A stretch of DNA of 64,000 nt from contig NZ_JAAOIE010000001.1 in assembly GCF_011326755.1 (NCBI RefSeq), forward strand, positions 832,344 to 896,343, in the 5' to 3' direction. The stretch comes from Cochlodiniinecator piscidefendens. Lineage in GTDB: Bacteria; Pseudomonadota; Alphaproteobacteria; Rhodobacterales; Rhodobacteraceae. This document shows positions 1 through 64,000 of the stretch, piece after piece. Position numbers and translations under genes: made by a program. How positions within the stretch are numbered: position 1 is the stretch's first letter; each line of letters begins with the position of its first letter. A model generated the notes under the pieces. It was given only the letters and a program-made list of their open reading frames with translations, had not been told where the DNA came from and searched no databases.

Positions 1-1265
1 ATTTTTCGAATAATCGCCCAAACGCCCAAAATCACCGCCGGTGTCAAAAGTGCGGTCAGCGTATATTTTTCCAACCCAAACGTGCTGCCAATAGGCCATA
101 ACGCGTAAGTGGCCAGATTAACCGCGTAGTAGCTGATCGCAACAACCGATAGGCCCTCTACTGTTTTTTGCAATTGTAGCTGCACGTCTGCACGCCGATC
201 CATGCTTTCAAGCACCTTTTGGTTCTGCGCTGATCTTTCGACATCCACCCGTGTCCGCAACAACTCCCCTACCCGCGTTGCACGTTCCGCCATTCGGGTA
301 AGTTGTTCCCGCATAGATCGTACAGTTCGCATCGCAGGGTCAAAACGGCGCAACATAAATTCAGCAAAAGTCTGCCGGTGTTCAAATCGCTCTTCGCGCA
401 GAACTTCAATCCGCTGTGCAACAATCGTTTCGTAGGCCCCGGTTCCCGCAAACCGGAACGCTGTCTGCGCCAACAGATTTTCAAGTTTGGCTGAAATAGG
501 CAGCAGCGCATTCAAAGTGGTTTCGGGTGAGGTTACCTCATTTTCCATGTCGTTGACGACTTCGCGAAGTTGCTCATCAAATTCCCCGAGCTTACGGGAT
601 ATTTCACGCGCCCGTGCAAACCCAAGCATCGACATAGTTTTATATGTCTCAATTTCACACATACGCTGAATGATCTGCCCAACCGTTCGCGCATTGGTTT
701 CGGGCGGTACAAAAACAGCAAACCGCATGTGCCCTTCAGAATCTATCCTAAAATCAGCAGCAATCACTGCAGAACCATCCAACACACGACTGACCGCTAG
801 GCTTTCTGGTACAAACCACTGCCGTAATTTTGGGCTTATGTCAGCATCTGTTGTGCCCTCTTCGACACGCACTAACGCCGAAGTCAATCGCGTGCCCGGA
901 GCGTCTTTCAACCATTCTTTTGGAAACATGGAAAAGGTGCTTCCGTCAAATGGTCGCTCAGCAACCCCCTCCCCAAACAGAGTGTAAGTTACAAATTCAG
1001 TATGGCTTTCCCATTTCAAATACGCTTTTCCGATTTCACCGAAATAATGTGTCGCGCCAGGTTGCGGGTGCGCTGCACCATGACGATCCAATAAAGCAAT
1101 CAGGTGTTTACGATCGGCATCTTTGTCACGTGATGCTGCATCAGTCGGACGCTTTAACGCAATGAAGGCCGCTCGACACGGAGCAGACATCGCAGGAAAA
1201 GGGCGTGCGTGTAGTTCATTTGATAACGCATAGCGCATCGGGTGGTCGATGATGTGTTGTTCCAT
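1..1265 (-). CDS. DUF3422 family membrane-anchored protein, 3' end cut by window edge
   Basis: I translated this open frame by hand. It begins with ATG at 1265 (M-E-Q-H-I-I-D-H-P-M-R-Y) and stays open to base 1, giving about 421 residues without a stop. The N-terminal stretch with N-E-L-H-A-R-P-F-P, the charged middle part and the hydrophobic segment near the end (about residues 385-415, then a basic tail) fit the DUF3422 family, whose members are roughly 420-440 residues and whose function is unknown. Only a few residues should be missing. The long helical middle (R, E, Q rich) could form a coiled coil facing the cytoplasm. The gene lies downstream of pntAB on the same strand but is separated from it by a strong terminator, so it is probably transcribed on its own. 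The family call is from recalled sequence features, not a search. Confidence 0.75.
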   Translation of the reverse strand, partial: MEQHIIDHPMRYALSNELHARPFPAMSAPCRAAFIALKRPTDAASRDKDADRKHLIALLDRHGAAHPQPGATHYFGEIGKAYLKWESHTEFVTYTLFGEGVAERPFDGSTFSMFPKEWLKDAPGTRLTSALVRVEEGTTDADISPKLRQWFVPESLAVSRVLDGSAVIAADFRIDSEGHMRFAVFVPPETNARTVGQIIQRMCEIETYKTMSMLGFARAREISRKLGEFDEQLREVVNDMENEVTSPETTLNALLPISAKLENLLAQTAFRFAGTGAYETIVAQRIEVLREERFEHRQTFAEFMLRRFDPAMRTVRSMREQLTRMAERATRVGELLRTRVDVERSAQNQKVLESMDRRADVQLQLQKTVEGLSVVAISYYAVNLATYALWPIGSTFGLEKYTLTALLTPAVILGVWAIIRK

Positions 1266-1383
1266 CTCAGAAACTCTTTTTGCTGTTCGGAACCCTTTTT
1301 CGATTTTTGACCAATTGTAAATGGAAAACGGAGTTGTTTCAAAATGTTACAGGATACATCCGTATACAAACACCCATAAAAGC

Positions 1384-1427
1384 AAAAAGCGCCCCGCTTA
1401 CAAAACAGGGCGCTTTTCCTTTTTTAG
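1384..1427 (-). terminator. Rho-independent terminator of pntAB
   Basis: A perfect 10-bp stem (AAAAGCGCCC at 1385-1394 with GGGCGCTTTT at 1408-1417) encloses a 13-nt loop. On the minus strand it is followed by a T-rich run, and it begins about 20 bases after the pntB stop. The plus strand is also T-rich, so it could work in both directions. Confidence 0.85.
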
Positions 1428-1436
1428 TTAGATAAC

Positions 1437-2870
1437 TTATTGAATCATAGTCAGCAATTGATCGAGGGATGATTTCGCATCGCCATAGAACATGCGCGTG
1501 TTTTCTTTAAAGAACAGCGGGTTTTCGATGCCGGAATATCCGGTACCCTGACCACGTTTAGAAACAAACACCTGCTTGGCTTTCCAGCATTCAAGAACCG
1601 GCATCCCAGCGATTGGGCTGTTTGGATCTTCTTGCGCTGCAGGGTTCACGATGTCATTGGAACCAATCACAATCGCAACGTCAGTTTCAGGGAAATCATC
1701 GTTGATTTCATCCATCTCCATCACGATGTCATAAGGTACCTTAGCCTCGGCCAGCAAAACATTCATGTGGCCCGGCAAACGTCCCGCAACGGGGTGGATC
1801 GCAAAGCGAACGTTCTTGCCTTTCGCGCGCAAACGACGGGTGAGTTCCGCCACATTTTGCTGTGCTTGCGCAACTGCCATGCCATACCCCGGAATGATCA
1901 CGATGCTGTCCGCGTCTTCCAAAGCTGCTGCAACGCCATCTGCTTCAATCGCGATTTGTTCGCCCTCGACTTCCATCTGAGGACCAGATGTGCCACCAAA
2001 GCCGCCCAAAATCACGCTCACAAACGAACGGTTCATCGCCTTACACATGATGTAGCTGAGGATCGCACCAGAGGAGCCGACCAACGCACCAACAACGATC
2101 AACAAATCATTGCCAAGGCTAAAGCCAATCGCCGCTGCCGCCCAACCAGAATAGCTGTTCAACATTGAAACAACCACAGGCATGTCAGCCCCGCCAATCC
2201 CCATAATCAGGTGATATCCGATAAAGAGCGCAGCCAAGGTCATCAAGAACAGGGGCAAAAACCCACCGGTGTTGAAGTACCAAATCAAACACAGAACGGA
2301 AATAACGGCCGCCCCAGCGTTCAACATGTGCCCACCCGGTAGTTTTTCGGCTGCCGACGATAGCTTGCCCGCAAGTTTGCCATAGGCGACAACTGACCCG
2401 GTAAAGGTCACCGCACCGATAAAGATGCCAAGGAACACTTCGACCCGCAGGATGTTGATCTCAACCGGTGATTTGTGTGCCAAAAGCCCGGCAAATCCTT
2501 CAAGTCCGGCACGTTCCTCGTGGCTCATCGCCAAAACGTTGCCCAGTTCAAGATGGGCGTTATAGCCAACAAAAACCGCAGCCAAACCCACAAGCGAATG
2601 CATCGCTGCCACCAGCTGTGGCATCTCGGTCATCTGCACCCGTTGTGCGACCTGATACCCGATCAGACCACCGCCTGCGATCAGCAGAAGCGATAGCAAC
2701 CACAGACCAGAACCGGGTCCGACCAAGGTTGCAAACACCGCCAGCGCCATGCCGACAATGCCGTACCACACCGCGCGCTTTGCGCTTTCTTGTCCAGATA
2801 ACCCGCCAAGTGACAGAATAAAGAGGACCGCCGCGACCACATAGGCCGCTGTTGTAAATCCGAAATCCAT
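1437..2870 (-). CDS. pntB: NAD(P) transhydrogenase subunit beta PntB
   Basis: Beta subunit of the membrane-bound proton-translocating transhydrogenase, which uses the proton gradient to drive hydride transfer from NADH to NADP+. The 477 residues have the usual layout. About eight or nine membrane helices occupy residues 1-270. The family-conserved [16 protein letters not shown] is at 227-242, and a C-terminal NADP(H)-binding domain III carries [10 protein letters not shown] at 328-337 and R-G-Q-G-T-G-Y-S-G at about 439-447. It starts 12 bases after the pntA stop, with a GTAGGGATT ribosome-binding site in the gap, so the two are one operon. The length is normal and I see no damage. Confidence 0.97.
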
Positions 2871-2882
2871 AATCCCTACCCC

Positions 2883-4454
2883 TTATGATTTCTGGAACAT
2901 GGCGAGCATGCGCCGAGTCACGAGGAAGCCACCGAAAATATTGATCCCAGCCATAAAGACCGAAAGCGCGGCAAGCAGGATCACCAAGAAAGAACCAGAT
3001 CCGATTTGCATCAAGGCCCCCAAAATGATGATTGACGAAATCGCATTGGTCACCGCCATCAATGGCGTGTGCAGACTGTGGCTGACGTTCCAGATCACTT
3101 GGAACCCGACGAACACAGAAAGAACAAACACGATAAAGTGCTGCATAAAGCTGGCCGGAGCGACCAAGCCAACGCCCAACAACAACACCGCACCAACTGT
3201 CAGCAAAGTGACCTGCTGTTTGGTTTGCTGCTTAAATGCTGCGACTTCGGCTGCACGCTTTTCTTCGGGTGTTAGTTCTGGAACCACTTCCTTGGGCTTG
3301 GCCGCGATGGCCTGCACTTTGGGCGGTGGCGGTGGGAACGTGATCTCACCTTCAAAGGTCACGGTTGCGCCGCGGATCACATCATCTTCCATGTCGTGAT
3401 TGATCTGACCATCTTTTTCAGGGGTCAAATCTGTCATCATGTGGCGAATGTTGGTTGCATAAAGCGTTGAAGCCTGCGCCGCCATCCGAGATGGGAAATC
3501 GGTATACCCAACGATGGTCACACCGTTTTCGGTCACGATCTTTTCGTCCATCACCGTCAGTTTACAGTTGCCGCCTTTTTCCGCCGCAAGGTCAACAATG
3601 ACCGAACCCGGCTTCATCGCGGCAACCATATCTTCTGTCCACAATTCGGGCGCTTCGCGGTTCGGGATCAATGCCGTGGTGATGACAATGTCAATCTCAG
3701 GCGCAAGTTCGCGGAATTTTGCAAGCTGCGCTTCGCGGAACTCTGGGCTGGACACGGATGCATAGCCACCAGATGACGCGCCGTCTTGCTGTTCTTCCTC
3801 AAAATCGAGGAAGACAAATTCAGCCCCCATGGATTCAACTTGCTCGGCGACTTCGGGACGCACGTCAAATGCATAGGTGATCGCACCCAAAGATGTCGCC
3901 GTACCAATCGCCGCCAGACCAGCAACACCTGCCCCAACAACCAAAACCTTGGCTGGTGGCACTTTGCCTGCTGCGGTAATCTGACCTGTAAAGAAGCGGC
4001 CGAAATTGTTGCCTGCCTCAATCACCGCGCGATAGCCCGCGATATTGGCCATAGATGACAAAGCATCCATTTTTTGCGCGCGGCTGATGCGTGGAACCAT
4101 TTCCATCGCGATCACGTTTGCGCCCTTGGCTTTCGCTGCTTCCATCCCGGACTCATTCGCCGCCGGATTAAAGAACGAAATCAAAGTCTGACTTTTGCGC
4201 AGGCGCTTTAGCTCAGTGTCATTGGGTTGGCGCACCTTGGCGACAATATCCGCAGCCTTAAACAAAGCTGCACCCGTTTTGACAATTTCAACATTTGCAC
4301 TCTGATACGTTTCATCAGAAAACCCTGCCGCTGCCCCGGCTCCGGTTTCGATGACACATTCATATCCAAGCTTTTGTAACTGAATCGCGCTTTCAGGGGT
4401 CATCGCAACGCGCGCTTCCCCCTCAAATATTTCCTTTGGTACGCCGATCTTCAC
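2883..4454 (-). CDS. pntA: NAD(P) transhydrogenase subunit alpha PntA (fused form)
   Basis: Alpha subunit of the proton-translocating transhydrogenase; binds NAD(H). I prefer the GTG start at 4454, giving 523 residues beginning V/M-K-I-G-V-P-K-E. A GGGGGA Shine-Dalgarno sequence lies about 8 bases upstream, and K-I-G-V-P-K-E is the usual family N-terminus. An ATG at 4523 in the same frame would add 23 residues but has no ribosome-binding site and would cover a terminator-like hairpin. Residues 1-370 are the NAD-binding domain I, with R-I-S-R-A-Q near 122-127 and the Rossmann G-A-G-V-A-G at about 174-179. A linker then leads to membrane helices from about 415 to the end. Some alphaproteobacteria split alpha into two genes; here it is one. 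pntB follows directly. Confidence 0.96.
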   Translation of the reverse strand: MKIGVPKEIFEGEARVAMTPESAIQLQKLGYECVIETGAGAAAGFSDETYQSANVEIVKTGAALFKAADIVAKVRQPNDTELKRLRKSQTLISFFNPAANESGMEAAKAKGANVIAMEMVPRISRAQKMDALSSMANIAGYRAVIEAGNNFGRFFTGQITAAGKVPPAKVLVVGAGVAGLAAIGTATSLGAITYAFDVRPEVAEQVESMGAEFVFLDFEEEQQDGASSGGYASVSSPEFREAQLAKFRELAPEIDIVITTALIPNREAPELWTEDMVAAMKPGSVIVDLAAEKGGNCKLTVMDEKIVTENGVTIVGYTDFPSRMAAQASTLYATNIRHMMTDLTPEKDGQINHDMEDDVIRGATVTFEGEITFPPPPPKVQAIAAKPKEVVPELTPEEKRAAEVAAFKQQTKQQVTLLTVGAVLLLGVGLVAPASFMQHFIVFVLSVFVGFQVIWNVSHSLHTPLMAVTNAISSIIILGALMQIGSGSFLVILLAALSVFMAGINIFGGFLVTRRMLAMFQKS

Positions 4455-4484
4455 GAACGCTGTCCCCCTTGATAGCCCCTTGGC

Positions 4485-4513
4485 AAGAAAAAGGTCCTGC
4501 TTTGCAGAACCCC
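4485..4513 (-). terminator. Terminator-like hairpin in the pntA leader (possible attenuator)
   Basis: On the minus strand GGTTCTGC and GCAGGACC pair over 8 bp (one G-T wobble) around an AAA loop, and the run TTTTTCTT follows at once. The hairpin sits about 30-60 bases before the GTG start of pntA and after the likely promoter, so it lies inside the transcript leader. This is the form of an intrinsic terminator. Whether it acts as an attenuator is inference. Confidence 0.5.
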
Positions 4514-4543
4514 TCCCCTTCATGAAACATTCATGTAGGTCAT

Positions 4544-4572
4544 CTCATACCGGGCGAAACAATATTACGCAA
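4544..4572 (-). promoter_or_regulatory. Predicted sigma-70 type promoter of pntAB
   Basis: On the minus strand TTGCGT (4572-4567) is followed after 17 bases by TATGAG (4549-4544). Transcription would begin near 4537 and leave a leader of about 80 bases containing the hairpin at 4485-4513. The call rests on spacing and partial consensus only. Confidence 0.35.
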
Positions 4573-4612
4573 GAATGATGGCGCAAACAGGAAAAAATCT
4601 GTCGCGTTTTTA

Positions 4613-5059
4613 TTAAATCCAACGGCGGACTTTCCGGCAATACGCGGCATATTGAACTCGGAACTTACGGCGCAAACGGTCTTCTTCTGGGATGACAAAT
4701 CGTTTTTCGATCACCCACAAGAACAGAGGGATCAGCGCGAGAGAAATGATTGCGTCCCACCGCAAGATGAATCCAGCAAGCAATAGCATGTCCGCGATAT
4801 AGATCGGGTTCCGGCTACGTTTGAAAATCCCGCTTTGGATCAACTGCGTTGGCGTTTCATGTGGGACAGCCGTTGTCTTATGTTTGCGGAATTCAACAAA
4901 GGCCAGCATCATCAAAACAAGCCCACCCCCGATCAAAACACCGCTGATCAGGTCTGTTAATCCGCTTTCCAGCGATAAGATCGGGAAATACACCGCCTGC
5001 CACCAAGCGATCCCCAAAAACAAGAGAAGCCAAACAGGCGGAATATCAATGTATTTCAT
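4613..5059 (-). CDS. Isoprenylcysteine carboxyl methyltransferase (ICMT/PEMT)-like membrane protein
   Basis: A 148-residue integral membrane protein with about four hydrophobic segments. The C-terminal half has the motif order of the ICMT/phospholipid methyltransferase-like family: G-I-F-K-R-S-R-N-P-I-Y near the centre, and F-V-I-P-E-E-D-R-L-R-R-K-F-R-V-Q-Y followed by Y-C-R-K-V-R-R-W at the end (compare the usual R-N-P-x-Y and E-E-x-x-L-x-x-x-F-G-x-x-Y). These residues bind S-adenosylmethionine in known members. The physiological substrate in bacteria is generally unknown. I chose ATG 5059 because AAGGAGA sits 6 bases before it; upstream in-frame starts lack such a site. It stands alone between pntA and the divergent kyn operon. 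Confidence 0.75.
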   Translation of the reverse strand: MKYIDIPPVWLLLFLGIAWWQAVYFPILSLESGLTDLISGVLIGGGLVLMMLAFVEFRKHKTTAVPHETPTQLIQSGIFKRSRNPIYIADMLLLAGFILRWDAIISLALIPLFLWVIEKRFVIPEEDRLRRKFRVQYAAYCRKVRRWI

Positions 5060-5133
5060 CACGGTCTCCTTTGCCCCTTCATACCTAGAACGCAAAGCGG
5101 TTCACAATGCGGCAAAACTGGCTCTTGCACGAA

Positions 5134-5162
5134 TTGGGAAATCGGTTACTCTCCCCTATACT
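5134..5162 (+). promoter_or_regulatory. Predicted promoter of the kyn operon
   Basis: TTGGGA (5134-5139), a 17-base spacer and TATACT (5157-5162) form a good vegetative-type promoter. The start of transcription would be about 20 bases before the kynU ATG. I see no clear palindromic operator next to it. Confidence 0.5.
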
Positions 5163-5188
5163 TTAAGCTTAAAACGTCTGGACCCCAC

Positions 5189-6382
5189 ATGATCGACTTC
5201 AAAGCCACCAAAGCCCTGTTTCAGCTGCCAGACGGCATGATCTATCTTGATGGGAATTCTCTGGGCCCATTGCCCAAGGCAACCTCAGATCGTGTGGCAC
5301 GCACCATCAACGATGAGTGGGGCGAGATGTTGATCACGGGCTGGAACAAAGCGGGATGGATGGGCCTTCCTTCTGGGATTGGTGATCGGATCGCCAGATT
5401 GATTGGCGCCGAACCCGGCCACGTCACCATGGGGGATACACTATCGATCAAGGTTTATCAGGCGCTTGCCTCTGCCATGGAAATGAATGCACCACGTAAA
5501 GTCATTCTGTCAGACACGGGGAACTTCCCGTCTGATCTCTATATGGCGGCTGGACTGTGCAACACATTGGGCGACGGGTATGAATTGCGCACAGTCGCCC
5601 CCGAAGCGGTTGACGAGGCACTCAGCGAAGAGATCGCAGTTCTGATGTTGACCGAAGTTGATTACCGCACAGGCCGCATGCACGACATGAAGGCCCTCAC
5701 GAAAAAGGCCCAAGCACTGGGTATTTTGTGTGTTTGGGATCTCGCGCATTCTGCCGGCGCGCTACCCGTTGATCTGTCAGGTTGCAACGCGGACTTTGCT
5801 GTAGGTTGCACCTACAAATACCTCAATTCCGGCCCCGGTGGCCCAGCGTTTATTTATGTTGCACCTCGTCATATTGAACGTGCGCGTCCCGCCCTGTCCG
5901 GGTGGTTGGGCCATGCTGCCCCATTTGCCTTTGATCTAGAATATCGCCCCGGCGAAGGTATCGAACGAATGCGCGTTGGCACGCCCCCAATTCTTCAGCT
6001 CGCAGCGCTTGATGCGTCGATGGATATCTGGGACACGGTTGAAATGGATGACATCCGGGCGCAGTCAATCGCGCTTTGTGATCGGTTTATTGCTGGGGTC
6101 GAAGCCACCTGTCCAGACCTTAGACTCGCCAGCCCCCGGGATGGCACACGTCGCGGATCACAAGTGTCGTTCCACTTTGAACATGGGTACGCCGCAATGC
6201 AGGCCGTGATTGCCCGTGGTGTCATCGGTGATTTCCGCGCGCCGGACATCATGCGCTTTGGCTTTACCCCGCTTTACATTGACGAAGGTGACGTAGACGC
6301 GGCAATCTCAATCATCAAAGATGTGATGGAGAACCGCCTGTGGGATCGCCCGGAATACAAAGTGCAAAATCGCGTAACTTAA
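5189..6382 (+). CDS. kynU: Kynureninase
   Basis: Pyridoxal-phosphate enzyme that cleaves L-kynurenine to anthranilate and L-alanine in tryptophan breakdown. The 397-residue protein has the family N-terminus Y-L-D-G-N-S-L-G-P-L-P near 19-29. The cofactor-binding aspartate lies in V-W-D-L-A-H-S-A-G (D184), and the Schiff-base lysine is in C-T-Y-K-Y-L-N-S-G-P-G-G-P (K210). The length is typical. It is the first gene of a tight operon with a GNAT gene and kynA, both of which overlap their predecessor. The ribosome-binding site before ATG 5189 is weak, in keeping with a short leader from the promoter just upstream. Confidence 0.96.
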   Translation: MIDFKATKALFQLPDGMIYLDGNSLGPLPKATSDRVARTINDEWGEMLITGWNKAGWMGLPSGIGDRIARLIGAEPGHVTMGDTLSIKVYQALASAMEMNAPRKVILSDTGNFPSDLYMAAGLCNTLGDGYELRTVAPEAVDEALSEEIAVLMLTEVDYRTGRMHDMKALTKKAQALGILCVWDLAHSAGALPVDLSGCNADFAVGCTYKYLNSGPGGPAFIYVAPRHIERARPALSGWLGHAAPFAFDLEYRPGEGIERMRVGTPPILQLAALDASMDIWDTVEMDDIRAQSIALCDRFIAGVEATCPDLRLASPRDGTRRGSQVSFHFEHGYAAMQAVIARGVIGDFRAPDIMRFGFTPLYIDEGDVDAAISIIKDVMENRLWDRPEYKVQNRVT

Positions 6383-6873
6383 ATGTTTCGATCCGCCCCT
6401 ATCATCCAGACGACCGCAGCGCCTGTTTTCAGGTGTTTCGGCGTGCTGTGCATGAAGGGGCGGCAAACGCCTACACAGCGGAGCAACGCGCTGCCTGGTG
6501 TCCCGCAACGGAACCAGACCTATCAACACCCGATCGCGCTGCTGACATGGTGGCATATGTCGCCTGCAAAGACAGCCAAATCATCGGCTTCATGGCGATG
6601 GAGCATGACGGCCACCTCGACCTTGCCTTTGTGCTGCCCGAATGGATGGGTCTCGGCGTGGCGCAAGCTCTCTATGATAAATTGCTTGAATGGGCGCAAG
6701 ATCATCACCTGATCCACCTCACCACAGAGGCCAGTCTTTTGGCCCGCCCCTTCTTTGCGAAAAATGGCTGGGATGTCGTGACACCCGAAACCATTTTACG
6801 CCATGGCCAGCGAATAGACCGTTTTCGCATGGCTATTGATCTTGAAAGACCAGACAATGAAAAAACCATATAA
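6340..6873 (+). CDS. GNAT-family N-acetyltransferase inside the kyn operon
   Basis: A 177-residue acetyl-CoA-dependent acetyltransferase of the GNAT fold. The start S-I-R-P-Y-H-P-D-D is a typical first strand, and the acetyl-CoA loop is represented by [16 protein letters not shown]-terminal [10 protein letters not shown] matches the common late motif of YafP/ElaA-like members. The only usable start I can find is GTG 6340, 43 bases inside kynU, preceded by GGAGA at good spacing; no ATG lies near the first strand. The end overlaps kynA by 17 bases. The substrate is unknown. Its place between kynU and kynA invites the guess that it acetylates a kynurenine-pathway amine, but general detoxification or protein acetylation is equally possible. 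Confidence 0.85.
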
Positions 6874-7693
6874 CCCCGCCGATGATGGCGCGCAGATGTC
6901 CTTTGACGGGCGCATGTCCTATAGCGATTACCTCGGGCTGGATGCGATCCTGAACGCGCATCATACCTTTAGCGATGCCCATGATGAATCCCTATTTATC
7001 ATTCAACACCAAACCTCTGAGCTTTGGATGAAACTCGCCATTCACGAAGTCAGCGCAGCCCGTAAACTGTTGTTGCATGGCGAAACCCGCCCCGCCTTTA
7101 AAATGCTCGCGCGTGTGGCTCGGATTTTTGAGCAATTGAACAATGCCTGGGATGTGTTGCGCACGATGACTCCGAGCGATTATACTACCTTTCGCGATGC
7201 GCTTGGGCAGTCTTCTGGATTTCAAAGCTGGCAATACAGGCTGATTGAATTCATGGTCGGCAACCGCAACATCGCGATGTTAAAACCACATGAACACCGC
7301 CCAGATATTTTAGAAAAACTCGCTGCTGAACTTGCACAACCCAGCCTTTACGACGTTGCCCTTGGCGCATTGAACAATGCCGGGTTTACATTACCAGAAG
7401 AGGTTCTGAGCCGCGATCTGTCGCAGGCATATCAACCGCATGAAGCGGTGCAAGCCGCTTGGGTCAAGGTTTATCAAGACCCCACAACCCACTGGGAACT
7501 TTACGAGCTTGCTGAAAAGCTCGTGGATTTCGAAGATTATTTCCGCCGCTGGCGGTTTAACCACGTCACAACAGTTGAACGGGTGATTGGCTTTAAACGC
7601 GGAACAGGCGGCACCAGCGGCACCGCCTATCTAAAACGTATGTTATCTGTCGAGATTTTCCCAGAGCTCTGGCACCTCAGAACTGAACTCTAA
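6857..7693 (+). CDS. kynA: Tryptophan 2,3-dioxygenase
   Basis: Heme enzyme that opens the indole ring of L-tryptophan to N-formylkynurenine, the first step of the kynurenine pathway. The 278 residues starting at M-K-K-P-Y-N-P have all landmarks: [12 protein letters not shown] with the active-site histidine H51, the axial heme ligand H236 in F-N-H-V-T-T-V-E-R, and the substrate-carboxylate loop G-T-G-G-T-S-G at 249-255. I chose ATG 6857 over an upstream TTG because the family N-terminus fits. The operon lacks kynB (formylkynurenine formamidase), which must be elsewhere or replaced. The stop overlaps the convergent cupin gene by four bases. Confidence 0.97.
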
Positions 7694-8373
7694 AGCCAGT
7701 TCGCGTAGTCAGAGACCAGTAGATGTTTGGGCGGTTCGTCTTCCTCAATAGCGGCGAACCGCCCGATTGGCGCACGAAAGATATTGTCGGTTTCATCATC
7801 GTTCACTGTTGAAACCTCCCCAATCAGAACATCGCCGCCGTCCCCCCAAAACGCGTGCCAATCGCCGGGCATTAAGGTTACGCTTTCACCCGGGGCCAAC
7901 ATGAGAACTTCACCCCCGCCAAATTCGCGTTTGATCCCATCGCAAAACGCGGTCCCACCCGCAGTTTCATCAAAATTTCCCTCAGCATCGGATCCAAACA
8001 GTTCAATCGCTAATGTGGCTCCACCGCGATTGATAATGTCTTCGGCCTTTATCACATGAGTGTGCATCGGGCTGATTTGATCTTGCCGCGAAATTAGCAG
8101 TTTCTCCGCATAACACATGCCGCCGCCACGTTGCAGATCGCTTAGACGCCCGTTGCGGAGCGTAAACAAAAACAGACCAAGATTGTCAAAATCCCCCTGC
8201 CCGTAGTCCGTAATATCCCAGCCCATTCGCGCATTGATCACTGCTGCTGCATCAGGCGCGCGCGCTTTAAATTCCTCGGGTGACCAATAGGCAAACGGCG
8301 GCAGAACAAACCCATAAGACCGGATCATTTCATCCGCACGCGCCATAATATCGTTAATGCGTGATCGCTTCAT
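7690..8373 (-). CDS. D-lyxose ketol-isomerase-like cupin protein
   Basis: A 227-residue protein resembling the D-lyxose isomerase family (EC 5.3.1.15), which interconverts D-lyxose and D-xylulose with a bound divalent metal. The cupin metal site is visible as [10 protein letters not shown] (two His and a Glu) and a later W-H in [10 protein letters not shown]. The N-terminal helical part contains the family-like [10 protein letters not shown] chose ATG 8373, with AAAGGTG about 7 bases upstream, over a GTG two codons earlier. It follows the amidotransferase gene by about 24 bases on the same strand, so the two are likely co-transcribed. The exact sugar is not provable from sequence alone. Confidence 0.8.
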
Positions 8374-8396
8374 TACCACACCTTTCTAATAGTCAA

Positions 8397-9149
8397 TTAA
8401 ACACGCGCAGCCCAAACCCGGACAGCCTCGCCAAATGCGGTAAACAATGGCCGCGATACAGGATCATTACTGGCATTCCATTCCGGATGCCACTGCACAG
8501 AGTAGGTAAACCCAGGGGCATCTTTGATATAGATAGCCTCAGGCGTTCCATCAGGGGCCGTGCCGTCAATGATCACATCCTTGCCGGCATCTTTGATCCC
8601 TTGGCCATGCAGCGTGTTGGTCATCACCTCTTGCGCACCCATCATTTTTTGAAAGGGGCCATCTTTGGAAAACGTTACGCAATGGCGCAGTTCAAACTTT
8701 TCCTCGAGCGTCCCATCAGGTGGCATGCGATGGTTTGTACGCCCCGGCAAATCGCGAATTTCAGGGTAAAGTGTACCGCCCATGGCAACATTCACCTCTT
8801 GGAACCCACGACACACGCCTAAAAACGGCTGCCCACGTTCAACGCAGGCCCGCACCAACGGTAGGGTAATCGCATCGCGACACCTGTCAAAGTCACCATG
8901 TGCTGCAGTCTCTGCTTCGCCATATTCTTCGGGATGGACATTCGGGCGCCCCCCGGTCAACAAAAAACCATCACAGGTTTCCAGCAACTCTTCTACCGAT
9001 AAAAACCGAGGATCCGCAGGGATAAGCATTGGCATACACCCAGAAACATCGCTGATCGCTTCGGCGTTCATCGTCCCGCCTGCGTGTGCCGGATAATCAT
9101 CATTCAAAAGGTAGCGATTGGAAATAATACCAACAATCGGGCGCGTCAT
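8397..9149 (-). CDS. Class I glutamine amidotransferase-like hydrolase (gamma-glutamyl-GABA hydrolase type)
   Basis: A 250-residue peptidase C26 / PuuD-like protein. The catalytic triad is complete: C113 in G-V-C-R-G-F-Q, and H221 with E223 in V-Q-W-H-P-E-W. The N-terminal P-I-V-G-I-I and D-G-F-L-L-T-G-G segments are typical. PuuD hydrolyses gamma-glutamyl-gamma-aminobutyrate in putrescine breakdown; related proteins act on other gamma-glutamyl compounds. No other polyamine gene lies nearby, and the partner gene is a sugar isomerase-like cupin, so the natural substrate is uncertain. AGGATT lies just before the ATG. Confidence 0.88.
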   Translation of the reverse strand: MTRPIVGIISNRYLLNDDYPAHAGGTMNAEAISDVSGCMPMLIPADPRFLSVEELLETCDGFLLTGGRPNVHPEEYGEAETAAHGDFDRCRDAITLPLVRACVERGQPFLGVCRGFQEVNVAMGGTLYPEIRDLPGRTNHRMPPDGTLEEKFELRHCVTFSKDGPFQKMMGAQEVMTNTLHGQGIKDAGKDVIIDGTAPDGTPEAIYIKDAPGFTYSVQWHPEWNASNDPVSRPLFTAFGEAVRVWAARV

Positions 9150-9250
9150 GGGAATCCTGTCTATGGTGAACAGCGATCTTATAAACGCCCCAGCACAAAA
9201 TGGGTAGGCATCTGGTGCACAGCAACCTGTGCACCAGTGTTTCCGTTACG

Positions 9251-9679
9251 TCAAATTTCCGCAACAAATCCCGCAGCCGCGATACCAACACTGCCCGCTT
9301 CGGCGTCATTGTCGGATGTATCGCCAGTTACGCCAACCGCTCCTAGCACTTCGCCTTTGGCATTGCGTACCAAAATGCCACCCGGTACCGGCACCACTTG
9401 GCCACCATAAACACCGTTGACCGCTGCCATAAAATAGGCCTGCTGTTCCGCACGCGCCATTTGCGCTTTGCCCGCCATGCCAAGCATGACTGCCCCGTAG
9501 GCTTTGCCATGCGCAATTGGAAAACGACCGGGTGCGGCACCATCTTCGCGTTCAAACGCCTTAACGTGGCCGCCCGCATCCAAAACCACAACAGACAAGG
9601 GCTTTAGCCCCATTTCATGTCCTTTTGCCAAGGTGGTCTTGATGATGGTTTTTGCTTTTCTCAATGAAATTTCAGCCAT
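9251..9679 (-). CDS. glcG: GlcG/HbpS family heme-binding-like protein
   Basis: A 142-residue protein of the GlcG/HbpS (DUF336) family. Diagnostic parts are L-S-V-V-V-L-D-A-G-G-H, then F-E-R-E-D-G-A, the G-G motif in V-Y-G-G-Q-V-V-P-V-P-G-G-I-L-V-R and the closing G-A-V-G-V-T-G-D-T-S-D-N-D. HbpS of Streptomyces binds heme; GlcG of Escherichia coli lies in the glycolate operon and has no assigned function. Here it starts only 10 bases after the end of glcB on the same strand, so the glycolate/glyoxylate link is preserved. No signal peptide is seen. Confidence 0.88.
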   Translation of the reverse strand: MAEISLRKAKTIIKTTLAKGHEMGLKPLSVVVLDAGGHVKAFEREDGAAPGRFPIAHGKAYGAVMLGMAGKAQMARAEQQAYFMAAVNGVYGGQVVPVPGGILVRNAKGEVLGAVGVTGDTSDNDAEAGSVGIAAAGFVAEI

Positions 9680-9689
9680 GTTTTACCCT

Positions 9690-11807
9690 TTAGCCTGCTG
9701 CTTTTAGTTCTAAACGACGCGCATGTAGAACTGGTTCTGTATAACCCGAAGGCTGAATACGCCCTTTGAACACCAAATCACAAGCTGCCTTAAAAGCGAT
9801 TGTGTCAAAACTTGGCGCCATAGGAATATAGGCCGCATCGCCAGCGTTTTGGCGATCTACAACCGCTGCCATTTTGCGCATTGCCGCCATAACCTGATCT
9901 TGTGAAACCACACCGTGATGCAGCCAATTGGCAAGCGCTTGTGAACTGATCCGGCAGGTTGCGCGGTCTTCCATCAGCCCTACGTCATTGGCGTCTGGAA
10001 CCTTCGAACAACCGATCCCGGCATCAACCCAGCGTACAACATAGCCCAAAATACCCTGCGCGTTATTTTCGATTTCAGCAGTGATGTCAGCATCCGAGCA
10101 ATTCACGCCGTCCGCAACGGGAATGGTTAGCAAATCATCCAAAGTGCCCCGACGCCCCAAGGCAGAAATTTCATTCTGGCGGGCAAAAACATCAACCTTA
10201 TGGTAATGGGTCGCGTGCAACGTAGCCGCTGTGGGCGATGGCACCCAAGCGCAGTTTGCACCGGACATTGGGTGCCCGATCTTTGTCTCCAGCATCTCGG
10301 CCATCCGGTCCGGCATCGCCCACATCCCTTTGCCGATCTGCGCTTTGCCCTGCAAACCACATTGCAGCCCGATATCGACATTGCGATCCTCATAAGACGC
10401 AATCCAAGGGGAAGATTTCATGTCCCCTTTAAGGATCATTGGCCCCGCTTCCATAGAGGTGAAAATTTCGTCCCCTGTACGGTCCAAAAACCCGGTGTTG
10501 ATAAAGGCTACACGCGATTTAGCCGCGCGAATACACTCTTTCAGATTGACGGACGTGCGGCGTTCTTCGTCCATAATGCCCAATTTGACGGTGTTCTGTG
10601 GCAAGCCAAGTGCCGCTTCAACCCGTGTGAAAATCTCATCGGCAAAAGCAACTTCGGTGGGGCCGTGCATTTTGGGCTTCACAACATAAACTGATCCGCG
10701 CACAGAGTTTCCGCTGTCGCGCTGAAGGTCGTGCATAGCGGCCAATGTGGTGATCATCGCATCCATAAAGCCTTCGCCAATCTCGGCGCCATCGCGATCC
10801 AAAATGGCAGGATTAGTCATAAGATGGCCAACGTTACGCACCAACATCAATGCGCGCCCCTTTAAGGTCAAATCACTGCCATCGGGTGCAGTAAATGACA
10901 AATCATCCTTCAGCACACGGTGAATGGTCTTGCCGCCTTTTTGCACCTCTTCGCTCAGGTCACCTTTCATGAGACCCAACCAATTGCTATAGGCCAAAAC
11001 CTTATCTTCGGCGTCCACAGCAGCGACAGAATCTTCGCAATCCATAATCGCAGACATCGCGCTTTCTAAAATCACGTCAGAAATACCGGCAATGTCAGCA
11101 CTACCCACTGGGGTGGTGCGATCCAGAACCAAACGAATATGCAAACCATTGCGTTTCAACACGATTTCACGTGGGGCCTCTGCGTCACCAGAATAGCCTG
11201 CAAACGCAGACATATCTTGCAAAGCAATCGTTGCGTTGACTTCAGCCAGATCTGCCCAACTTCCCGATGCCAAAGGCACAGAACCATCCAAAAACGTTTT
11301 GCCCCATGCAATCACACGGGCACCGCGCGCCGCATCATACCCTTTGCCGCTTGGTAAATCGCCCATCGCATCGGTACCATAAAGCGCATCATACAAAGAC
11401 CCCCAACGGGCATTTGCTGCGTTAAGCGCATAACGTGCATTCATGATCGGTACGACCAACTGCGCCCCCGGCACCTCAGCGAGCTCAGGATCGACGTTGC
11501 TTGTCTCAATCGTAAAATCTTCCCCTTCGGGGAGCAAATAACCAATCTCTTCTAGAAACGCCTTATACTGCGCCGCGTCATGGGGTTGCCCCTTGCGGGC
11601 AAGATGCCAGTCGTCAATTTCGCTTTGCATTTCACTGCGCACTTCTAACAAAGCGCGGTTTTTCGGCCGAAGATCATGCACGATCCCAGACAGCCCCGAC
11701 CAGAATGCATCGGGCGACACACCCGTTCCTGGCAAGGCCTGTGTTTCAACGAAATCAAAAAGTTCCGGCGCGATTTGCAACCCTTGACGTTCAATGCGAT
11801 CCGACAT
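9690..11807 (-). CDS. glcB: Malate synthase G
   Basis: A 705-residue monomeric malate synthase, which condenses glyoxylate and acetyl-CoA to malate in glycolate use and the glyoxylate bypass. The length and the arrangement fit isoform G: an N-terminal alpha/beta insertion, the TIM-barrel core with [12 protein letters not shown] and [11 protein letters not shown], and the C-terminal plug with [14 protein letters not shown]. The closing L-E-L-K-A-A-G is also typical. It is followed by the glcG-like gene and is divergent from pepN. No GlcC-like regulator gene is present in the window. Confidence 0.97.
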
Positions 11808-11884
11808 TTGGCATCCTTTGGTATATCACTGCATACAGATTCCCGCCACAAATAGGGGAAAAGTTTCCTATAGGCAACAAACGC

Positions 11885-11901
11885 GGTCATTTCATTTGAC
11901 C
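11885..11901. repeat. Inverted repeat between glcB and pepN
   Basis: GGTCA (11885-11889) and TGACC (11897-11901) are separated by 7 bases in the 190-bp space between the divergent genes glcB and pepN. It could be an operator for a GntR-type regulator, but the arms are short and chance is possible. Confidence 0.25.
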
Positions 11902-11998
11902 AGTTTTCCCGAAAGGCTTTTCAAATCAAATCAGAGAGTACCCTTGCACCCCCCGACATCTGCGCTAAACCTATGGGCAAGTTACAAAGGATGACGTT

Positions 11999-14539
11999 AT
12001 GTCGGATCAAACCATTTACCTCAAAGATTACACAGCCCCTGCCTTCTTGGTGGATGAGGTTCACCTGACATTTTTTCTCGCGCCAAAAGCGACGCGCGTT
12101 GTCTCAAAAATCAAATTCCGCCCAAATCCCGACAGCAGCGCAACAGAGTTCTTTTTGCACGGCGAACAGCTTCGCTTTCTCGGGGCAAAAATTGATGGTG
12201 CGCAAGTCACCCCTACCCTCACGGATACCGGGCTTACGTGTGATGTCCCTGATGGTCCTTTCACTTGGGAGGCAGAGGTCGAAGTCGCACCCGAAGACAA
12301 TACAGCGCTTGAGGGGCTTTATATGTCCGGCGGCATGTATTGCACCCAATGTGAGGCCGAAGGTTTCCGCAAAATCACCTATTATCCGGATCGTCCCGAT
12401 GTGATGTCTGTCTTCACCGTGCGGGTTGAAGGCGATTATCCCGTACTGCTGTCCAACGGCAATCCAACGGCGGCGGGCGAAGGATGGGCAGAATGGCACG
12501 ATCCATGGCCAAAGCCGGCTTATTTGTTCGCCTTGGTTGCCGGAAATCTGGTCAATCACCCTGGCACGTTCACCACGATGTCAGGCAAAGAGGTAGAGCT
12601 AAACATCTGGGTCCGCCCCGACGATATCGGCAAATGCGCCTTTGGCATGGAGGCGCTAAAACGCTCAATGATATGGGATGAAGAGGTTTACGGCCGCGAA
12701 TACGATTTGGACATATTCAACATTGTCGCCGTTGATGACTTCAATATGGGCGCGATGGAAAACAAAGGCTTGAACATTTTCAACAGTTCAGCGGTTTTGG
12801 CCTCTCCTGAAACCTCAACAGACGCGAACTTTGAACGGATCGAAGCGATCATCGCCCATGAATACTTCCACAATTGGACAGGCAACCGCATTACCTGCCG
12901 TGATTGGTTCCAGCTGTGTCTCAAAGAAGGTCTGACCGTTTTCCGCGATCAGCAATTTACGGGCGATATGCGCTCCCACGCTGTGAAACGTATTTCAGAC
13001 GTTTTGACCCTACGCGCGCGTCAGTTCCGCGAAGACAACGGCCCTCTTGCCCATCCCGTACGCCCCGAGAGTTTTGTTGAGATCAATAATTTCTACACCG
13101 CGACAGTGTATGAAAAAGGTGCCGAAATCATCGGTATGCTGAAAACACTTGTCGGGGATGAAAACTACGCCAAGGCGGTACAACTCTACTTTGATCGCCA
13201 CGACGGCGACGCCGCCACAATCGAAGATTGGCTGAAGGTTTTCGAAGACACCACAGGTCGCGACCTAACCCAATTCAAACTCTGGTATGGGCAGGCTGGT
13301 ACTCCGCGTATCGCCGTAACTGAGCAGCTTGAAAACGGGACCTACACCCTCACCTTCAAACAATCGACACCCGCGACACCGGGCCAACCTATCAAGGACC
13401 CACGGGTTATTCCTGTCGCTGTTGGCCTATTGAATGACCAAGGCGAAGAAACCCAAGCGACAACCGTGCTGGAAATTACAGAAGCCGAGCAGAGCTTTAC
13501 CTTCTCCGGCCTTTCGTCAAAACCCACACCGTCTGTCCTCAGAGGTTTTTCCGCACCCGTCATTATAGAACGTCAATCGAACAATTCTGAACGGGCGTTC
13601 CTGCTTGCCCACGACACGGACCCGTTCAACAAATGGGAGGCAGGGCGCGCTTTGGCCAAAGATTGCCTCAGCCGTCGGGTGATTGATGGCACACCTTTGC
13701 CAGCGGATTACCTTGATGCCTTGGCCCGTGTGGCACAGGACGACACGCTTGATCCCGCCTTCCGCGCGCTGGCCCTTGCTGCCCCGTCCCAAGATGACAT
13801 GGCTCAAACCCTGTTTGATGCGGGTGTTACGCCTGATCCGCTAAAAATCTACGAAACTCTGCAAAGCTGGCGCCAAGAAGTCGCTGAACGCCTGCAAAAC
13901 GCACTGCCAAATCTCTATGCAGCGATGCACGTTGAAGGTGCCTATTCCCCTGACGCAGAACCGGCTGGCAAACGTGCGCTTCAGGGGATCGTTCTCTCCT
14001 TCCTGTCGCGTTTAGACAGCGGCGATCAGGCCCGCGCACAATACGCCGCCGCCGATAACATGACCCAACAACTCAGCGCGCTCAGTTGCCTGTTGTCTGT
14101 GGATCGCGGCAAAGAACAGCTCAGCGCGTTTTATGACCAATGGAAATCAGATCGTTTGGTCATGGACAAATGGTTTGGACTACAAACCAGCCTCGCCAAC
14201 CCTGATTCAGCTGCAGCAACCGCAACTGCGCTGACACAACACGCTGACTTTGATTGGAAAAACCCAAATCGTTTCCGCGCCGTGATTGGCGGCCTTGCGA
14301 TGAACCCGGCTGGGTTTCACGACCCATCTGGCGCGTCCTATGAACTCGTGGCGGATTGGTTGATCAAACTTGATCCGCTTAATCCACAAACAACAGCCCG
14401 TATGTCCACAACATTTGAAACCTGGAAACGCTACGATGCGGATCGGCAGGCCCAAATGCGTGCTGCCTTGGAACGGATTCAATCCACCCCCGACCTCAGC
14501 CGCGACACATCAGAAATGGTGACCCGCATATTGGGGTGA
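11999..14539 (+). CDS. pepN: Aminopeptidase N (M1 family)
   Basis: An 846-residue zinc metallopeptidase that removes N-terminal residues from peptides in the cytoplasm. The exopeptidase motif G-A-M-E-N is at 251-255. The zinc site H-E-x-x-H is at 287-291 (H-E-Y-F-H), with the third ligand E310 in L-K-E-G-L. The N-terminal beta domain, catalytic domain and long helical C-terminal domain give the length usual for proteobacterial PepN. AAGGA lies about 8 bases before ATG 11999. It is divergent from glcB and followed by two unknown membrane proteins in the same direction. Confidence 0.97.
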   Translation: MSDQTIYLKDYTAPAFLVDEVHLTFFLAPKATRVVSKIKFRPNPDSSATEFFLHGEQLRFLGAKIDGAQVTPTLTDTGLTCDVPDGPFTWEAEVEVAPEDNTALEGLYMSGGMYCTQCEAEGFRKITYYPDRPDVMSVFTVRVEGDYPVLLSNGNPTAAGEGWAEWHDPWPKPAYLFALVAGNLVNHPGTFTTMSGKEVELNIWVRPDDIGKCAFGMEALKRSMIWDEEVYGREYDLDIFNIVAVDDFNMGAMENKGLNIFNSSAVLASPETSTDANFERIEAIIAHEYFHNWTGNRITCRDWFQLCLKEGLTVFRDQQFTGDMRSHAVKRISDVLTLRARQFREDNGPLAHPVRPESFVEINNFYTATVYEKGAEIIGMLKTLVGDENYAKAVQLYFDRHDGDAATIEDWLKVFEDTTGRDLTQFKLWYGQAGTPRIAVTEQLENGTYTLTFKQSTPATPGQPIKDPRVIPVAVGLLNDQGEETQATTVLEITEAEQSFTFSGLSSKPTPSVLRGFSAPVIIERQSNNSERAFLLAHDTDPFNKWEAGRALAKDCLSRRVIDGTPLPADYLDALARVAQDDTLDPAFRALALAAPSQDDMAQTLFDAGVTPDPLKIYETLQSWRQEVAERLQNALPNLYAAMHVEGAYSPDAEPAGKRALQGIVLSFLSRLDSGDQARAQYAAADNMTQQLSALSCLLSVDRGKEQLSAFYDQWKSDRLVMDKWFGLQTSLANPDSAAATATALTQHADFDWKNPNRFRAVIGGLAMNPAGFHDPSGASYELVADWLIKLDPLNPQTTARMSTTFETWKRYDADRQAQMRAALERIQSTPDLSRDTSEMVTRILG

Positions 14540-14585
14540 AAATTTCCACTTTGTAGAGACGCGATTTCGCGCCATAATAAGGGCC

Positions 14586-15038
14586 ATGCAAATGGAAAAC
14601 ACAATGAACGCTGAGGTTTACACGCATCAAAACAGAGGACGCGCCGCACGCACCGTGGCCGTCCTTGGCGCGATTTATGCGATTTCGGTCTTTGCCTTTG
14701 TTTGGCTCAATGCCGCGTGGTGGATCATTGCCGCGTTGGTTGTCTTTACTCTCCCGGCCATCTGGGACCTCGCGACAGACCGGGTTGCGGGGCTCACGTT
14801 ATCCGATACGCAAATCACTTGGCGCTCTGGATCGTTTGAAGATTACCGCGCCTATGGGGAAATCGAAAAAGTACGCTTTGACACGCGGCTTGATTTCTCA
14901 GTGCGCGTGACTTTGGTGCTATCACGGGACAGAAAACTACGCCTCCCCTACGATTGCCTGCCGCCGCACAAAGAATTCGAAGACGAGCTAAACAAACGCA
15001 ATATAAAAACTGAGCGGCATCATTTTTCTCTGATGTGA
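14586..15038 (+). CDS. Unknown small membrane protein with two hydrophobic segments
   Basis: I do not recognise a named family. The 150-residue product has two adjacent hydrophobic segments (about residues 22-42 and 44-62) with a Trp-rich junction. A mostly beta cytoplasmic part follows with L-T-L-S-D-T-Q-I-T-W and alternating charged residues, reminiscent of a bacterial PH-like domain after a membrane hairpin. Three in-frame ATGs (14586, 14592, 14604) are possible; AAGGG lies just before the first and GGA before the third. The next gene starts inside the stop codon region (GTGA overlap), so the two are likely translated together. Confidence 0.65.
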   Translation: MQMENTMNAEVYTHQNRGRAARTVAVLGAIYAISVFAFVWLNAAWWIIAALVVFTLPAIWDLATDRVAGLTLSDTQITWRSGSFEDYRAYGEIEKVRFDTRLDFSVRVTLVLSRDRKLRLPYDCLPPHKEFEDELNKRNIKTERHHFSLM

Positions 15039-15646
15039 AAACGCTTTTTGCCCCCACGCAGGAAATTTACTTGCAACCTGTCCGATACAACGCCCCTCAA
15101 GCAATATTGCTTGGCCTCATCTTTTCCATCGCAATCGCAGCATTCTTTTTGATATTCAGAAGCGAAGCCGCCCCGCTCCTTGGCCAATTCCAACACGGCA
15201 TGAGAATGTATGCTTTGCCACCTACATTCGCGTCAATTGCATCTTTCTTACTTGGCATGGGAATAGGCAGCCAAGTATCACTTCTTTGGACCAATGCGAA
15301 TAGATTACGTGCGGTGTTCCGCCCGAATAAAGGGCGCGTTATCAGCGCTCTGGTCTTGGCTTTGGTGACTCCATTTAGCATTCTAATCATCTTGCCTGTA
15401 ACATTTCTATTTTCTCTTTTGGTGATCCTAGGTCACCTCGCGGACGGAAGAGCCCTGCCTCCCGAGTCAAATTGGACCCTCTTGACTTTCGGTCTTGTTG
15501 CGTTGCCTTTGGCTTATGTATTTGCGTCCCTCATTATTTCGGGTGTTCGGGGCCGCGGTATTCGGGTTTTACTTTTCGCCCAAGTTTGGCTCGCTATCTA
15601 CAGTGCTGTGCTGCTTTCTTCAGGGTTTTCAACCATTGATCTCTAA
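15035..15646 (+). CDS. Unknown multi-pass membrane protein
   Basis: A 203-residue protein with about five hydrophobic segments (roughly 24-41, 62-80, 103-131, 148-168 and 178-196) and no motif I recognise. It begins with GTG 15035, overlapping the previous stop by four bases, which supports both the start and coupling to the upstream membrane protein. The two could form a complex, but nothing in the sequence shows a function. Its base composition is slightly richer in A and T than pepN. Confidence 0.6.
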   Translation: MKTLFAPTQEIYLQPVRYNAPQAILLGLIFSIAIAAFFLIFRSEAAPLLGQFQHGMRMYALPPTFASIASFLLGMGIGSQVSLLWTNANRLRAVFRPNKGRVISALVLALVTPFSILIILPVTFLFSLLVILGHLADGRALPPESNWTLLTFGLVALPLAYVFASLIISGVRGRGIRVLLFAQVWLAIYSAVLLSSGFSTIDL

Positions 15647-15740
15647 GAGCTTAAAGAAAACACAAACCTGTCATTAGACATTTCCGACGACCAACACATA
15701 CACTCGTGCAAACTAACCTCATCACATCGGAAAGAGGATC

Positions 15741-16325
15741 ATGCGCGCAACACTCCTTCTGCTGACCTTCGTCATTTCGCTTCTTCCCCCTGTGACCCAA
15801 GCCCAAGACCGCGAGGGTCGTGATACAGCCGGTGCGTGGCGCCCGACGTACCAAGAAACCTACGGCATTTGGCGGGTCGTCTGCGATGAACGCGACCGCG
15901 TGGCAGGTGTCGAAGGCGACGTTGAGCCGCGCTGTTATATCCGCTACGTCGATGTGTTTTCGCCCGCCCCGGCATTCGCGGCCCAGTTTATGTTCATCAC
16001 CCCCGAAACCGGCGGCCTTAGGGTCGAATTTGGCACCGAGCCCGGCACGCGTTTTACCAATGACGGCTTTCGCATAGAAGATTGGGTCGGCATTCAGTGG
16101 TCCACGCAAAATCGGGGCTGTCTGTTTGGTGGGGAATGCGTGTTCGAAGGCGACGCCGCTATCCCGCTCTTAGACGCTATGCGAGATCAAGGTGCGCTGC
16201 GCTTTACCTTCACAGATCGTCACGGTTCCGCTCAAGACCTTAGTTGGCCTTTAACAGGATTTGACAGCGCTTTTTCTGATTTCCTTGCTCAATCAGACGC
16301 CCGCGGATTGCCATACCTACAGTAA
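15741..16325 (+). CDS. IalB-like (invasion-associated locus B) periplasmic protein
   Basis: A 194-residue secreted protein. A signal peptide is clear: R near the start, hydrophobic core L-L-L-L-T-F-V-I-S-L-L and a cleavage site after T-Q-A-Q-A-like residues (about 21-22). The mature part has the pattern of IalB-family proteins: Y-G-I-W-R-V-V-C-D-E-R-D, then R-C-Y-I-R-Y-V, then a C-L-F-G-G-E-C pair, suggesting disulfides in the periplasm. IalB was named from Bartonella erythrocyte invasion, but the family is widespread in free-living alphaproteobacteria with unknown role. An AGAGG site lies 7 bases before the ATG. Confidence 0.7.
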   Translation: MRATLLLLTFVISLLPPVTQAQDREGRDTAGAWRPTYQETYGIWRVVCDERDRVAGVEGDVEPRCYIRYVDVFSPAPAFAAQFMFITPETGGLRVEFGTEPGTRFTNDGFRIEDWVGIQWSTQNRGCLFGGECVFEGDAAIPLLDAMRDQGALRFTFTDRHGSAQDLSWPLTGFDSAFSDFLAQSDARGLPYLQ

Positions 16326-16354
16326 ATGCAAACAAACGGTCAGTTCTAAACAAT

Positions 16355-16373
16355 AACCAACGTAATGTTGGTT
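16355..16373. repeat. Inverted repeat downstream of the IalB-like gene
   Basis: AACCAAC (16355-16361) and GTTGGTT (16367-16373) flank five bases, and a further CCAAC half follows. There is no T-run, so it is not a standard terminator. It could be a weak 3' hairpin or part of the regulatory region of the arsR-type gene. Confidence 0.35.
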
Positions 16374-16409
16374 GCACCAACAACATCCGATTGAGAGCAT
16401 TAATCTTTA

Positions 16410-16457
16410 TGCAGTAAAGTTACTGCACTTGACATGCCGTACTTTTACTGCATAAAG
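16410..16457 (+). promoter_or_regulatory. Palindromic operator and promoter of the arsR-VOC operon
   Basis: TGCAGTAA and TTACTGCA form a near-perfect palindrome with a 2-base centre (16410-16427). The half-site TTTTACTGCA recurs at 16443-16452, and wider arms CTTTATGCAGTAAA and TTTACTGCATAAAG also match each other. Between the two sites lies TTGACA (16429-16434), with CATAAA at 16451-16456 as a possible -10 element (16-base spacer). A regulator bound here would block the promoter. This is the expected design for an autoregulated ArsR-type repressor. Confidence 0.65.
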
Positions 16458-16462
16458 GCGTC

Positions 16463-16771
16463 ATGCAAGATGATCAGCTTGATAAAATATTCAAAGCCCT
16501 TTCTGACAGCACCCGCCGCCGCATCATCGACCGACTGAGCAAACAACCGGCTCAATCGTTGTTCGAAGTCTGCGCTGCTTCGGTTGCCGAAGATGGTATC
16601 GCGTTGTCCCGCCAGACAGTCTCTCAGCATCTTGCTGTTTTGGAGAAAGCTAACCTAGTCGAGATCATATGGAAGGGGCGTACAAAAACGCACTCTTTGA
16701 ACATCACTGAAGGTCACATCGAGGCCGCAACTTGGCTTATGAAATACAAACAGAATGGAGAAGAAGAATGA
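16463..16771 (+). CDS. ArsR-family winged-helix transcriptional regulator
   Basis: A 102-residue regulator with the classic N-terminus D-K-I-F-K-A-L-S-D-S-T-R-R-R-I-I-D-R-L and recognition helix L-S-R-Q-T-V-S-Q-H-L-A-V-L-E-K-A-N-L-V. A winged hairpin follows (I-W-K-G-R-T-K-T-H-S-L-N). There is no obvious metal-binding C-x-C motif, so it is more like the non-metal ArsR members that control VOC or activator genes. It overlaps the VOC gene by four bases. The palindrome at 16410-16457 is its likely own operator. If the predicted -10 element is right, the transcript would begin at or next to the ATG (leaderless). Confidence 0.9.
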   Translation: MQDDQLDKIFKALSDSTRRRIIDRLSKQPAQSLFEVCAASVAEDGIALSRQTVSQHLAVLEKANLVEIIWKGRTKTHSLNITEGHIEAATWLMKYKQNGEEE

Positions 16772-17166
16772 AAATCTATTTGACCCACGTCTTTGTCGAC
16801 GACCAAGACAAGGCTGAGAAGTTTTACACAGATATCCTAGGTTTCACCGTGAAAAACAATGTCCCTTTGGGCGAACATCGTTGGCTTACAGTAGTATCGA
16901 ACGAAGCCCCTGAGGGAACTGAATTATTGCTGGAACCAAGCGACCATCCCGCGGTGAAACCTTATAAAGAAGCCCTGGTTTCCGACGGCATTCCTGCGCA
17001 TTCATTTCAAGTGGAAGATCTGCATGCCGAGCGGAAAAAACTGGGGGATTTGGGCGTTAACTTCACCGTTGAGCCAATGGATGCGGGTCCGGTTCGTATG
17101 GCGATTTTCGACGACACCTGCGGAAATCTCATTCAATTGATCCAAATGATGGACGTGACAAAATAA
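16768..17166 (+). CDS. VOC family (glyoxalase/bleomycin resistance-like) protein
   Basis: A 132-residue vicinal-oxygen-chelate fold protein with two beta-alpha-beta-beta-beta modules: K-I-Y-L-T-H-V-F-V-D-D-Q-D-K-A-E-K-F-Y near the start, and a C-terminal module ending G-N-L-I-Q-L-I-Q. The metal-site positions look like H near residue 6 and E near residue 50, but the enzyme activity cannot be told from this. ATG 16768 overlaps the stop of the ArsR gene (ATGA) and has GGAGAAG before it, so both are one translational unit. This regulator-VOC pairing is common and usually autoregulated. Confidence 0.88.
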   Translation: MKIYLTHVFVDDQDKAEKFYTDILGFTVKNNVPLGEHRWLTVVSNEAPEGTELLLEPSDHPAVKPYKEALVSDGIPAHSFQVEDLHAERKKLGDLGVNFTVEPMDAGPVRMAIFDDTCGNLIQLIQMMDVTK

Positions 17167-17866
17167 CCAACCAACTATGCCTGGTCAGCAAAATCGCAAG
17201 TCGAACGGTGGAATCCGATAGTGTGAATAATTTACCAGTAAGAATATTGCCATCAGGCAAATATTGTGGTTCCCAAATCTGCCATTTACCACCAGCGAAA
17301 TACAATCAGCTCTCATAGTTGCAATGGCTCCATGGGCCATAAAACATCAAAGTGCTGCCAGGCATAGCATCGGCAAGGATTTCTTCGGTGGCATTCTTGC
17401 CTTCCTCCTGCTCACGGAGAATCAAACCGAAGCGGTACCCATAAAATGATCTCGAGAAAGGTTTCACCAATACTTCGGCGCTTTCCTTAGCATCAATTTC
17501 CCTCTCAAGCATTTGAACAATTTCTTGCATTGATTGCTTGGTGGGCTAAGCTCGCATTCCTTGATCGACAACTTCGCAAAAAATCAACTTTCCTGACTTA
17601 TCAAAAACATAAGCAGCGACAAAATCTCGAGTATCTCCATCCTCGACAGCAAGCTGAGGTGCGATCCAATAGCCATTCCCTTGCGCCGTATTGCCTACCT
17701 GTCGAAGATGGGGGTTATCAAGAACGAGAGGAAAGCCAAACTCCTCAAAGTCAGCTGCCGTACACGGCGACGCAAAAAGGTTAGCTTTACAAGAACTGAC
17801 ACTTCTCGGTTTATGCCTTCCCAAAAGGCGACCAATGATGGGTTTTAATTTTTTGAACCCTTTTTA
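17129..17866 (-). pseudogene. Probable decayed gene (one frame, two internal stops)
   Basis: On the minus strand one reading frame runs from about 17866 to 17131 and is broken only by TAG at 17546-17548 and TGA at 17306-17308. The pieces could encode 92, 74 and about 58 residues. The text looks protein-like, for example G-N-G-Y-W-I-A-P-Q-L, then Y-G-Y-R-F-G-L-I-L-R-E, then K-W-Q-I-W-E-P-Q-Y-L-P-D-G-N. No ATG is found at the upstream end (only TTG, ATT or ATC). I do not recognise the family. Alternatives are two separate small genes (17546-17824 and 17306-17530) or non-coding AT-rich DNA; the tail after about 17200 may be chance. The stretch is richer in A and T than its neighbours. Confidence 0.35.
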
Positions 17867-17884
17867 CGCTAACATACCACTTGG

Positions 17885-17906
17885 ACTATACTATCTTAAG
17901 TATAGT
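17885..17906. repeat. Perfect inverted repeat in AT-rich intergenic DNA
   Basis: ACTATACT (17885-17892) and AGTATAGT (17899-17906) flank six bases. A second repeat (CGAAGC, 8 bases, GCTTCG) follows at about 17914-17933. They lie upstream of the decayed gene on the minus strand and could be operator or promoter remnants. No T-run is present. Confidence 0.45.
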
Positions 17907-18048
17907 TTGCCGTTCGAAGCATTAACAAGCTTCGCCCCAATCACCCGTGGGGTAGGCAATAGCCCAAAGGTTCTCTAATCCATTTTTCACTTCTGATCAG
18001 CCTTATCGTCTTAGCACGAAGGTTACGATACGAAATCATCTAGACAAA

Positions 18049-18627
18049 TCACAACGCACAATAACTTTGTGCGTTGGTCCATTCTATCATGTCATTACGT
18101 TTACGGGTCGAATGAAAGGGGCCCCAATCCGCCGCTAGCCCTCGACCATTTGCAGCAACCACACCGTCACGCACAACCGTATGTGCCGCAATACGCACCG
18201 CGCACGACAAATTGGCCTCGCCATTCAGCAGTGCCTCCCCCGAACGTGCGTCGCACCCATAACCGCGTGCTGTCGCAGGTGCGATTTGAGCCAAGCCGAA
18301 CCACCGACCATTCCCACCGACGGCCCTTTGGTTCCATGTGCTTTCATGTTTTGCAAGAGTCGAAAGCATCCCGGACCAAAACAAACGCCGCTGTTCAATC
18401 GAGGCTGCTTCATAGGCCGGACACCAAGTTTCGATATCTGCCGGAACAAGGTTTTCCAATGCAGCCCCATGTCCTGCAAGCGCATTGAGTGCTGCATCCG
18501 TCCAAGCAGTGGCTTGCGGCAAGTGATCCCACCGCATATCTGCCCGGACCTCTCGCGTCACCTGGACCTCAGCAGAACCGGAGCATCCAGCCATCACCAC
18601 CATCGCCAACATTGATTTCTTAATCAT
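18049..18627 (-). CDS. Lytic-transglycosylase-like (SLT domain) lipoprotein
   Basis: A 192-residue protein with a lipoprotein signal peptide (positive start, hydrophobic M-L-A-M-V-V-M-A-G and the lipid-accepting C15). The mature part has the core of a soluble-lytic-transglycosylase fold: the probable catalytic glutamate E95 in A-K-H-E-S-T-W-N, then G-L-A-Q-I-A-P-A-T-A in place of the usual G-L-M-Q-I. Several cysteines (W-C-P-A-Y, Y-G-C-D-A, L-S-C-A) suggest disulfides in the periplasm. It would cleave peptidoglycan glycan strands if active. It stands alone, divergent from gatB. Confidence 0.75.
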   Translation of the reverse strand: MIKKSMLAMVVMAGCSGSAEVQVTREVRADMRWDHLPQATAWTDAALNALAGHGAALENLVPADIETWCPAYEAASIEQRRLFWSGMLSTLAKHESTWNQRAVGGNGRWFGLAQIAPATARGYGCDARSGEALLNGEANLSCAVRIAAHTVVRDGVVAANGRGLAADWGPFHSTRKRNDMIEWTNAQSYCAL

Positions 18628-18721
18628 CGAATTTCCTACCCAAACTTAATAAATATTCGCCACTCGGTAAAAAATTTGCAATCAATCCCCGTTCAATCCC
18701 AGAATTTTGGCAAACAGCCGC

Positions 18722-18750
18722 TTGCCCCCTTTCGCGCCCTGTCTTAGAAG
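18722..18750 (+). promoter_or_regulatory. Predicted promoter of gatB
   Basis: TTGCCC (18722-18727), 17 bases and TAGAAG (18745-18750) lie about 30 bases before the ATG. The -10 element matches only partly, so this is a tentative call. Confidence 0.3.
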
Positions 18751-18780
18751 AACTCAACTGCAAAACAGGACGATTGAACC

Positions 18781-20292
18781 ATGCTCGACCTTTCATATGA
18801 CGCCCCTACCCCCAAAACCATCGCTGGTGCGAAGGACGATTGGGAACTTGTAATCGGTATGGAAGTCCACGCTCAGGTGAGCTCAAACGCTAAATTGTTT
18901 TCTGGTGCGTCGACAAAGTTTGGTGCCGAACCGAACTCACACGTAGCCTTCGTTGACAGCGCTATGCCTGGCATGTTGCCAGTGATTAACGAATTTTGCA
19001 TTGAACAGGCCGTGCGCACAGGCCTAGGCCTAAAGGCAGAAATCAACCTAAAGTCCGCCTTTGACCGCAAAAACTATTTCTACCCTGATTTACCCCAAGG
19101 TTACCAAATTTCCCAACTTTACCACCCTATCGTTGGTGAAGGCGAAGTTCTGGTTGAGATGGGTGATGGCACCGCGCGCAACGTCCGAGTTGAACGCATC
19201 CACCTTGAACAAGACGCCGGAAAATCCATCCACGACATGGACCCAAACATGTCTTTCGTCGATCTAAACAGAACCGGCGTTGCGCTGATGGAAATCGTGT
19301 CGCGCCCAGACATTCGTGGCCCGGAAGAAGCCGCAGCCTATCTTGGTAAGCTTCGCCAAATCTTGCGTTACCTCGGTACATGTGATGGCAACATGCAAAA
19401 CGGCTCTATGCGTGCAGACGTCAACGTTTCCGTTTGCCGCCCCGGCCAGTATGAAAAATACCAAGCAACACAAGATTTTGGCCACCTTGGCACCCGTTGT
19501 GAAATCAAAAACATGAACTCAATGCGCTTTATCCAAATGGCCATTGATGTTGAGGCGCGTCGTCAAATTGCTATTCTCGAAGATGGCGGGGAAATCGTTC
19601 AGGAAACTCGCCTATACGACGCGGATAAAAATGAAACGCGTTCCATGCGCTCAAAAGAAGAAGCACATGATTATCGCTATTTCCCTGATCCTGACCTTCT
19701 GCCATTAGAAATCGAACAGGGCTGGGTTGATGATATCGGTGCAACTTTACCCGAACTGCCAGATGCGAAAAAAGCGCGATTTATCAATGACTTTAAATTG
19801 TCAGATTACGACGCCTCTGTGTTGACTGCCGAAGTCGAAAACGCCAATTACTTTGAAGCTGTTGCAAAAGGTCGTGACGGTAAGATGTCCGCAAACTGGG
19901 TCATCAACGAATTGTTTGGTCGTTTGAAAAAAGACGAAAAAACAATCACCGACAGCCCGGTTAACCCGACACAGTTAGGTGGGATCATCGAACTGATCTC
20001 TTCTGATGCTATCTCGGGAAAGATCGCCAAGGATCTTTTTGAAATCGTTTATACCGAAGGCGGCGATCCAGCAGAGATCGTCGAAGCCCGTGGTATGAAG
20101 CAAGTGACCGACACAGGGGCCATTGAGGCTGCTGTTGATCAAATCATCGCAGACAACCCTGCACAGGTTGAAAAAGCCAAACAGAACCCGAAACTAGCAG
20201 GTTGGTTTGTTGGGCAGGTAATGAAGGCTACAGGCGGCAAAGCCAATCCAAAGGCTGTGAATGAATTGGTCGCAAAAAAGCTTGCAGATTAA
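18781..20292 (+). CDS. gatB: Asp-tRNA(Asn)/Glu-tRNA(Gln) amidotransferase subunit B
   Basis: The 503-residue GatB kinase/transamidase subunit, which with GatA and GatC converts mischarged Glu-tRNA(Gln) or Asp-tRNA(Asn) to the amidated form. The N-terminal [13 protein letters not shown] is diagnostic. The cradle domain with [12 protein letters not shown] and M-R-A-D-V-N-V-S follows, and the helical and YqeY tail domains reach the C-terminus ([17 protein letters not shown]). gatA and gatC are not adjacent, as is common in this group. A terminator follows the stop directly. Confidence 0.98.
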
Positions 20293-20305
20293 TCGAACTC
20301 TCTTC

Positions 20306-20336
20306 AAAAACCCGCTTTTATAGCGGGTTTTTCTTT
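20306..20336 (+). terminator. Rho-independent terminator of gatB
   Basis: AAAAACCCGC (20306-20315) pairs perfectly with GCGGGTTTTT (20323-20332) around a 7-nt loop, and the T-run continues. It begins 14 bases after the gatB stop. Confidence 0.92.
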
Positions 20337-20454
20337 GCAAATGCGCAACAACCCAAAGTGAACCAATCCGCTGCAGGTCGTGTGGACTTGGAAAGTCTTG
20401 GTTCTATCTGCTACAAAAGACGTCTGCCACTAAGTCTGCCTCGGGGAACATTTT

Positions 20455-20874
20455 ATGCCAAATTATGAATACAAAGTTATTCCTGCACCTAAGAAGGGGG
20501 AACGCGCGAAGGGCGTAAAGGGGAATGAGGCTCGCTTTGCCCAAACCTTGATGAATGTTATGAACGAATACGGTTCCGACGGTTGGGAATACCAGCGCAC
20601 CGACACACTCCCTCTTGAAACCCGCTCAGGTCTCACTGGGAAAACCACAACATATCAAAACTTACTGGTTTTTCGCCGTGCTCTGCCAGAGACACATACT
20701 GGGACCGCGACCCAGCCAACTCAGCCAATTGTAGCACCTGTTATCGCATCTACAGAAGACGAGCACGACACCCCAGTGATTCAACTGGCCACATCTGAAC
20801 ACACCGAGCGTCTCGAACACATCCCGACAATCGGCCCTGCGCATTCAGACGTTGACGAAGTCGCGCAACGCTAA
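20455..20874 (+). CDS. DUF4177 domain protein
   Basis: A 139-residue protein. The first 77 residues match the small DUF4177 domain pattern: Y-E-Y-K-V-I-P-A-P at the start, L-N-x-x-G-x-x-G-W-E-Y-like text (Y-G-S-D-G-W-E-Y-Q-R), then L-L-V-F-R-R. The C-terminal half is low-complexity, rich in T, P, E and H, and is likely disordered. No signal peptide or membrane segment is seen and the function is unknown. A strong hairpin follows its stop. Confidence 0.8.
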   Translation: MPNYEYKVIPAPKKGERAKGVKGNEARFAQTLMNVMNEYGSDGWEYQRTDTLPLETRSGLTGKTTTYQNLLVFRRALPETHTGTATQPTQPIVAPVIASTEDEHDTPVIQLATSEHTERLEHIPTIGPAHSDVDEVAQR

Positions 20875-20892
20875 CCACACATGCCAGCCTGA

Positions 20893-20916
20893 ATGTCCTT
20901 CCAACCGGAAGGACAT
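20893..20916 (+). terminator. Strong hairpin after the DUF4177 gene, without U-run
   Basis: ATGTCCTTCC (20893-20902) and GGAAGGACAT (20907-20916) form a perfect 10-bp stem with an AACC loop. There is no T-run, so it may protect the 3' end of the message rather than terminate on its own. A small GTGCC-AAA-GGCAC hairpin follows at 20929-20941, between the convergent genes. Confidence 0.5.
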
Positions 20917-20955
20917 GAGGCGTATAGCGTGCCAAAGGCACTCATTTTCCTTAAT

Positions 20956-21213
20956 TTACACTCGTATATCAAGTGCCAGAGCATGAATGCGCGCGAGTAT
21001 GTCTTTCCCAATAGCTGCATGAACGGCACGATGCCGGGCAACGCGGCTCTGACTGGCCAATGCAGGCACTTTGAGCATCACGTTAAAATGGCTTTCTCCA
21101 CCATCTTGAAAACCCGCGTGCCCGCGATGGGATTCGCTGTCGTCAACGACTTCTAACAATTCCGGCTGGAAGGCATCGTTCAATTTCTTGTGGATTTCGT
21201 CTGCAATTCTCAT
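20956..21213 (-). CDS. BolA family protein
   Basis: An 85-residue BolA-like protein with the family order: I-H-x-K-L-x-x-A-F near the start, V-V-D-D-S-E-S-H, G-H-A-G in place of the usual G-H-A-G/H-S, then E-S-H-F-N-V-M-L-K-V, and the helix-turn-helix-like R-V-A-R-H-R-A-V-H-A-A-I-G. BolA proteins partner with monothiol glutaredoxins in iron-sulfur cluster and iron signalling. Its coding region overlaps nothing but lies head to head with the J-domain gene. Confidence 0.92.
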   Translation of the reverse strand: MRIADEIHKKLNDAFQPELLEVVDDSESHRGHAGFQDGGESHFNVMLKVPALASQSRVARHRAVHAAIGKDILARIHALALDIRV

Positions 21214-21288
21214 TTTTTAGTCTCTGCCCTCTTCTCTCTGACGGAAAAAAGTCTAAACTCTCTGGCTCGAGTCGGAAAGGTGCAGGCG

Positions 21289-21918
21289 ATGAAGAAAGAC
21301 GATCCATTCGGGTTCAATATGTCCGCGGCAGCAGCCAAGAAAAAAAACCCACGCGGCAAACGTGGGATGTCAGGGGCATTTGAAACCTCAACGCGCAAAT
21401 GCGCAAATGAAGGCTGCCAAGAGGCGGGCCAATACCGTGCACCCAGATCACCAGATCATTTGGATGAGTTTCTGTGGTTCTGCAAAGATCACGTACGTGA
21501 ATATAACCTCAAGTGGAACTTCTTTGACGGTACTCCTGAAGAAGCGGTTGAGGAACAGGAGCAATCCGATCGCGTTTGGGGACGCGAAACTAAACCCTTT
21601 AAGAAAAGCGATGAAGAGCGTGCATGGGCGCGGCTTGGCGTTGATGATCCCCATCAAGTTCTGGGTGAAAATGCGACGCGTAATCCCGGTAAATCAACCA
21701 CAGGCAGCACTCGACGCCTTCCACCAACCGAAAGGCGCGCAGTTGAAATTCTTGAGGCCAAAGATCATTGGACCAAAACAGAAATTCGTAAGACCTACAA
21801 AAAGCTTATCAAAGTCTTGCACCCGGATATGAATGGCGGAGATCGTTCCCAAGAAGAGCAACTTCAGGAAGTTGTATGGGCCTGGGATCAAATCAAAGAT
21901 AGCCGGAGCTTCAAGTAA
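21289..21918 (+). CDS. J-domain (DnaJ-like) co-chaperone
   Basis: A 209-residue protein with a C-terminal J-domain (about residues 145-205) containing the essential H-P-D in K-V-L-H-P-D-M-N-G-G-D. The N-terminal half has a C-A-N-E-G-C and a W-F-C-K-D-H-V-R-E-Y-N pattern that may bind zinc. This architecture is common beside cobS/cobT and bolA in alphaproteobacteria. It should stimulate a DnaK-type ATPase, but the client is unknown. I chose ATG 21289; an upstream in-frame start would overlap the bolA 5' end and lacks a ribosome-binding site. Confidence 0.88.
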   Translation: MKKDDPFGFNMSAAAAKKKNPRGKRGMSGAFETSTRKCANEGCQEAGQYRAPRSPDHLDEFLWFCKDHVREYNLKWNFFDGTPEEAVEEQEQSDRVWGRETKPFKKSDEERAWARLGVDDPHQVLGENATRNPGKSTTGSTRRLPPTERRAVEILEAKDHWTKTEIRKTYKKLIKVLHPDMNGGDRSQEEQLQEVVWAWDQIKDSRSFK

Positions 21919-21921
21919 AAC

Positions 21922-21947
21922 AAAAGGCCACCCTCGGGTGGCCTTTT
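21922..21947. terminator. Bidirectional terminator between the J-domain gene and msrB
   Basis: AAAAGGCCACCC (21922-21933) pairs with GGGTGGCCTTTT (21936-21947), so the hairpin closes with a small CTCG-type loop. T-runs occur on both strands, as suits two convergent genes. Confidence 0.92.
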
Positions 21948-21968
21948 CTATGAGGTGGATTTTTGAAA

Positions 21969-22445
21969 TTACGCTGCTCGGAAGACCAACGACACACCGT
22001 TCAAACAGTGCCGTTTTCCCGTAGGCGCTGGCCCATCATCAAAAATGTGACCCAAATGGCTACCGCAACGACGGCAGTGCGCTTCGGTCCGCGTCATGAA
22101 AAACCTTGTATCTGTGTGCGTGCCGATTGCACGCGGTAAGCTTTGATAGAAACTCGGCCAACCTGTCCCACTGTCAAATTTGGCATCCGACGCATAAAGC
22201 GCAAGATCACATCCGCGGCAATGATAGGTACCATCCGCGTAATTGCGATCAAGTGGCGAAGACCCAGCACGTTCTGTGCCCTCTTCGCGCATGACGTTAT
22301 ATTGCAGATCAGTCAGCATCGCACGCCATTCTTCTGGAGTACGCTCTATCTCAAATTCGCCTCCTGTCGCCAATGCACCCCGCGTCATAGCCAGTGCAGA
22401 AACGCCCGCCAGCGCGCCAAATGTCCAAAATTGCCGTCTATTCAT
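21969..22445 (-). CDS. msrB: Peptide-methionine (R)-S-oxide reductase MsrB, exported
   Basis: Reduces the R form of methionine sulfoxide in proteins. The N-terminus M-N-R-R-Q-F-W plus a hydrophobic stretch to about residue 28 looks like a Tat-type signal, so this copy probably works in the periplasm. The structural zinc cysteines are present (C-R-G-C and C-R-R-C). The core S-G-T-G-W-P-S-F-Y is intact, and the catalytic cysteine is in R-H-C-L-N-G-V-S-L. The usual aromatic residue before the cysteine is His here. Starts at 22451 (GTG) and 22448 are also possible; GGAG lies 7 bases before ATG 22445. Confidence 0.93.
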   Translation of the reverse strand: MNRRQFWTFGALAGVSALAMTRGALATGGEFEIERTPEEWRAMLTDLQYNVMREEGTERAGSSPLDRNYADGTYHCRGCDLALYASDAKFDSGTGWPSFYQSLPRAIGTHTDTRFFMTRTEAHCRRCGSHLGHIFDDGPAPTGKRHCLNGVSLVFRAA

Positions 22446-22542
22446 CATCACACTCCGTTTACTTGACTAGAAGATAGGCAGCCGCCTGCGCTACGTCCAC
22501 ACACCCGCTGTCACAGCTACGTGAAATGGATGTAACCAATTT

Positions 22543-22645
22543 CTAAAAATTTTTAGGTCCAGAAGGCCGCATTTACCCGCCTTCCCCTTGCAAGGCACAA
22601 CAATATCGGGCACGACTTGCCCGGTATGGTTTGGGTTGAACCCAA
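22543..22645 (+). repeat. Series of palindromes upstream of cobS
   Basis: Four inverted repeats lie in about 100 bases. They are CTAAAAATTTTTAG (22543-22556), GAAGGC/GCCTTC (22562-22584), CGGGCA/TGCCCG (22607-22623) and the perfect 15-mer TTGGGTTGAACCCAA (22631-22645), which ends 21 bases before the cobS ATG. None has a following T-run on the plus strand. They may be operators or leader hairpins for cobST. Confidence 0.5.
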
Positions 22646-22666
22646 CTTGAATTTTAGGGACGACAG

Positions 22667-23653
22667 ATGGCGGACGGCACGATGGACATGAATGCAAAAC
22701 CAACCGAGGATATTTCGGTTCGCGAAGTCTTTGGGATTGACACTGATTTGGTTGTCAAAGGCTTTCCTGAGCGCACAGATCGCGTGCCTGAAATCGATAG
22801 CACCTACAAATTTGACCCAGAAACCACATTGGCCATCTTGGCAGGTTTCAGCCACAACCGCCGCGTTATGGTTCAGGGATACCACGGCACAGGTAAATCT
22901 TCGCACATTGAACAGGTCGCTGCGCGCCTGAACTGGCCGTGTGTCCGCGTCAACCTCGACAGCCATATTTCACGGATCGACTTGATCGGTAAAGACGCGA
23001 TCAAATTGCGCGATGGCAAACAGGTTACTGAGTTTCACGAAGGCATCTTGCCTTGGGCTCTGCGCAACAACGTTGCAATCGTATTTGATGAATACGATGC
23101 TGGCCGTGCTGACGTAATGTTCGTGATCCAACGCGTTTTGGAAACCGACGGCAAACTGACTTTGTTGGACCAAAACGAAATCATCACACCTAGCCCAAGC
23201 TTCCGCTTGTTTGCGACAGCCAACACCGTTGGTCTTGGCGATACAACCGGCCTGTATCACGGCACCCAGCAAATCAACCAAGCGCAAATGGACCGTTGGT
23301 CACTTGTCTGCACCTTGAACTACCTGAGCCACGACGCGGAAACCAATATCGTTTTGGCGAAAAACCCGGTGTTCAACACTGAATCTGGCCGCAAAACTGT
23401 AAGCCAAATGGTGAGTGTTGCTGACCTTACCCGGACCGCGTTCATGAACGGTGACCTGTCCACTGTCATGTCACCACGGACTGTGATCAATTGGGCGCAA
23501 AACGCCATGATCTTCAAAGATGTTGGATACGCTTTCCGTCTGTCCTTCCTCAACAAATGCGATGAACTTGAACGCCAGACTGTGGCAGAGTTCTATCAGC
23601 GGTGTTTTGACGAAGAGCTGCCTGAGAGCGCAGCGAGCATGAGCCTCGCTTAA
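22667..23653 (+). CDS. cobS: Aerobic cobaltochelatase subunit CobS
   Basis: AAA+ ATPase subunit of the CobN-CobS-CobT complex that inserts cobalt into hydrogenobyrinate a,c-diamide in the aerobic (late-cobalt) B12 pathway. The 328 residues have Walker A G-Y-H-G-T-G-K-S at 71-78 and Walker B V-F-D-E-Y-D at about 139-144. The conserved sensor-like [11 protein letters not shown] follows. AGGGA lies before the ATG. cobT follows on the same strand after 99 bases, as in other Rhodobacterales and Rhizobiales; cobN is not in the window. Confidence 0.96.
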
Positions 23654-23752
23654 GTTTGTAGAAGACGGCGCGTTTCGTGCCGTCTTCGCCCTGCCTATGT
23701 TAGGTAAGCCCGACAATGGCAAACGACAGCTATTGAATGTGAAAGTAGTCGC

Positions 23753-25627
23753 ATGAAGAAAATCGACAATCCAGCCGATCCGTTCAAAAAAGCGCTCGCC
23801 GAAGCGACCAAAGTGATGGCGGACGACCGAGAGCTGTCGGTGACCTATTCTGTTGATCCTTCTGGTATCAACAATGACACTGTGCGCCTGCCGCAAGTGA
23901 CACGTCGTATGACCCGAGAGGAAGTGCTACTTGCACGAGGTACGGCAGATGCGCTGGCAATGAAGCACAAGCATCATAACGCCACGACTTTTAATCGGTA
24001 TCTACCACAAGGCCAGATGGCTCGTGATCTTTATGATGCAATGGAAACTGCACGTTGCGAAGCGGTTGGCGCTAGGGCAATGCCCGGCGCACTTAGCAAC
24101 ATTGATGTCAAAATCGAAAACGATGCGCTGCGCCGAGGGTATGATTCTATTACCGATCGCTCTGAGGCACCTCTGGCAACAGCCGCAGGTTATCTTCTGC
24201 GTAAAATAGCAACAGGGCGCGAACTACCCGAAGGCGCCCGTCAAGTTACAGAAGTCTGGGAAGACTTTATTGAAGCACAAGCTGGCGATACGCTTGAAAA
24301 CCTTCAAGATATACTGGCTGATCAAACGGCCTTTGCAAAATTTGCGCGCCAGATGATCGATGACCTGGGGTACGGGGATCAGTTGGGCGACGATCCAGAC
24401 GCCGAAGACGATCAAGCAGACGAAAACGCAGAGGATCAAGAAGAACAAGACGATAATCCCGATAGCCAAGGTCAGGACGAAGAACAACAAAACGAAGAAG
24501 AAGCGTCCCCAGAGCAAGCACAAGAAGAACAGCAAGACACCTCCCAAGCCCAAGTATCCTTGGATGAGATGGCTGATGAGGAACAAGGCGACGAAACGGA
24601 AATACCAGAGGGCGATGCCCCAATGGATCCGCCGCCCCCTGCACCAGTTTCAGATGCAGACCCAGATTACACCGTCTTTTCCGCAGATTTTGACGAAGAA
24701 ATTCGTGCGGAAGATTTGGCCGAAATTGCAGAACTTGAACGCCTGCGTGCCTATCTGGACCAGCAACTTGAACCCCTTAAAGGTGCCGTGAGCCGTCTTG
24801 CAAATAAATTGCAGCGCCGTCTTCAGGCCCAACAAAATAGATCTTGGGAATTTGACCTCGAAGAGGGAACGCTGGATGCTGGTCGTTTGGCTCGTGTGAT
24901 TGCGAACCCAACAACACCGCTTAGCTTTAAGATGGAGCACGACACTGAGTTTCGCGATACTGTTGTGACACTATTGATCGACAACTCTGGTTCGATGCGC
25001 GGGCGCCCTATTTCGATTGCAGCTATTTGTGCGGACGTTTTGGCCCGTACGCTAGAACGTTGTCAGGTAAAAGTCGAAATCCTAGGTTTTACCACTCGTG
25101 CATGGAAAGGTGGCCAAAGTCGCGAACGTTGGCTCGCGGATGGGCGTGCCCAACAGCCCGGCCGCCTGAACGACCTGCGCCACATTATCTATAAATCCGC
25201 TGACGCCCCGTGGCGCCGGGTACGCCCGAATTTGGGTTTGATGATGAAAGAGGGCCTTCTGAAAGAAAACATTGATGGCGAGGCCCTAGAGTGGGCCCAC
25301 CGCCGGATGATGGGTCGTCCCGAAGCACGTAAAATCCTAATGGTCATTTCAGATGGTGCGCCGGTGGATGACTCCACCCTTTCGGTGAACCCCGCCAATT
25401 TTTTGGAAAAACACCTGCGCGATGTGATCGCCATGGTCGAAAAACGCAAAGCGGTAGAATTGCTCGCGATTGGGATCGGCCACGATGTGACCCGCTATTA
25501 TGACCGTGCGGTTACGATCACTGACGTCGAGCAATTGGCGGGCGCCATGACCGAACAATTGGCGGCCCTTTTTGACAATGATCCACGTGCCCGCGCACGT
25601 GTCATGGGCATCAACAAAGCCCGCTAA
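23753..25627 (+). CDS. cobT: Aerobic cobaltochelatase subunit CobT
   Basis: Partner of CobS in the aerobic cobaltochelatase ring. The 624-residue protein has an N-terminal helical part, a highly acidic D/E/Q-rich linker (roughly residues 200-310) and a C-terminal von Willebrand A-like domain. That domain carries the metal-site motif L-I-D-N-S-G-S-M and a later I-S-D-G-A-P-V-D-D. This is the standard CobT layout and length. The linker is the most divergent part. A long hairpin follows the stop and probably marks the end of the cobST message. Confidence 0.95.
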
Positions 25628-25634
25628 ATTCCCA

Positions 25635-25673
25635 TCTCTGCCCCAAGTGCATGATTGCGCTTTGGGGCAGAGA
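25635..25673 (+). terminator. Long hairpin between cobT and the aminopeptidase P gene
   Basis: TCTCTGCCCCAAGTGC (25635-25650) pairs with the segment 25657-25673 over about 15 bp with one wobble and one bulged T, around an ATGATT loop. It begins 8 bases after the cobT stop. No T-run follows, so it may be a Rho-assisted end or an mRNA-stabilising hairpin. Confidence 0.55.
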
Positions 25674-25713
25674 CAGGCACACTCTGGCGAAATCGCAGTC
25701 CAGAGGTCCCCTT

Positions 25714-27516
25714 ATGTTTCAAAGCTTTGACATCCGCTCTCATCCCGAATTGGGCCCTGCACGCCTGTCTGACCTTCGAGCAGAAATGGGCAAAGAGCGT
25801 GTTAATGCTTTTCTCATTTCTCGTGCGGACGTGCATCAAGGCGAATATGTTGCGCCACGAGATGAGCGCCTGAACTGGCTCACTGGCTTTGCGGGTTCAG
25901 CCGGGTTTTGCGCAGCAACCAACGATCAGGCAGGCGTCTTTATCGATGGGCGTTACCGGGTGCAGGTGAAGTCACAAATTGACCTAGAGCATTACACTCC
26001 GGTTCCTTGGCCTGAGACACAATTGGGCGATTGGTTGATCGAACACCTCCCTGCAAATGCGACGGTGGCTTATGATCCTTGGTTACACGGGTATCAACAG
26101 ATTGATGTGCTACAAACCCAGCTTGGCAAACATGGGATTTCCCTAAAAGAGACCGACAATCTGGTAGACCGCATTTGGGCGGACCAACCCGAAGCCCCAA
26201 TGGGCGATTTCAGCATTCAACCTGTTGAGCTCGCCGGGGAGAACCATTCTAGCAAGCGTGAACGCCTCGCGGAAAAATTACGCAATGACGGTCACATGGC
26301 CACAGTTATCACCCTGCCCGACAGTATTGCATGGCTGTTGAACATTCGCGGCACCGATGTTGCGCATAACCCAATTGGTCATGCCTTTGCTATTTTACAC
26401 GCGTCTGGCAAGGTTTCCCTGTTTGTGCACCCTGATAAATGCCCCGCCGAGGTGGTCGAACATTTAGGGTCAGATGTTCAGCTTTTCGCACCTACTCAGT
26501 TCGAAACAGCCCTTAAAGAAATAACTGGCAAGGTGTTGGTCGATCAAACAACCATTCCTATGCAGGCGATTCTTACGTTAAAACACAATGCAGAATTGGT
26601 GTTTGGCAGTGATCCTTGCATTCTCCCCAAAGCGCGGAAAAACAGCGCTGAAATCGCTGGAATGCGCGAAGCCCACCTTAGGGATGGCGCGGCCATGGTC
26701 GAATTTCTAACTTGGTTAGATACAGAGGCCCCGAAGGGTACGTTGACTGAAATAGGCGTTGTCAAACAGCTTGAAAGCTTTCGACGCGCGACCAACGCTT
26801 TGAAAGATATTAGTTTTGAAACCATTTCCGCGACGGGACCGCACGGGGCCATCTGTCATTACCGCGTGAGCGACGACAGCAACCTTCCTGTTGAGCAAGG
26901 CCAGTTATTACTCGTAGATAGCGGCGGCCAATACCAAGACGGAACCACCGACATCACCCGCACCATGCCAATTGGTGAAGTCGGGATAGAAGAAAAGCAA
27001 TGCTTTACTCGTGTTCTACAGGGCATGATTGCAATGTCGCGGGCACGTTGGCCCGAAGGCCTCGCGGGACGGGATTTAGATGCAATTGCGCGTTATCCCC
27101 TATGGGTCGCAGGGCAAGATTACGATCACGGAACAGGTCACGGCGTCGGTGCATTTCTAAGCGTACATGAAGGGCCTGTTCGGCTTTCCCGTGTATCAGA
27201 AATTCCTCTTGAATCGGGCATGATCCTATCGAACGAACCTGGGTATTACCGCGAAGGGCATTTCGGCATTCGCATTGAAAACCTAATCGTCGTGCAAAAA
27301 GCACCCAATATTCCATCCGCGGACAGTCGCGATATGTTGGACTTTGAGACCATAACCTATGTCCCTATCGACAGACGATTGATCCTCATCGAAGAGTTGT
27401 CTCGTGCAGAACGCGGCTGGATCAACCAATATCATGCAAAAACACTAGAATTGATCGCACCCCGCGTATCTGATGGCGCTCAGCGCTGGTTAAAGGTCGC
27501 TTGTGCGGCCCTTTGA
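25714..27516 (+). CDS. Aminopeptidase P family protein (Xaa-Pro peptidase, M24)
   Basis: A 600-residue metallopeptidase of the three-domain eukaryote-like aminopeptidase P type: two creatinase-like N-terminal domains, the M24 pita-bread domain and a short C-terminal extension. The metal ligands are visible as the D in L-L-V-D-S-G-G-Q-Y, the D in G-T-T-D-I-T-R-T, H in G-T-G-H-G-V-G, E in S-N-E-P-G-Y-Y and E in I-R-I-E-N-L. It should release an N-terminal residue before proline. I chose ATG 25714 (AGAGG upstream) rather than an earlier GTG/ATG that would run through the hairpin after cobT. Confidence 0.95.
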   Translation: MFQSFDIRSHPELGPARLSDLRAEMGKERVNAFLISRADVHQGEYVAPRDERLNWLTGFAGSAGFCAATNDQAGVFIDGRYRVQVKSQIDLEHYTPVPWPETQLGDWLIEHLPANATVAYDPWLHGYQQIDVLQTQLGKHGISLKETDNLVDRIWADQPEAPMGDFSIQPVELAGENHSSKRERLAEKLRNDGHMATVITLPDSIAWLLNIRGTDVAHNPIGHAFAILHASGKVSLFVHPDKCPAEVVEHLGSDVQLFAPTQFETALKEITGKVLVDQTTIPMQAILTLKHNAELVFGSDPCILPKARKNSAEIAGMREAHLRDGAAMVEFLTWLDTEAPKGTLTEIGVVKQLESFRRATNALKDISFETISATGPHGAICHYRVSDDSNLPVEQGQLLLVDSGGQYQDGTTDITRTMPIGEVGIEEKQCFTRVLQGMIAMSRARWPEGLAGRDLDAIARYPLWVAGQDYDHGTGHGVGAFLSVHEGPVRLSRVSEIPLESGMILSNEPGYYREGHFGIRIENLIVVQKAPNIPSADSRDMLDFETITYVPIDRRLILIEELSRAERGWINQYHAKTLELIAPRVSDGAQRWLKVACAAL

Positions 27517-27581
27517 CGTTTGCATGTTATGTTAGCGCTGATAGTGTCGCACAACATTCGTGTCACTCACTGGGGAAATAC

Positions 27582-27923
27582 ATGGCAGATCATATTCGCA
27601 TACGGAAAACAGCAGGCACTTGGGTCGTACGGGCCGGCGGTGCGGTGCTTGGAGAAACAACAAACGCATTGGAGTTGTCCGAAGGAGATCTATCCCCGGC
27701 AATCTATTTTCCCCGTAGCGATATAGCCATGGCTTTTCTTGACAATAGTGATCACAAAACAAACTGCCCACACAAAGGTGAGGCACGCTATTTTTCCATT
27801 CAAACAAAAAGTGTACTGATCGACAATGCTGGTTGGTCATACGAAGACCCCGTTGAAGCTGTTGAACGCATCAAAGGTCATATTTCGTTTTACGGCGACA
27901 AAGTCACAGTAGAGCGCGTTTAA
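27582..27923 (+). CDS. DUF427 domain protein
   Basis: A 113-residue protein of the DUF427 (NTP_transf_9-like) family. It shows the typical I-x-x-T-x-G-T-W-V-V-R-A-G-G, then Y-F-P-R-x-D-I-A, then T-x-C-P-H-K-G-E-A-R-Y-F-S-I and A-W-S-Y-E-D-P-like text (G-W-S-Y-E-D-P). The function is unknown. GGGGAAA precedes ATG 27582. Its stop overlaps the convergent CLC gene by four bases, and it is 65 bases after the peptidase gene, so the two could share a transcript. Confidence 0.9.
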   Translation: MADHIRIRKTAGTWVVRAGGAVLGETTNALELSEGDLSPAIYFPRSDIAMAFLDNSDHKTNCPHKGEARYFSIQTKSVLIDNAGWSYEDPVEAVERIKGHISFYGDKVTVERV

Positions 27924-29608
27924 GAGTGCTCTTCTGCGGCTGTGTCCGCCAGCGCTTTGTTAAATGCCTTGAGCGCATCCACATGAAACAACGCTCCCCA
28001 AAGCTCTGGGGGGTGATCTTCGCCACCAAGCGTCACAACTGGAATAAAGTTACTGTTGGTGTTTTCAAAAATGGGCATAGCAGACTCTAATGTCGCGTTC
28101 CCATCGACATAAACTCCACTTTCGACCAATTCCCAACATTCCGCTATATCCGCAGCACGTTCGGATTCGGCCGCGCGCATAATTTTTGCCACGCGACATG
28201 TCGCAAGCAAATAAGCTTGGGGGCCCGCCGCTAAGTGAATATTTCGCCTTTCCAACTGCGTTAAGAAGAACGAACGATCCACGAGTTTGCTAGCCAACGC
28301 CGTAGATAGTGACACTGAGACCATAACAGCCAAACCAGTTTGCCAATCCCCAGTCAGTTCAAAGACAATCAACGTCGTTGAAATAGGTGCACCCAGCACC
28401 GCTGCGGCCACCGCGCCCATACCTGCAAGCGCGTATAGGGTTTCTTCGCCAGAGACCTCGGGAAAGATACCTGTCGCGATGATACCAAATGCCAACCCTG
28501 TCAGGGCCCCAACCATCAAGGCAGGCGAAAAGACCCCTCCTCCCATACGTCCAGCCATCGTAATGGCAACAGCAATAGTTTTTAGGACCGCGAAAACGAC
28601 GACTTCGTGAAACATCAACGACCCTGTTAAAGCCTTTGATGTGGTTTCATATCCCACCCCGATGATGTGCGGAAACCCAAGCGCAATTACGCCCAACAGC
28701 GCCCCGGCGAACATTGGGCGAGCCCAGCGTGGGAAACCAAGCTTTCCCTGAATATGATTGCCCAAATCATCTGCTAAAAAGATCGTGCGCATCAGTACGG
28801 ATGCGACAAGCCCACTTAATAAACCAAGGATCAAAAAGGCAGGTAACTCCACATAAAATGCCATTTCATTGGCAACTGGCAGCATAAATTCGGTAACATT
28901 CCCAAACTCTAACCGACTGATAATAGTTCCAGAAACGCTCGCAATGACAATCGGGGCAAATGCATGAACCGCAAAATGACGTAAAATCACTTCGAGCGCA
29001 AATAGCGCCCCAGCGATCGGCGCGTTAAATGATGCTGAAACAGCGGCCGCGACGGCGCACCCCAGCAAATCACGGCCAGTAATTCCGTTGGCATGAATGC
29101 GGTTCGACACCCAACTTGAAATGACCCCCGCCAAATGCACCACCGGACCTTCACGTCCAGAGGAGCCTCCGGTTGAAAGGGTGATCAACGATGCCAAACC
29201 AGATGCAAGTCCTGCACGTTTTTCAACGCGACCCTCGTGCATGGCAGCGCCTTCGATCACATCGGCCACAGAACGCACCCGCCCATCAGGTGTGAAGAAG
29301 TGCAGGACAAGACCGGTTATGAGGCCCCCTGCGATAGGCAACCCGACAATCCAATACCAAGGGAGCGTGCCGGCCAAAGTATGTAAACTTCCAGCGTCGT
29401 CGGTACCATAGAAGGTAGTCTGAAGGTAAGCGATGGCTTTGCGAAACCACAAAGTTGTAAAGCCTGAAGCAATCCCAATAATCAGCGCAATAAACCAAAA
29501 CTGAATTTGGCTCGGACCTTTGCGGCGCAGCACCAACCAGGCTTTTTTCAACTCGTCTTGTGCATTCCCAAGCATCTGGACCACAACGTTTGATTCTGGC
29601 GCGCTCAT
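27920..29608 (-). CDS. CLC-family voltage-gated chloride channel/antiporter
   Basis: A 562-residue membrane protein with the CLC helix pattern. The anion-site motifs are G-G-S-S-G-R-E-G-P (with the gating glutamate in G-R-E-G-P) and G-G-V-F-S-P-A-L. The S-F-N-A-P-I-A-G-A-L-F-A-L-E motif follows the first site. After the membrane domain (to about residue 435) comes a soluble tail of about 125 residues that resembles one CBS module: V-D-G-N-A-T-L-E-S-A-M, then N-F-I-P-V-V, then L-W-G-A-L-F-H. GTG 29611 is an alternative start. It may exchange chloride for protons or act as a channel. Confidence 0.93.
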   Translation of the reverse strand: MSAPESNVVVQMLGNAQDELKKAWLVLRRKGPSQIQFWFIALIIGIASGFTTLWFRKAIAYLQTTFYGTDDAGSLHTLAGTLPWYWIVGLPIAGGLITGLVLHFFTPDGRVRSVADVIEGAAMHEGRVEKRAGLASGLASLITLSTGGSSGREGPVVHLAGVISSWVSNRIHANGITGRDLLGCAVAAAVSASFNAPIAGALFALEVILRHFAVHAFAPIVIASVSGTIISRLEFGNVTEFMLPVANEMAFYVELPAFLILGLLSGLVASVLMRTIFLADDLGNHIQGKLGFPRWARPMFAGALLGVIALGFPHIIGVGYETTSKALTGSLMFHEVVVFAVLKTIAVAITMAGRMGGGVFSPALMVGALTGLAFGIIATGIFPEVSGEETLYALAGMGAVAAAVLGAPISTTLIVFELTGDWQTGLAVMVSVSLSTALASKLVDRSFFLTQLERRNIHLAAGPQAYLLATCRVAKIMRAAESERAADIAECWELVESGVYVDGNATLESAMPIFENTNSNFIPVVTLGGEDHPPELWGALFHVDALKAFNKALADTAAEEHS

Positions 29609-29796
29609 CACTATTCTTTTCTATTCGCGTTTGGGTGCCTTCCCATACGTGAATAGATTAACGAAATCCACCGCCAATACCACACGTTCAATTCTCTTTG
29701 CAGTAACGACGTATGATATCAACATACCAACCGTACGCCCGTTGCGTATACACTAAGCCCAAATCATCACGAACAACGATTTTTCAAGGAAACCCA

Positions 29797-30030
29797 ATGA
29801 CCAACAGAAAACTAAGCACGGTGTTTGAAGTATCAGGATCAGTTCTGGCAATGATCTACGCATTGTTGATTGCCTCCAACACTGGGAATGAGGTGTTGGG
29901 GTTTTCGCTGCTGTTGCTGTCTGCGCTTTTGTTTGCAGCTTGGGCTCTCATCGACAAAAGATGGGCCTTTTTCGCACTACAGTTTTTCTATGCTGCCTCG
30001 GCAATCATTGGATTGGTGCGCTGGGGATAA
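29797..30030 (+). CDS. Small membrane protein of unknown function
   Basis: A 77-residue protein with three hydrophobic segments (about 9-24, 30-48 and 54-73) joined by very short loops. AAGGAAA before ATG 29797 supports translation. I do not recognise a family. It lies between the divergent CLC gene and the convergent recN gene, so it is likely a single-gene transcript. Confidence 0.65.
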   Translation: MTNRKLSTVFEVSGSVLAMIYALLIASNTGNEVLGFSLLLLSALLFAAWALIDKRWAFFALQFFYAASAIIGLVRWG

Positions 30031-30046
30031 GCGCGCCGTTGATACG

Positions 30047-31696
30047 TCATCCGGCCAGTAGCGCTTTCGCGGCGGCGCGGGCTTCGGGGGTAACTGTGTC
30101 GCCGGACAACATGCGGCCCAATTCCTCAACCCGCTCCTCAGATGTGAGCGGTACAACGGTTGATAGCGTCTCGCCTTTGGTCACAGATTTCTGCACACGC
30201 CAATGATACCCGCCAAGTGCGGCCACCTGCGGGGAGTGTGTCACGCAAAGCACCTGTGCCTCATCCGCAAGCGCCGCGAGCCGACGTCCAACGGCATCCG
30301 CAGTCGCCCCCCCAACACCTCGGTCGATTTCATCAAAGATCATGGTCAGGCCCTTGGCTTCCGCTGTGAGGCAGACCTTTAGTGCCAATAAAAACCGGCT
30401 GAGTTCACCGCCAGAAGCGATTTTATTCAAAGGACCAGATGGAGCGCCGGGGTTGGTGGCCACGGTAAAAGCGACCTCATCCACGCCGTCGGGTCCTGCA
30501 TCAGAGGGTGTAACGCAAGTTTCAAACACTGCGCGTTCCATTTTTAGCGGCGCCAATTCGGCCGCCATGGCTTTGTCCAGTGTTTTGGCCGATTTCTGAC
30601 GGGCTTTGGTCAGGGCCGTTGTGGCTTTTTCATAACGTGCTTCAGCTTCGCGCACAGAGGCTTGCAATGCCCCTAACCCGGACTGGCTATTGTCCAAGGC
30701 ATCCAGCCGTGCTGATAGTTCGGCCCCAAAAGCAGGCAATTCATCTGCAAGAACCCCGTGTTTACGGGCCAAGGCACGGATGGCGAATAAACGTTCTTCG
30801 ATCTCTTCGAGTTCAGCCGGGTTAAATGACATCGCGTCAAGACAGGTTTCAACCCCCTGCTGCGCATCAGCCAATTCAACGGCCGCGCGCCCAAGCGCAT
30901 TTAGAGCCTCATCCAAGCGACCTTCGGCGCCATCTGCCGCGCCGTCCAGCCAACGAATTGCGTCAGAAATCTGCCCCTCAGCACCGTTAAGGCCAAGTGC
31001 GGCGAAACCTTTGGAAACATCATCACGCACGCGTTCTGCGCCCTGCATCTGCCGACGCTGTTTATCAAGCGCTTCGTCTTCGCCCGGTTCTGGGGACAAC
31101 GCGTTAAATTCACTCACGGCGTGGCGCAGGAAATCTTCTTCTGCGCGGGCGGCTTCGATCTCAGCTTCGGTTTCAGCTAGAGCTTTGCGTTGCTTTGCAA
31201 GATCACGCCAAGCCGTTCGTGTTTTGGCGATGAGCCCGTCGAGTTGACCAAAGGTATCCAACAATATCCGGTGTCCACGCGGATTCAGCAGGCCGCGGTC
31301 GTCGTGTTGACCATGTAACTCCACCAGCCCTTCGGACAAACGTCGTAGGATTTCACCAGAACAGCGACGATCATTGACCCAAGCCGTTTTGCGCCCGTCC
31401 CGCGTATTTATACGCCGAAGAATGAGTTCATCCGCAGCGGGCAACCCTGCCTCTTCCAACACCGCATGGGCGGGGTGATCTGCGGGTAGATCAAATTCTG
31501 CAATCACTTCGCCCTGCTCTGCCCCGGATCGCACCAGTTCAGCACGCCCGCGCCAGCCTAACACGAATCCCAATGAATCCAACAGAATGGACTTCCCGGC
31601 ACCTGTTTCACCCGTCAGCACATTGAGACCCGGCTGGAACTGCAGCTCCAGCCGATCAATGATAAGCATATCGCGAATTTCTAGGGTTCTAAGCAT
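30047..31696 (-). CDS. recN: DNA repair protein RecN
   Basis: A 549-residue SMC-like ATPase for double-strand break repair. Walker A G-E-T-G-A-G-K-S is at 29-36. Coiled-coil arms rich in A, E, L and R fill the middle (about 155-350). The C-terminal half carries the ABC signature I-A-S-G-G-E-L-S-R and the Walker B L-T-M-I-F-D-E-I-D-R-G-V-G-G. It is the last gene of the run lpxC-bamD-recN and follows bamD by 18 bases. I see no LexA box at its own start, so SOS control, if any, is not local. Confidence 0.96.
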   Translation of the reverse strand: MLRTLEIRDMLIIDRLELQFQPGLNVLTGETGAGKSILLDSLGFVLGWRGRAELVRSGAEQGEVIAEFDLPADHPAHAVLEEAGLPAADELILRRINTRDGRKTAWVNDRRCSGEILRRLSEGLVELHGQHDDRGLLNPRGHRILLDTFGQLDGLIAKTRTAWRDLAKQRKALAETEAEIEAARAEEDFLRHAVSEFNALSPEPGEDEALDKQRRQMQGAERVRDDVSKGFAALGLNGAEGQISDAIRWLDGAADGAEGRLDEALNALGRAAVELADAQQGVETCLDAMSFNPAELEEIEERLFAIRALARKHGVLADELPAFGAELSARLDALDNSQSGLGALQASVREAEARYEKATTALTKARQKSAKTLDKAMAAELAPLKMERAVFETCVTPSDAGPDGVDEVAFTVATNPGAPSGPLNKIASGGELSRFLLALKVCLTAEAKGLTMIFDEIDRGVGGATADAVGRRLAALADEAQVLCVTHSPQVAALGGYHWRVQKSVTKGETLSTVVPLTSEERVEELGRMLSGDTVTPEARAAAKALLAG

Positions 31697-31714
31697 GCCG
31701 TCACCCCGCGTGGC

Positions 31715-32554
31715 TTAGAGCCATTCGCCGCGGATCGTTTGACGATAAATCTGCGCCAACCATCCGGTACCTCGGGCGCCCGGCTCCAGTCCCTGACCTG
31801 TCAACAGATCATAGCCAGATTGGTAGAACTCACTGGACTGGAAGTTATACCCCAAAATTGCACCTGCAGCTTGGGCTTCACCTTCAAACCCAAGAGCAAG
31901 ATAGGCTTCGATAAGACGTAGCAATGCTTCTGGTGTGTGGCTGGTTGTTTGGAATTCTTCGACAACAACGCGAAACCGGTTAATCGCGGCAGTAAAATGG
32001 CCCCGACGCAGATAGTAGCGCCCGACTTCCATTTCTTTGGCCGCGAGGTGGTCAAACGCGAGGTCGAATTTCAAAATAGCAGAACGCGCATATTCGCTGT
32101 CGGGGTAACGTTCAATCACGGTCCGCAATCCTTGCAACGCTTGAAAGGTCAAACCCTGATCGCGACCGATTTCATCTATTTGATCATAATAGCTGAGCGC
32201 GAGAAGATATTGTGCATAGGCTGCATCTTCGTCAGCTGGATAGAAATCAATGTAACGCTGTGCTGCGGAACGGCTATTTTCGTAATCCCGATCCTGATGG
32301 AACGAATAAGCCTGCATAATCAACGCGCGCTTTGCCAGTTCGGAATAAGGATACAGCCGTTCGATTTCACTAAAGAGTTCAGCAGCACGAGCTGGTTCGT
32401 TCTGTGTTTCCAGTTCGAACTCGGCTTGTTCATAGATTTGCTGAGCTGTCAGGCTTTCCAGAGATACATCTTCTTCGCGTGCACCACAGGCAACCAACAA
32501 AGCTAACGAAGACACCGTCAAAACAAGCTTAATACGACCAGTACCAAATGCCAT
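31715..32554 (-). CDS. bamD: Outer membrane protein assembly factor BamD
   Basis: A 279-residue lipoprotein subunit of the BAM complex, which folds beta-barrel proteins into the outer membrane. The signal peptide ends at a lipobox (L-L-V-A-C, C23). The mature part is built of tetratricopeptide repeats (for example A-E-L-F-S-E-I-E-R-L-Y-P-Y-S and A-A-Q-R-Y-I-D-F-Y-P), as in the YfiO/ComL family. I chose ATG 32554; the upstream in-frame TTG would add six residues before the signal peptide. It lies between lpxC and recN on one strand. Confidence 0.95.
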   Translation of the reverse strand: MAFGTGRIKLVLTVSSLALLVACGAREEDVSLESLTAQQIYEQAEFELETQNEPARAAELFSEIERLYPYSELAKRALIMQAYSFHQDRDYENSRSAAQRYIDFYPADEDAAYAQYLLALSYYDQIDEIGRDQGLTFQALQGLRTVIERYPDSEYARSAILKFDLAFDHLAAKEMEVGRYYLRRGHFTAAINRFRVVVEEFQTTSHTPEALLRLIEAYLALGFEGEAQAAGAILGYNFQSSEFYQSGYDLLTGQGLEPGARGTGWLAQIYRQTIRGEWL

Positions 32555-32691
32555 GTCGCGCCTACCCCACAAATTTCTTAATTAAGGCACCTCTGCCTTA
32601 TGTTCCCGACTTCACTAACATAGAAAATCCGGTTGCAAAATGGCTTTGAGAGGGTTTTTCGTCACCGTCGGATATTCTCTGCTTAGTTCGC

Positions 32692-33612
32692 TTAGGCAAC
32701 GCGCGGAATATCATGGGCGTGGACACCAGCCCCCGGCAACCGAGCTGCCAAAGAGGCACTACAATTGACGATACGGAAGTTGCGCGGATCAGCAAAAAGC
32801 GCGCGCAGCAAACGATTGGTCAAAGCATGCCCTGCCCGCTCACCTTCGTAACGCGCCAAAAGCGGACCGCCAGCAAGATAAAGATCACCCAATGCATCCA
32901 GCATCTTGTGACGGACTGCTTCGTCGTGGTGGCGCAAACCACCCGGGCTAAGCACATCTGCACCATCAACGACCACCGCGTTTTCCAAGGTGCCACCAAG
33001 CGCAAGCCCCATAGAGCGCATCGCATCAACATCTGACTGACGACAGAATGTACGGCTATCACAAAGTTCACGTACAAATGCACCATTGGCCATGTTCAAT
33101 GCTTTGTCTTGCTTACCAATCGCGGCATCCGCAAAGTCAATTTGAAAATCAATATGCATGGTTTCCGCTGGCACCAAGCGTGCAACTGCAAGGCCTTCGG
33201 TGACTTCAACCGTTTTTAGAACTTCGATGGCGCGTGCAGGCGCATCAAGTTTTTGCAGACCAGCCTGAACCAAACCTTCGACAAAGATTTGCGAACTGCC
33301 GTCTAGAATAGGAACTTCAGGACCATCAAGATCAATGAGCGCGTTGTGCACCCCACAACCCGCAAGCGCGGCCATGATGTGTTCGATTGTTGAAATTTCA
33401 ACACCAGCGTCATTTGCAATACGTGTGCAAAGCTGAACGCCGGGCAACACGCTGTCCCACCGTGCAGCAACCAAGTTTGAACCATTTACATCAGTGCGTC
33501 TAAACCAAATACCGTAATGTGCAGATGCAGGATGCACCACCATACGCGCAGCCGCGCCAGAGTGTAGCCCAACGCCGGTAAACGAAACTGATGTTTTGAC
33601 TGTGGTTTGCAA
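32692..33612 (-). CDS. lpxC: UDP-3-O-acyl-N-acetylglucosamine deacetylase LpxC
   Basis: A 306-residue zinc deacetylase that commits UDP-sugars to lipid A synthesis. The zinc ligands are H78 (I-E-H-I-M), H235 and D239 (R-H-K-M-L-D), and the general-acid histidine is H262 (A-G-H-A-L-T-N-R). The N-terminus S-V-S-F-T-G-V-G-L-H-S-G is typical. The start is TTG 33612 (read as M-Q-T-T-V-K), with GGGG seven bases upstream; no ATG in this frame is near. A rare TTG start may keep expression low, which would suit a tightly controlled enzyme. Confidence 0.96.
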   Translation of the reverse strand: MQTTVKTSVSFTGVGLHSGAAARMVVHPASAHYGIWFRRTDVNGSNLVAARWDSVLPGVQLCTRIANDAGVEISTIEHIMAALAGCGVHNALIDLDGPEVPILDGSSQIFVEGLVQAGLQKLDAPARAIEVLKTVEVTEGLAVARLVPAETMHIDFQIDFADAAIGKQDKALNMANGAFVRELCDSRTFCRQSDVDAMRSMGLALGGTLENAVVVDGADVLSPGGLRHHDEAVRHKMLDALGDLYLAGGPLLARYEGERAGHALTNRLLRALFADPRNFRIVNCSASLAARLPGAGVHAHDIPRVA

Positions 33613-33740
33613 GGTAGCCCCATAAGTAAGTCAGGAAGGTTTGCCCTGACACGCAATCAATTAAGTTGCCGGGGGCAAACACTCAACTCAATCTTTGTAA
33701 CCGTTTGAAACATGGGGGAAACAGTTTGGCAAAAATCCGC

Positions 33741-33755
33741 TTAAGTGGATTTTAA
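33741..33755. promoter_or_regulatory. Match to the CtrA consensus (TTAA-N7-TTAA) upstream of lpxC
   Basis: TTAA at 33741-33744 and TTAA at 33752-33755 are separated by exactly 7 bases; another TTAA follows six bases later. It overlaps an AAAATCC/GGATTTT inverted repeat and lies about 130 bases before the lpxC start. CtrA is the alphaproteobacterial cell-cycle regulator. Eight A/T positions can match by chance. Confidence 0.3.
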
Positions 33756-33782
33756 CCACCTTTAAGTCTCTGATTCACAACA

Positions 33783-33812
33783 AAAAAGAGGCGGTCAAAA
33801 CCGCCTCTTTTT
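33783..33812 (-). terminator. Rho-independent terminator of ftsZ
   Basis: AAAAAGAGGCGGT (33783-33795) pairs perfectly with ACCGCCTCTTTTT (33800-33812) around a CAAA loop. It lies 21 bases after the ftsZ stop, with a T-run on the minus strand. It separates ftsZ from the lpxC transcript. Confidence 0.93.
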
Positions 33813-33832
33813 CTTGTAACATTTATGAAATG

Positions 33833-35431
33833 TTAATTAGCTTGCCGACGCAGGAAGGCAGGAATCTCGATCCGTTCTTTTTCTGGGTCTGCTTCTTGCT
33901 CTTCTTCGTAGGCTGTTACAGGCGGCTGACTGCGCATTTGTGGAACGGCACCACGCTCTGCGGTCTCGTTGTGACCTGTCATACGATTAATCAACGAATT
34001 GATACCAAAGCGTGCCCGAGCTTCGCCTTGTTCTTCTTGCGTTTGCTGTGGTTCAACATGCGTTGGACGCGGCGCTGGAGCCGGAGCAGAAGGTGCTTTT
34101 TGAACAGCTGCTTGCAGGCGCGCCATAGCTTCAGGCGAAGGCGTTCCTGGTGACGGAGGCTTTGGTGCGACGAAACCGTCCAGCTCATTCACATGATCGT
34201 AATGATCCTGCTGAACCGGCGCTGGCAGAGGCTGATATGCGGGAGGAGGCATATCATCTACGACCTGATCCTGCGCAAAGATATCTTCGGCCTGCTCCTG
34301 AACGGCAGCTGCTTCAGCATCCATTTGCGGGAACAACGATGGTTCTTGAGCAACCGGTTCGGCAACAGGTGCTGCGGCGACTGGTGCAGGTTCAGCGACA
34401 GGTTGCTGAGTGACCAACGGCTCTGACAAGCGACGACGCGGAACTGGAATTTCAGCTTTCAATTCGCGTGCGTCGATACCTGTTGCAACAACTGAAACAC
34501 GCATCATGCCCTCAAGGCCGGTATCAAGTGTTGAACCAACAATGATGTTCGCATCCGGATCAACTTCTTCGCGGATGCGGTTTGCGGCCTCATCTAATTC
34601 AAAGAGGGTAAGATCATAACCACCTGTGATGTTGATCAATACGCCGCGTGCACCGCGTAGGCTGATTTCATCAAGCAGTGGGTTTGCGATGGCTTTTTCA
34701 GCAGCTTGAACAGCGCGATCTTCACCCTCTGCTTCTCCGGTGCCCATCATCGCTTTGCCCATTTCGTCCATTACGGCGCGAACGTCAGCAAAGTCGAGGT
34801 TGATCAAACCAGGGCGAACCATCAGGTCGGTCACGCCTTTGACACCTTGATACAGCACGTCATCAGCAAGGGAGAATGCTTCGGTAAAGGTGGTTTTTTC
34901 ATTCGCGAGGCGGAACAGGTTTTGGTTTGGAATAATGATCAGCGTATCCACAACCTTTTGAAGGGCTTCGACACCCTCCTCGGCCTGGCGCATGCGCTTA
35001 TTGCCTTCAAACTGGAAAGGCTTCGTAACAACACCAACAGTCAACACACCCAGTTCACGCGCCGCTTGGGCGATGATTGGGGCCGCGCCAGTACCGGTGC
35101 CACCACCCATACCTGCAGTAATAAAGCACATATGCGCGCCAGCCAGATGATCAACGATCGCCTCGATCGTTTCTTCGGCGGCAGCTGCACCAACAGAAGG
35201 TCGCGCGCCAGCGCCTAGACCTTCGGTAACTTTTACACCCATCTGAATACGGGCTTGCGATTTAGAAGACTGCAGCGCTTGCGCGTCGGTATTTGCAACC
35301 ACGAACTCGACCCCGTCGAGTTCTTTCTCGATCATATTGTTGACCGCGTTGCCACCTGCACCACCTACACCAAAAACGGTAATGCGGGGTTTCAAATCTT
35401 CCTGTTCGGGCATCATCAGATTAAGTGCCAT
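33833..35431 (-). CDS. ftsZ: Cell division protein FtsZ
   Basis: Tubulin-like GTPase that forms the division ring. The N-terminal core (to about residue 320) has [15 protein letters not shown] and the tubulin signature G-G-G-T-G-T-G at 109-115. A long linker rich in A, P, E and Q follows (about 330-510). The conserved C-terminal peptide [10 protein letters not shown], which binds FtsA and other partners, ends the protein. The total of 532 residues is long because of the linker, as usual in alphaproteobacteria. It is separated from ftsA by 177 bases containing two hairpins. Confidence 0.98.
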
Positions 35432-35457
35432 AGAGTTATCCGCCTGTTCATTATGAT

Positions 35458-35475
35458 ACGGCGTCTAAGCGCCGT
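35458..35475 (-). other. Hairpin in the ftsZ leader
   Basis: ACGGCG (35458-35463) and CGCCGT (35470-35475) flank six bases, about 27 bases before the ftsZ ATG. It could affect leader stability or translation; no direct evidence for a role. Confidence 0.35.
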
Positions 35476-35556
35476 TTATTCCTAAACCACCCTCAGCATA
35501 CGCCTCCGAATCAGGAACGTCACCAAAAAAAGGCACAATAACCACAAAATATAGTG

Positions 35557-35581
35557 ATCCCGCTGAAAACTTCGGCGGGAT
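35557..35581 (-). other. Strong hairpin between ftsA and ftsZ
   Basis: ATCCCGCTGAA (35557-35567) pairs with TTCGGCGGGAT (35571-35581) over 11 bp with one G-T wobble and a 3-nt loop. It begins 27 bases after the ftsA stop. On the minus strand no immediate U-run follows, so it would be a partial terminator, a processing site or a 3' stabiliser that lets ftsZ be made at a different level from ftsQA. Confidence 0.55.
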
Positions 35582-35608
35582 TTTGCCATAATGTACAGAT
35601 GATGTGGT

Positions 35609-36946
35609 TTACCAGTTGTCTTTGAACCATTTCACAGCACGGCGCAAAGAGCGCGCGGGATAGCGTTCGGCGGGAATATCAAAGTCCCACCATTCGTCTT
35701 GCGGGTGCGCGGCGAACAGGCTGAGCCCAACTGCGGAAGAAAATGCGGGCCCGGTTGCCGCTTGCGGAAGCCCCTGCACACGCAATGGCCGCCCCAAACG
35801 AACACGCTGACCTAAGATACGTGAAGCCAGACCGTCAAGCCCCGGAATTTGGCTACCGCCGCCGGTCAACACAATCTGCTGGCTGCGCATATGTTCAAAG
35901 CCAGCCGCATCAAGTCGCGTACGGACCTCTTCGAGGATCTCTTCAACGCGTGGCCGCATAATGCCGATCAGTTCTGCCCGGCTCACGGTGCGGCGGTCAT
36001 GTTCCCAATCACCTGTATCACCACCGATTTCGATCATGTCACGATCATCCATGCCCGTAGCGACAACACCGCCGTAAAAGGTTTTAATCCGCTCCGCCGT
36101 CGCCAAAGACACCTGAAGCCCTTTGGAAATATCCGATGTCACGTGATCCCCGCCCATACGGACAGAGTCGGAATAGATCATGTGTTTCTTCATAAAGATC
36201 GACAGACCTGTAGCGCCGCCGCCAAGATCAACGCAGGCGGCACCCAGCTCTTGTTCATCTTCGACCAGCGATGAAACGCCAGACACATAGGCCGATGAGG
36301 CAAGCCCCGCGAGTTCCAGATCACAGCGTTTCACGCAATAAAGCAGGTTTTGGATCGCATTTGAATCCACGGTGAGCAAATGCATATCCGCCGCTAAGCG
36401 GTTCCCGCGCTGGCCGCGTGGATCAGACAACCCACTGCGATGGTCTAATGCGAAATTCACCGGCTGCGCGTGTAAAACTTCGCGGCCCTGCCCGTAATGC
36501 GGCACATCACAAGCCGCCAACACACGTGCGACATCATCCTCGGAAACGATGCTTTCCTGAAGATCAATATCCCCAGCCAAACCATAAGATTTTGGTGTGG
36601 CGCCCGCAAAACACGCAATCACATGATCCACCCGTTCATTGGCCATTTTCTGGGCCGCCTGAACAACCGTGCGAATGGCGCGTTCGGTTTCTTGCATCGC
36701 TTCGATTTCACCAAAACGCACGCCGCGTGATCGTGTGGTGGCTGCGCCAATCACCCGAAAGCTTGACTGCCCTGCCAAGGACCCGATGCCATCGGTTTCG
36801 TTAAACTTAGCCGGTCCATCAAACCGCAGCACAAGGCAAGCAACCTTTGAACTGCCCACATCCAAAATCGCAATCACACCGCGCTGCATCGCGGCTTTGC
36901 GCATATTTCTCATGGCCCGTTGGGATTGATACAGGTCATTCATCAT
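35609..36946 (-). CDS. ftsA: Cell division protein FtsA
   Basis: Actin-like ATPase that anchors FtsZ to the membrane and recruits late division proteins. The 445 residues show the first phosphate loop in I-A-I-L-D-V-G-S-S-K-V-A-C, the SHS2 (1C) domain after it, and the later phosphate/adenosine motifs in A-C-V-D-L-G-G-G-A-T-G and L-T-G-G-G-S-Q-I-P-G. The basic amphipathic C-terminus R-S-L-R-R-A-V-K-W-F-K is the membrane-targeting helix. The start overlaps the ftsQ stop by four bases (ATGA), so translation is probably coupled. ATG 36943 is an alternative. Confidence 0.97.
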   Translation of the reverse strand: MMNDLYQSQRAMRNMRKAAMQRGVIAILDVGSSKVACLVLRFDGPAKFNETDGIGSLAGQSSFRVIGAATTRSRGVRFGEIEAMQETERAIRTVVQAAQKMANERVDHVIACFAGATPKSYGLAGDIDLQESIVSEDDVARVLAACDVPHYGQGREVLHAQPVNFALDHRSGLSDPRGQRGNRLAADMHLLTVDSNAIQNLLYCVKRCDLELAGLASSAYVSGVSSLVEDEQELGAACVDLGGGATGLSIFMKKHMIYSDSVRMGGDHVTSDISKGLQVSLATAERIKTFYGGVVATGMDDRDMIEIGGDTGDWEHDRRTVSRAELIGIMRPRVEEILEEVRTRLDAAGFEHMRSQQIVLTGGGSQIPGLDGLASRILGQRVRLGRPLRVQGLPQAATGPAFSSAVGLSLFAAHPQDEWWDFDIPAERYPARSLRRAVKWFKDNW

Positions 36947-37818
36947 TGGCTGGACACTCCAAAATCGCCGCGAATACGGCGTAACTCATCTACGGCAGAG
37001 CTCGACAAACGAATGGTCGGGCGGCTCTGATTTCTCATATCTATGGCGACAACATCACGCGCCAGAAGGTCTTGGGCCTGATCTAGCGCAATAATTTGTT
37101 CAAGCGCGGCAACAGGGTTTTCTTCGGGCAGCATCAGCGTTTGACCATCGGCAAGCGCGACATTCCAACGCCGCTCGCCAACCCGGATCATCCCCAGCAT
37201 TCGGTCCTGCAACGGGCCAGACGCCTCAAACAACGCGAGCGCCTCATCGACCACCATTTCAGCACCAGTTCCGGTGATCAACGGAAGGTCCGTGCGTTCA
37301 GCGCGCGCAATCAACCCGCCAACGCGGTGACCTTCGGCATCTAATGTTTCCACCCCTTGCGGGCCACGCCACACCACCACCGGATCGCGCTCGACTACAT
37401 CAATTTGCAAAACGCCCCCAGCCCTGATGCGCACATCTACATCGGCCACAGCGTCAAGCGATGCGATCACGTCACGCGTGTCGGATAGGTTTAGATCAAA
37501 AGATGTCATCGGAAAATCAACCGGCACAATTTCGCGAATGTCAGTCGCAACATCCGTAGACGCCCCATCAATCGCAATCATGTGCAGCATAAATTCTGGA
37601 CGTTCCTGCACCGAACGTTTGAGTTCCACATATTGCATATGGATAGAATCTCGAACGTCCTGATCCCCAAGAACAAACATTCCAACCGCAGCAGCCGTGC
37701 CCATCGGCACCCCAATACGCAAAAAGGCGCGAAACATTGGCGTCAACAAAAGACGCTGAAGTTTATAGGCGACACGACTGGGTGCAGGATCGGGACGAGT
37801 CGCATTTATCTGTGACAT
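36943..37818 (-). CDS. ftsQ: Cell division protein FtsQ
   Basis: A 291-residue bitopic membrane protein that links FtsB/FtsL and other divisome parts. It has a cytoplasmic N-terminus, one membrane helix (about residues 32-52), a POTRA domain (with V-E-L-K-R-S-V-Q-E-R-P-E-F near its start) and the FtsQ/DivIB beta domain. I chose ATG 37818 because GGAGG lies 8 bases upstream. It overlaps the end of ddl by 13 bases and the start of ftsA by four. Order ddl-ftsQ-ftsA-ftsZ is the classical one. Confidence 0.95.
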   Translation of the reverse strand: MSQINATRPDPAPSRVAYKLQRLLLTPMFRAFLRIGVPMGTAAAVGMFVLGDQDVRDSIHMQYVELKRSVQERPEFMLHMIAIDGASTDVATDIREIVPVDFPMTSFDLNLSDTRDVIASLDAVADVDVRIRAGGVLQIDVVERDPVVVWRGPQGVETLDAEGHRVGGLIARAERTDLPLITGTGAEMVVDEALALFEASGPLQDRMLGMIRVGERRWNVALADGQTLMLPEENPVAALEQIIALDQAQDLLARDVVAIDMRNQSRPTIRLSSSAVDELRRIRGDFGVSSQ

Positions 37819-38720
37819 GATGCGTCCTCCACCATCCAGCGGCACAATGCTCCAAAGCTCATACCAGTATGGGCCGCCTGCTCTGGTGCAAGGGAGGTCG
37901 GCGTCATGCCGGGTTGCGTGTTGGTTTCAAGCAAGATCAGCCCGTCCAGCCCTCGGCTTTCATCCCAGCGAAAATCTGTTCTACTCACGCCGCGGCACCC
38001 CAAAACGTCATGTGCGCGCAACGCGTAATCAAGGCACGCATCGAAAATCTCTTTTGGTAGGTCCGCAGGCAAAACATGGCTGGATCCACCTTCGACATAT
38101 TTCGCGTCGTAGTCATACCAACCATCAACCAAAATATCCGTCACCGTCAGGGCGCGATCGCCCACCACCGTCGTCGTGAGTTCACGACCGGGAGCATAGG
38201 TTTCAACCATGACCGTTTCTGGCATCGCCTCAGACATCACCGGCGGGCCATTAGCGGCCTCGTGCACGATGTAAATTCCAACAGAGGAGCCTTCGTTATT
38301 TGGCTTCACCACATAGGGCGGTTCCATCACGTGGGCTTTGGCGACCTCAGAAGTTGGCGCTAGAATACTGTCAACAACCGGCAAGCCAACGCTGCGATAG
38401 GCTGTTTTGCAGCGTTCTTTATCCATCGCCAATGCCGATGCCAAAACACCCGAATGCGTATAGGGAATTTGCAACCACTCAAGCACGCCTTGAACGCAGC
38501 CATCTTCGCCCCAACGTCCGTGAAGCGCATTAAACACAACGTCTGGCTTTAGGGCAACCAAACGCTGCGCGAGGTCCGCCCCTGCGTCCAGTTCCGTGAC
38601 ATCAAATCCTTCCCCACGCAGTGCCGTCGCGCATTCGCGCCCCGAACTGAGAGATACCTCTCGCTCGGCTGATGGTCCGCCCATCAGTACCACTACTTTC
38701 GGGGTTGCCCTGCTCGACAT
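37806..38720 (-). CDS. ddl: D-alanine--D-alanine ligase
   Basis: A 304-residue ATP-grasp enzyme that makes D-Ala-D-Ala for the peptidoglycan precursor. The N-terminus V-V-V-L-M-G-G-P-S-A-E-R-E-V-S-L-S-S-G is diagnostic, and the ATP-grasp loop P-N-N-E-G-S-S-V-G-I and the late L-E-T-N-T-Q-P-G-M-T metal/substrate motif are present. The start has GAGGCGGG before it. It corresponds to the ddlB type in dcw clusters. Confidence 0.97.
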   Translation of the reverse strand: MSSRATPKVVVLMGGPSAEREVSLSSGRECATALRGEGFDVTELDAGADLAQRLVALKPDVVFNALHGRWGEDGCVQGVLEWLQIPYTHSGVLASALAMDKERCKTAYRSVGLPVVDSILAPTSEVAKAHVMEPPYVVKPNNEGSSVGIYIVHEAANGPPVMSEAMPETVMVETYAPGRELTTTVVGDRALTVTDILVDGWYDYDAKYVEGGSSHVLPADLPKEIFDACLDYALRAHDVLGCRGVSRTDFRWDESRGLDGLILLETNTQPGMTPTSLAPEQAAHTGMSFGALCRWMVEDASCHR

Positions 38721-38821
38721 ACCCGCCTCGTTCTGTGTTCAGACCCTTTTTATGGGCCTTTGTTGTTATTGCAGACCATTTTTATGGCCTTTGACAATGT
38801 CTTTTAGGTCTTTGCGACCCT

Positions 38822-39748
38822 TTATATATTCTTGATCGGTTCACCGACCCGTTTGATTTCCCACACTAACTCAATTCCGCTGTGTTCGAAAACCCTTTTT
38901 CTAACTTCTTCGCCCAATCCTTCCAAATCTGCGGCAGATGCGCCACCCGTATTGGTCAAAAAGTTCGAATGCATTTCGTTCATCTGCGCACCGCCCAAAC
39001 GCGCACCGCGCATTCCGGCGTCTTCGATCACCTTCCACGCCTTTAAATCGTGAGTGTCATCCGCGCGCCCCGTTGAGCTAAATCCGGCAGGGTTGCGAAA
39101 CGTACTGCCCGCCGTGCGATCTTTGGTAGGTTGGGTTTCATCGCGTTTTTTCAGCTGCGTTTCCATACGCGTTGCCAATGCATCGGGGTCGCCTTGTCCA
39201 CCTTCAAAGGTCGCGCTCAGTAAAATCCACCCATCGGGCAGATCAGAGTGACGATATTGAAAATTTAAATCCTGCGCGGTCAAAGTCACCTCTTCGCCAC
39301 TGCGCGTTAGGGCCTGTGCGGACACAAAGTGATCTGCAACATAACTGCCATAACACCCGGCGTTCATCCGTACAGCGCCACCAATTGAACCCGGAATAGT
39401 TCGTAGAAACGTAAGATCGACACCTTCAGCAGCGGCCTTGCGCGCGACATGCGCATCAAGTGCTGCCACACCTGCCGTCACACGGCTGCCGGCGATTTCA
39501 ATTTGATTGAACCCGCGCCCCAACTTAACAACCACAGCCCGTAACCCACCATCGCGCACGATCAAATTGCTGCCAACCCCCATGGGGAAAACCTCAATTG
39601 CCGGATCTAACACCTTGAGAAATTGCGTCAGATCTTCGACGTCTGCGGGCTGAAACAATACATCCGCCGGCCCGCCTACGCGCAGCCAAGTGATTTCAGA
39701 AAGGGACCGATCACGGGTTAATACACCGCGCACGTCGGGTAGGTTCAT
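38822..39748 (-). CDS. murB: UDP-N-acetylenolpyruvoylglucosamine reductase MurB
   Basis: A 308-residue FAD enzyme that makes UDP-MurNAc. FAD-binding landmarks are [11 protein letters not shown] and [17 protein letters not shown]. The substrate-side motif is G-S-T-F-R-N-P (with the proton-donor Ser), and a C-terminal H-S-N-F-L-T-N-T-G follows. Its start overlaps the upstream DUF2484 gene by four bases, so it is coupled to murC through the two small genes. About 100 bases separate it from ddl. Confidence 0.97.
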
Positions 39749-40002
39749 TTAGCTTCTCTCCGCACCAGACGTTTCACCCAGCGCAACAAATAAACGACAG
39801 GCCACCGTAGCAAAGACGCCCCAGCCGCCATAAACAAGATTGCAACCCAAGGGCCGTTTTCATAGGTCAAATACCCTAATAGCGGAATACCGACAGCCAT
39901 CAAAACATAGGCCCGCGCCCAATAGTTGTCTTTGCTTGGCAACATGGCTGAAACATTGGCCACGATAAGCCACAAACAGCCCAAAATGATAGATAGGCTC
40001 AT
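39745..40002 (-). CDS. DUF2484 family small membrane protein (second copy)
   Basis: An 85-residue protein with an N-terminal hydrophobic segment ([12 protein letters not shown]), two more in the middle and a basic C-terminal tail (R-W-V-K-R-L-V-R-R). It matches what I recall of DUF2484, a family of small proteins found in Rhodobacteraceae beside murB. GGAGAG lies 7 bases before ATG 40002. It overlaps its upstream paralogue by four bases (ATGA) and murB by four more. Function unknown; the context suggests membrane-associated cell-wall synthesis. Confidence 0.8.
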
Positions 40003-40259
40003 GGTTGCTCTCCTTTCACAGGGAGACGTCCGATCCATTTACGCCCGTAATAAACAAGTGGGCGGCGAAACATCGACACAACAGCACACACAGCAGCAAC
40101 AGCGGCCCAAAGCCCAAAAGCCTGCGCCAACAAAAACACCAATACTGGCGACACTAAAAGCAAAGCCAGCCCCGGCGCAAATTGAAATCGCATCGGCAAA
40201 AAGGCGGTGACGGTTGCCGCCAACACCCATAGGCTTGCCCAGACGATCAATCCATTCAT
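39999..40259 (-). CDS. DUF2484 family small membrane protein (first copy)
   Basis: An 86-residue protein of the same shape as the next gene: hydrophobic N-terminus ([12 protein letters not shown]), internal hydrophobic stretch, and an R-R-P-L-V-Y-Y motif near the end that parallels L-R-W-P-V-V-Y in the second copy. The two probably arose by duplication. The start overlaps the murC stop by four bases. I find no catalytic motif. Confidence 0.8.
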
Positions 40260-41656
40260 GCGCCCAACATCCCCGGAAGGTTATTCGCCCAGCCTGAAAT
40301 CGTACCGGCACCAAGGCAAACAACCATATCGCCCGGCTTTGCCTGCTCCCGAACCAAACGCACGAGATCTTCTTCGTTTTCGACCACACGCGCGTGGCGG
40401 TGCCCATGACGAATAAGGCCCGCGACCAAGTCATCGCGATTTGCGCCCTCAATGGGCTCTTCGCCCGCAGAGAAAACATCCGCAATCCCAACCACATCTG
40501 CGTCATTAAAACAGGCGCAGAAATCGTCAAACAAAGAGTGCAATCGCGTAAACCGGTGTGGTTGGTGCACAGCTATCACCCGGCCTTCGCAGGACTGACG
40601 CGCCGCTTTGAGCACCGCTGCGATTTCCACAGGGTGGTGGCCATAATCATCAATTATCGTCACGCCATCCACTTCGCCCACTTTGGTAAAGCGACGGTTC
40701 ACACCGCCAAAGCCTGCTAATGCATCGCGAATTTCATCAAGCTTCATGCCCAAGTGCCGCGCAATGGCCACGGCGGACAATGCGTTGGATACGTTGTGAT
40801 CGCCCGGCATGGGCAATTGGCAACCTTCGATCACTTTGTCTTCGGCCTGAAGCGCGATGTCGAAATGTGCAACGCCCCCCTTATAAGTCAGGTTCATCGC
40901 GCGCACGTCGGCTTGGGCATTAAACCCAAACGTCACAACACGACGGTCGGAAATTTTACCGACAAGCGACTGCACTTCGGGATGATCGGTGCAACATACG
41001 GCCAAACCATAAAACGGGATATTTGAAACAAACTGCAAAAACCCAGCGCGCAATGTATCAAAATCGCCCCAGTGCTCCATGTGTTCAGGGTCAATATTGG
41101 TGACAATGGCTATGGTTGCAGGCAAACGGTTAAAGCTACCGTCGCTTTCGTCCGCTTCGACAACCATCCATTCGCCTTCGCCCATACGCGCGTTTGATCC
41201 GTATGCATGGATGATACCACCATTGATGACAGTCGGATCAATTCCACCGCCCACCAACACCTCAGCAACCATCGTTGTCGTTGTTGTCTTACCGTGCGTT
41301 CCTGCAACCGCAATGTTTGATTTGAGGCGCATCAATTCTGCCAACATTTCAGCGCGGCGCACCACAGGCAAGCCGCGCATGCGCGCGCCATCTAATTCCG
41401 GATTGCCCGGCTTGATTGCAGTTGATACAACAATCACTGCAGCGCCATCCAGATTTTCAGCCTTTTGACCGATAAAGATTTGCGCACCAAGTTCGGACAA
41501 ACGTTGGGTGATTTTGCTGTCTTTCAGGTCTGATCCCTGTACCTGATAACCATGGTTCAACAGTACTTCGGCAATCCCCGACATCCCAATTCCACCAATA
41601 CCAACAAAGTGGATTGGTCCCATTTCGGTAGGAAGCTTGGTCGCGGCTGCGTTCAT
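40256..41656 (-). CDS. murC: UDP-N-acetylmuramate--L-alanine ligase MurC
   Basis: A 466-residue Mur ligase that adds L-Ala to UDP-MurNAc. The N-terminal Rossmann [10 protein letters not shown], the ATP loop G-T-H-G-K-T-T-T-T and the catalytic E-A-D-E-S-D-G are clear. The C-terminal domain has [10 protein letters not shown] and F-Q-P-H-R-F-T-R-like text (H-Q-P-H-R-F-T-R). It overlaps the end of murG by four bases and the first DUF2484 gene by four. Confidence 0.98.
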
Positions 41657-42756
41657 TTTTGTTTTCCTTCTTCGGCCAAATGTTCGACCAGATTTGCGAG
41701 TTGTTCGGCGGCATCAGGCTTGCCACAGGCCAAAGCTGACCTTGCCATATGTTCAGCCGCCTTGGGGTTGGACAGAACGGCCTCGATCTGTGCAGAAAGC
41801 GTATCTGCTTGCAAAGCGCTTTCTGGGATCATGATGGCGGCTTCGCCTTCGACCAATCCCCGCGCGTTAGCGGTTTGGTGATCGCCCGTTGCATGGGGAT
41901 AGGGGATCAAAATAGAAGGACGCCCAATCACACTCAGATCAGCCACGCTAGATGCACCTGCCCGTGAAATTACAAGCTGTGCTTCTGATATACGTGCTGG
42001 AACATCATCAAAGAACGGCTGAACCTCCGCAGCAATACCGCGATCTGCATAATATTGCGTCACGTGATCATGGTCTTCGGCACGCGCCTGATGCGATACT
42101 CGGAGGTTTTGACGAATATTGATCGGCAGATGCGCAATCGCTTCGGGTACGACTTCTGACAGAACTTTGGCACCTTGGGATCCCCCCATCACCAAAATCG
42201 ACATTGGGTAGTCACCCGGGGCGATATAGCCAGCCCCTGCACGCTTCATAACAGAAGCCCGCACGGGATTGCCTGTATGATATCCTTGAATCCCCTTTGG
42301 AAGATCGGTTGGCCAAGTGCCACATGCGACTGCTGAAACGCGTTTTACGAAAGCCTCGTTCACGCGGCCAAGCACACCGTTCTGTTCGTGCAACATACGA
42401 GGCAGCCGCAAAAACATCGCCGAAGACATCGCCGGAATAGTTGGATATCCACCAAAGCCGACAACGACATCGGGCTTATCCCCCATCATTTTCAAAACCG
42501 CAGACATTGTGCCTGCGAAAATGCGCAAAGGCACGAGCGCTTTGGCCAATAGACCGCCCCGCGCGAATGTTGCAGACGAAATCTGCTCGACATCCACAAC
42601 ATGCGGAAATCCGCCCGCATACCGCGCGCCGCGCGCATCCGTAGACAGCTTTACCCGCCAGCCACGGCGCAACATGGTTTCGGCCAAAGCTTGGGCCGGG
42701 AACATGTGCCCGCCCGTGCCGCCTGCCGCAATAACCAGGAGAGGTTGTTTTCTCAT
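41653..42756 (-). CDS. murG: UDP-N-acetylglucosamine--lipid-linked MurNAc-pentapeptide transferase MurG
   Basis: A 367-residue GT-B glycosyltransferase that converts lipid I to lipid II on the inner face of the membrane. The N-terminal [12 protein letters not shown] and the second loop G-G-Y-P-T-I-P are family hallmarks. The UDP-GlcNAc site carries M-G-G-S-Q-G-A and [11 protein letters not shown]. It follows ftsW by 12 bases and overlaps murC. Confidence 0.98.
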
Positions 42757-42768
42757 CGAACCCTCGAA

Positions 42769-43935
42769 TTAATGACCGCGCCGACCAAAGTGATCTGCAA
42801 TTTCACCCTGTGGCCGCGTCCGTGTAAAAGCGAGCAACATACCGATTGCTATGCCGCCTGCAATAAGCGATGAACCGCCGTAGCTGACAAACGGCAAAGT
42901 CATGCCTTTGGCTGGTAAAAGACGCACAGCAACACCCATATTGATAAAGGCTTGAATGCCAAACATGCACGCCAATCCGGTCCCGGCCAGCCTGATGAAC
43001 GGATCACGTTCTTTCATCAAACGCGCTAAAGACCCAAAGGTGATAACCGCGAAAATCGCAATGATGATGAGAACCAAAACCAAGCCATATTCTTCGGCAG
43101 CGACCGCGATGATAAAATCTGTATGGCCATCTGGCAGCCACCATTTGACCTGACCTTCACCAAGACCAACACCAAAAATACGCCCTTCACGGATCGCGTC
43201 CGCGGCATAGCCAAGCTGTGTGGTTGGATCAACGTCGGAGGATAAAAATCCATCAATACGACGCGCAAAGTGTTCAGAGTTATTATAGGCAACGGTCCCG
43301 GCAAAAACGACCAAAAGAGCCATACCGATCAGCAAGATAAACGGCGCCCCCGCTACAAAGTACATGACACCCCAGCCAAACAGAACAAGGCTTGCCTGAC
43401 CAAAATCTGGTTGCAGCGCCAAAAAGCCAACAATCATCAAAACCAACACAAACGACATGGTTTTACCGGGGGGGCCGTTAATTTCCTGACTTGCTGCCAT
43501 CAGCCATGCTGCAACGATCACAAAACCCGGCTTGAGAAATTCAGACGGTTGTACAGAAGCAAAACCAAGCGAATACCAACGCGTCGCCCCTTTACCAAAA
43601 TCGGTACCCAATACCGGGAGCAATGCCAGGGCGATAAAAGCGATGGCAAAACCCAACACACCCAAACGGCGCACCAGTTTGGGCGGCATCATTGACGTTA
43701 ACACCATTGCAGTTAAAGCGAGACCACCAAAAACGGCCTGACGTTCCACATAGTGAAATTCAGAAAACCCATTACGCGATGCCAGTGGTGGGGAGGCCGC
43801 AAGACCCAAAAACAACCCCAGCGCGAACAGAATAAACACGCAAGAAAGAGTGAGTTTGTCGATTGACTGCCACCACCGCGGAAGCACGGGTTCGCCGCGC
43901 TCCACATGTACAGAACCATGGACCATTGCCGTCAT
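42769..43935 (-). CDS. ftsW: Peptidoglycan polymerase/lipid II carrier FtsW
   Basis: A 388-residue SEDS-family protein with about ten membrane helices that works with FtsI to polymerise septal glycan. The polymerase loop with F-G-V-G-L-G-E-G-Q and the late H-T-D-F-I-I-A-V-A-A-E-E-Y-G are diagnostic, as is the closing P-F-V-S-Y-G-G-S-S. Starts at 43935 and 43926 are both possible. It is divergent from the flavoprotein gene at 44084. Confidence 0.97.
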   Translation of the reverse strand: MTAMVHGSVHVERGEPVLPRWWQSIDKLTLSCVFILFALGLFLGLAASPPLASRNGFSEFHYVERQAVFGGLALTAMVLTSMMPPKLVRRLGVLGFAIAFIALALLPVLGTDFGKGATRWYSLGFASVQPSEFLKPGFVIVAAWLMAASQEINGPPGKTMSFVLVLMIVGFLALQPDFGQASLVLFGWGVMYFVAGAPFILLIGMALLVVFAGTVAYNNSEHFARRIDGFLSSDVDPTTQLGYAADAIREGRIFGVGLGEGQVKWWLPDGHTDFIIAVAAEEYGLVLVLIIIAIFAVITFGSLARLMKERDPFIRLAGTGLACMFGIQAFINMGVAVRLLPAKGMTLPFVSYGGSSLIAGGIAIGMLLAFTRTRPQGEIADHFGRRGH

Positions 43936-44083
43936 GGGAAATACCGCCTTACTGCCTCAAAATACGCCCGTTTTCCGGGTCTGACTTAAGTGTAACCGAG
44001 AAAGCCCATTTGCGCCAGAGTTCTTATGACTTGCGCTTTGTTTGTTGACATGGTCATGAAGCCCAAAGCGGATGTGGGGCGAC

Positions 44084-45292
44084 ATGGACTACAAAACGAT
44101 CATAATAGGTGCCGGTGCGGCAGGTATGATGTGCGCAGCACATGCAGGCAACACCAATGGTGCGCGCGGGCAAACGTTGGTGATAGATCACGCAAAAAAC
44201 GCCGGTGAAAAGATCCGAATTTCAGGTGGCGGGCGCTGTAACTTCACCAATATATATGCCGAACCCAGCAATTTTTTGTCGCAAAATTCGCATTTCTGTA
44301 AATCCGCGCTCAAACGTTACACGCAATGGGACTTTATGGATCTGGTTGCACGGTATGGCATCCCCACGCATGAAAAAACACTAGGGCAGATGTTTTGCGA
44401 CAATTCCGCCAAAGACATCATTCAGATGCTGCGTGATGAGATGGAACAAGCAGGGGCAGATCTTTGGTTAAGCACCCGCATTGCTAACGTCGAAAAGACC
44501 GAGGCGGGATTTCGCTTATCCGTTGAAAAAGGCAGCGAAACCCGCGACCTCAGCTGTGCCAATCTTGTGATAGCTTCGGGCGGAAAATCGATCCCCAAAA
44601 TGGGGGCAACGGGATTTGGGTATCAGATCGCACAGCAATTTGGGTTGCCCTTGATTGAAACACGCGCAGGGCTTGTGCCTTTTACCTTTGGTGAGGACAT
44701 TATGGCGCGCCTAAAACCGTTGGCAGGCATTGCGCTTGATAGCGTTGCCACTGCCCGGAATGGCCGATTTAAAGAGGCGCTGCTCTTCACCCACCGAGGC
44801 CTATCTGGCCCAGCCATCCTACAGGCTTCGTCGTATTGGCATGAAAGCGAACCCGTGACGCTATCGCTATTGCCGGATATCGATTTATTTGCCGCCCTTA
44901 AGGCGCAAAAGCAGCTGCGAGGACGGATAAGTATTGCCAACGCTTTGGCCGATCATATGCCCAAACGTATCGCGGATGTTTTATGCAGCGAATTTGGTGT
45001 CGCTGGAAATCTCGCAGACTTTTCGGACAAAGCGCTTCAGGCGTTTGTCGATCAGCTACGCAACTGGCAACTTACCCCGTCAGGCACCGAAGGTTATCGC
45101 ACCGCAGAAGTAACATTGGGTGGCGTGGACACCGATGCATTGTCATCAAAAACCATGGAATCCAAATCAACGCCCGGCCTCTATTTCATTGGCGAGGTCG
45201 TCGATGTTACCGGTTGGTTAGGTGGGTTCAATTTCCAATGGGCTTGGTCGTCGGGTTGGGCGGCTGGCACGGCCATCGCCCAAAAGCCCTAA
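44084..45292 (+). CDS. BaiN/HI0933-like NAD(P)/FAD-dependent oxidoreductase
   Basis: A 402-residue flavoprotein with the dinucleotide fold at the N-terminus (I-I-I-G-A-G-A-A-G-M-M-C) followed by K-I-R-I-S-G-G-G-R-C-N-F-T-N, the hallmark of the HI0933/BaiN family. The C-terminal FAD contact G-E-V-V-D-V-T-G-W-L-G-G-F-N-F-Q-W-A is also present. The substrate is unknown; BaiN of gut clostridia has been linked to bile-acid chemistry, which says nothing about this species. It sits on the plus strand inside the minus-strand division cluster, between ftsW and a lipoprotein gene. I preferred ATG 44084 (GGGG upstream) to 44072. Confidence 0.92.
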   Translation: MDYKTIIIGAGAAGMMCAAHAGNTNGARGQTLVIDHAKNAGEKIRISGGGRCNFTNIYAEPSNFLSQNSHFCKSALKRYTQWDFMDLVARYGIPTHEKTLGQMFCDNSAKDIIQMLRDEMEQAGADLWLSTRIANVEKTEAGFRLSVEKGSETRDLSCANLVIASGGKSIPKMGATGFGYQIAQQFGLPLIETRAGLVPFTFGEDIMARLKPLAGIALDSVATARNGRFKEALLFTHRGLSGPAILQASSYWHESEPVTLSLLPDIDLFAALKAQKQLRGRISIANALADHMPKRIADVLCSEFGVAGNLADFSDKALQAFVDQLRNWQLTPSGTEGYRTAEVTLGGVDTDALSSKTMESKSTPGLYFIGEVVDVTGWLGGFNFQWAWSSGWAAGTAIAQKP

Positions 45293-45661
45293 TCAAGCAT
45301 CGCCGCGATAGATATAATAGATAGACGACACATCTAACGGGAACGCATCATGCGTGGTATCGTATTCAATGCGATCCACGAGAAGAGTGCGTTCAATTCC
45401 ATCGTGTTCATAGCCTTGAATACCTTCAAGCACCCCAAACACTTCGCCGTTTGGCACACGAATTTGGATACAAGGCACCGGGCGTGGCATCATTCCACGA
45501 CATTTGCCCATTTCGGCCAAAACGGTGATCACCATTTCGGTACGCTCAACGATAGGCGCAGCTGGAAATGGGCCATTCATATCGGTTTCGGCATGTGAAG
45601 GTGGCTGTGGCATGCAGGCTCCTAGGAAAAATGCGGCACTTAGAATTTTGAGAATCTTCAC
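45293..45661 (-). CDS. Putative lipoprotein with DUF4377-like domain
   Basis: A 122-residue protein with a short lipoprotein signal (K-I-L-K-I-L-S-A-A-F-F-L-G-A-C, lipid-accepting C16). The mature part has a C-x...C pair in M-G-K-C-R-G and V-P-C-I-Q-I-R, then L-E-G-I-Q-G-Y-E-H-D and L-L-V-D-R-I-E-Y-D. This order recalls DUF4377 domains found in META-type heat-shock lipoproteins, though I cannot confirm it. It follows murD by five bases on the same strand, so it is probably translated from the murD message. Its stop abuts the convergent flavoprotein gene. Confidence 0.6.
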   Translation of the reverse strand: MKILKILSAAFFLGACMPQPPSHAETDMNGPFPAAPIVERTEMVITVLAEMGKCRGMMPRPVPCIQIRVPNGEVFGVLEGIQGYEHDGIERTLLVDRIEYDTTHDAFPLDVSSIYYIYRGDA

Positions 45662-45666
45662 TTAGG

Positions 45667-47067
45667 TCACTCCAGCGCATCCAACACTTCGTTGGTGAAA
45701 TCCTCTCCCCGTTTTTCGAAGTTCGGATATTGGTCGAAACTTGCAGCAGCCGGGGCAAGCAATACCGTATCGCCCTCTTGTGCATCTTGTTTCGCTGACG
45801 CTACCGCGTGATTCATCGTTTCGCAAATCTCATGCGGCATATCCCCCAATTCCAGCGCAAAGTCGCGCGCGGAGTGCCCGATAAGATAAGCTTTTTTGAC
45901 AGACCCAACATGCGGCAACAGATCGCCCAAGCCGCCGTCTTTGCCGATCCCCCCCGCAATCCAGCGGATGTTTTTAAACGCCTGCAACGCCTTTGCCGCG
46001 GCGTCTACGTTGGTGGCCTTAGAGTCGTTCACATAGGTAACGCCGTTGGCTTCAGCGACAATCTGGCTGCGATGCGGCAATCCGGCAAAGCTCATGAAAC
46101 CTTGCTCGATCACACGCGGGGCCAACCCCAATGAACGCAAAGCAGCATAGGCGGCACAGGCGTTTTGGTGATTGTGCGAACCCGGCAATCCTTTGATCGG
46201 GCGCAAATCAATTGAACCAACCTGCCGGCCTTTGCGGTATTCAGACAGGAACCCTTTGCGCGCAAATACATACCAACCGGGGCCGGACAGTTTGCGCTCC
46301 ACAGATATTTTGATCACCCGATCATCGGTCGGGCCTTCGGACAGTTGGTTCGACAGATAAAGCCCTTCGTCTTCATCCACGCCAATTACCGCGCGATCAG
46401 GGCCCCCTTCGGCAAACAAACGGCGTTTGGCTGCAAAATAGCCACCAAGGCCAGCGTGACGATCAAGGTGATCCATACTCAGATTGGTGAAGACTGCAAT
46501 ATCAGGCGTCAACGCCCGCGCCAGATCTGTTTGGTAACTGGATAGTTCCAAAACGATCACTTCACCATCATGCGCAGGATCAATATCCAACACACCGCGA
46601 CCAATGTTACCTGCCAATTGGGAGGGGCGTTTCACATGCTCCAAACAATGATGGATCAACGCAGATGTCGTAGATTTCCCGTTTGAACCAGTGACCGCAA
46701 TAACGCGCGGTGTCGTATCAAAATCATCCCATTCGTGGCTGGCAAATGATCTGAAAAACAGCCCGATGTCATTATCCACAGGCACCCCGGCCCGCATGGC
46801 ATTTGCGATGATCTTATTCGGTGTCGGGTACAGATGCGCAATCCCCGGTGACACGATGAGCGAAGCAACATCATCCCATACGCCATCACGGCCCAGATCG
46901 ACGGGTGTGAAATCCATAGCTTCGGCATTTGCGCGCGCCTCTGGGCTGTCGTCCCACAAGAGAGGAATAGCACCGCCCGCCTCAAGCGCTTGCGCTGTCG
47001 CCAAGCCAGACCGTCCCAAGCCTAAAACCGCTACTTTTTTACCTTCAAAGCCTTGAACTGGAATCAT
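45667..47067 (-). CDS. murD: UDP-N-acetylmuramoylalanine--D-glutamate ligase MurD
   Basis: A 466-residue Mur ligase that adds D-Glu. It shows the N-terminal [12 protein letters not shown], the ATP loop T-G-S-N-G-K-S-T-T and [12 protein letters not shown]. The C-terminal [11 protein letters not shown] and [12 protein letters not shown] are also typical. It is separated from mraY by the plus-strand DOPA-dioxygenase-like gene and a bidirectional terminator, so it likely has its own promoter near 47070-47160. Confidence 0.98.
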
Positions 47068-47162
47068 ATCCGCCTCTTTTGTTTGTTGCGCTATTCCTAC
47101 CTCTTTGAATGACGCGGCGCTATCGGCTTTTGCAATGCAACAATATCGCCTAACGTACGTTC

Positions 47163-47501
47163 ATGTTCGATATTTCTATGATTAGGGGCTACCACGCCCA
47201 TGTCTATTTTGACGGGGCCACCGTTGAAAAGGCGCGAAGCCTTTGTAGTACTGCTGGTGAACTCTTTGGCGTTCAAGTCGGTAGAATGCACGAAAAGAAT
47301 GTTGGGCCACACCCAACGTGGTCTTGCCAATTGGGGGCATCACCAGAGCAATTAGCGGACTTGCTCCCTTGGTTGTCACTCAACAGAAATGGCCTGATCG
47401 TCTTTTGCCATCCAGACACAGGCGACCATCTGACAGATCATCGCGACCGCGCGATTTGGCTTGGGACTGGATTGGAGTTGGATTTGACAATCTTTGATTA
47501 A
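47163..47501 (+). CDS. DOPA 4,5-dioxygenase-like protein
   Basis: A 112-residue protein of the DOPA-dioxygenase family, known from extradiol cleavage of DOPA in fungi and found in many bacteria with unclear role. Family markers are Y-H-A-H-V-Y-F-D near the start, G-P-H-P-T-W-S-C-Q-L in the middle, and C-H-P-D-T-G-D-H-L-T-D-H-R-D-R-A-I-W-L-G near the end. The histidines H11, H13 and those in G-P-H-P and C-H-P could bind iron. It lies on the plus strand between murD and mraY and ends at a bidirectional terminator. A second in-frame ATG 15 bases later (before R-G-Y-H-A-H) is an alternative start. Confidence 0.88.
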   Translation: MFDISMIRGYHAHVYFDGATVEKARSLCSTAGELFGVQVGRMHEKNVGPHPTWSCQLGASPEQLADLLPWLSLNRNGLIVFCHPDTGDHLTDHRDRAIWLGTGLELDLTIFD

Positions 47502-47532
47502 AAAGGCCCGGGCAATTTGCCCGGGCCTTTTT
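47500..47532. terminator. Bidirectional terminator, perfect 33-base inverted repeat
   Basis: AAAAAGGCCCGGGCAA (47500-47515) mirrors TTGCCCGGGCCTTTTT (47517-47532) with one base between, so both strands end in a T-run. It overlaps the stop codon of the DOPA-dioxygenase-like gene and lies just after the mraY stop on the other strand. It therefore splits the dcw cluster into two transcription units. Confidence 0.95.
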
Positions 47533-47535
47533 AAT

Positions 47536-48621
47536 CTATCGCAATTTCAGTGTCGCTAGACCAATCAAAGCTAGGATTAGCGCTATAATCCAAAACCGGA
47601 TCACGATCTGCGGTTCATGCCAGCCTTTTTTCTCAAAGTGATGATGGATCGGCGCCATGAGAAAAACTCGTTTTCCTGTGCGTTTATAGTAAAGCACCTG
47701 AATGATCACGGACATGGCTTCGGCAACGAAAATGCCACCAACGATACCCAAGACCAATTCGTGTTTTGTCGCGACCGCAATCGCCCCCAACGCACCACCA
47801 AGTGCAAGCGATCCTGTATCCCCCATGAAAACAGCAGCAGGCGGTGCATTGTACCATAGAAACCCAAGGCCCCCACCAACAAGCCCAGCGACAAATATCA
47901 AGATTTCGCCTGTGCCTTCTACGTAGTGCACATCCAGATATTCGGTAAAATCTGTCCGTCCGACAACATAGGCAATCACACCAAGTGTAGAGGCCGCGAT
48001 CATCACCGGCATAATAGCCAAACCATCAAGCCCATCAGTCAAATTCACTGCATTCGCCGCACCCACAATAACAAACATCGCGAAAGGTATGAAAAAGAAC
48101 GACATATTTAACAATGTGTCTTTGAACACGGGTAGCGCCAAATGATATGCAAGTTCAGGTGTCTGGGCCTTCATAATTGCTACAGATGCAACAAAGGCGA
48201 TCAAAAACCCGACGGCCAGCCTTACTTTACCAGAGACGCCTTTGTGATTGTTTTTTGTAACTTTTTGATAATCGTCCACAAACCCAATTGCGCCAAAGCC
48301 CATGGTCACAAATAGCACAATCCAAACATAAGGGTTATCAAGCCGCGCCCAAAGCAATGTGGCCACCGTCAATGCCCCCAAGATCAGCACACCGCCCATT
48401 GTCGGCGTTCCAGATTTGGTTTCGATGTGGCTTTGTGGCCCATCTTCGCGGATAGGTTGGCCATTACGCTGCTTGCGACGCAATAGATTGATCAAAGGTT
48501 GCCCAAAGATAAACCCAAAGATCAACGCAGTAAAAAAGGCCGCGCCTGCGCGAAACGTAATATAACGGAACAGATTGAAAAAATCCCCGCCATCTGAAAA
48601 CTCAGTAAGCCAAAAAAGCAT
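47536..48621 (-). CDS. mraY: Phospho-N-acetylmuramoyl-pentapeptide transferase MraY
   Basis: A 361-residue membrane enzyme with about ten helices that makes lipid I from UDP-MurNAc-pentapeptide and undecaprenyl phosphate. Diagnostic motifs are [34 protein letters not shown] and the late P-I-H-H-H-F-E. It starts five bases after murF, with AAGGGG in reach. Its end meets the bidirectional terminator at 47500-47532. Confidence 0.98.
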
Positions 48622-48626
48622 CCGCT

Positions 48627-50066
48627 CTACCCCTTATTATTGTTGGGGGTCGGATGCCCCAGTTTGCGGATCGCGTCAACTACGAGGCTCACTTTTGATC
48701 CTTTTGATCCCTTAATGAGCACAACATCGCCAGCATCAACGATCTCATGCGCACAGGCCGCAAGCTCTGGTGCCGTTTCAAACCACAGACCTTGTTTATG
48801 TGCAGGTAACGCATCCCACATGGCTTTCATGCGCGGACCGGCTGCGTGCACCACATCTATTGCCTCAATAAATCCAAGTTCGGCAACGGTTCGGTGGATT
48901 GAAACTTCTTCACTGCCCAACTCTAACATATCGCCCAAAACGGCTACGCGCCGTCCCGTTTCGATACGCCCCAAACCATCTTTGGGAACGCTGGCGACCA
49001 GCACTTCGAGCGCCGCCTCCATAGAAGTTGGATTGGCGTTAAAAGCATCGTCTATCAGTTCGATTGTTTGCTCGATCTCAACGTCGTCTAAAATCAGAGT
49101 TTCGCGAGTGCCCCGCCCTGCTGGTGGCAACCAATGCATCATATCGCGCGCCGCAAGCGCCGCATCGCCCCCCAACGCATCCACCACGGCCAAGCACCCC
49201 AGTGCATTCGCGGCGAAATGGCGGCCAGCACTATTGATCCTAAGTAAAGTTTCACCAAGCGGGATATCTGTTTTGGCAACAGTTGTGTTGCCAACAATTT
49301 TCACATCCAACAAACGATATAAGTTGTTTTCGTTCTGTCCGAATGTCCGGCTTTCAAAGCCCAAGGTTTCGCAGACGCCCAATAGTATTGGCAATGTCTC
49401 AACATCCCCATTCACAATCGCAACACCATCAGGCTCCAGCCCCTCGCAAATGGCGGCTTTTTCGGCGGCTATCCCCTCAAGACCATCGAAGGCTTCCATA
49501 TGCGCTGGGGCGACCGTGGTAATCATCGCCACATGTGGGCGCGCCATTTTTGCCAGTGGGGCAATCTCGCCCGGATGGTTCATACCGATTTCGACAACAG
49601 CATAATCCGACTCCTGAGGCATCCGCGCCAATGTAATTGGAACACCCCAGTGGTTGTTAAAACTCTTTTCAGCAGCATGCACTTTGCCTTGCCGGGCCAA
49701 AATGGCGCGCAGCATTTCTTTGGTTGATGTTTTGCCAACTGATCCGGTGACACCAACAACTTGCCCTTGAAACCGCGCGCGCCCGGCGCGCGCCAGATCC
49801 TCAAGCGCCTCAAGCACGTCATCCACCAACAGCAATGGCGCATCAGCGGAAACACCATCAGGGATATGCGAGACCAAAGCCGCACCGGCACCTTTTTCCA
49901 ACGCTTGCCCGACAAAATCATGGCCATCGCGCACGTCTTTCAGTGCGACGAACAAATCCCCAGGTTCTATCGAACGGGTATCAATTGAAATGCCCGAAAC
50001 TGCCCATTCACTGATCGCCTGTCCGCCCGTGGCCGCAGCTGCATCAGAAGCCGTCCAAAGTGTCAT
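48627..50066 (-). CDS. murF: UDP-N-acetylmuramoyl-tripeptide--D-alanyl-D-alanine ligase MurF
   Basis: A 479-residue Mur ligase that adds D-Ala-D-Ala. The N-terminal [14 protein letters not shown], the ATP loop [11 protein letters not shown] and [11 protein letters not shown] are typical. The C-terminal [11 protein letters not shown] and L-I-K-G-S-K-G-S-K are also conserved. It overlaps the end of murE by four bases. A long antisense open frame across it (48640-49605) is a codon-bias shadow. Confidence 0.98.
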
Positions 50067-51556
50067 GCGAGGCGCCCTTCTAATGCGGCGACAGCAACGC
50101 TGGCCTGTTCAACGTCGTCAAACGGCAAGATATCAGTCCCAACCGTTTGCCCAGTTTCATGGCCTTTCCCCGCGATCAAAAGCGCATCACCAGCCCCAAG
50201 CGCGTCAACGCCGCGCAAGATGGCTTCGGCCCGGTCGCCTACATTTGTTGCCTCTGGACAACCTTCCATGACCATTTCACGAATAGTAGCTGGGTCTTCT
50301 GTCCGCGGGTTATCATCCGTCACAAAAACTACATCCGCATTTTGCGCAGCCGCCTGCCCCATCAATGGGCGTTTGGTTTTATCACGGTCCCCGCCTGCCC
50401 CCAGAACAACAATCAGCCGCCCCATTACATGAGGACGCATCGCCTGCAATGCAGTTTTAACAGCATCTGGCGTATGCGAATAATCGACATAAACCGGCGC
50501 TCCGTTTTCACGCGTGGCCGCAAGTTCCATCCGTCCTCGCACGGTTTTGAGTTCATGCAGCGTTGCAAAAACATCTTTGGCATCTTCGCCCGCACCAATC
50601 GCCAATCCGGCAGCGGCCAACACATTTTCGGCCTGAAACCCACCAACAAGATTGAGGCGAACCTGCTGAGCTGGCCCATTTTGCCAGCTAAACCGCAGCT
50701 CTTGCCCCGTCAGATCAAAGCGTTGTCCTAAGATACGCAAATCTGCGTCTTCAGCCTTGCCGATGGTAATCACATGCAGATCATGTGCATCTGCAACCAT
50801 CTTCATCTCAACGCCTTTTGGATCATCAATGTTGATCACAGCGGTTCCATCTTCGGCAACCACCCGCGAAAACAAACCGGCTTTGGCGGAAAAATAGGCC
50901 TCAAAGGTTTCGTGATAATCCAAATGATCCTGCGTGAAATTGGTAAAGGCCCCTGCGGCCAAACGCACACCATCTAGGCGACGCTGTTCCAACCCATGAC
51001 TGGAGGCTTCCATTGCGCCGTGTGTAACGCCCGCCGCTGCCGCATCTGCCAATAGACGGTGCAACGTGATGGGTTCAGGCGTCGTATGAGACAAAGGGGC
51101 TTGATAAGCGCCTTCGACGCCCGTCGTACCAAGGTTCATTGCCTCTTTGCCCAAAAGCTCCCAAATTTGGCGGGTAAATGTCGCCACGGAGGTTTTGCCA
51201 TTGGTCCCAGTTGCCGCCACCATAGTCTGCGGCTGCACCCCAAACCAAAGCGCCGCTGTATAAGCGAGAACTTGCCGGGGATCTTCGGATAGGACCAAAG
51301 CTGCATTAGATTGCTCCAACTCTTTGGCTGCTATCTGTGCCCCTTCGCGATCTGTTAGAATCGCGGCCGCCCCCATACGCAATGCATATTGAATGAATTC
51401 GCCACCATGAACCCTTGTTCCCGGCAGGGCCGCAAAGAGAAATCCGTCTTTGACGTCGCGGCTATCCACTGCAATTCCAGTGATTTGGGCTTCGCGCCCA
51501 TCTTGGGCTGTCAGGCCCAAACCCGCGAGCGTTTTCGTCTTTGCCTGATCCGCCAT
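50063..51556 (-). CDS. murE: UDP-MurNAc-L-Ala-D-Glu--meso-diaminopimelate ligase MurE
   Basis: A Mur ligase that adds the third residue of the stem peptide. The motif D-N-P-R (in V-T-D-D-N-P-R-T-E-D-P) is the signature of the meso-DAP-adding type, so the cell wall should contain mDAP. The ATP loop A-T-G-T-N-G-K-T-S-V and the early D-S-R-D-V are present. Two starts compete: ATG 51577, which overlaps the ftsI stop (TAATG) but has no ribosome-binding site, and ATG 51556 with GGGGC about 6 bases upstream. I use 51556 (497 residues), closer to the usual length; 504 residues is the alternative. Confidence 0.95.
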   Translation of the reverse strand: MADQAKTKTLAGLGLTAQDGREAQITGIAVDSRDVKDGFLFAALPGTRVHGGEFIQYALRMGAAAILTDREGAQIAAKELEQSNAALVLSEDPRQVLAYTAALWFGVQPQTMVAATGTNGKTSVATFTRQIWELLGKEAMNLGTTGVEGAYQAPLSHTTPEPITLHRLLADAAAAGVTHGAMEASSHGLEQRRLDGVRLAAGAFTNFTQDHLDYHETFEAYFSAKAGLFSRVVAEDGTAVINIDDPKGVEMKMVADAHDLHVITIGKAEDADLRILGQRFDLTGQELRFSWQNGPAQQVRLNLVGGFQAENVLAAAGLAIGAGEDAKDVFATLHELKTVRGRMELAATRENGAPVYVDYSHTPDAVKTALQAMRPHVMGRLIVVLGAGGDRDKTKRPLMGQAAAQNADVVFVTDDNPRTEDPATIREMVMEGCPEATNVGDRAEAILRGVDALGAGDALLIAGKGHETGQTVGTDILPFDDVEQASVAVAALEGRLA

Positions 51557-51576
51557 GTTTGCCCCGTTGTTGGTCA

Positions 51577-53373
51577 TTAATTGCTGGAGAGTGTTATCCC
51601 AACTGGACCCTCAGTTTCAATCTCTGGTCTGAGACCAAGCAAAGGCGCGATGCGACGGATCATTTCAGCCGCAACCGGAACAACGGTCCAACCAGCTGTC
51701 CGGCGTGTTTCACCCGCAATGAATGTTTCGGGTTCATCCAAAGTAACCACCAGCACATAGCGTGGGTCTGAGGCAGGGAAAATCGAAGCGAACGTCGCAA
51801 TTGTTCGGTCTTCGTAATAGCCGCCTTGCGGACGGGGTTTATCAGCTGTTCCTGTTTTTCCGCCGACCTCATAACCCGGAACCTCACCAAAGCTAGCCGT
51901 ACCGCGACTAACCACCTGACGTAACATCGAACGCGCGGCTGCAGAGGTTTCGGCAGATACGACGCGCGGACCCAACCGCGGACCATCCTGACGTAATAAT
52001 GTCGGCTCAATACGCAAGCCGCCATTAAGAACAGAGGCATAAGCCGTCGCAAGATGAAGCGGGCTGGAAGACAATCCATGCCCATATGAAATGGTCATCG
52101 TTGAAATTTCAGACCAATTCGGCGGTAACAAAGGCCGACCGCCACGGGCTTCGATAATTTCAAACGGTGTGGCCTCAAGCAGGCCAAGCGATCCAAGAAA
52201 GGTACGTTGACGTTCTGCACCAATCATTTGGGCCAGATGCGCCGTTCCCACGTTTGATGAACGCACGATGACATCTGTTAGCGAAAGACGCGGCCCATAG
52301 TTGTGGAAATCATTGATGGTAAAGCGACCCCACCGCAACGGGCCCTGCGTTTCAATTTCAGTGCTTGGGTTTGCGATCCCCTCTTCCATCGCTTGCGCGG
52401 CGGTAAAGATTTTAAACACGGAACCGAGTTCATACACCCCTTGCACGGCACGGTTAAACAGTGGCGATTGGGAGGCGTCCCCCTCGGTCGCAGGGCGCGG
52501 GCGATTGTTGGGGTCGAAATCAGGAAGTGATGCAATTGCAATCACTTCGCCCGTATAGACGTCCATCAAAACCGATGAGGCCCCTTCAGCGTTCATAAGG
52601 CGCATACCGCCATAAAGAACATCCTCAGTTGCCGCTTGAACGGTCAGATCCAAAGACAACTGCAACGGAGCACCATCATTCACGGGATCGCGTAAAAATT
52701 CGTCAAACTGCGCCTCAACGCCAGCCGTCCCTACGATCTCAGCGGAGTTTACCGCTTCGCGCCCATAGGTGGCACCACCCATGATATGCGCTGCAATATC
52801 GCCATTCGGGTATAGGCGCATTTCGCGTGGTCCAAACAAAAGACCCGGTTCACCAATGTCAAACACCGCTTGCTGCTGCTCTGGTGACAGCTGACGACGT
52901 ATCCAGACGAACCGACGTTCCCCCGTGAAATCGCGCAGCAATCTTTCCAGCTCTAACTCAGGAAAGATCCCGACCAAAGCATGTGCAGCCCCTTCGGGGT
53001 TCACCATATCCTGTGGGTGCGCATAAAGCGCGCTGGTGTTGATATTGGTCGCAAGAATGCGGCCATTGCGATCTGTGATGTCAGCCCGCAACGCCACAAT
53101 ACCCGTGCCAGAGCCTGAGCTTTGGGGTTCAATCGGGGTGCTAATCGCCATTTGCCCCATACGCACGCCAACAATACCAAAGGCACACAAGAAGAAAACG
53201 CCAAGCACCAAAAGGCGCCCCTCGGAACGCAAACGCGATTTGTCCCGCATATCTTCGTGGCGCAGACGGATATTTTCTTTTTCGATGTTATCGGGGTTTT
53301 CCCCCCGGCGTCGCGCCGCCAAAATACGCGCTAAAGGCCGAAGCGGAGTACGGAGTTCAGAGTTGTCGCTCAT
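51577..53373 (-). CDS. ftsI: Peptidoglycan D,D-transpeptidase FtsI (PBP3)
   Basis: A 598-residue class B penicillin-binding protein that crosslinks septal peptidoglycan with FtsW. It has a basic cytoplasmic N-terminus, one membrane helix (about 53-72), the PBP dimerisation domain with R-N-G-R-I-L-A, and the transpeptidase domain. Active-site motifs are S-V-F-K (S318 nucleophile, K321), the S-S-N in V-R-S-S-N-V-G and K-T-G-T-A-D-K. Its start overlaps ftsL by four bases. Confidence 0.97.
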   Translation of the reverse strand: MSDNSELRTPLRPLARILAARRRGENPDNIEKENIRLRHEDMRDKSRLRSEGRLLVLGVFFLCAFGIVGVRMGQMAISTPIEPQSSGSGTGIVALRADITDRNGRILATNINTSALYAHPQDMVNPEGAAHALVGIFPELELERLLRDFTGERRFVWIRRQLSPEQQQAVFDIGEPGLLFGPREMRLYPNGDIAAHIMGGATYGREAVNSAEIVGTAGVEAQFDEFLRDPVNDGAPLQLSLDLTVQAATEDVLYGGMRLMNAEGASSVLMDVYTGEVIAIASLPDFDPNNRPRPATEGDASQSPLFNRAVQGVYELGSVFKIFTAAQAMEEGIANPSTEIETQGPLRWGRFTINDFHNYGPRLSLTDVIVRSSNVGTAHLAQMIGAERQRTFLGSLGLLEATPFEIIEARGGRPLLPPNWSEISTMTISYGHGLSSSPLHLATAYASVLNGGLRIEPTLLRQDGPRLGPRVVSAETSAAARSMLRQVVSRGTASFGEVPGYEVGGKTGTADKPRPQGGYYEDRTIATFASIFPASDPRYVLVVTLDEPETFIAGETRRTAGWTVVPVAAEMIRRIAPLLGLRPEIETEGPVGITLSSN

Positions 53374-53720
53374 TCCTGCGCCCCTTCCAATGTGCCGATC
53401 ACTTCAACGCTGTTTGACACATTGCGCAATTCAAAGGGTGGGAAAGAAATTTGATCTACTCGCGCAAATTGGCTGGGATCAAAGGTCAACAATTGCAAAC
53501 GATCAAAGTTAATCGAAGCAAGCTCACGCAACCTGTCGGGACGATTTAAATAAGCCCACTCAGCATTTAAAACGGCCAACGCTTCGCGCTCAAGTCCGAT
53601 TTGTTGCCTCAATTCACGTACTTCGCGTGCGGCAGATTGTGTTTGATAATTTTCGCGATACGCCCAAAATCCGAGCCCCATCACCGCCAAAGCAGAAAGG
53701 ATATAAAATATACTGCGCAT
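53370..53720 (-). CDS. ftsL: Cell division protein FtsL
   Basis: A 116-residue bitopic protein with an N-terminal membrane helix (about 4-22) and a short coiled coil rich in E, L and R (R-E-V-R-E-L-R-Q-Q-I-G-L-E-R-E-A). A segment with L-N-R-P-D-R-L-R-E-L-A follows that is typical of alphaproteobacterial FtsL. It bridges FtsB/FtsQ and FtsWI. I chose ATG 53720 over the adjacent TTG; AAGGGA lies upstream. It sits between rsmH (gap of 4) and ftsI (overlap). Confidence 0.9.
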   Translation of the reverse strand: MRSIFYILSALAVMGLGFWAYRENYQTQSAAREVRELRQQIGLEREALAVLNAEWAYLNRPDRLRELASINFDRLQLLTFDPSQFARVDQISFPPFELRNVSNSVEVIGTLEGAQE

Positions 53721-53724
53721 CAAT

Positions 53725-54720
53725 TCATCCCTTCAGTGAAAGCTTCGGCAGCCCAAGTCCCTTGCGTGGGGTCTCTTCGGCCGGTGCCTCTGTCCGCAGC
53801 GCAACCCGTAATTTGGCTGAGCGAGAACGCGGATTTTCAGCAAGTTCAATATCATCCGGCCCAATGGCCTTACGGTTTTTCAATGTGAAACGTGGCAAAT
53901 CAGCTTCTGACATTGGCGCATATCGGTTCACGCGCGCCCCGCCACCTGTTCGAGCTTGAAAAAACTTTTTCACAACGCGGTCTTCCATCGAATGGAACGT
54001 AACAACAGCCAATTGCCCGCCGGGCTTTAGCGCGCGCTCAGCGGCTTCCAACCCTTCGATCAATTGACCAAATTCGTCGTTCACCGCAATTCTCAATGCT
54101 TGAAAACTACGTGTCGCAGGATGGCTACCACCGGGTTTACCGCGCCCAATTGTATTTTCGATCAGTTCCGCCAAACGCAACGTCGTCTCAAACGCGCCAT
54201 TCGCGCGTTCGACAACTATCGCTTTAGCGATACGACGCGAAGCGCGCTCCTCGCCGTACTGAAACAAAATATCTGCAATCTCCGCCTCAGATGCTTCGTT
54301 CACGATATCAGCAGCTGAGGGCCCTGTTTGGCTCATCCGCATATCGAGCGGACCATCTTTCATAAAAGAAAACCCACGTTCCGCCTGATCAAGCTGCATC
54401 GACGAAACACCCAAATCAAGAACAACACCGTCGAGCAAACCATCGGGGTATTCATCTAATTTGCTAAATGTCCCCTCGACAAGCTTGAGTCGATCCCCGT
54501 AATCTGCGGCCCATTCCTGCGCCATATCAAAAACCATTGGATCCCGATCAACGCCATAAACGCAATCCGCGCCAGCATCCAAAAGGCCACGTGTGTAACC
54601 ACCCGCACCAAAGGTTCCATCAAGCCACTGCCCCGAAATCGGGGCGACAGCCGCCAACAACGGGCGCAATAAAACCGGAATATGGGGGGCATTCTCAGAC
54701 GGGGGGGATAGCGGTGCCAT
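53725..54720 (-). CDS. rsmH: 16S rRNA (cytosine(1402)-N(4))-methyltransferase RsmH
   Basis: A 331-residue S-adenosylmethionine-dependent enzyme (formerly MraW) that methylates C1402 of 16S rRNA. The N-terminal H-I-P-V-L-L, the SAM loop [14 protein letters not shown], then [11 protein letters not shown] and the late [13 protein letters not shown] are diagnostic. It starts three bases after mraZ. Confidence 0.98.
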
Positions 54721-54723
54721 CGA

Positions 54724-55224
54724 CTATTCGTCCTCTTCTCCGTCAAGATAGATTGATGCATCAGCGTCTGGATCAAAATCATCATCTTCGTCCAACCCAG
54801 CGAACATTTCATCGTCGTAGGTTTCAGGGTTCCAGATTTCAAAGGTGTCCAACTTACCCGCAAAAAACGCATTGCCATCTAGGCCGATTTTTTCGCGAAG
54901 CTTTGCGGGCAACACAAGACGCCCCGTATCATCTACAGATGTTGTTGTGGCTTGTGTTGAATAAAGGGTTTGCAGCGCTTTACGTTTCTTGGATCCGCGC
55001 GGCATTTTTAGAATGCGGCGTTCTACGTCCAAAATCGCTTCGATTGTAAAGCATTCTAAGTGACGACGGTTTTTCCCGCCGTAGACAATAACCAACTCTG
55101 GTTGTTTGCCTGTTTCCCAATTGGGATCCCCTGCCTCCAACACACGGCGAAACGAAGCCGGAATCGACATCCGACCTTTCGTATCCACCTTGTTGAGGCT
55201 TTCGCCCCGGAAGCTGCGAACCAC
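54724..55224 (-). CDS. mraZ: Division/cell wall cluster transcriptional regulator MraZ
   Basis: A 166-residue AbrB-fold DNA-binding protein with two MraZ/SpoVT-like repeats. The first is F-R-G-E-S-L-N-K-V-D-T-K-G-R-M-S-I-P-A and the second D-D-T-G-R-L-V-L-P-A-K-L-R-E; an acidic tail follows. In Escherichia coli MraZ represses its own cluster. The start is GTG 55224, with AAGGAG eight bases upstream. It heads the dcw cluster and is preceded by a long leader holding an UpsM-like RNA and a terminator. Confidence 0.95.
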   Translation of the reverse strand: MVRSFRGESLNKVDTKGRMSIPASFRRVLEAGDPNWETGKQPELVIVYGGKNRRHLECFTIEAILDVERRILKMPRGSKKRKALQTLYSTQATTTSVDDTGRLVLPAKLREKIGLDGNAFFAGKLDTFEIWNPETYDDEMFAGLDEDDDFDPDADASIYLDGEEDE

Positions 55225-55259
55225 GGTTGGCTCCTTAATGTTGCCTCATTTCGTTCCCC

Positions 55260-55306
55260 AAAAAAGGAAACGGCGGGTTGAGCCGCTGCCACTGCTCAAT
55301 CCGCCG
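55260..55306 (-). terminator. Rho-independent terminator inside the mraZ leader
   Basis: On the minus strand a 13-bp stem (55271-55283 with 55294-55306, one G-T wobble) and a 10-nt loop are followed by TTTCCTTTTTT. It lies 36 bases before the mraZ start, so most transcripts that begin further upstream should stop here and only readthrough would express the dcw cluster. Confidence 0.85.
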
Positions 55307-55478
55307 CCCTCGTCCCGTTACCGGGTATGTCCGACTGCACGCGCCACCTGGGGGGATGTCTGCTCGCTCGCGCGCCGGATCTCTTAATTCGATAAAAGCG
55401 GGGCCTGTATGAAACCTGACTTTGGTATTTTGTTTGGGGTTCTTGTTGCTGCCCCTGCGACCCGTCTTATCGTGTAAC
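55260..55478 (-). ncRNA. UpsM-like sRNA in the 5' leader of mraZ
   Basis: In Rhodobacter sphaeroides the dcw cluster is preceded by a long leader that ends early at an intrinsic terminator and yields the abundant sRNA UpsM. The same layout is seen here: a GC-rich block of about 200 bases, bounded upstream by AT-rich DNA and downstream by the terminator. Long-range pairing supports a folded RNA: CGATAA near the 5' end (55472-55467) with TTATCG (55395-55390), and GGGGC with GCCCC inside it. The exact 5' end is not determined; no strong promoter is obvious by eye. The homology is by position and architecture, not by alignment. Confidence 0.6.
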
Positions 55479-55785
55479 TAGGGATGCCATGGGAATTCAT
55501 GGTAATCAAGAAAAATCTGCACAGAACCGACACATCATATTGTTTTCAATTAAGTGCAAAATCAACATTTAGATGTGATAGCCACAATTAAAACACATTT
55601 TATCGCGGAAATTCAACACACGAGACACAACATATAGCGCAAAATTATTTTTCACGAGCATTCCCATGATTTCCCAAAAAATACTCAATTCCGCGAGACA
55701 GAGGCCAAATTACCACATGAACTCCAACCAACTTAGCTCAATACAACCACTAAACACCCCGGAAATTTGATTCGAACGGGGTAAA
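55479..55785. other. AT-rich intergenic stretch without a gene
   Basis: Between the UpsM-like RNA and the mrp terminator the DNA is AT-rich and has no convincing open frame. It should contain the promoter of the mraZ leader. A weak CACCCCG...CGGGGT hairpin (about 55755-55782) is the only structure I see, and it lies next to the mrp terminator. Confidence 0.5.
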
Positions 55786-55818
55786 ATAGAAAAGAGGCGC
55801 GAATATTCACGCCTCTCC
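55786..55818 (-). terminator. Rho-independent terminator of mrp
   Basis: AGAGGCG (55793-55799) pairs with CGCCTCT (55810-55816) around a GAATATTC-containing loop that is itself palindromic. On the minus strand a T-rich run (TTTTCTATTTT) follows. It lies 33 bases after the mrp stop. Confidence 0.85.
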
Positions 55819-55850
55819 CATAAATTCCCACAGCATCCTAAAACGTGAAG

Positions 55851-56948
55851 CTAGGCGATACCACCTGCAACCAGCCCTTTTGCCAACGCAGCGTAGGCGT
55901 CAGCCAACGGCCCATCGCCAGCAGCAATAGGTGTTCCACTATCGCCTGCAACGCGTACCTTAAGATCAAGAGGCAATTCAGCGAGCAAAGGAACTCCGAG
56001 CTTCTCTGCCTCCTCGCGCACACCGCCATGGCCAAAAATATGTTCTTCGTTTCCGCATTTCGGACAAACATACATCGACATGTTTTCAATCAACCCTAAG
56101 ATCGGAGTCTTTAGCGTCTTAAACATATTAATGCCTTTGCGTGCATCCAACAGTGCAACGTCTTGCGGCGTCGAGACAACGATCGCACCTGTTAAGGCCG
56201 TGCGTTGGCACAGCGTTAACTGAACATCACCCGTACCTGGCGGAAGGTCGATGATCAAAACGTCGAGCTCCCCCCATTCAACCTGCCCCAGCATTTGCTG
56301 CAAAGCGCCCATCAACATTGGACCGCGCCAAACAACCGCCTGATCAGGGTCGACCATCAAACCAATCGACATCATGGTGACGCCATGCGCCTGCAGCGGA
56401 ATGATCGTTTTACCATCAGGAGATGCAGGGCGTTTAGAAACCCCCATCATCCGTGGCTGCGATGGCCCATAGATATCAGCATCCAACAACCCAACACGAC
56501 GACCCTGCTTTGCCAACGCAACCGCTAGATTTGACGAAACAGTCGATTTCCCAACGCCGCCCTTGCCGGAAGCAACCGCAATAATACGATCAATACCCGC
56601 AACTTTTTGCGGGCCTTCTTGCTGTGCAGGCTTCGGGTGTCCACCAATCTTTAGGCTCGGCGCTTCGCCCTGACCACCACGAGGGACCTGTTTTGCGGCC
56701 GGTCCATGCGCAGTCAATACGATAGATGTTTTTTCAACTCCATCCATGGCGGAAACCAATTGCTCGGCTGCGTCACGCACCGCGCCCAAACGCGCGGCCA
56801 TTTCAGGCGTTTCGCCCTCGATAACGAAACTAACGGAACTGCCATCAATCTGCATGGCACGTACCATATCCCGACTTACGACATCGCCGCCGTCCGGTAA
56901 CGTGATACGTTTTAATTCAGCTAGAATGCGATCGCGCGTGATGCTCAT
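55851..56948 (-). CDS. Mrp/ApbC-family iron-sulfur cluster carrier ATPase
   Basis: A 365-residue P-loop protein with an N-terminal MIP18/DUF59-like domain ([17 protein letters not shown] near the start). The deviant Walker A is [12 protein letters not shown]. Further landmarks are [24 protein letters not shown] and the cluster-binding C-P-K-C pair near the end (Y-V-C-P-K-C-G). It carries or assembles Fe-S clusters for client proteins. I chose ATG 56948, with GGGGAAA upstream, over a longer frame that would add 29 non-homologous residues. Confidence 0.95.
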
Positions 56949-57094
56949 GGCTTTTCCCCATCTTGTTCGATGGCATTTCTTTAGGGCTTTTAACCAAAGC
57001 GCAAGGCCCGTAACGCCATTATGTGACAATGCCAAGACAATAGGTCAGAATTACGTATGCATTTTCTGCATAGCGGCATTGACGCGTTCAGGGA

Positions 57095-57122
57095 TTGTGC
57101 AATCGCAGCAACTCCCTATTTT
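57095..57122 (+). promoter_or_regulatory. Tentative promoter of the DUF1127-CcsR locus
   Basis: TTGTGC (57095-57100), 16 bases and TATTTT (57117-57122) lie about 55 bases before the DUF1127 start. In Rhodobacter sphaeroides the equivalent locus is driven by RpoH-type sigma factors; whether this element fits them cannot be judged by eye. A TATGCA/TGCATA inverted repeat lies upstream at 57057-57073. Confidence 0.25.
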
Positions 57123-57177
57123 CATCCTTGTTAGCGCAATACGGCGTTCACCGAATGAAGATGAGAAAGACGAACCA

Positions 57178-57393
57178 ATGGCAACTGTATCAACAACCCG
57201 CTCCTTTGACGCTGGCATTTTTGACCGCGCAACCACTGCATTTACTTCCGCAACTGAGCGTTTCGCGCAGTATCGGACATTCCGTAAAACAGTGCGTGAA
57301 CTTTCTGAGTTGAGCGGCCGTGAACTTGCTGATCTGGGTATTGCACGTAGCGCAATTCACTCAGTCGCATACGAAGCCACCTACGGCGCATAA
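57178..57393 (+). CDS. DUF1127 (CcaF1-like) small protein
   Basis: A 71-residue basic protein. The C-terminal half is the DUF1127 motif: R-T-V-R-E-L-S-E-L-S-G-R-E-L-A-D-L-G-I-A-R-S-A-I. Small DUF1127 proteins of this kind bind RNA; CcaF1 of Rhodobacter sphaeroides, also 71 residues, is encoded just before the CcsR sRNAs and affects RNA maturation. The same arrangement is present here, since the hairpin array begins within ten bases of the stop. I chose ATG 57178 as it fits the family length; the ribosome-binding site is weak. Confidence 0.9.
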   Translation: MATVSTTRSFDAGIFDRATTAFTSATERFAQYRTFRKTVRELSELSGRELADLGIARSAIHSVAYEATYGA

Positions 57394-57399
57394 GAATTT

Positions 57400-57466
57400 T
57401 TCACTGCGCTTTCCTCCCTTAGCGCACTGAAAAGCGGTCGCATCGCTCCTCCCTGATGCAACCGCG
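57400..57466 (+). ncRNA. CcsR-like double-hairpin unit A
   Basis: Two hairpins. The first pairs TGCGCT with AGCGCA (with an outer TCA/TGA beyond a C-C mismatch) around a TTCCTCCCT-containing loop. The second pairs GCGGT-C-GCATC (57434-57444) with GATGC-A-ACCGC (57455-57465) around CTCCTCCCT (57446-57454). Motif-to-motif distance is 35 bases. The loops resemble the anti-Shine-Dalgarno end of 16S rRNA. Confidence 0.75.
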
Positions 57467-57489
57467 TGACTAGGGCTTTGCCCACCAAC

Positions 57490-57565
57490 ATTGCACCGGA
57501 TCTTCTCCTCCCTTGAAACGGTGCATCAAGCGATAGCGCGCTCCTCCCTTAGCGTTGTCGCTTCT
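57490..57565 (+). ncRNA. CcsR-like double-hairpin unit B
   Basis: TGCACCG (57492-57498) pairs with CGGTGCA (57519-57525) and shows CTCCTCCCT at 57505-57513. The second hairpin pairs AAGCGATAGCG with CGTTGTCGCTT (G-T wobbles allowed) and shows the motif at 57541-57549. The two motifs are 36 bases apart. A motif-free GGGC-TTT-GCCC hairpin (57473-57483) separates units A and B. Confidence 0.75.
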
Positions 57566-57587
57566 CTTTCTGGACTTCGGTCCGACG

Positions 57588-57666
57588 ATGTTTGTCTCTT
57601 TTCTCCTCCCTTAGGAGATGAACATTGAAAGCGCATCTTTTTCTCCTCCCTGATTGGAGATGCGCA
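57588..57666 (+). ncRNA. CcsR-like double-hairpin unit C
   Basis: GTTTGTCTCTT (57590-57600) pairs over 11 bp, including wobbles, with AGGAGATGAAC (57613-57623), with CTCCTCCCT at 57603-57611 in the loop. The second hairpin pairs GCGCATCT (57631-57638) with AGATGCGC (57658-57665), motif at 57643-57651. The motifs are 40 bases apart. A motif-free UUCG-tetraloop hairpin (57571-57584) separates units B and C. Confidence 0.75.
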
Positions 57667-57675
57667 GCAAAAGAA

Positions 57676-57712
57676 CGGCGACTCCCCTCCTCCCTGGGGT
57701 CGCCGTTTTTTT
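57676..57712 (+). terminator. Terminator hairpin of the CcsR-like array, also carrying the loop motif
   Basis: CGGCGAC (57676-57682) pairs with GTCGCCG (57699-57705), extended by CCC/GGG, and a run of seven T follows. The loop again contains CTCCTCCCT (57687-57695). It is thus both the seventh motif hairpin and the end of the transcript, five bases before the stop of the convergent AsnC gene. Confidence 0.9.
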
Positions 57713-57716
57713 ATGT

Positions 57717-58160
57717 TTAAGCGCGCTCATCCTTAGGGGATCCCATAACAACAAGCGATGTGATCGAATTCACCTGCGGTAATGTCCCCAGAAGATCTGT
57801 ATGAAAAAACTTGTATGATTGCAGATCAGCGGCTTCGACACGAAGTAAGTATTCATGCTGCCCTGCGATGTTATGACATTCACGCACCTCTGGCGACAAA
57901 GAGATAGAGCGCTCAAACGCTTCTTGCGATGCTTTGGAATGATCCGAAAGCCCCACCATCACATAAGCGGTAAAACGATCCCCAAGCTTTTCACGATCTA
58001 AAACCGCTCGATACCCTTTGATGATACCTTTTGATTCGAGATCTTGCACACGGCGCAAGCAAGCCGAAGGCGACAACGACACGCGTTCGGCCAATTCAAG
58101 GTTACTGATCCGCCCATCCTTTGACAGTTCGCGCAATATCTGTTCTGTTTTTTGATCCAT
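57717..58160 (-). CDS. Lrp/AsnC-family transcriptional regulator
   Basis: A 147-residue feast/famine regulator. The N-terminal helix-turn-helix reads I-L-R-E-L-S-K-D-G-R-I-S-N-L-E-L-A-E-R-V-S-L-S-P-S-A-C-L-R-R-V. The C-terminal RAM (ligand-binding) domain has V-R-E-C-H-N-I-A-G-Q-H-E-Y-L-L-R-V. I chose ATG 58160; the longer frame would add 13 residues with no ribosome-binding site. It is divergent from a LysE-type exporter, a pairing typical of amino-acid export control. An inverted repeat lies between them. Confidence 0.93.
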   Translation of the reverse strand: MDQKTEQILRELSKDGRISNLELAERVSLSPSACLRRVQDLESKGIIKGYRAVLDREKLGDRFTAYVMVGLSDHSKASQEAFERSISLSPEVRECHNIAGQHEYLLRVEAADLQSYKFFHTDLLGTLPQVNSITSLVVMGSPKDERA

Positions 58161-58211
58161 CTTCACACTTAAATGCGAAATATGATCAAAAACAAGCAAT
58201 ATAGGAGATTA

Positions 58212-58239
58212 ATTGCGGTAACATCGCGCAATAATTGCG
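58212..58239. promoter_or_regulatory. Possible operator between the AsnC-type and LysE-type genes
   Basis: ATTGCG occurs at 58212-58217 and 58234-58239, with its complement CGCAAT between them at 58227-58232. The last two form a 13-base palindrome with a one-base centre. The position, just before the exporter start, suits binding by the divergent Lrp/AsnC regulator. Confidence 0.5.
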
Positions 58240-58252
58240 TGAAACAGGAAAT

Positions 58253-58867
58253 ATGGCAATGACATTAGAAATATTACTCGCCCTCACGACTTTCGCGTTC
58301 GTAAGCTCAATCACCCCCGGCCCAAACAACCTCATGCTGATGACATCGGGAGTGAACTTTGGAATTTTGCGAACTATTCCACACATGCTGGGCGTCGCGC
58401 TTGGATTTATGCTAATGGTATTTCTAGTTGGCATAGGGTTGGTGCAGCTTTTTGACACTTATCCGATTAGCTACACCATTCTCAAAATTGTGAGCATTGC
58501 CTATTTATTGTACCTCGCATGGAAAATTGCGATGACGCGCAAGGTTTCAAAACTGGAAGGCGAAGAACAAGGCACGCCCATGACATTCATGCAGGCCGCG
58601 CTATTTCAGTGGGTGAATCCGAAAGCATGGACAATGGCCCTAACCGCGATCACAGTTTACGCACCCCAACCATCGACGACCATCGGCGTCACGATTGTTG
58701 CGGTTATCTTTGGCCTTGTGAACCTTCCAAGCGTCAGCGTTTGGGCTTATCTAGGTCAGGAAATGTCGCGCTTTTTAGGCACACCCACACGTGTTCGGGC
58801 GTTCAACATTTCTGCAGCATTGCTATTGGTTGCTTCGCTTTATCCATTGCTTACCCCAGCAACCTAA
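58253..58867 (+). CDS. LysE/RhtB-family amino-acid exporter
   Basis: A 204-residue membrane protein with about six helices. The family signature F-V-S-S-I-T-P-G-P-N-N-L-M-L-M-T-S-G is at the start, and F-Q-W-V-N-P-K-A-W matches the second conserved block. It probably exports an amino acid or related metabolite. Starts at 58253 and 58259 are both in frame; AGGAAAT lies just upstream, and spacing slightly favours the second. The end overlaps the uvrD gene by four bases. Confidence 0.92.
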   Translation: MAMTLEILLALTTFAFVSSITPGPNNLMLMTSGVNFGILRTIPHMLGVALGFMLMVFLVGIGLVQLFDTYPISYTILKIVSIAYLLYLAWKIAMTRKVSKLEGEEQGTPMTFMQAALFQWVNPKAWTMALTAITVYAPQPSTTIGVTIVAVIFGLVNLPSVSVWAYLGQEMSRFLGTPTRVRAFNISAALLLVASLYPLLTPAT

Positions 58868-61296
58868 AACGGCACGTCATCCGCACGGGTGGCGGCAATC
58901 ACAAATGCAGCTTTGGCTTTTTTCGCGCCGGCCTTGTCGAATTCAATATCCAAAGTGTCTGCTTCGATTCCCATAATCGTGCCATAGCCAAATTTATCAT
59001 GGAACACACGATCACCTTGCTTAAAACTGGAAACTACCTTGGCATCAATAACCATATTGCGCGCTGCACTTGGGCCGGCACTGGGGCGCGCAGCATTTCT
59101 AGCCTGCATCCGTTTCCACCCCGGAGAGTTATAGGCGTCAGCCCGCTGCGCACGCTCTTCCATTTGTGCTGTTGGCCGCGCGGCACCATATCCACCGCCA
59201 TGCACACCGGACGGCGTTAGAATTTCCACGTGGTCCTCAGGCAGTTCATCAATGAATCGCGATGGCATCTGTGTTTGCCATTGCCCATAAACCAACCGAT
59301 TTTCCGCAAATGAAATCGTACAAAGGCTTTCGGCCCGTGTGATCCCAACATAGGCGAGGCGGCGTTCTTCCTCCAAACCCTTAAGCCCACTTTCATCCAT
59401 AGAACGTTGAGACGGAAACAGACCATCTTCCCAACCGGGTAAAAACACGACCGGAAACTCCAAACCTTTGGCCCCGTGCAACGTCATGATCGTGACTTTT
59501 TCTTCGTGTTCGTGGCTATCATTTTCCATGATCAACGCGATATGTTCTAAAAATCCCTGAAGATTTTCAAATTGCTCAAGCGCTTTGACCAGTTCTTTGA
59601 GGTTTTCCAACCTACCCGGCGCATCAACTTCTTTGGATTTCTGCCACATATCCGTATAGCCGGATTCGTCGAGAATGATCTCAGCAAGCTCAATGTGGCT
59701 CAGCGCAGTTTCTGTCTCAAGCGGTTGTGTTTCATCGTCAAACAGAGATGTGTCGTCAGTCACTAAAACAGGGGATAGATGTGCGCGCCAACGGTCAAAG
59801 CTGGCCACGAGCTTCGCAAGCTCAATTTTGGCCTTGCCTTTTAGGTCACCAGATTGCGTTAAAACGCGCGCGGCCTCTATCAGAGGCAAGCCTCTTTCGC
59901 GCGCGGTTACTTGAATCGTCTGCAACGCCTTATCGCCGACACCACGCTTTGGCGTATTCACAATACGTTCAAACGCAAGGTCATCCTCGGGCGAAGTTAC
60001 GACCCGGAAATACGCCAGCGCATCCCGAATCTCTAAACGTTCATAAAATCGCGGCCCGCCAATCACGCGGTACGGCAAACCAATCGTCAGAAAACGATCC
60101 TCAAACGCGCGCATCTGATGGGACGCCCGCACGAGTATCGCCATATCCTCTAAACTAACCGGGGCGTTTCCACGTGTCCCCCGTTGCTGCGCCTCGATGT
60201 CGTCCCCAATCCAGAAGGCTTCTTTTTCGCCATCCCAATGACTGATCAGACGAACAAGATCCCCCTCTTCGCGATCCGTCCAAAGTGTTTTACCAAGACG
60301 TCCTTCGTTACCCGCAATCACCGAAGACGCCGCAGCAAGGATATGTGGGGTGGAACGATAATTTTGCTCCAGCTTCACAACCTTTGCACCGGGGAAGTCT
60401 TTTTCAAACTTCAGAATATTTCCGACCTCAGCCCCACGCCATCCGTAGATGGACTGGTCATCATCGCCTACACAGCAGATATTCTTATGCCCACCTGCAA
60501 GCAATCGCAGCCACATGTATTGCGCAACGTTGGTATCCTGATATTCGTCCACCAAAATATACTGGAACCAGCGTTGATATTGGTTCAGCAGGTCATCGTA
60601 CTTCTGGAAAATCGTCACAACATGCAGGAGCAGATCACCAAAATCGCAGGCGTTCAGGCTTTTTAATCGCTCCTGATACTGTTTGTACAATCCCGGCCCG
60701 TGGCCGTTGAATGCACTCCCCTCCGACGAGGGCAGAGTTTCGGGTGTAAAGGCACGGTTTTTCCAACTGTCGATAATGTTGGCCAGCGTACGCGGCGGCC
60801 AGCGTTTTTCGTCCACACCAGCAGCGCGGATCAGTTGTTTTAACAAGCGTACCTGATCGTCCGTGTCTAAAATCGTGAAATTGGTTTTAAGACCAACCAA
60901 TTCCGCGTGGCGGCGCAGCAGCTTGACACAAATCGCATGGAAGGTCCCTAACCATGGCATCCCATCAATGGGTTGATCCATCATGGATGCGACGCGTTCT
61001 TTCATCTCGCGGGCTGCTTTATTGGTAAACGTCACCGCCAAGATTTCATTTGGCCGCGCGCGCCCTGTGCGGATCAAATGTGTAATCCGACTGGTCAAAG
61101 CTTTGGTTTTACCCGTACCTGCCCCTGCCAACATCAGCACAGGACCATCTAGAGTTTCGACTGCCTCGCGTTGGGCCGGGTTAAGCCCATCCAAATAAGG
61201 AGCGGCTTGCCCCGCAGTGGTTATACCACGGGCACGTTGAGACAACGAGGGTTTAGCTGCCGCATCGGAGGCGTCGAATTCATCATAACTGCTCAT
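58864..61296 (-). CDS. uvrD: UvrD/PcrA-type superfamily 1 DNA helicase
   Basis: An 810-residue 3'-5' helicase for nucleotide excision and mismatch repair and for clearing RecA or stalled polymerase. Motifs in order are L-N-P-A-Q-R-E-A-V, Walker A A-G-A-G-T-G-K-T, T-F-T-N-K-A-A-R-E-M, D-E-Y-Q-D-T-N, G-D-D-D-Q-S-I-Y-G-W-R-G, Q-N-Y-R-S-T, T-M-H-G-A-K-G-L-E-F and V-G-I-T-R-A. The C-terminal Tudor-like G-D-R-V-F-H-D-K-F-G-Y-G-T is also present. A perfect alphaproteobacterial LexA box lies 42 bases before the start, so SOS induction is likely. Confidence 0.96.
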   Translation of the reverse strand: MSSYDEFDASDAAAKPSLSQRARGITTAGQAAPYLDGLNPAQREAVETLDGPVLMLAGAGTGKTKALTSRITHLIRTGRARPNEILAVTFTNKAAREMKERVASMMDQPIDGMPWLGTFHAICVKLLRRHAELVGLKTNFTILDTDDQVRLLKQLIRAAGVDEKRWPPRTLANIIDSWKNRAFTPETLPSSEGSAFNGHGPGLYKQYQERLKSLNACDFGDLLLHVVTIFQKYDDLLNQYQRWFQYILVDEYQDTNVAQYMWLRLLAGGHKNICCVGDDDQSIYGWRGAEVGNILKFEKDFPGAKVVKLEQNYRSTPHILAAASSVIAGNEGRLGKTLWTDREEGDLVRLISHWDGEKEAFWIGDDIEAQQRGTRGNAPVSLEDMAILVRASHQMRAFEDRFLTIGLPYRVIGGPRFYERLEIRDALAYFRVVTSPEDDLAFERIVNTPKRGVGDKALQTIQVTARERGLPLIEAARVLTQSGDLKGKAKIELAKLVASFDRWRAHLSPVLVTDDTSLFDDETQPLETETALSHIELAEIILDESGYTDMWQKSKEVDAPGRLENLKELVKALEQFENLQGFLEHIALIMENDSHEHEEKVTIMTLHGAKGLEFPVVFLPGWEDGLFPSQRSMDESGLKGLEEERRLAYVGITRAESLCTISFAENRLVYGQWQTQMPSRFIDELPEDHVEILTPSGVHGGGYGAARPTAQMEERAQRADAYNSPGWKRMQARNAARPSAGPSAARNMVIDAKVVSSFKQGDRVFHDKFGYGTIMGIEADTLDIEFDKAGAKKAKAAFVIAATRADDVPF

Positions 61297-61610
61297 GCGA
61301 GTCAGCTTAGCGAAAAAACCGCCTGAGTTAAAGAAACGTTCTCAAATTGTTCTTATGATTTTTTCAATTGAATTTCATTGAAATCACATCGTTTTTCTCA
61401 GTTAGCGCAACCAATTCCACGATAAGTAACAGAATTATAAAGGTGCTTCGCGCTCGGCTGTGAATTTGTCGTTTTTCGCTCGCGACAGATTAATATGAAA
61501 CCTTACACAATGCTTGCAAGGATAGCTAAGTCCTGCTTATGCTGCGCCGCAGCAATACCTGCGACATCTGGTCCACATTTTGCACCCGCAAAAGAATAGG
61601 AGAGCCACCT
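61297..61610. other. Divergent intergenic region between uvrD and pyc
   Basis: No gene is seen. The 314 bases hold the LexA box at 61338-61352, a TTTCAAT/ATTGAAA inverted repeat (about 61369-61391) and a small perfect palindrome GCTGCGCCGCAGC (61541-61553) near the likely start of the pyc transcript. Promoters for both genes must lie here; I could not fix them with confidence. Confidence 0.6.
61338..61352 (-). promoter_or_regulatory. LexA (SOS) box of uvrD
   Basis: GTTC (61338-61341), seven bases, GTTC (61349-61352) exactly matches the direct-repeat LexA site of alphaproteobacteria. It lies 42 bases upstream of the uvrD ATG, within promoter range. Confidence 0.7.
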
Positions 61611-64000
61611 GTGCCCGAGTTTAAAAAAATCCTAATCGCCAACAGAGGCGAAATTGCCATTCGCGTTATGCGCGCTGCCAATGAAATGGGAAAACAAACC
61701 GTAGCGGTTTTTGCTGAGGAAGATAAACTCAGCCTACATCGCTTTAAGGCAGATGAAGCCTACCGCATCGGTGAAGGCATGGGTCCTGTTGCGGCTTACC
61801 TTAGCATCGAAGAAATCATTCGTGTTGCAAAGATGTCCGGCGCGGATGCGATCCACCCTGGATATGGTCTCTTATCTGAAAACCCCGATTTTGTTGACGC
61901 TTGTGATGCTGCTGGCATTACCTTCGTCGGCCCAAAAGCGGCGACAATGCGCGCACTTGGTGATAAAGCTTCTGCGCGCAAAGTCGCGGTTGAAGCAGGT
62001 GTTCCCGTCATCCCAGCCACCGAAGTTCTCGGCACAGACATGGCTGCGATCCGTGAGGAAGCAGCCGAAGTTGGTTATCCTTTGATGTTAAAAGCGTCAT
62101 GGGGCGGCGGCGGTCGCGGTATGCGTCCGATCATGGGCCCGGATGAAGTCGAAGAAAAAGTTCTCGAAGGACGTCGCGAAGCCGAAGCCGCTTTTGGCAA
62201 TGGCGAAGGCTATCTTGAAAAGATGATTCTACGTGCCCGTCACGTCGAAGTTCAAATTCTTGGCGATACGCACGGCGGAATGTACCATCTGTTTGAACGC
62301 GACTGTTCTGTTCAGCGCCGTAATCAAAAAGTGGTTGAACGCGCCCCCGCCCCGTATTTGTCAGAAGAGCAGCGCGCAGAAATCTGTGAACTTGGCTACA
62401 AAATCTGTAAACACGTAAACTACGAATGCGCCGGCACTGTTGAATTCCTAATGGATATGGACAGCGGCAAATTCTACTTCATCGAGGTGAACCCACGCGT
62501 TCAGGTGGAACACACTGTTACCGAAGAAGTGACGGGCATCGACATTGTTCAGGCTCAAATCCGGATTGCCGAAGGTAAAACAATCGCGGAAGCAACAGGC
62601 AAAGCATCGCAAGATGAAGTGCGCCTAAATGGTCATGCGCTTCAGACCCGCATCACCACCGAAGATCCATTGAACAACTTCATCCCGGATTATGGCCGTA
62701 TTACAGCCTATCGTTCTGCGACGGGTATGGGCATTCGTTTGGACGGCGGCACAGCTTACTCTGGCGGCGTCATCACGCGCTACTACGATTCTCTACTAAC
62801 AAAAATCACAGCAAGCGCCCAAACACCTGAGGCAGCAATCGCCCGGATGGACCGCGCATTGCGTGAATTCCGTATTCGCGGCGTTTCAACGAACATTGCG
62901 TTTGTTGAAAACCTGCTGAAACACCCGACCTTCCTCGATAACACTTACACGACTAAGTTTATTGACACGACGCCAGAGCTGTTCCAGTTCAAAAAGCGTC
63001 GGGATCGAGCGACCAAAATTCTGACCTACATCGCGGATATTTCTGTCAACGGTCACCCCGAAACCGAGGGCCGTGTAAAACCTGCGGCAGACCTGAAGAC
63101 ACCTAAAGCCCCACGCGTTCTAGGCGAACAAACCTCTGGCACACGCAATTTGCTTGAGGAAAAAGGCCCGCAAGCTGTTGCCGACTGGATGGCGGCGCAA
63201 AAGCAGCTTCTGCTCACCGATACAACCATGCGTGACGGTCACCAATCGCTGCTCGCAACGCGTATGCGCTCGATCGACATGATCAAAGCAGCACCAGCCT
63301 ATTCTGCAAACCTGCCGCAACTGTTTTCTGTAGAATGCTGGGGCGGCGCGACATTTGATGTTGCTTACCGTTTCTTGCAGGAATGCCCGTGGCAGCGTCT
63401 TCGTGATCTGCGCAAATCCATGCCAAACCTCATGACGCAAATGTTGTTGCGCGCTTCAAACGGTGTTGGCTACACAAATTATCCTGACAACGTGGTGCAG
63501 GAATTTGTCGGCCAAGCCGCGAGCAGCGGCGTGGATGTTTTCCGTGTCTTTGACAGCCTCAACTGGGTTGAAAATATGCGCGTTGCAATGGATGCCGTTG
63601 TTGAAGCCAACAAGGTTTGCGAAGGCACAGTTTGTTATACGGGTGACATCCTAAACCCAGATCGCGCGAAATACGATCTTCAGTATTACGTCAACATGGG
63701 TAAAGACCTAAAAGCAGCAGGTGCGCATGTACTCGGCCTGAAGGATATGGCCGGCCTTCTAAAACCGGCAGCCGCCCGTGTATTGGTCAAAGCACTTAAG
63801 GAAGAGGTTGGTCTACCAATTCACTTCCACACGCATGACACATCCGGCATTGCCGCCGCGACCATCCTTGCAGCCGCGGATGCAGGTGTTGACGCGGTTG
63901 ATGCGGCTATGGATGCGTTCTCGGGCGGCACTTCACAGCCATGTCTGGGCTCTATCGTTGAAGCACTGGCGCACACAGATCGTGATACCGGCCTTGATAT
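61611..64000 (+). CDS. pyc: Pyruvate carboxylase, 3' end beyond the window
   Basis: Biotin enzyme that makes oxaloacetate from pyruvate and bicarbonate. I translated it from GTG 61611 (V/M-P-E-F-K-K-I-L-I-A-N-R-G-E-I-A), with GGAGAG seven bases upstream; about 796 codons lie in the window of roughly 1150 expected. The biotin carboxylase domain has the ATP loop G-G-G-G-R-G-M-R and E-V-N-P-R-V-Q-V-E-H. From about residue 530 the carboxyltransferase domain has D-T-T-M-R-D-G-H-Q-S-L-L-A-T-R-M-R and H-F-H-T-H-D-T-S-G. The last visible text, T-D-R-D-T-G-L-D, is also typical. The biotin domain is cut off by the window edge. Confidence 0.97.
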   Translation, partial: MPEFKKILIANRGEIAIRVMRAANEMGKQTVAVFAEEDKLSLHRFKADEAYRIGEGMGPVAAYLSIEEIIRVAKMSGADAIHPGYGLLSENPDFVDACDAAGITFVGPKAATMRALGDKASARKVAVEAGVPVIPATEVLGTDMAAIREEAAEVGYPLMLKASWGGGGRGMRPIMGPDEVEEKVLEGRREAEAAFGNGEGYLEKMILRARHVEVQILGDTHGGMYHLFERDCSVQRRNQKVVERAPAPYLSEEQRAEICELGYKICKHVNYECAGTVEFLMDMDSGKFYFIEVNPRVQVEHTVTEEVTGIDIVQAQIRIAEGKTIAEATGKASQDEVRLNGHALQTRITTEDPLNNFIPDYGRITAYRSATGMGIRLDGGTAYSGGVITRYYDSLLTKITASAQTPEAAIARMDRALREFRIRGVSTNIAFVENLLKHPTFLDNTYTTKFIDTTPELFQFKKRRDRATKILTYIADISVNGHPETEGRVKPAADLKTPKAPRVLGEQTSGTRNLLEEKGPQAVADWMAAQKQLLLTDTTMRDGHQSLLATRMRSIDMIKAAPAYSANLPQLFSVECWGGATFDVAYRFLQECPWQRLRDLRKSMPNLMTQMLLRASNGVGYTNYPDNVVQEFVGQAASSGVDVFRVFDSLNWVENMRVAMDAVVEANKVCEGTVCYTGDILNPDRAKYDLQYYVNMGKDLKAAGAHVLGLKDMAGLLKPAAARVLVKALKEEVGLPIHFHTHDTSGIAAATILAAADAGVDAVDAAMDAFSGGTSQPCLGSIVEALAHTDRDTGLD

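Follow-up and report, generated by a model that had tools for sequence, protein, structure and literature searches.

A ccaF1–CcsR-type array of seven anti-Shine–Dalgarno hairpins behind a DUF1127 gene, with its promoter block and predicted target sites

The window, that is the whole 64-kb stretch of DNA that was analysed, contains a small DUF1127 gene followed at once by a dense run of hairpins with a common loop. The question raised by this locus is whether the run belongs to a known class of small RNA, how much of its plan is kept in related genomes, and which messages its loops may address. The original prediction was that it matches the CcaF1–CcsR1-4 locus of Rhodobacter sphaeroides, that its loops could pair with Shine–Dalgarno (SD) sites, and that a count of seven loops with a motif inside the terminator is a noteworthy variant. 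As set out below, the first two of these claims are supported, and the seven-loop count as a noteworthy variant is not.

The hairpin array and its identity

The array is co-directional with the DUF1127 gene, the stop codon of which sits 4 nt before hairpin 1 (Table 1). The encoded protein is equal in length to R. sphaeroides CcaF1, which has 71 residues (PMC10253847) and has been described as affecting the maturation and half-life of CcsR RNAs (PMC10253847, PMC8307010). Neighbouring genes encode a divergent Mrp/NUBPL-type ATPase, an Lrp/AsnC regulator and a LysE-type transporter.

Folding of positions 57391-57716 (326 nt) recovers the seven consecutive hairpins expected after the stop codon, together with the two motif-free hairpins foreseen between the pairs, GGGC-UUU-GCCC and CGGAC-UUCG-GUCCG. 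The energy of this fold is -134.1 kcal/mol, whereas 100 shuffles average -84.7 (sd 5.2), which gives a z of -9.4. The word CTCCTCCCT starts on the + strand at 57446, 57505, 57541, 57603, 57643 and 57687 (words spanning 57446-57695), and these six are its only matches on either strand of the window, where shuffles gave a mean of 0.15 and a maximum of 2. In hairpin 1 the variant word TTCCTCCCT begins at 57411. Six exact words and a divergent first one had been predicted, as had the steps between motif starts across the seven hairpins (35, 59, 36, 62, 40 and 44), and both agree with the motif positions. Across the genome (3.70 Mb, 21 contigs) the CTCCTCCCT 9-mer occurs 11 times, six of them in the array. 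UCCUCCC is present in all seven loops; the full word CCUCCUCCC is found in hairpin 7 only, hairpins 1–6 having G or T at the first place and hairpin 1 departing at the second place as well. Among the 619 family hairpins read, which include the seven of this locus, 527 carry full CCUCCUCCC.

Table 1. Features of the locus and of the neighbouring mraZ region, in window coordinates
Feature	Position	Strand	Basis
mraZ	54724-55224	-	NCBIfam MraZ above cut-off
Upstream TGCA-N6-GCAT box TGCATTTTCTGCAT, exact; candidate LysR/LsrB-type site	57058..57071	+	sequence, NfeR1 form
Putative core promoter: ATTG 57094-57097, 17 nt, RpoH-like -10 CCTATTT 57115-57121	57094..57121	+	sequence
Second TGCA-N6-GCAT-like box TGCAATCGCAGCAA, 1 mismatch, within -35/-10 spacer	57098..57111	+	box survey
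DUF1127 gene, 71 aa, CcaF1-like	57178..57393	+	Pfam PF06568, E 3.5e-11
Hairpin 1, loop UUUCCUCCCU	57398..57433	+	fold, hairpin extraction
Hairpin 2, loop CUCCUCCCU; unit 1 = hairpins 1 and 2	57434..57465	+	motif scan, fold, hairpin extraction
Spacer hairpin GGGC-UUU-GCCC, without motif	57473..57483	+	fold, linker analysis
Hairpin 3, CUCCUCCCU	57492..57525	+	motif scan, fold (centroid), hairpin extraction
Hairpin 4, CUCCUCCCU; unit 2 = hairpins 3 and 4	57528..57563	+	motif scan, fold, hairpin extraction
Spacer hairpin, UUCG tetraloop, without motif	57571..57584	+	fold, linker analysis
Hairpin 5, CUCCUCCCU	57586..57627	+	motif scan, fold; within Rfam ar14 match
Hairpin 6, CUCCUCCCU; unit 3 = hairpins 5 and 6	57631..57665	+	motif scan, fold; within Rfam CcsR1 match
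Hairpin 7, loop CCUCCUCCCU, intrinsic-terminator-like, running into T7 at 57706-57712	57669..57712	+	sequence, fold, hairpin extraction

A covariance-model search of 2.6 kb gave matches to the Rfam families ar14 (RF02344; 57584-57711, 50.4 bits against a gathering score of 58.8, E 1.3e-7) and CcsR1 (RF02791; 57624-57711, 32.7 bits against 65.3, E 1.6e-5). The proposed relation was thus found by this route, but both scores lie below gathering, and at gathering scores no Rfam family was reached. By profile the locus is related to CcsR1 and would fall outside the membership of the Rfam CcsR1 model itself. Published cuckoo hairpins have CCUCCUCCC anti-SD loops on variable stems, with a two-stem-loop version, RS0680a, in R. 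sphaeroides (PMC3927594). Here adjacent hairpins carry a loop word of this type (the core in seven of seven, the full word in hairpin 7), the stems differ in sequence yet pair, and the DUF1127 gene lies immediately upstream. Together with the PF06568 assignment and the two sub-threshold Rfam matches, these features identify the locus, as judged from its sequence, as a ccaF1–CcsR (CIN1, cuckoo RNA) locus and a member of a published class of small RNA.

The R. sphaeroides small RNA UpsM is described as deriving from the mraZ/dcw 5' UTR (PMC7866481, PMC8625941). Ahead of the mraZ gene here there are about 600 nt without an assigned gene (55225-55850, - strand), where a relative of UpsM may lie; an Rfam search of 55225-55850 gave no match up to E 1. 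A terminator-like hairpin at 55819-55790 probably belongs to the upstream Mrp gene.

Loop number, spacing and stems in related genomes

The DUF1127 protein was compared with 120 genomes, each from a different genus of the family and its own genome among them. Matches at E 1e-6 were found in 95, and in each of these the 700 nt that follow the stop codon of the best match were read (three stretches were shorter, at contig ends). At least two copies of TCCTCCC occur in 87 of these 95 DUF1127-selected loci, with counts from 0 to 15. Eight loops are commonest (16 loci); six are present in 12 loci, seven in three, one in four and none in four, the 700-nt limit clipping the longest arrays, two of which hold 16 when read slightly further. 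Higher loop-word counts include 13 in Mameliella alba, 16 in Limimaricola pyoseonensis and 15 in Paracoccus laeviglucosivorans. Seven loops are unremarkable for the family, and the survey leads us to reject the seven-loop array as a special variant.

With a stricter triple-motif scan 40 of these 120 genomes matched, and one matched the reversed control pattern. A loose pair pattern matched 56 of 61 genomes, but its reverse matched 27 of 61, and it is not taken as a count of arrays. Several matches elsewhere in the genome collection (Firmicutes, Planctomycetes, Streptomyces and others) are evenly spaced and look like tandem repeats; the survey counts make no use of that search.

Several loci depart from the usual arrangement. 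In Devosia (L007, L014, L015, L023, L041, L052, L059, L088, L092, L101 and L118) two three-loop clusters lie about 300-450 nt apart, an arrangement that differs from the long arrays of Rhodobacterales. One genome (G013) has two DUF1127-linked arrays at separate places (C1:709252-709549 and C1:4127686-4127995). Seven DUF1127 homologues (L181, L188, L213, L223, L224, L230 and L242) are followed by 420 nt in which no exact TCCTCCC occurs, and may be paralogues or cases of array loss. At L177 and at G051 C4:691717-692219 successive units and their spacers are near-identical, which suggests recent duplication of units as a route by which loop number changes.

The close pairing of hairpins is a family-wide rule. 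In 86 arrays the gaps alternate, with medians of 39-42 for odd and 56-65 for even gaps, and short and non-short gaps alternate 336 times, where permutation of the gaps inside each locus gives 222 (sd 9). Short linkers (n=320) have a median length of 3 nt and are A-rich. Long linkers of at least 14 nt (160 of 195) fold at a mean of -10.9 kcal/mol against -7.0 when shuffled, while the fraction folding at -2 kcal/mol or below differs little (0.92 vs 0.86); linkers from one array are not mutually independent in these figures. Small inter-pair hairpins are also found in relatives, and the spacer hairpins of the window belong to a recurrent plan in which a pair of anti-SD hairpins is followed by single-stranded sequence, in many cases by a small hairpin without the motif, and then by the next pair. 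By analogy with R. sphaeroides, the spacers may serve to separate processed small RNAs.

Stem pairing was assessed on 619 motif hairpins from 92 loci; as these were picked by their motif, the numbers test the stems and not the loops. For 606 of the 613 hairpins with a partner, the true arms pair better than the mean within-locus swap, and at the present locus each hairpin's own arms (-13.5 to -22.8 kcal/mol) beat all six swaps. Among hairpins of one locus the 17-nt arms share a mean identity of 50% (5') and 41% (3'). When 57 hairpins of relatives are set in one register, covariation is 0.431, against 0.228 (sd 0.020) when shuffled and 0.17-0.293 when slid; two-sided changes occur at 11 of 11 pairs, a figure that shuffles approach (10.9), and in the fixed-register count 61% of cells pair, the remainder being shifted. 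RNAalifold gave no consensus structure on a plain alignment of the same 57 hairpins, in our view because many of them are shifted in register, and the arm swaps and the fixed-register pair count were used after this result. Evidence on the loop comes from the protein-picked loci, where TCCTCCC is the top 7-mer and is the word repeated in 87 of 95. Selection on both loop identity and stem pairing, as originally proposed, is upheld by the k-mer count, the arm swaps and the covariation; varying loops over stems that do not co-vary, the pattern that would speak against it, is not what the related genomes display.

These data bear on the notion that the hairpins only stabilize the 3' end, or form an expanding repeat, with no function in trans. 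The wide differences in loop number among genera and the nearly identical units of some arrays (L177, G051) are in keeping with such a notion. Against it, the mean identity of arms within one locus is no more than 41-50%, and yet they pair and co-vary, the two-hairpin spacing is kept across the family and the promoter block described below is kept too, and we regard it as very improbable. A source of trans-acting anti-SD RNAs is the preferred reading of the array.

The promoter block and the matched Shine–Dalgarno class

Upstream of the DUF1127 gene the sequence suggests an RpoH-type core promoter, from which transcription would start near 57128. R. sphaeroides ccaF1 has a RpoHI/RpoHII promoter (PMC10253847), and the spacing here is one base shorter than in the S. 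meliloti RpoH1 consensus CTTGAA-N16-CCTATAT (PMC8844928). The upstream TGCA-N6-GCAT box would lie at about -70 to -57 from this putative start. At NfeR1 of S. meliloti the LsrB site has the form TGCA-N6-GCAT and lies at -72 to -60, and LsrB activates both NfeR1 and AbcR1 (PMC10746234).

The block is conserved with the arrays. Among the 85 array loci that are readable upstream and nine non-array loci, TTGTGCANNYGCAGCA is present in 67 and two respectively (shuffled 0), TGCATRGCNGCATTG in 57 and two, and an exact TGCA-N6-GCAT in 69 and three (0.3% of shuffles). Within one mismatch TGCA-N6-GCAT is found in 85/85 array loci, 4/9 non-array loci and 7.6% of shuffles, and 75/85 array loci have two or more such boxes. 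When 71 loci are aligned on TTGTGCA, 66 of the sites lie 39-40 bp before the downstream box. TGCA-N5-GCAT is nearly as common as the N6 form (61/85 vs 69/85), because the upstream block holds both spacings. TTG-N17 with an RpoH-like -10 occurs in 33/85 array loci against a shuffled mean of 0.8. Of 30 loci inspected, 23 have an Mrp gene beside the block, and the block is also kept where no Mrp gene adjoins it (L155, L158, L160, L162 and L176).

The regulator acting here is probably a LysR-type protein, LsrB-like at best. The AbcR1-type LsrB/VtlR consensus GCAT-N3-TG-N3-T is absent from the promoter of this locus and occurs, on either strand, in 12/85 array loci. CTGC-N3-GCAG is present upstream in 52/95 loci and in none of the downstream stretches; PhaR boxes are described as TGC-rich (PMC10888616, PMC12542648), and PhaR is a possible regulator of the promoter. 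The LysR-type reading is preferred because both the form and the position of the box match NfeR1.

The loop word UCCUCCC is the complement of GGGAGGA, which agrees with the anti-SD loop of the original prediction. In this genome there are 50 GGGAGGA sites that lie 2-12 nt ahead of an ATG, against six for the reversed control, and 45 such AGGAGGA sites, against seven for theirs. For GGGAGGA, 49 of the 50 sites were fetched, the one omitted being the reverse of a motif copy, and the 49 include two on the reverse strand of the array itself; for AGGAGGA, 41 stretches covering 44 of the 45 sites were used, with one open reading frame read in each. Frames of at least 60 aa follow 34 GGGAGGA and 29 AGGAGGA sites. 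Solute-binding families (counted as Pfam DctP, TctC, SBP_bac_1/3, Peripla_BP_4/6 and OpuAC) make up 15 of the 34 and three of the 29 (one-sided Fisher p 0.003), and with other transport proteins added the figures are 18/34 and 5/29 (p 0.003).

Conservation of the site was followed at orthologues, taking the 30 best-scoring loci per gene with the own genome included. A Fer2/Fer2_2 protein, the small subunit of a molybdenum hydroxylase (matched in 54/61 genomes), has GGGAGGA before 24 and GGGAGG before 26 of the 30 best loci, and a Peripla_BP_6 binding protein (38/61 genomes) has GGGAGGA before 26 of 30. The control coaD, which has AGGAGGA here and is matched in 59/61 genomes, has AGGAGG at 7/30 and GGGAGGA at 1/30 of its best loci, a single control gene being few; its label is confirmed by NCBIfam (189 bits, cut-off 103). 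The hydroxylase gene (L256) was considered as CoxS, which no NCBIfam model above cut-off bore out, and the binding protein (L270) as UrtA, for which NCBIfam gave 59 bits against 493; both are named by Pfam family. A plasmid search as a distant control for L270 yielded two rhizobial records only, and the comparison is confined to alphaproteobacteria.

Association of the site with the array across genomes is only a trend. GGGAGG precedes the molybdenum-hydroxylase gene in 27/33 loci with a detected array and 9/15 without (48 loci, p about 0.11), and the Peripla_BP_6 gene in 20/21 and 8/11 (32 loci, p about 0.11); some genomes counted as lacking an array may carry one behind a diverged DUF1127 gene. 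As GGGAGG is also found in genomes without a detected array, its conservation may reflect a use in translation or by other anti-SD small RNAs.

The SD classes also bear on whether the loops act as a global decoy, binding any strong SD or mimicking the 16S rRNA 3' end and so damping translation generally. CCUCC, which forms the core of the 16S tail, is part of the loop; the many loops per transcript (0-15 by locus) would suit a dosage role, and GGGAGGA is widespread, with its 50 sites before ATG against six for the reversed pattern. One exact 16S 3'-end pattern had no match in the genome, and an assumed 16S tail was used for comparison of duplex energies. On the 34 GGGAGGA sites the loop reaches -15.7 kcal/mol and the tail -11.7, an edge of about 4 kcal/mol; on the 29 AGGAGGA sites both give -12.6 and there is no edge. 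UCCUCCC differs from the assumed tail by the extra C, and the loop gains over that tail on GGGAGGA only, which speaks against a general decoy, as do the enrichment of solute-binding proteins behind GGGAGGA and the defined targets described for R. sphaeroides CcsR and S. meliloti NfeR1 (PMC8307010, PMC10746234). A general decoy is unlikely, and pairing with a matched class of SD site remains the preferred reading.

It could further be argued that the loops mainly titrate the DUF1127 protein, or Hfq, in the way that CsrB acts on CsrA, with mRNA pairing secondary. Such a role would suit the many repeats of an invariant loop on variable stems behind the gene for an RNA-binding protein, and CcaF1 is described as acting on CcsR maturation and half-life (PMC10253847, PMC8307010). 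But the loop word is the exact complement of an SD class that this family conserves, and NfeR1, an RNA with the same loop that is described as independent of Hfq, acts by pairing to silence mRNA (PMC10746234). We consider protein titration distinctly unlikely as the main role, and favour pairing of the loops with mRNA.

One further gene with a GGGAGGA site encodes a LuxR-type protein (L298), and flhR is reportedly a target of CcsR. An identification of L298 as flhR was not borne out: no orthologue was found in the 60 other genomes at E 1e-25, and NCBIfam gave no model above cut-off. In G000 C21:82500-92500 (L340) the LuxR-type gene is divergent from a lyase gene (below the NCBIfam cut-off) and the gene for a malate–CoA ligase beta subunit (above it), gene types which can belong to C1 assimilation, and it may still play the part of FlhR.

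Proposed function and comparison with known systems

The reading that we prefer, at a probability of roughly 0.7, is that the locus is a ccaF1–CcsR operon, the single transcript of which is cut into two-hairpin anti-SD small RNAs that silence uptake genes under stress. The transcript would run from the start near 57128 to hairpin 7 and encode the DUF1127 protein, its 3' part comprising three two-hairpin units and a terminator hairpin that also bears the loop word. Transcription is probably set by the RpoH-type promoter together with a LysR-type regulator on the two TGCA-N6-GCAT boxes. If processing follows that of R. sphaeroides, RNase E would cut the precursor with the aid of the DUF1127 protein, the cuts probably falling in single-stranded sequence that flanks the small spacer hairpins and releasing the two-hairpin RNAs. 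The UCCUCCC seed of each loop may then pair with GGGAGGA-type SD sites and block ribosome binding. The messages predicted to be silenced are largely those for periplasmic solute-binding proteins (ABC, TRAP and TTT), and uptake would be throttled under stress.

More tentatively, and with less confidence than doubt, this picture may extend to the family as a whole. The ccaF1–CcsR arrays would form a conserved stress brake on import, in which a LysR-type (LsrB-like) regulator and an RpoH-type promoter drive two-loop anti-SD arrays of variable length, spacer hairpins guide cleavage, and UCCUCCC with GGGAGGA (before solute-binding and some other genes) forms a matched regulatory code distinct from SD sites that only bind ribosomes.

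The locus does not stand out in its family; it is a real and well-conserved member of a published class. What is added is the promoter block and the matched SD class, which can both be put to the test; no description of either was found in the passages covered, which come from papers other than the primary ones on cuckoo RNA (2015), CcsR (2015) and CcaF1 (2021). Three pieces that have been studied separately are joined, namely the Rhodobacter DUF1127–CcsR operon, the rhizobial NfeR1/AbcR anti-SD RNAs with their LysR-type activator, and the GGGAGGA sites before uptake genes. The comparison also points to likely targets that could be assayed in a laboratory strain, namely binding proteins of the ABC, TRAP and TTT types and the molybdenum-hydroxylase subunit.

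Among known systems, CsrB/RsmZ-type RNAs similarly present one loop word in many copies on a single transcript; their loops bind protein through GGA words, whereas the word here is the complement of an SD site. AbcR1 and AbcR2 share anti-SD motifs, transport and metabolic mRNAs as targets, and LsrB or RpoH1 control (PMC8844928); they differ in having two distinct anti-SD motifs per RNA, and the available parts of that literature do not describe repeated identical loops or a DUF1127 gene for them. Alpha-r14/NfeR1 of Sinorhizobium meliloti (RF02344) is closer, with multiple hairpins, identical anti-SD loops, diverging stems and an upstream LysR-type TGCA-N6-GCAT site. Its three CCUCCUCCC hairpins silence ntrB and two periplasmic-component mRNAs (PMC10746234), the latter being the kind of target predicted here. 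NfeR1 is, however, one RNA of 115 nt that has three loops and is transcribed from a sigma-70 promoter (PMC10746234, PMC8844928), whereas the present locus is a long array that follows a protein gene. The R. sphaeroides ccaF1–CcsR1-4 locus (RF02791) has four small RNAs, RS0680a having two stem-loops (PMC3927594), whereas the present one has seven loops as three pairs and a terminator, lacks the first C of CCUCCUCCC in six of the seven, and scores below gathering in Rfam. Nevertheless, the two loci share a 71-aa DUF1127 gene, a co-directional 3' array of paired anti-SD-loop hairpins, a terminator at its end and, as far as the promoter proposed here holds, RpoH-type control.
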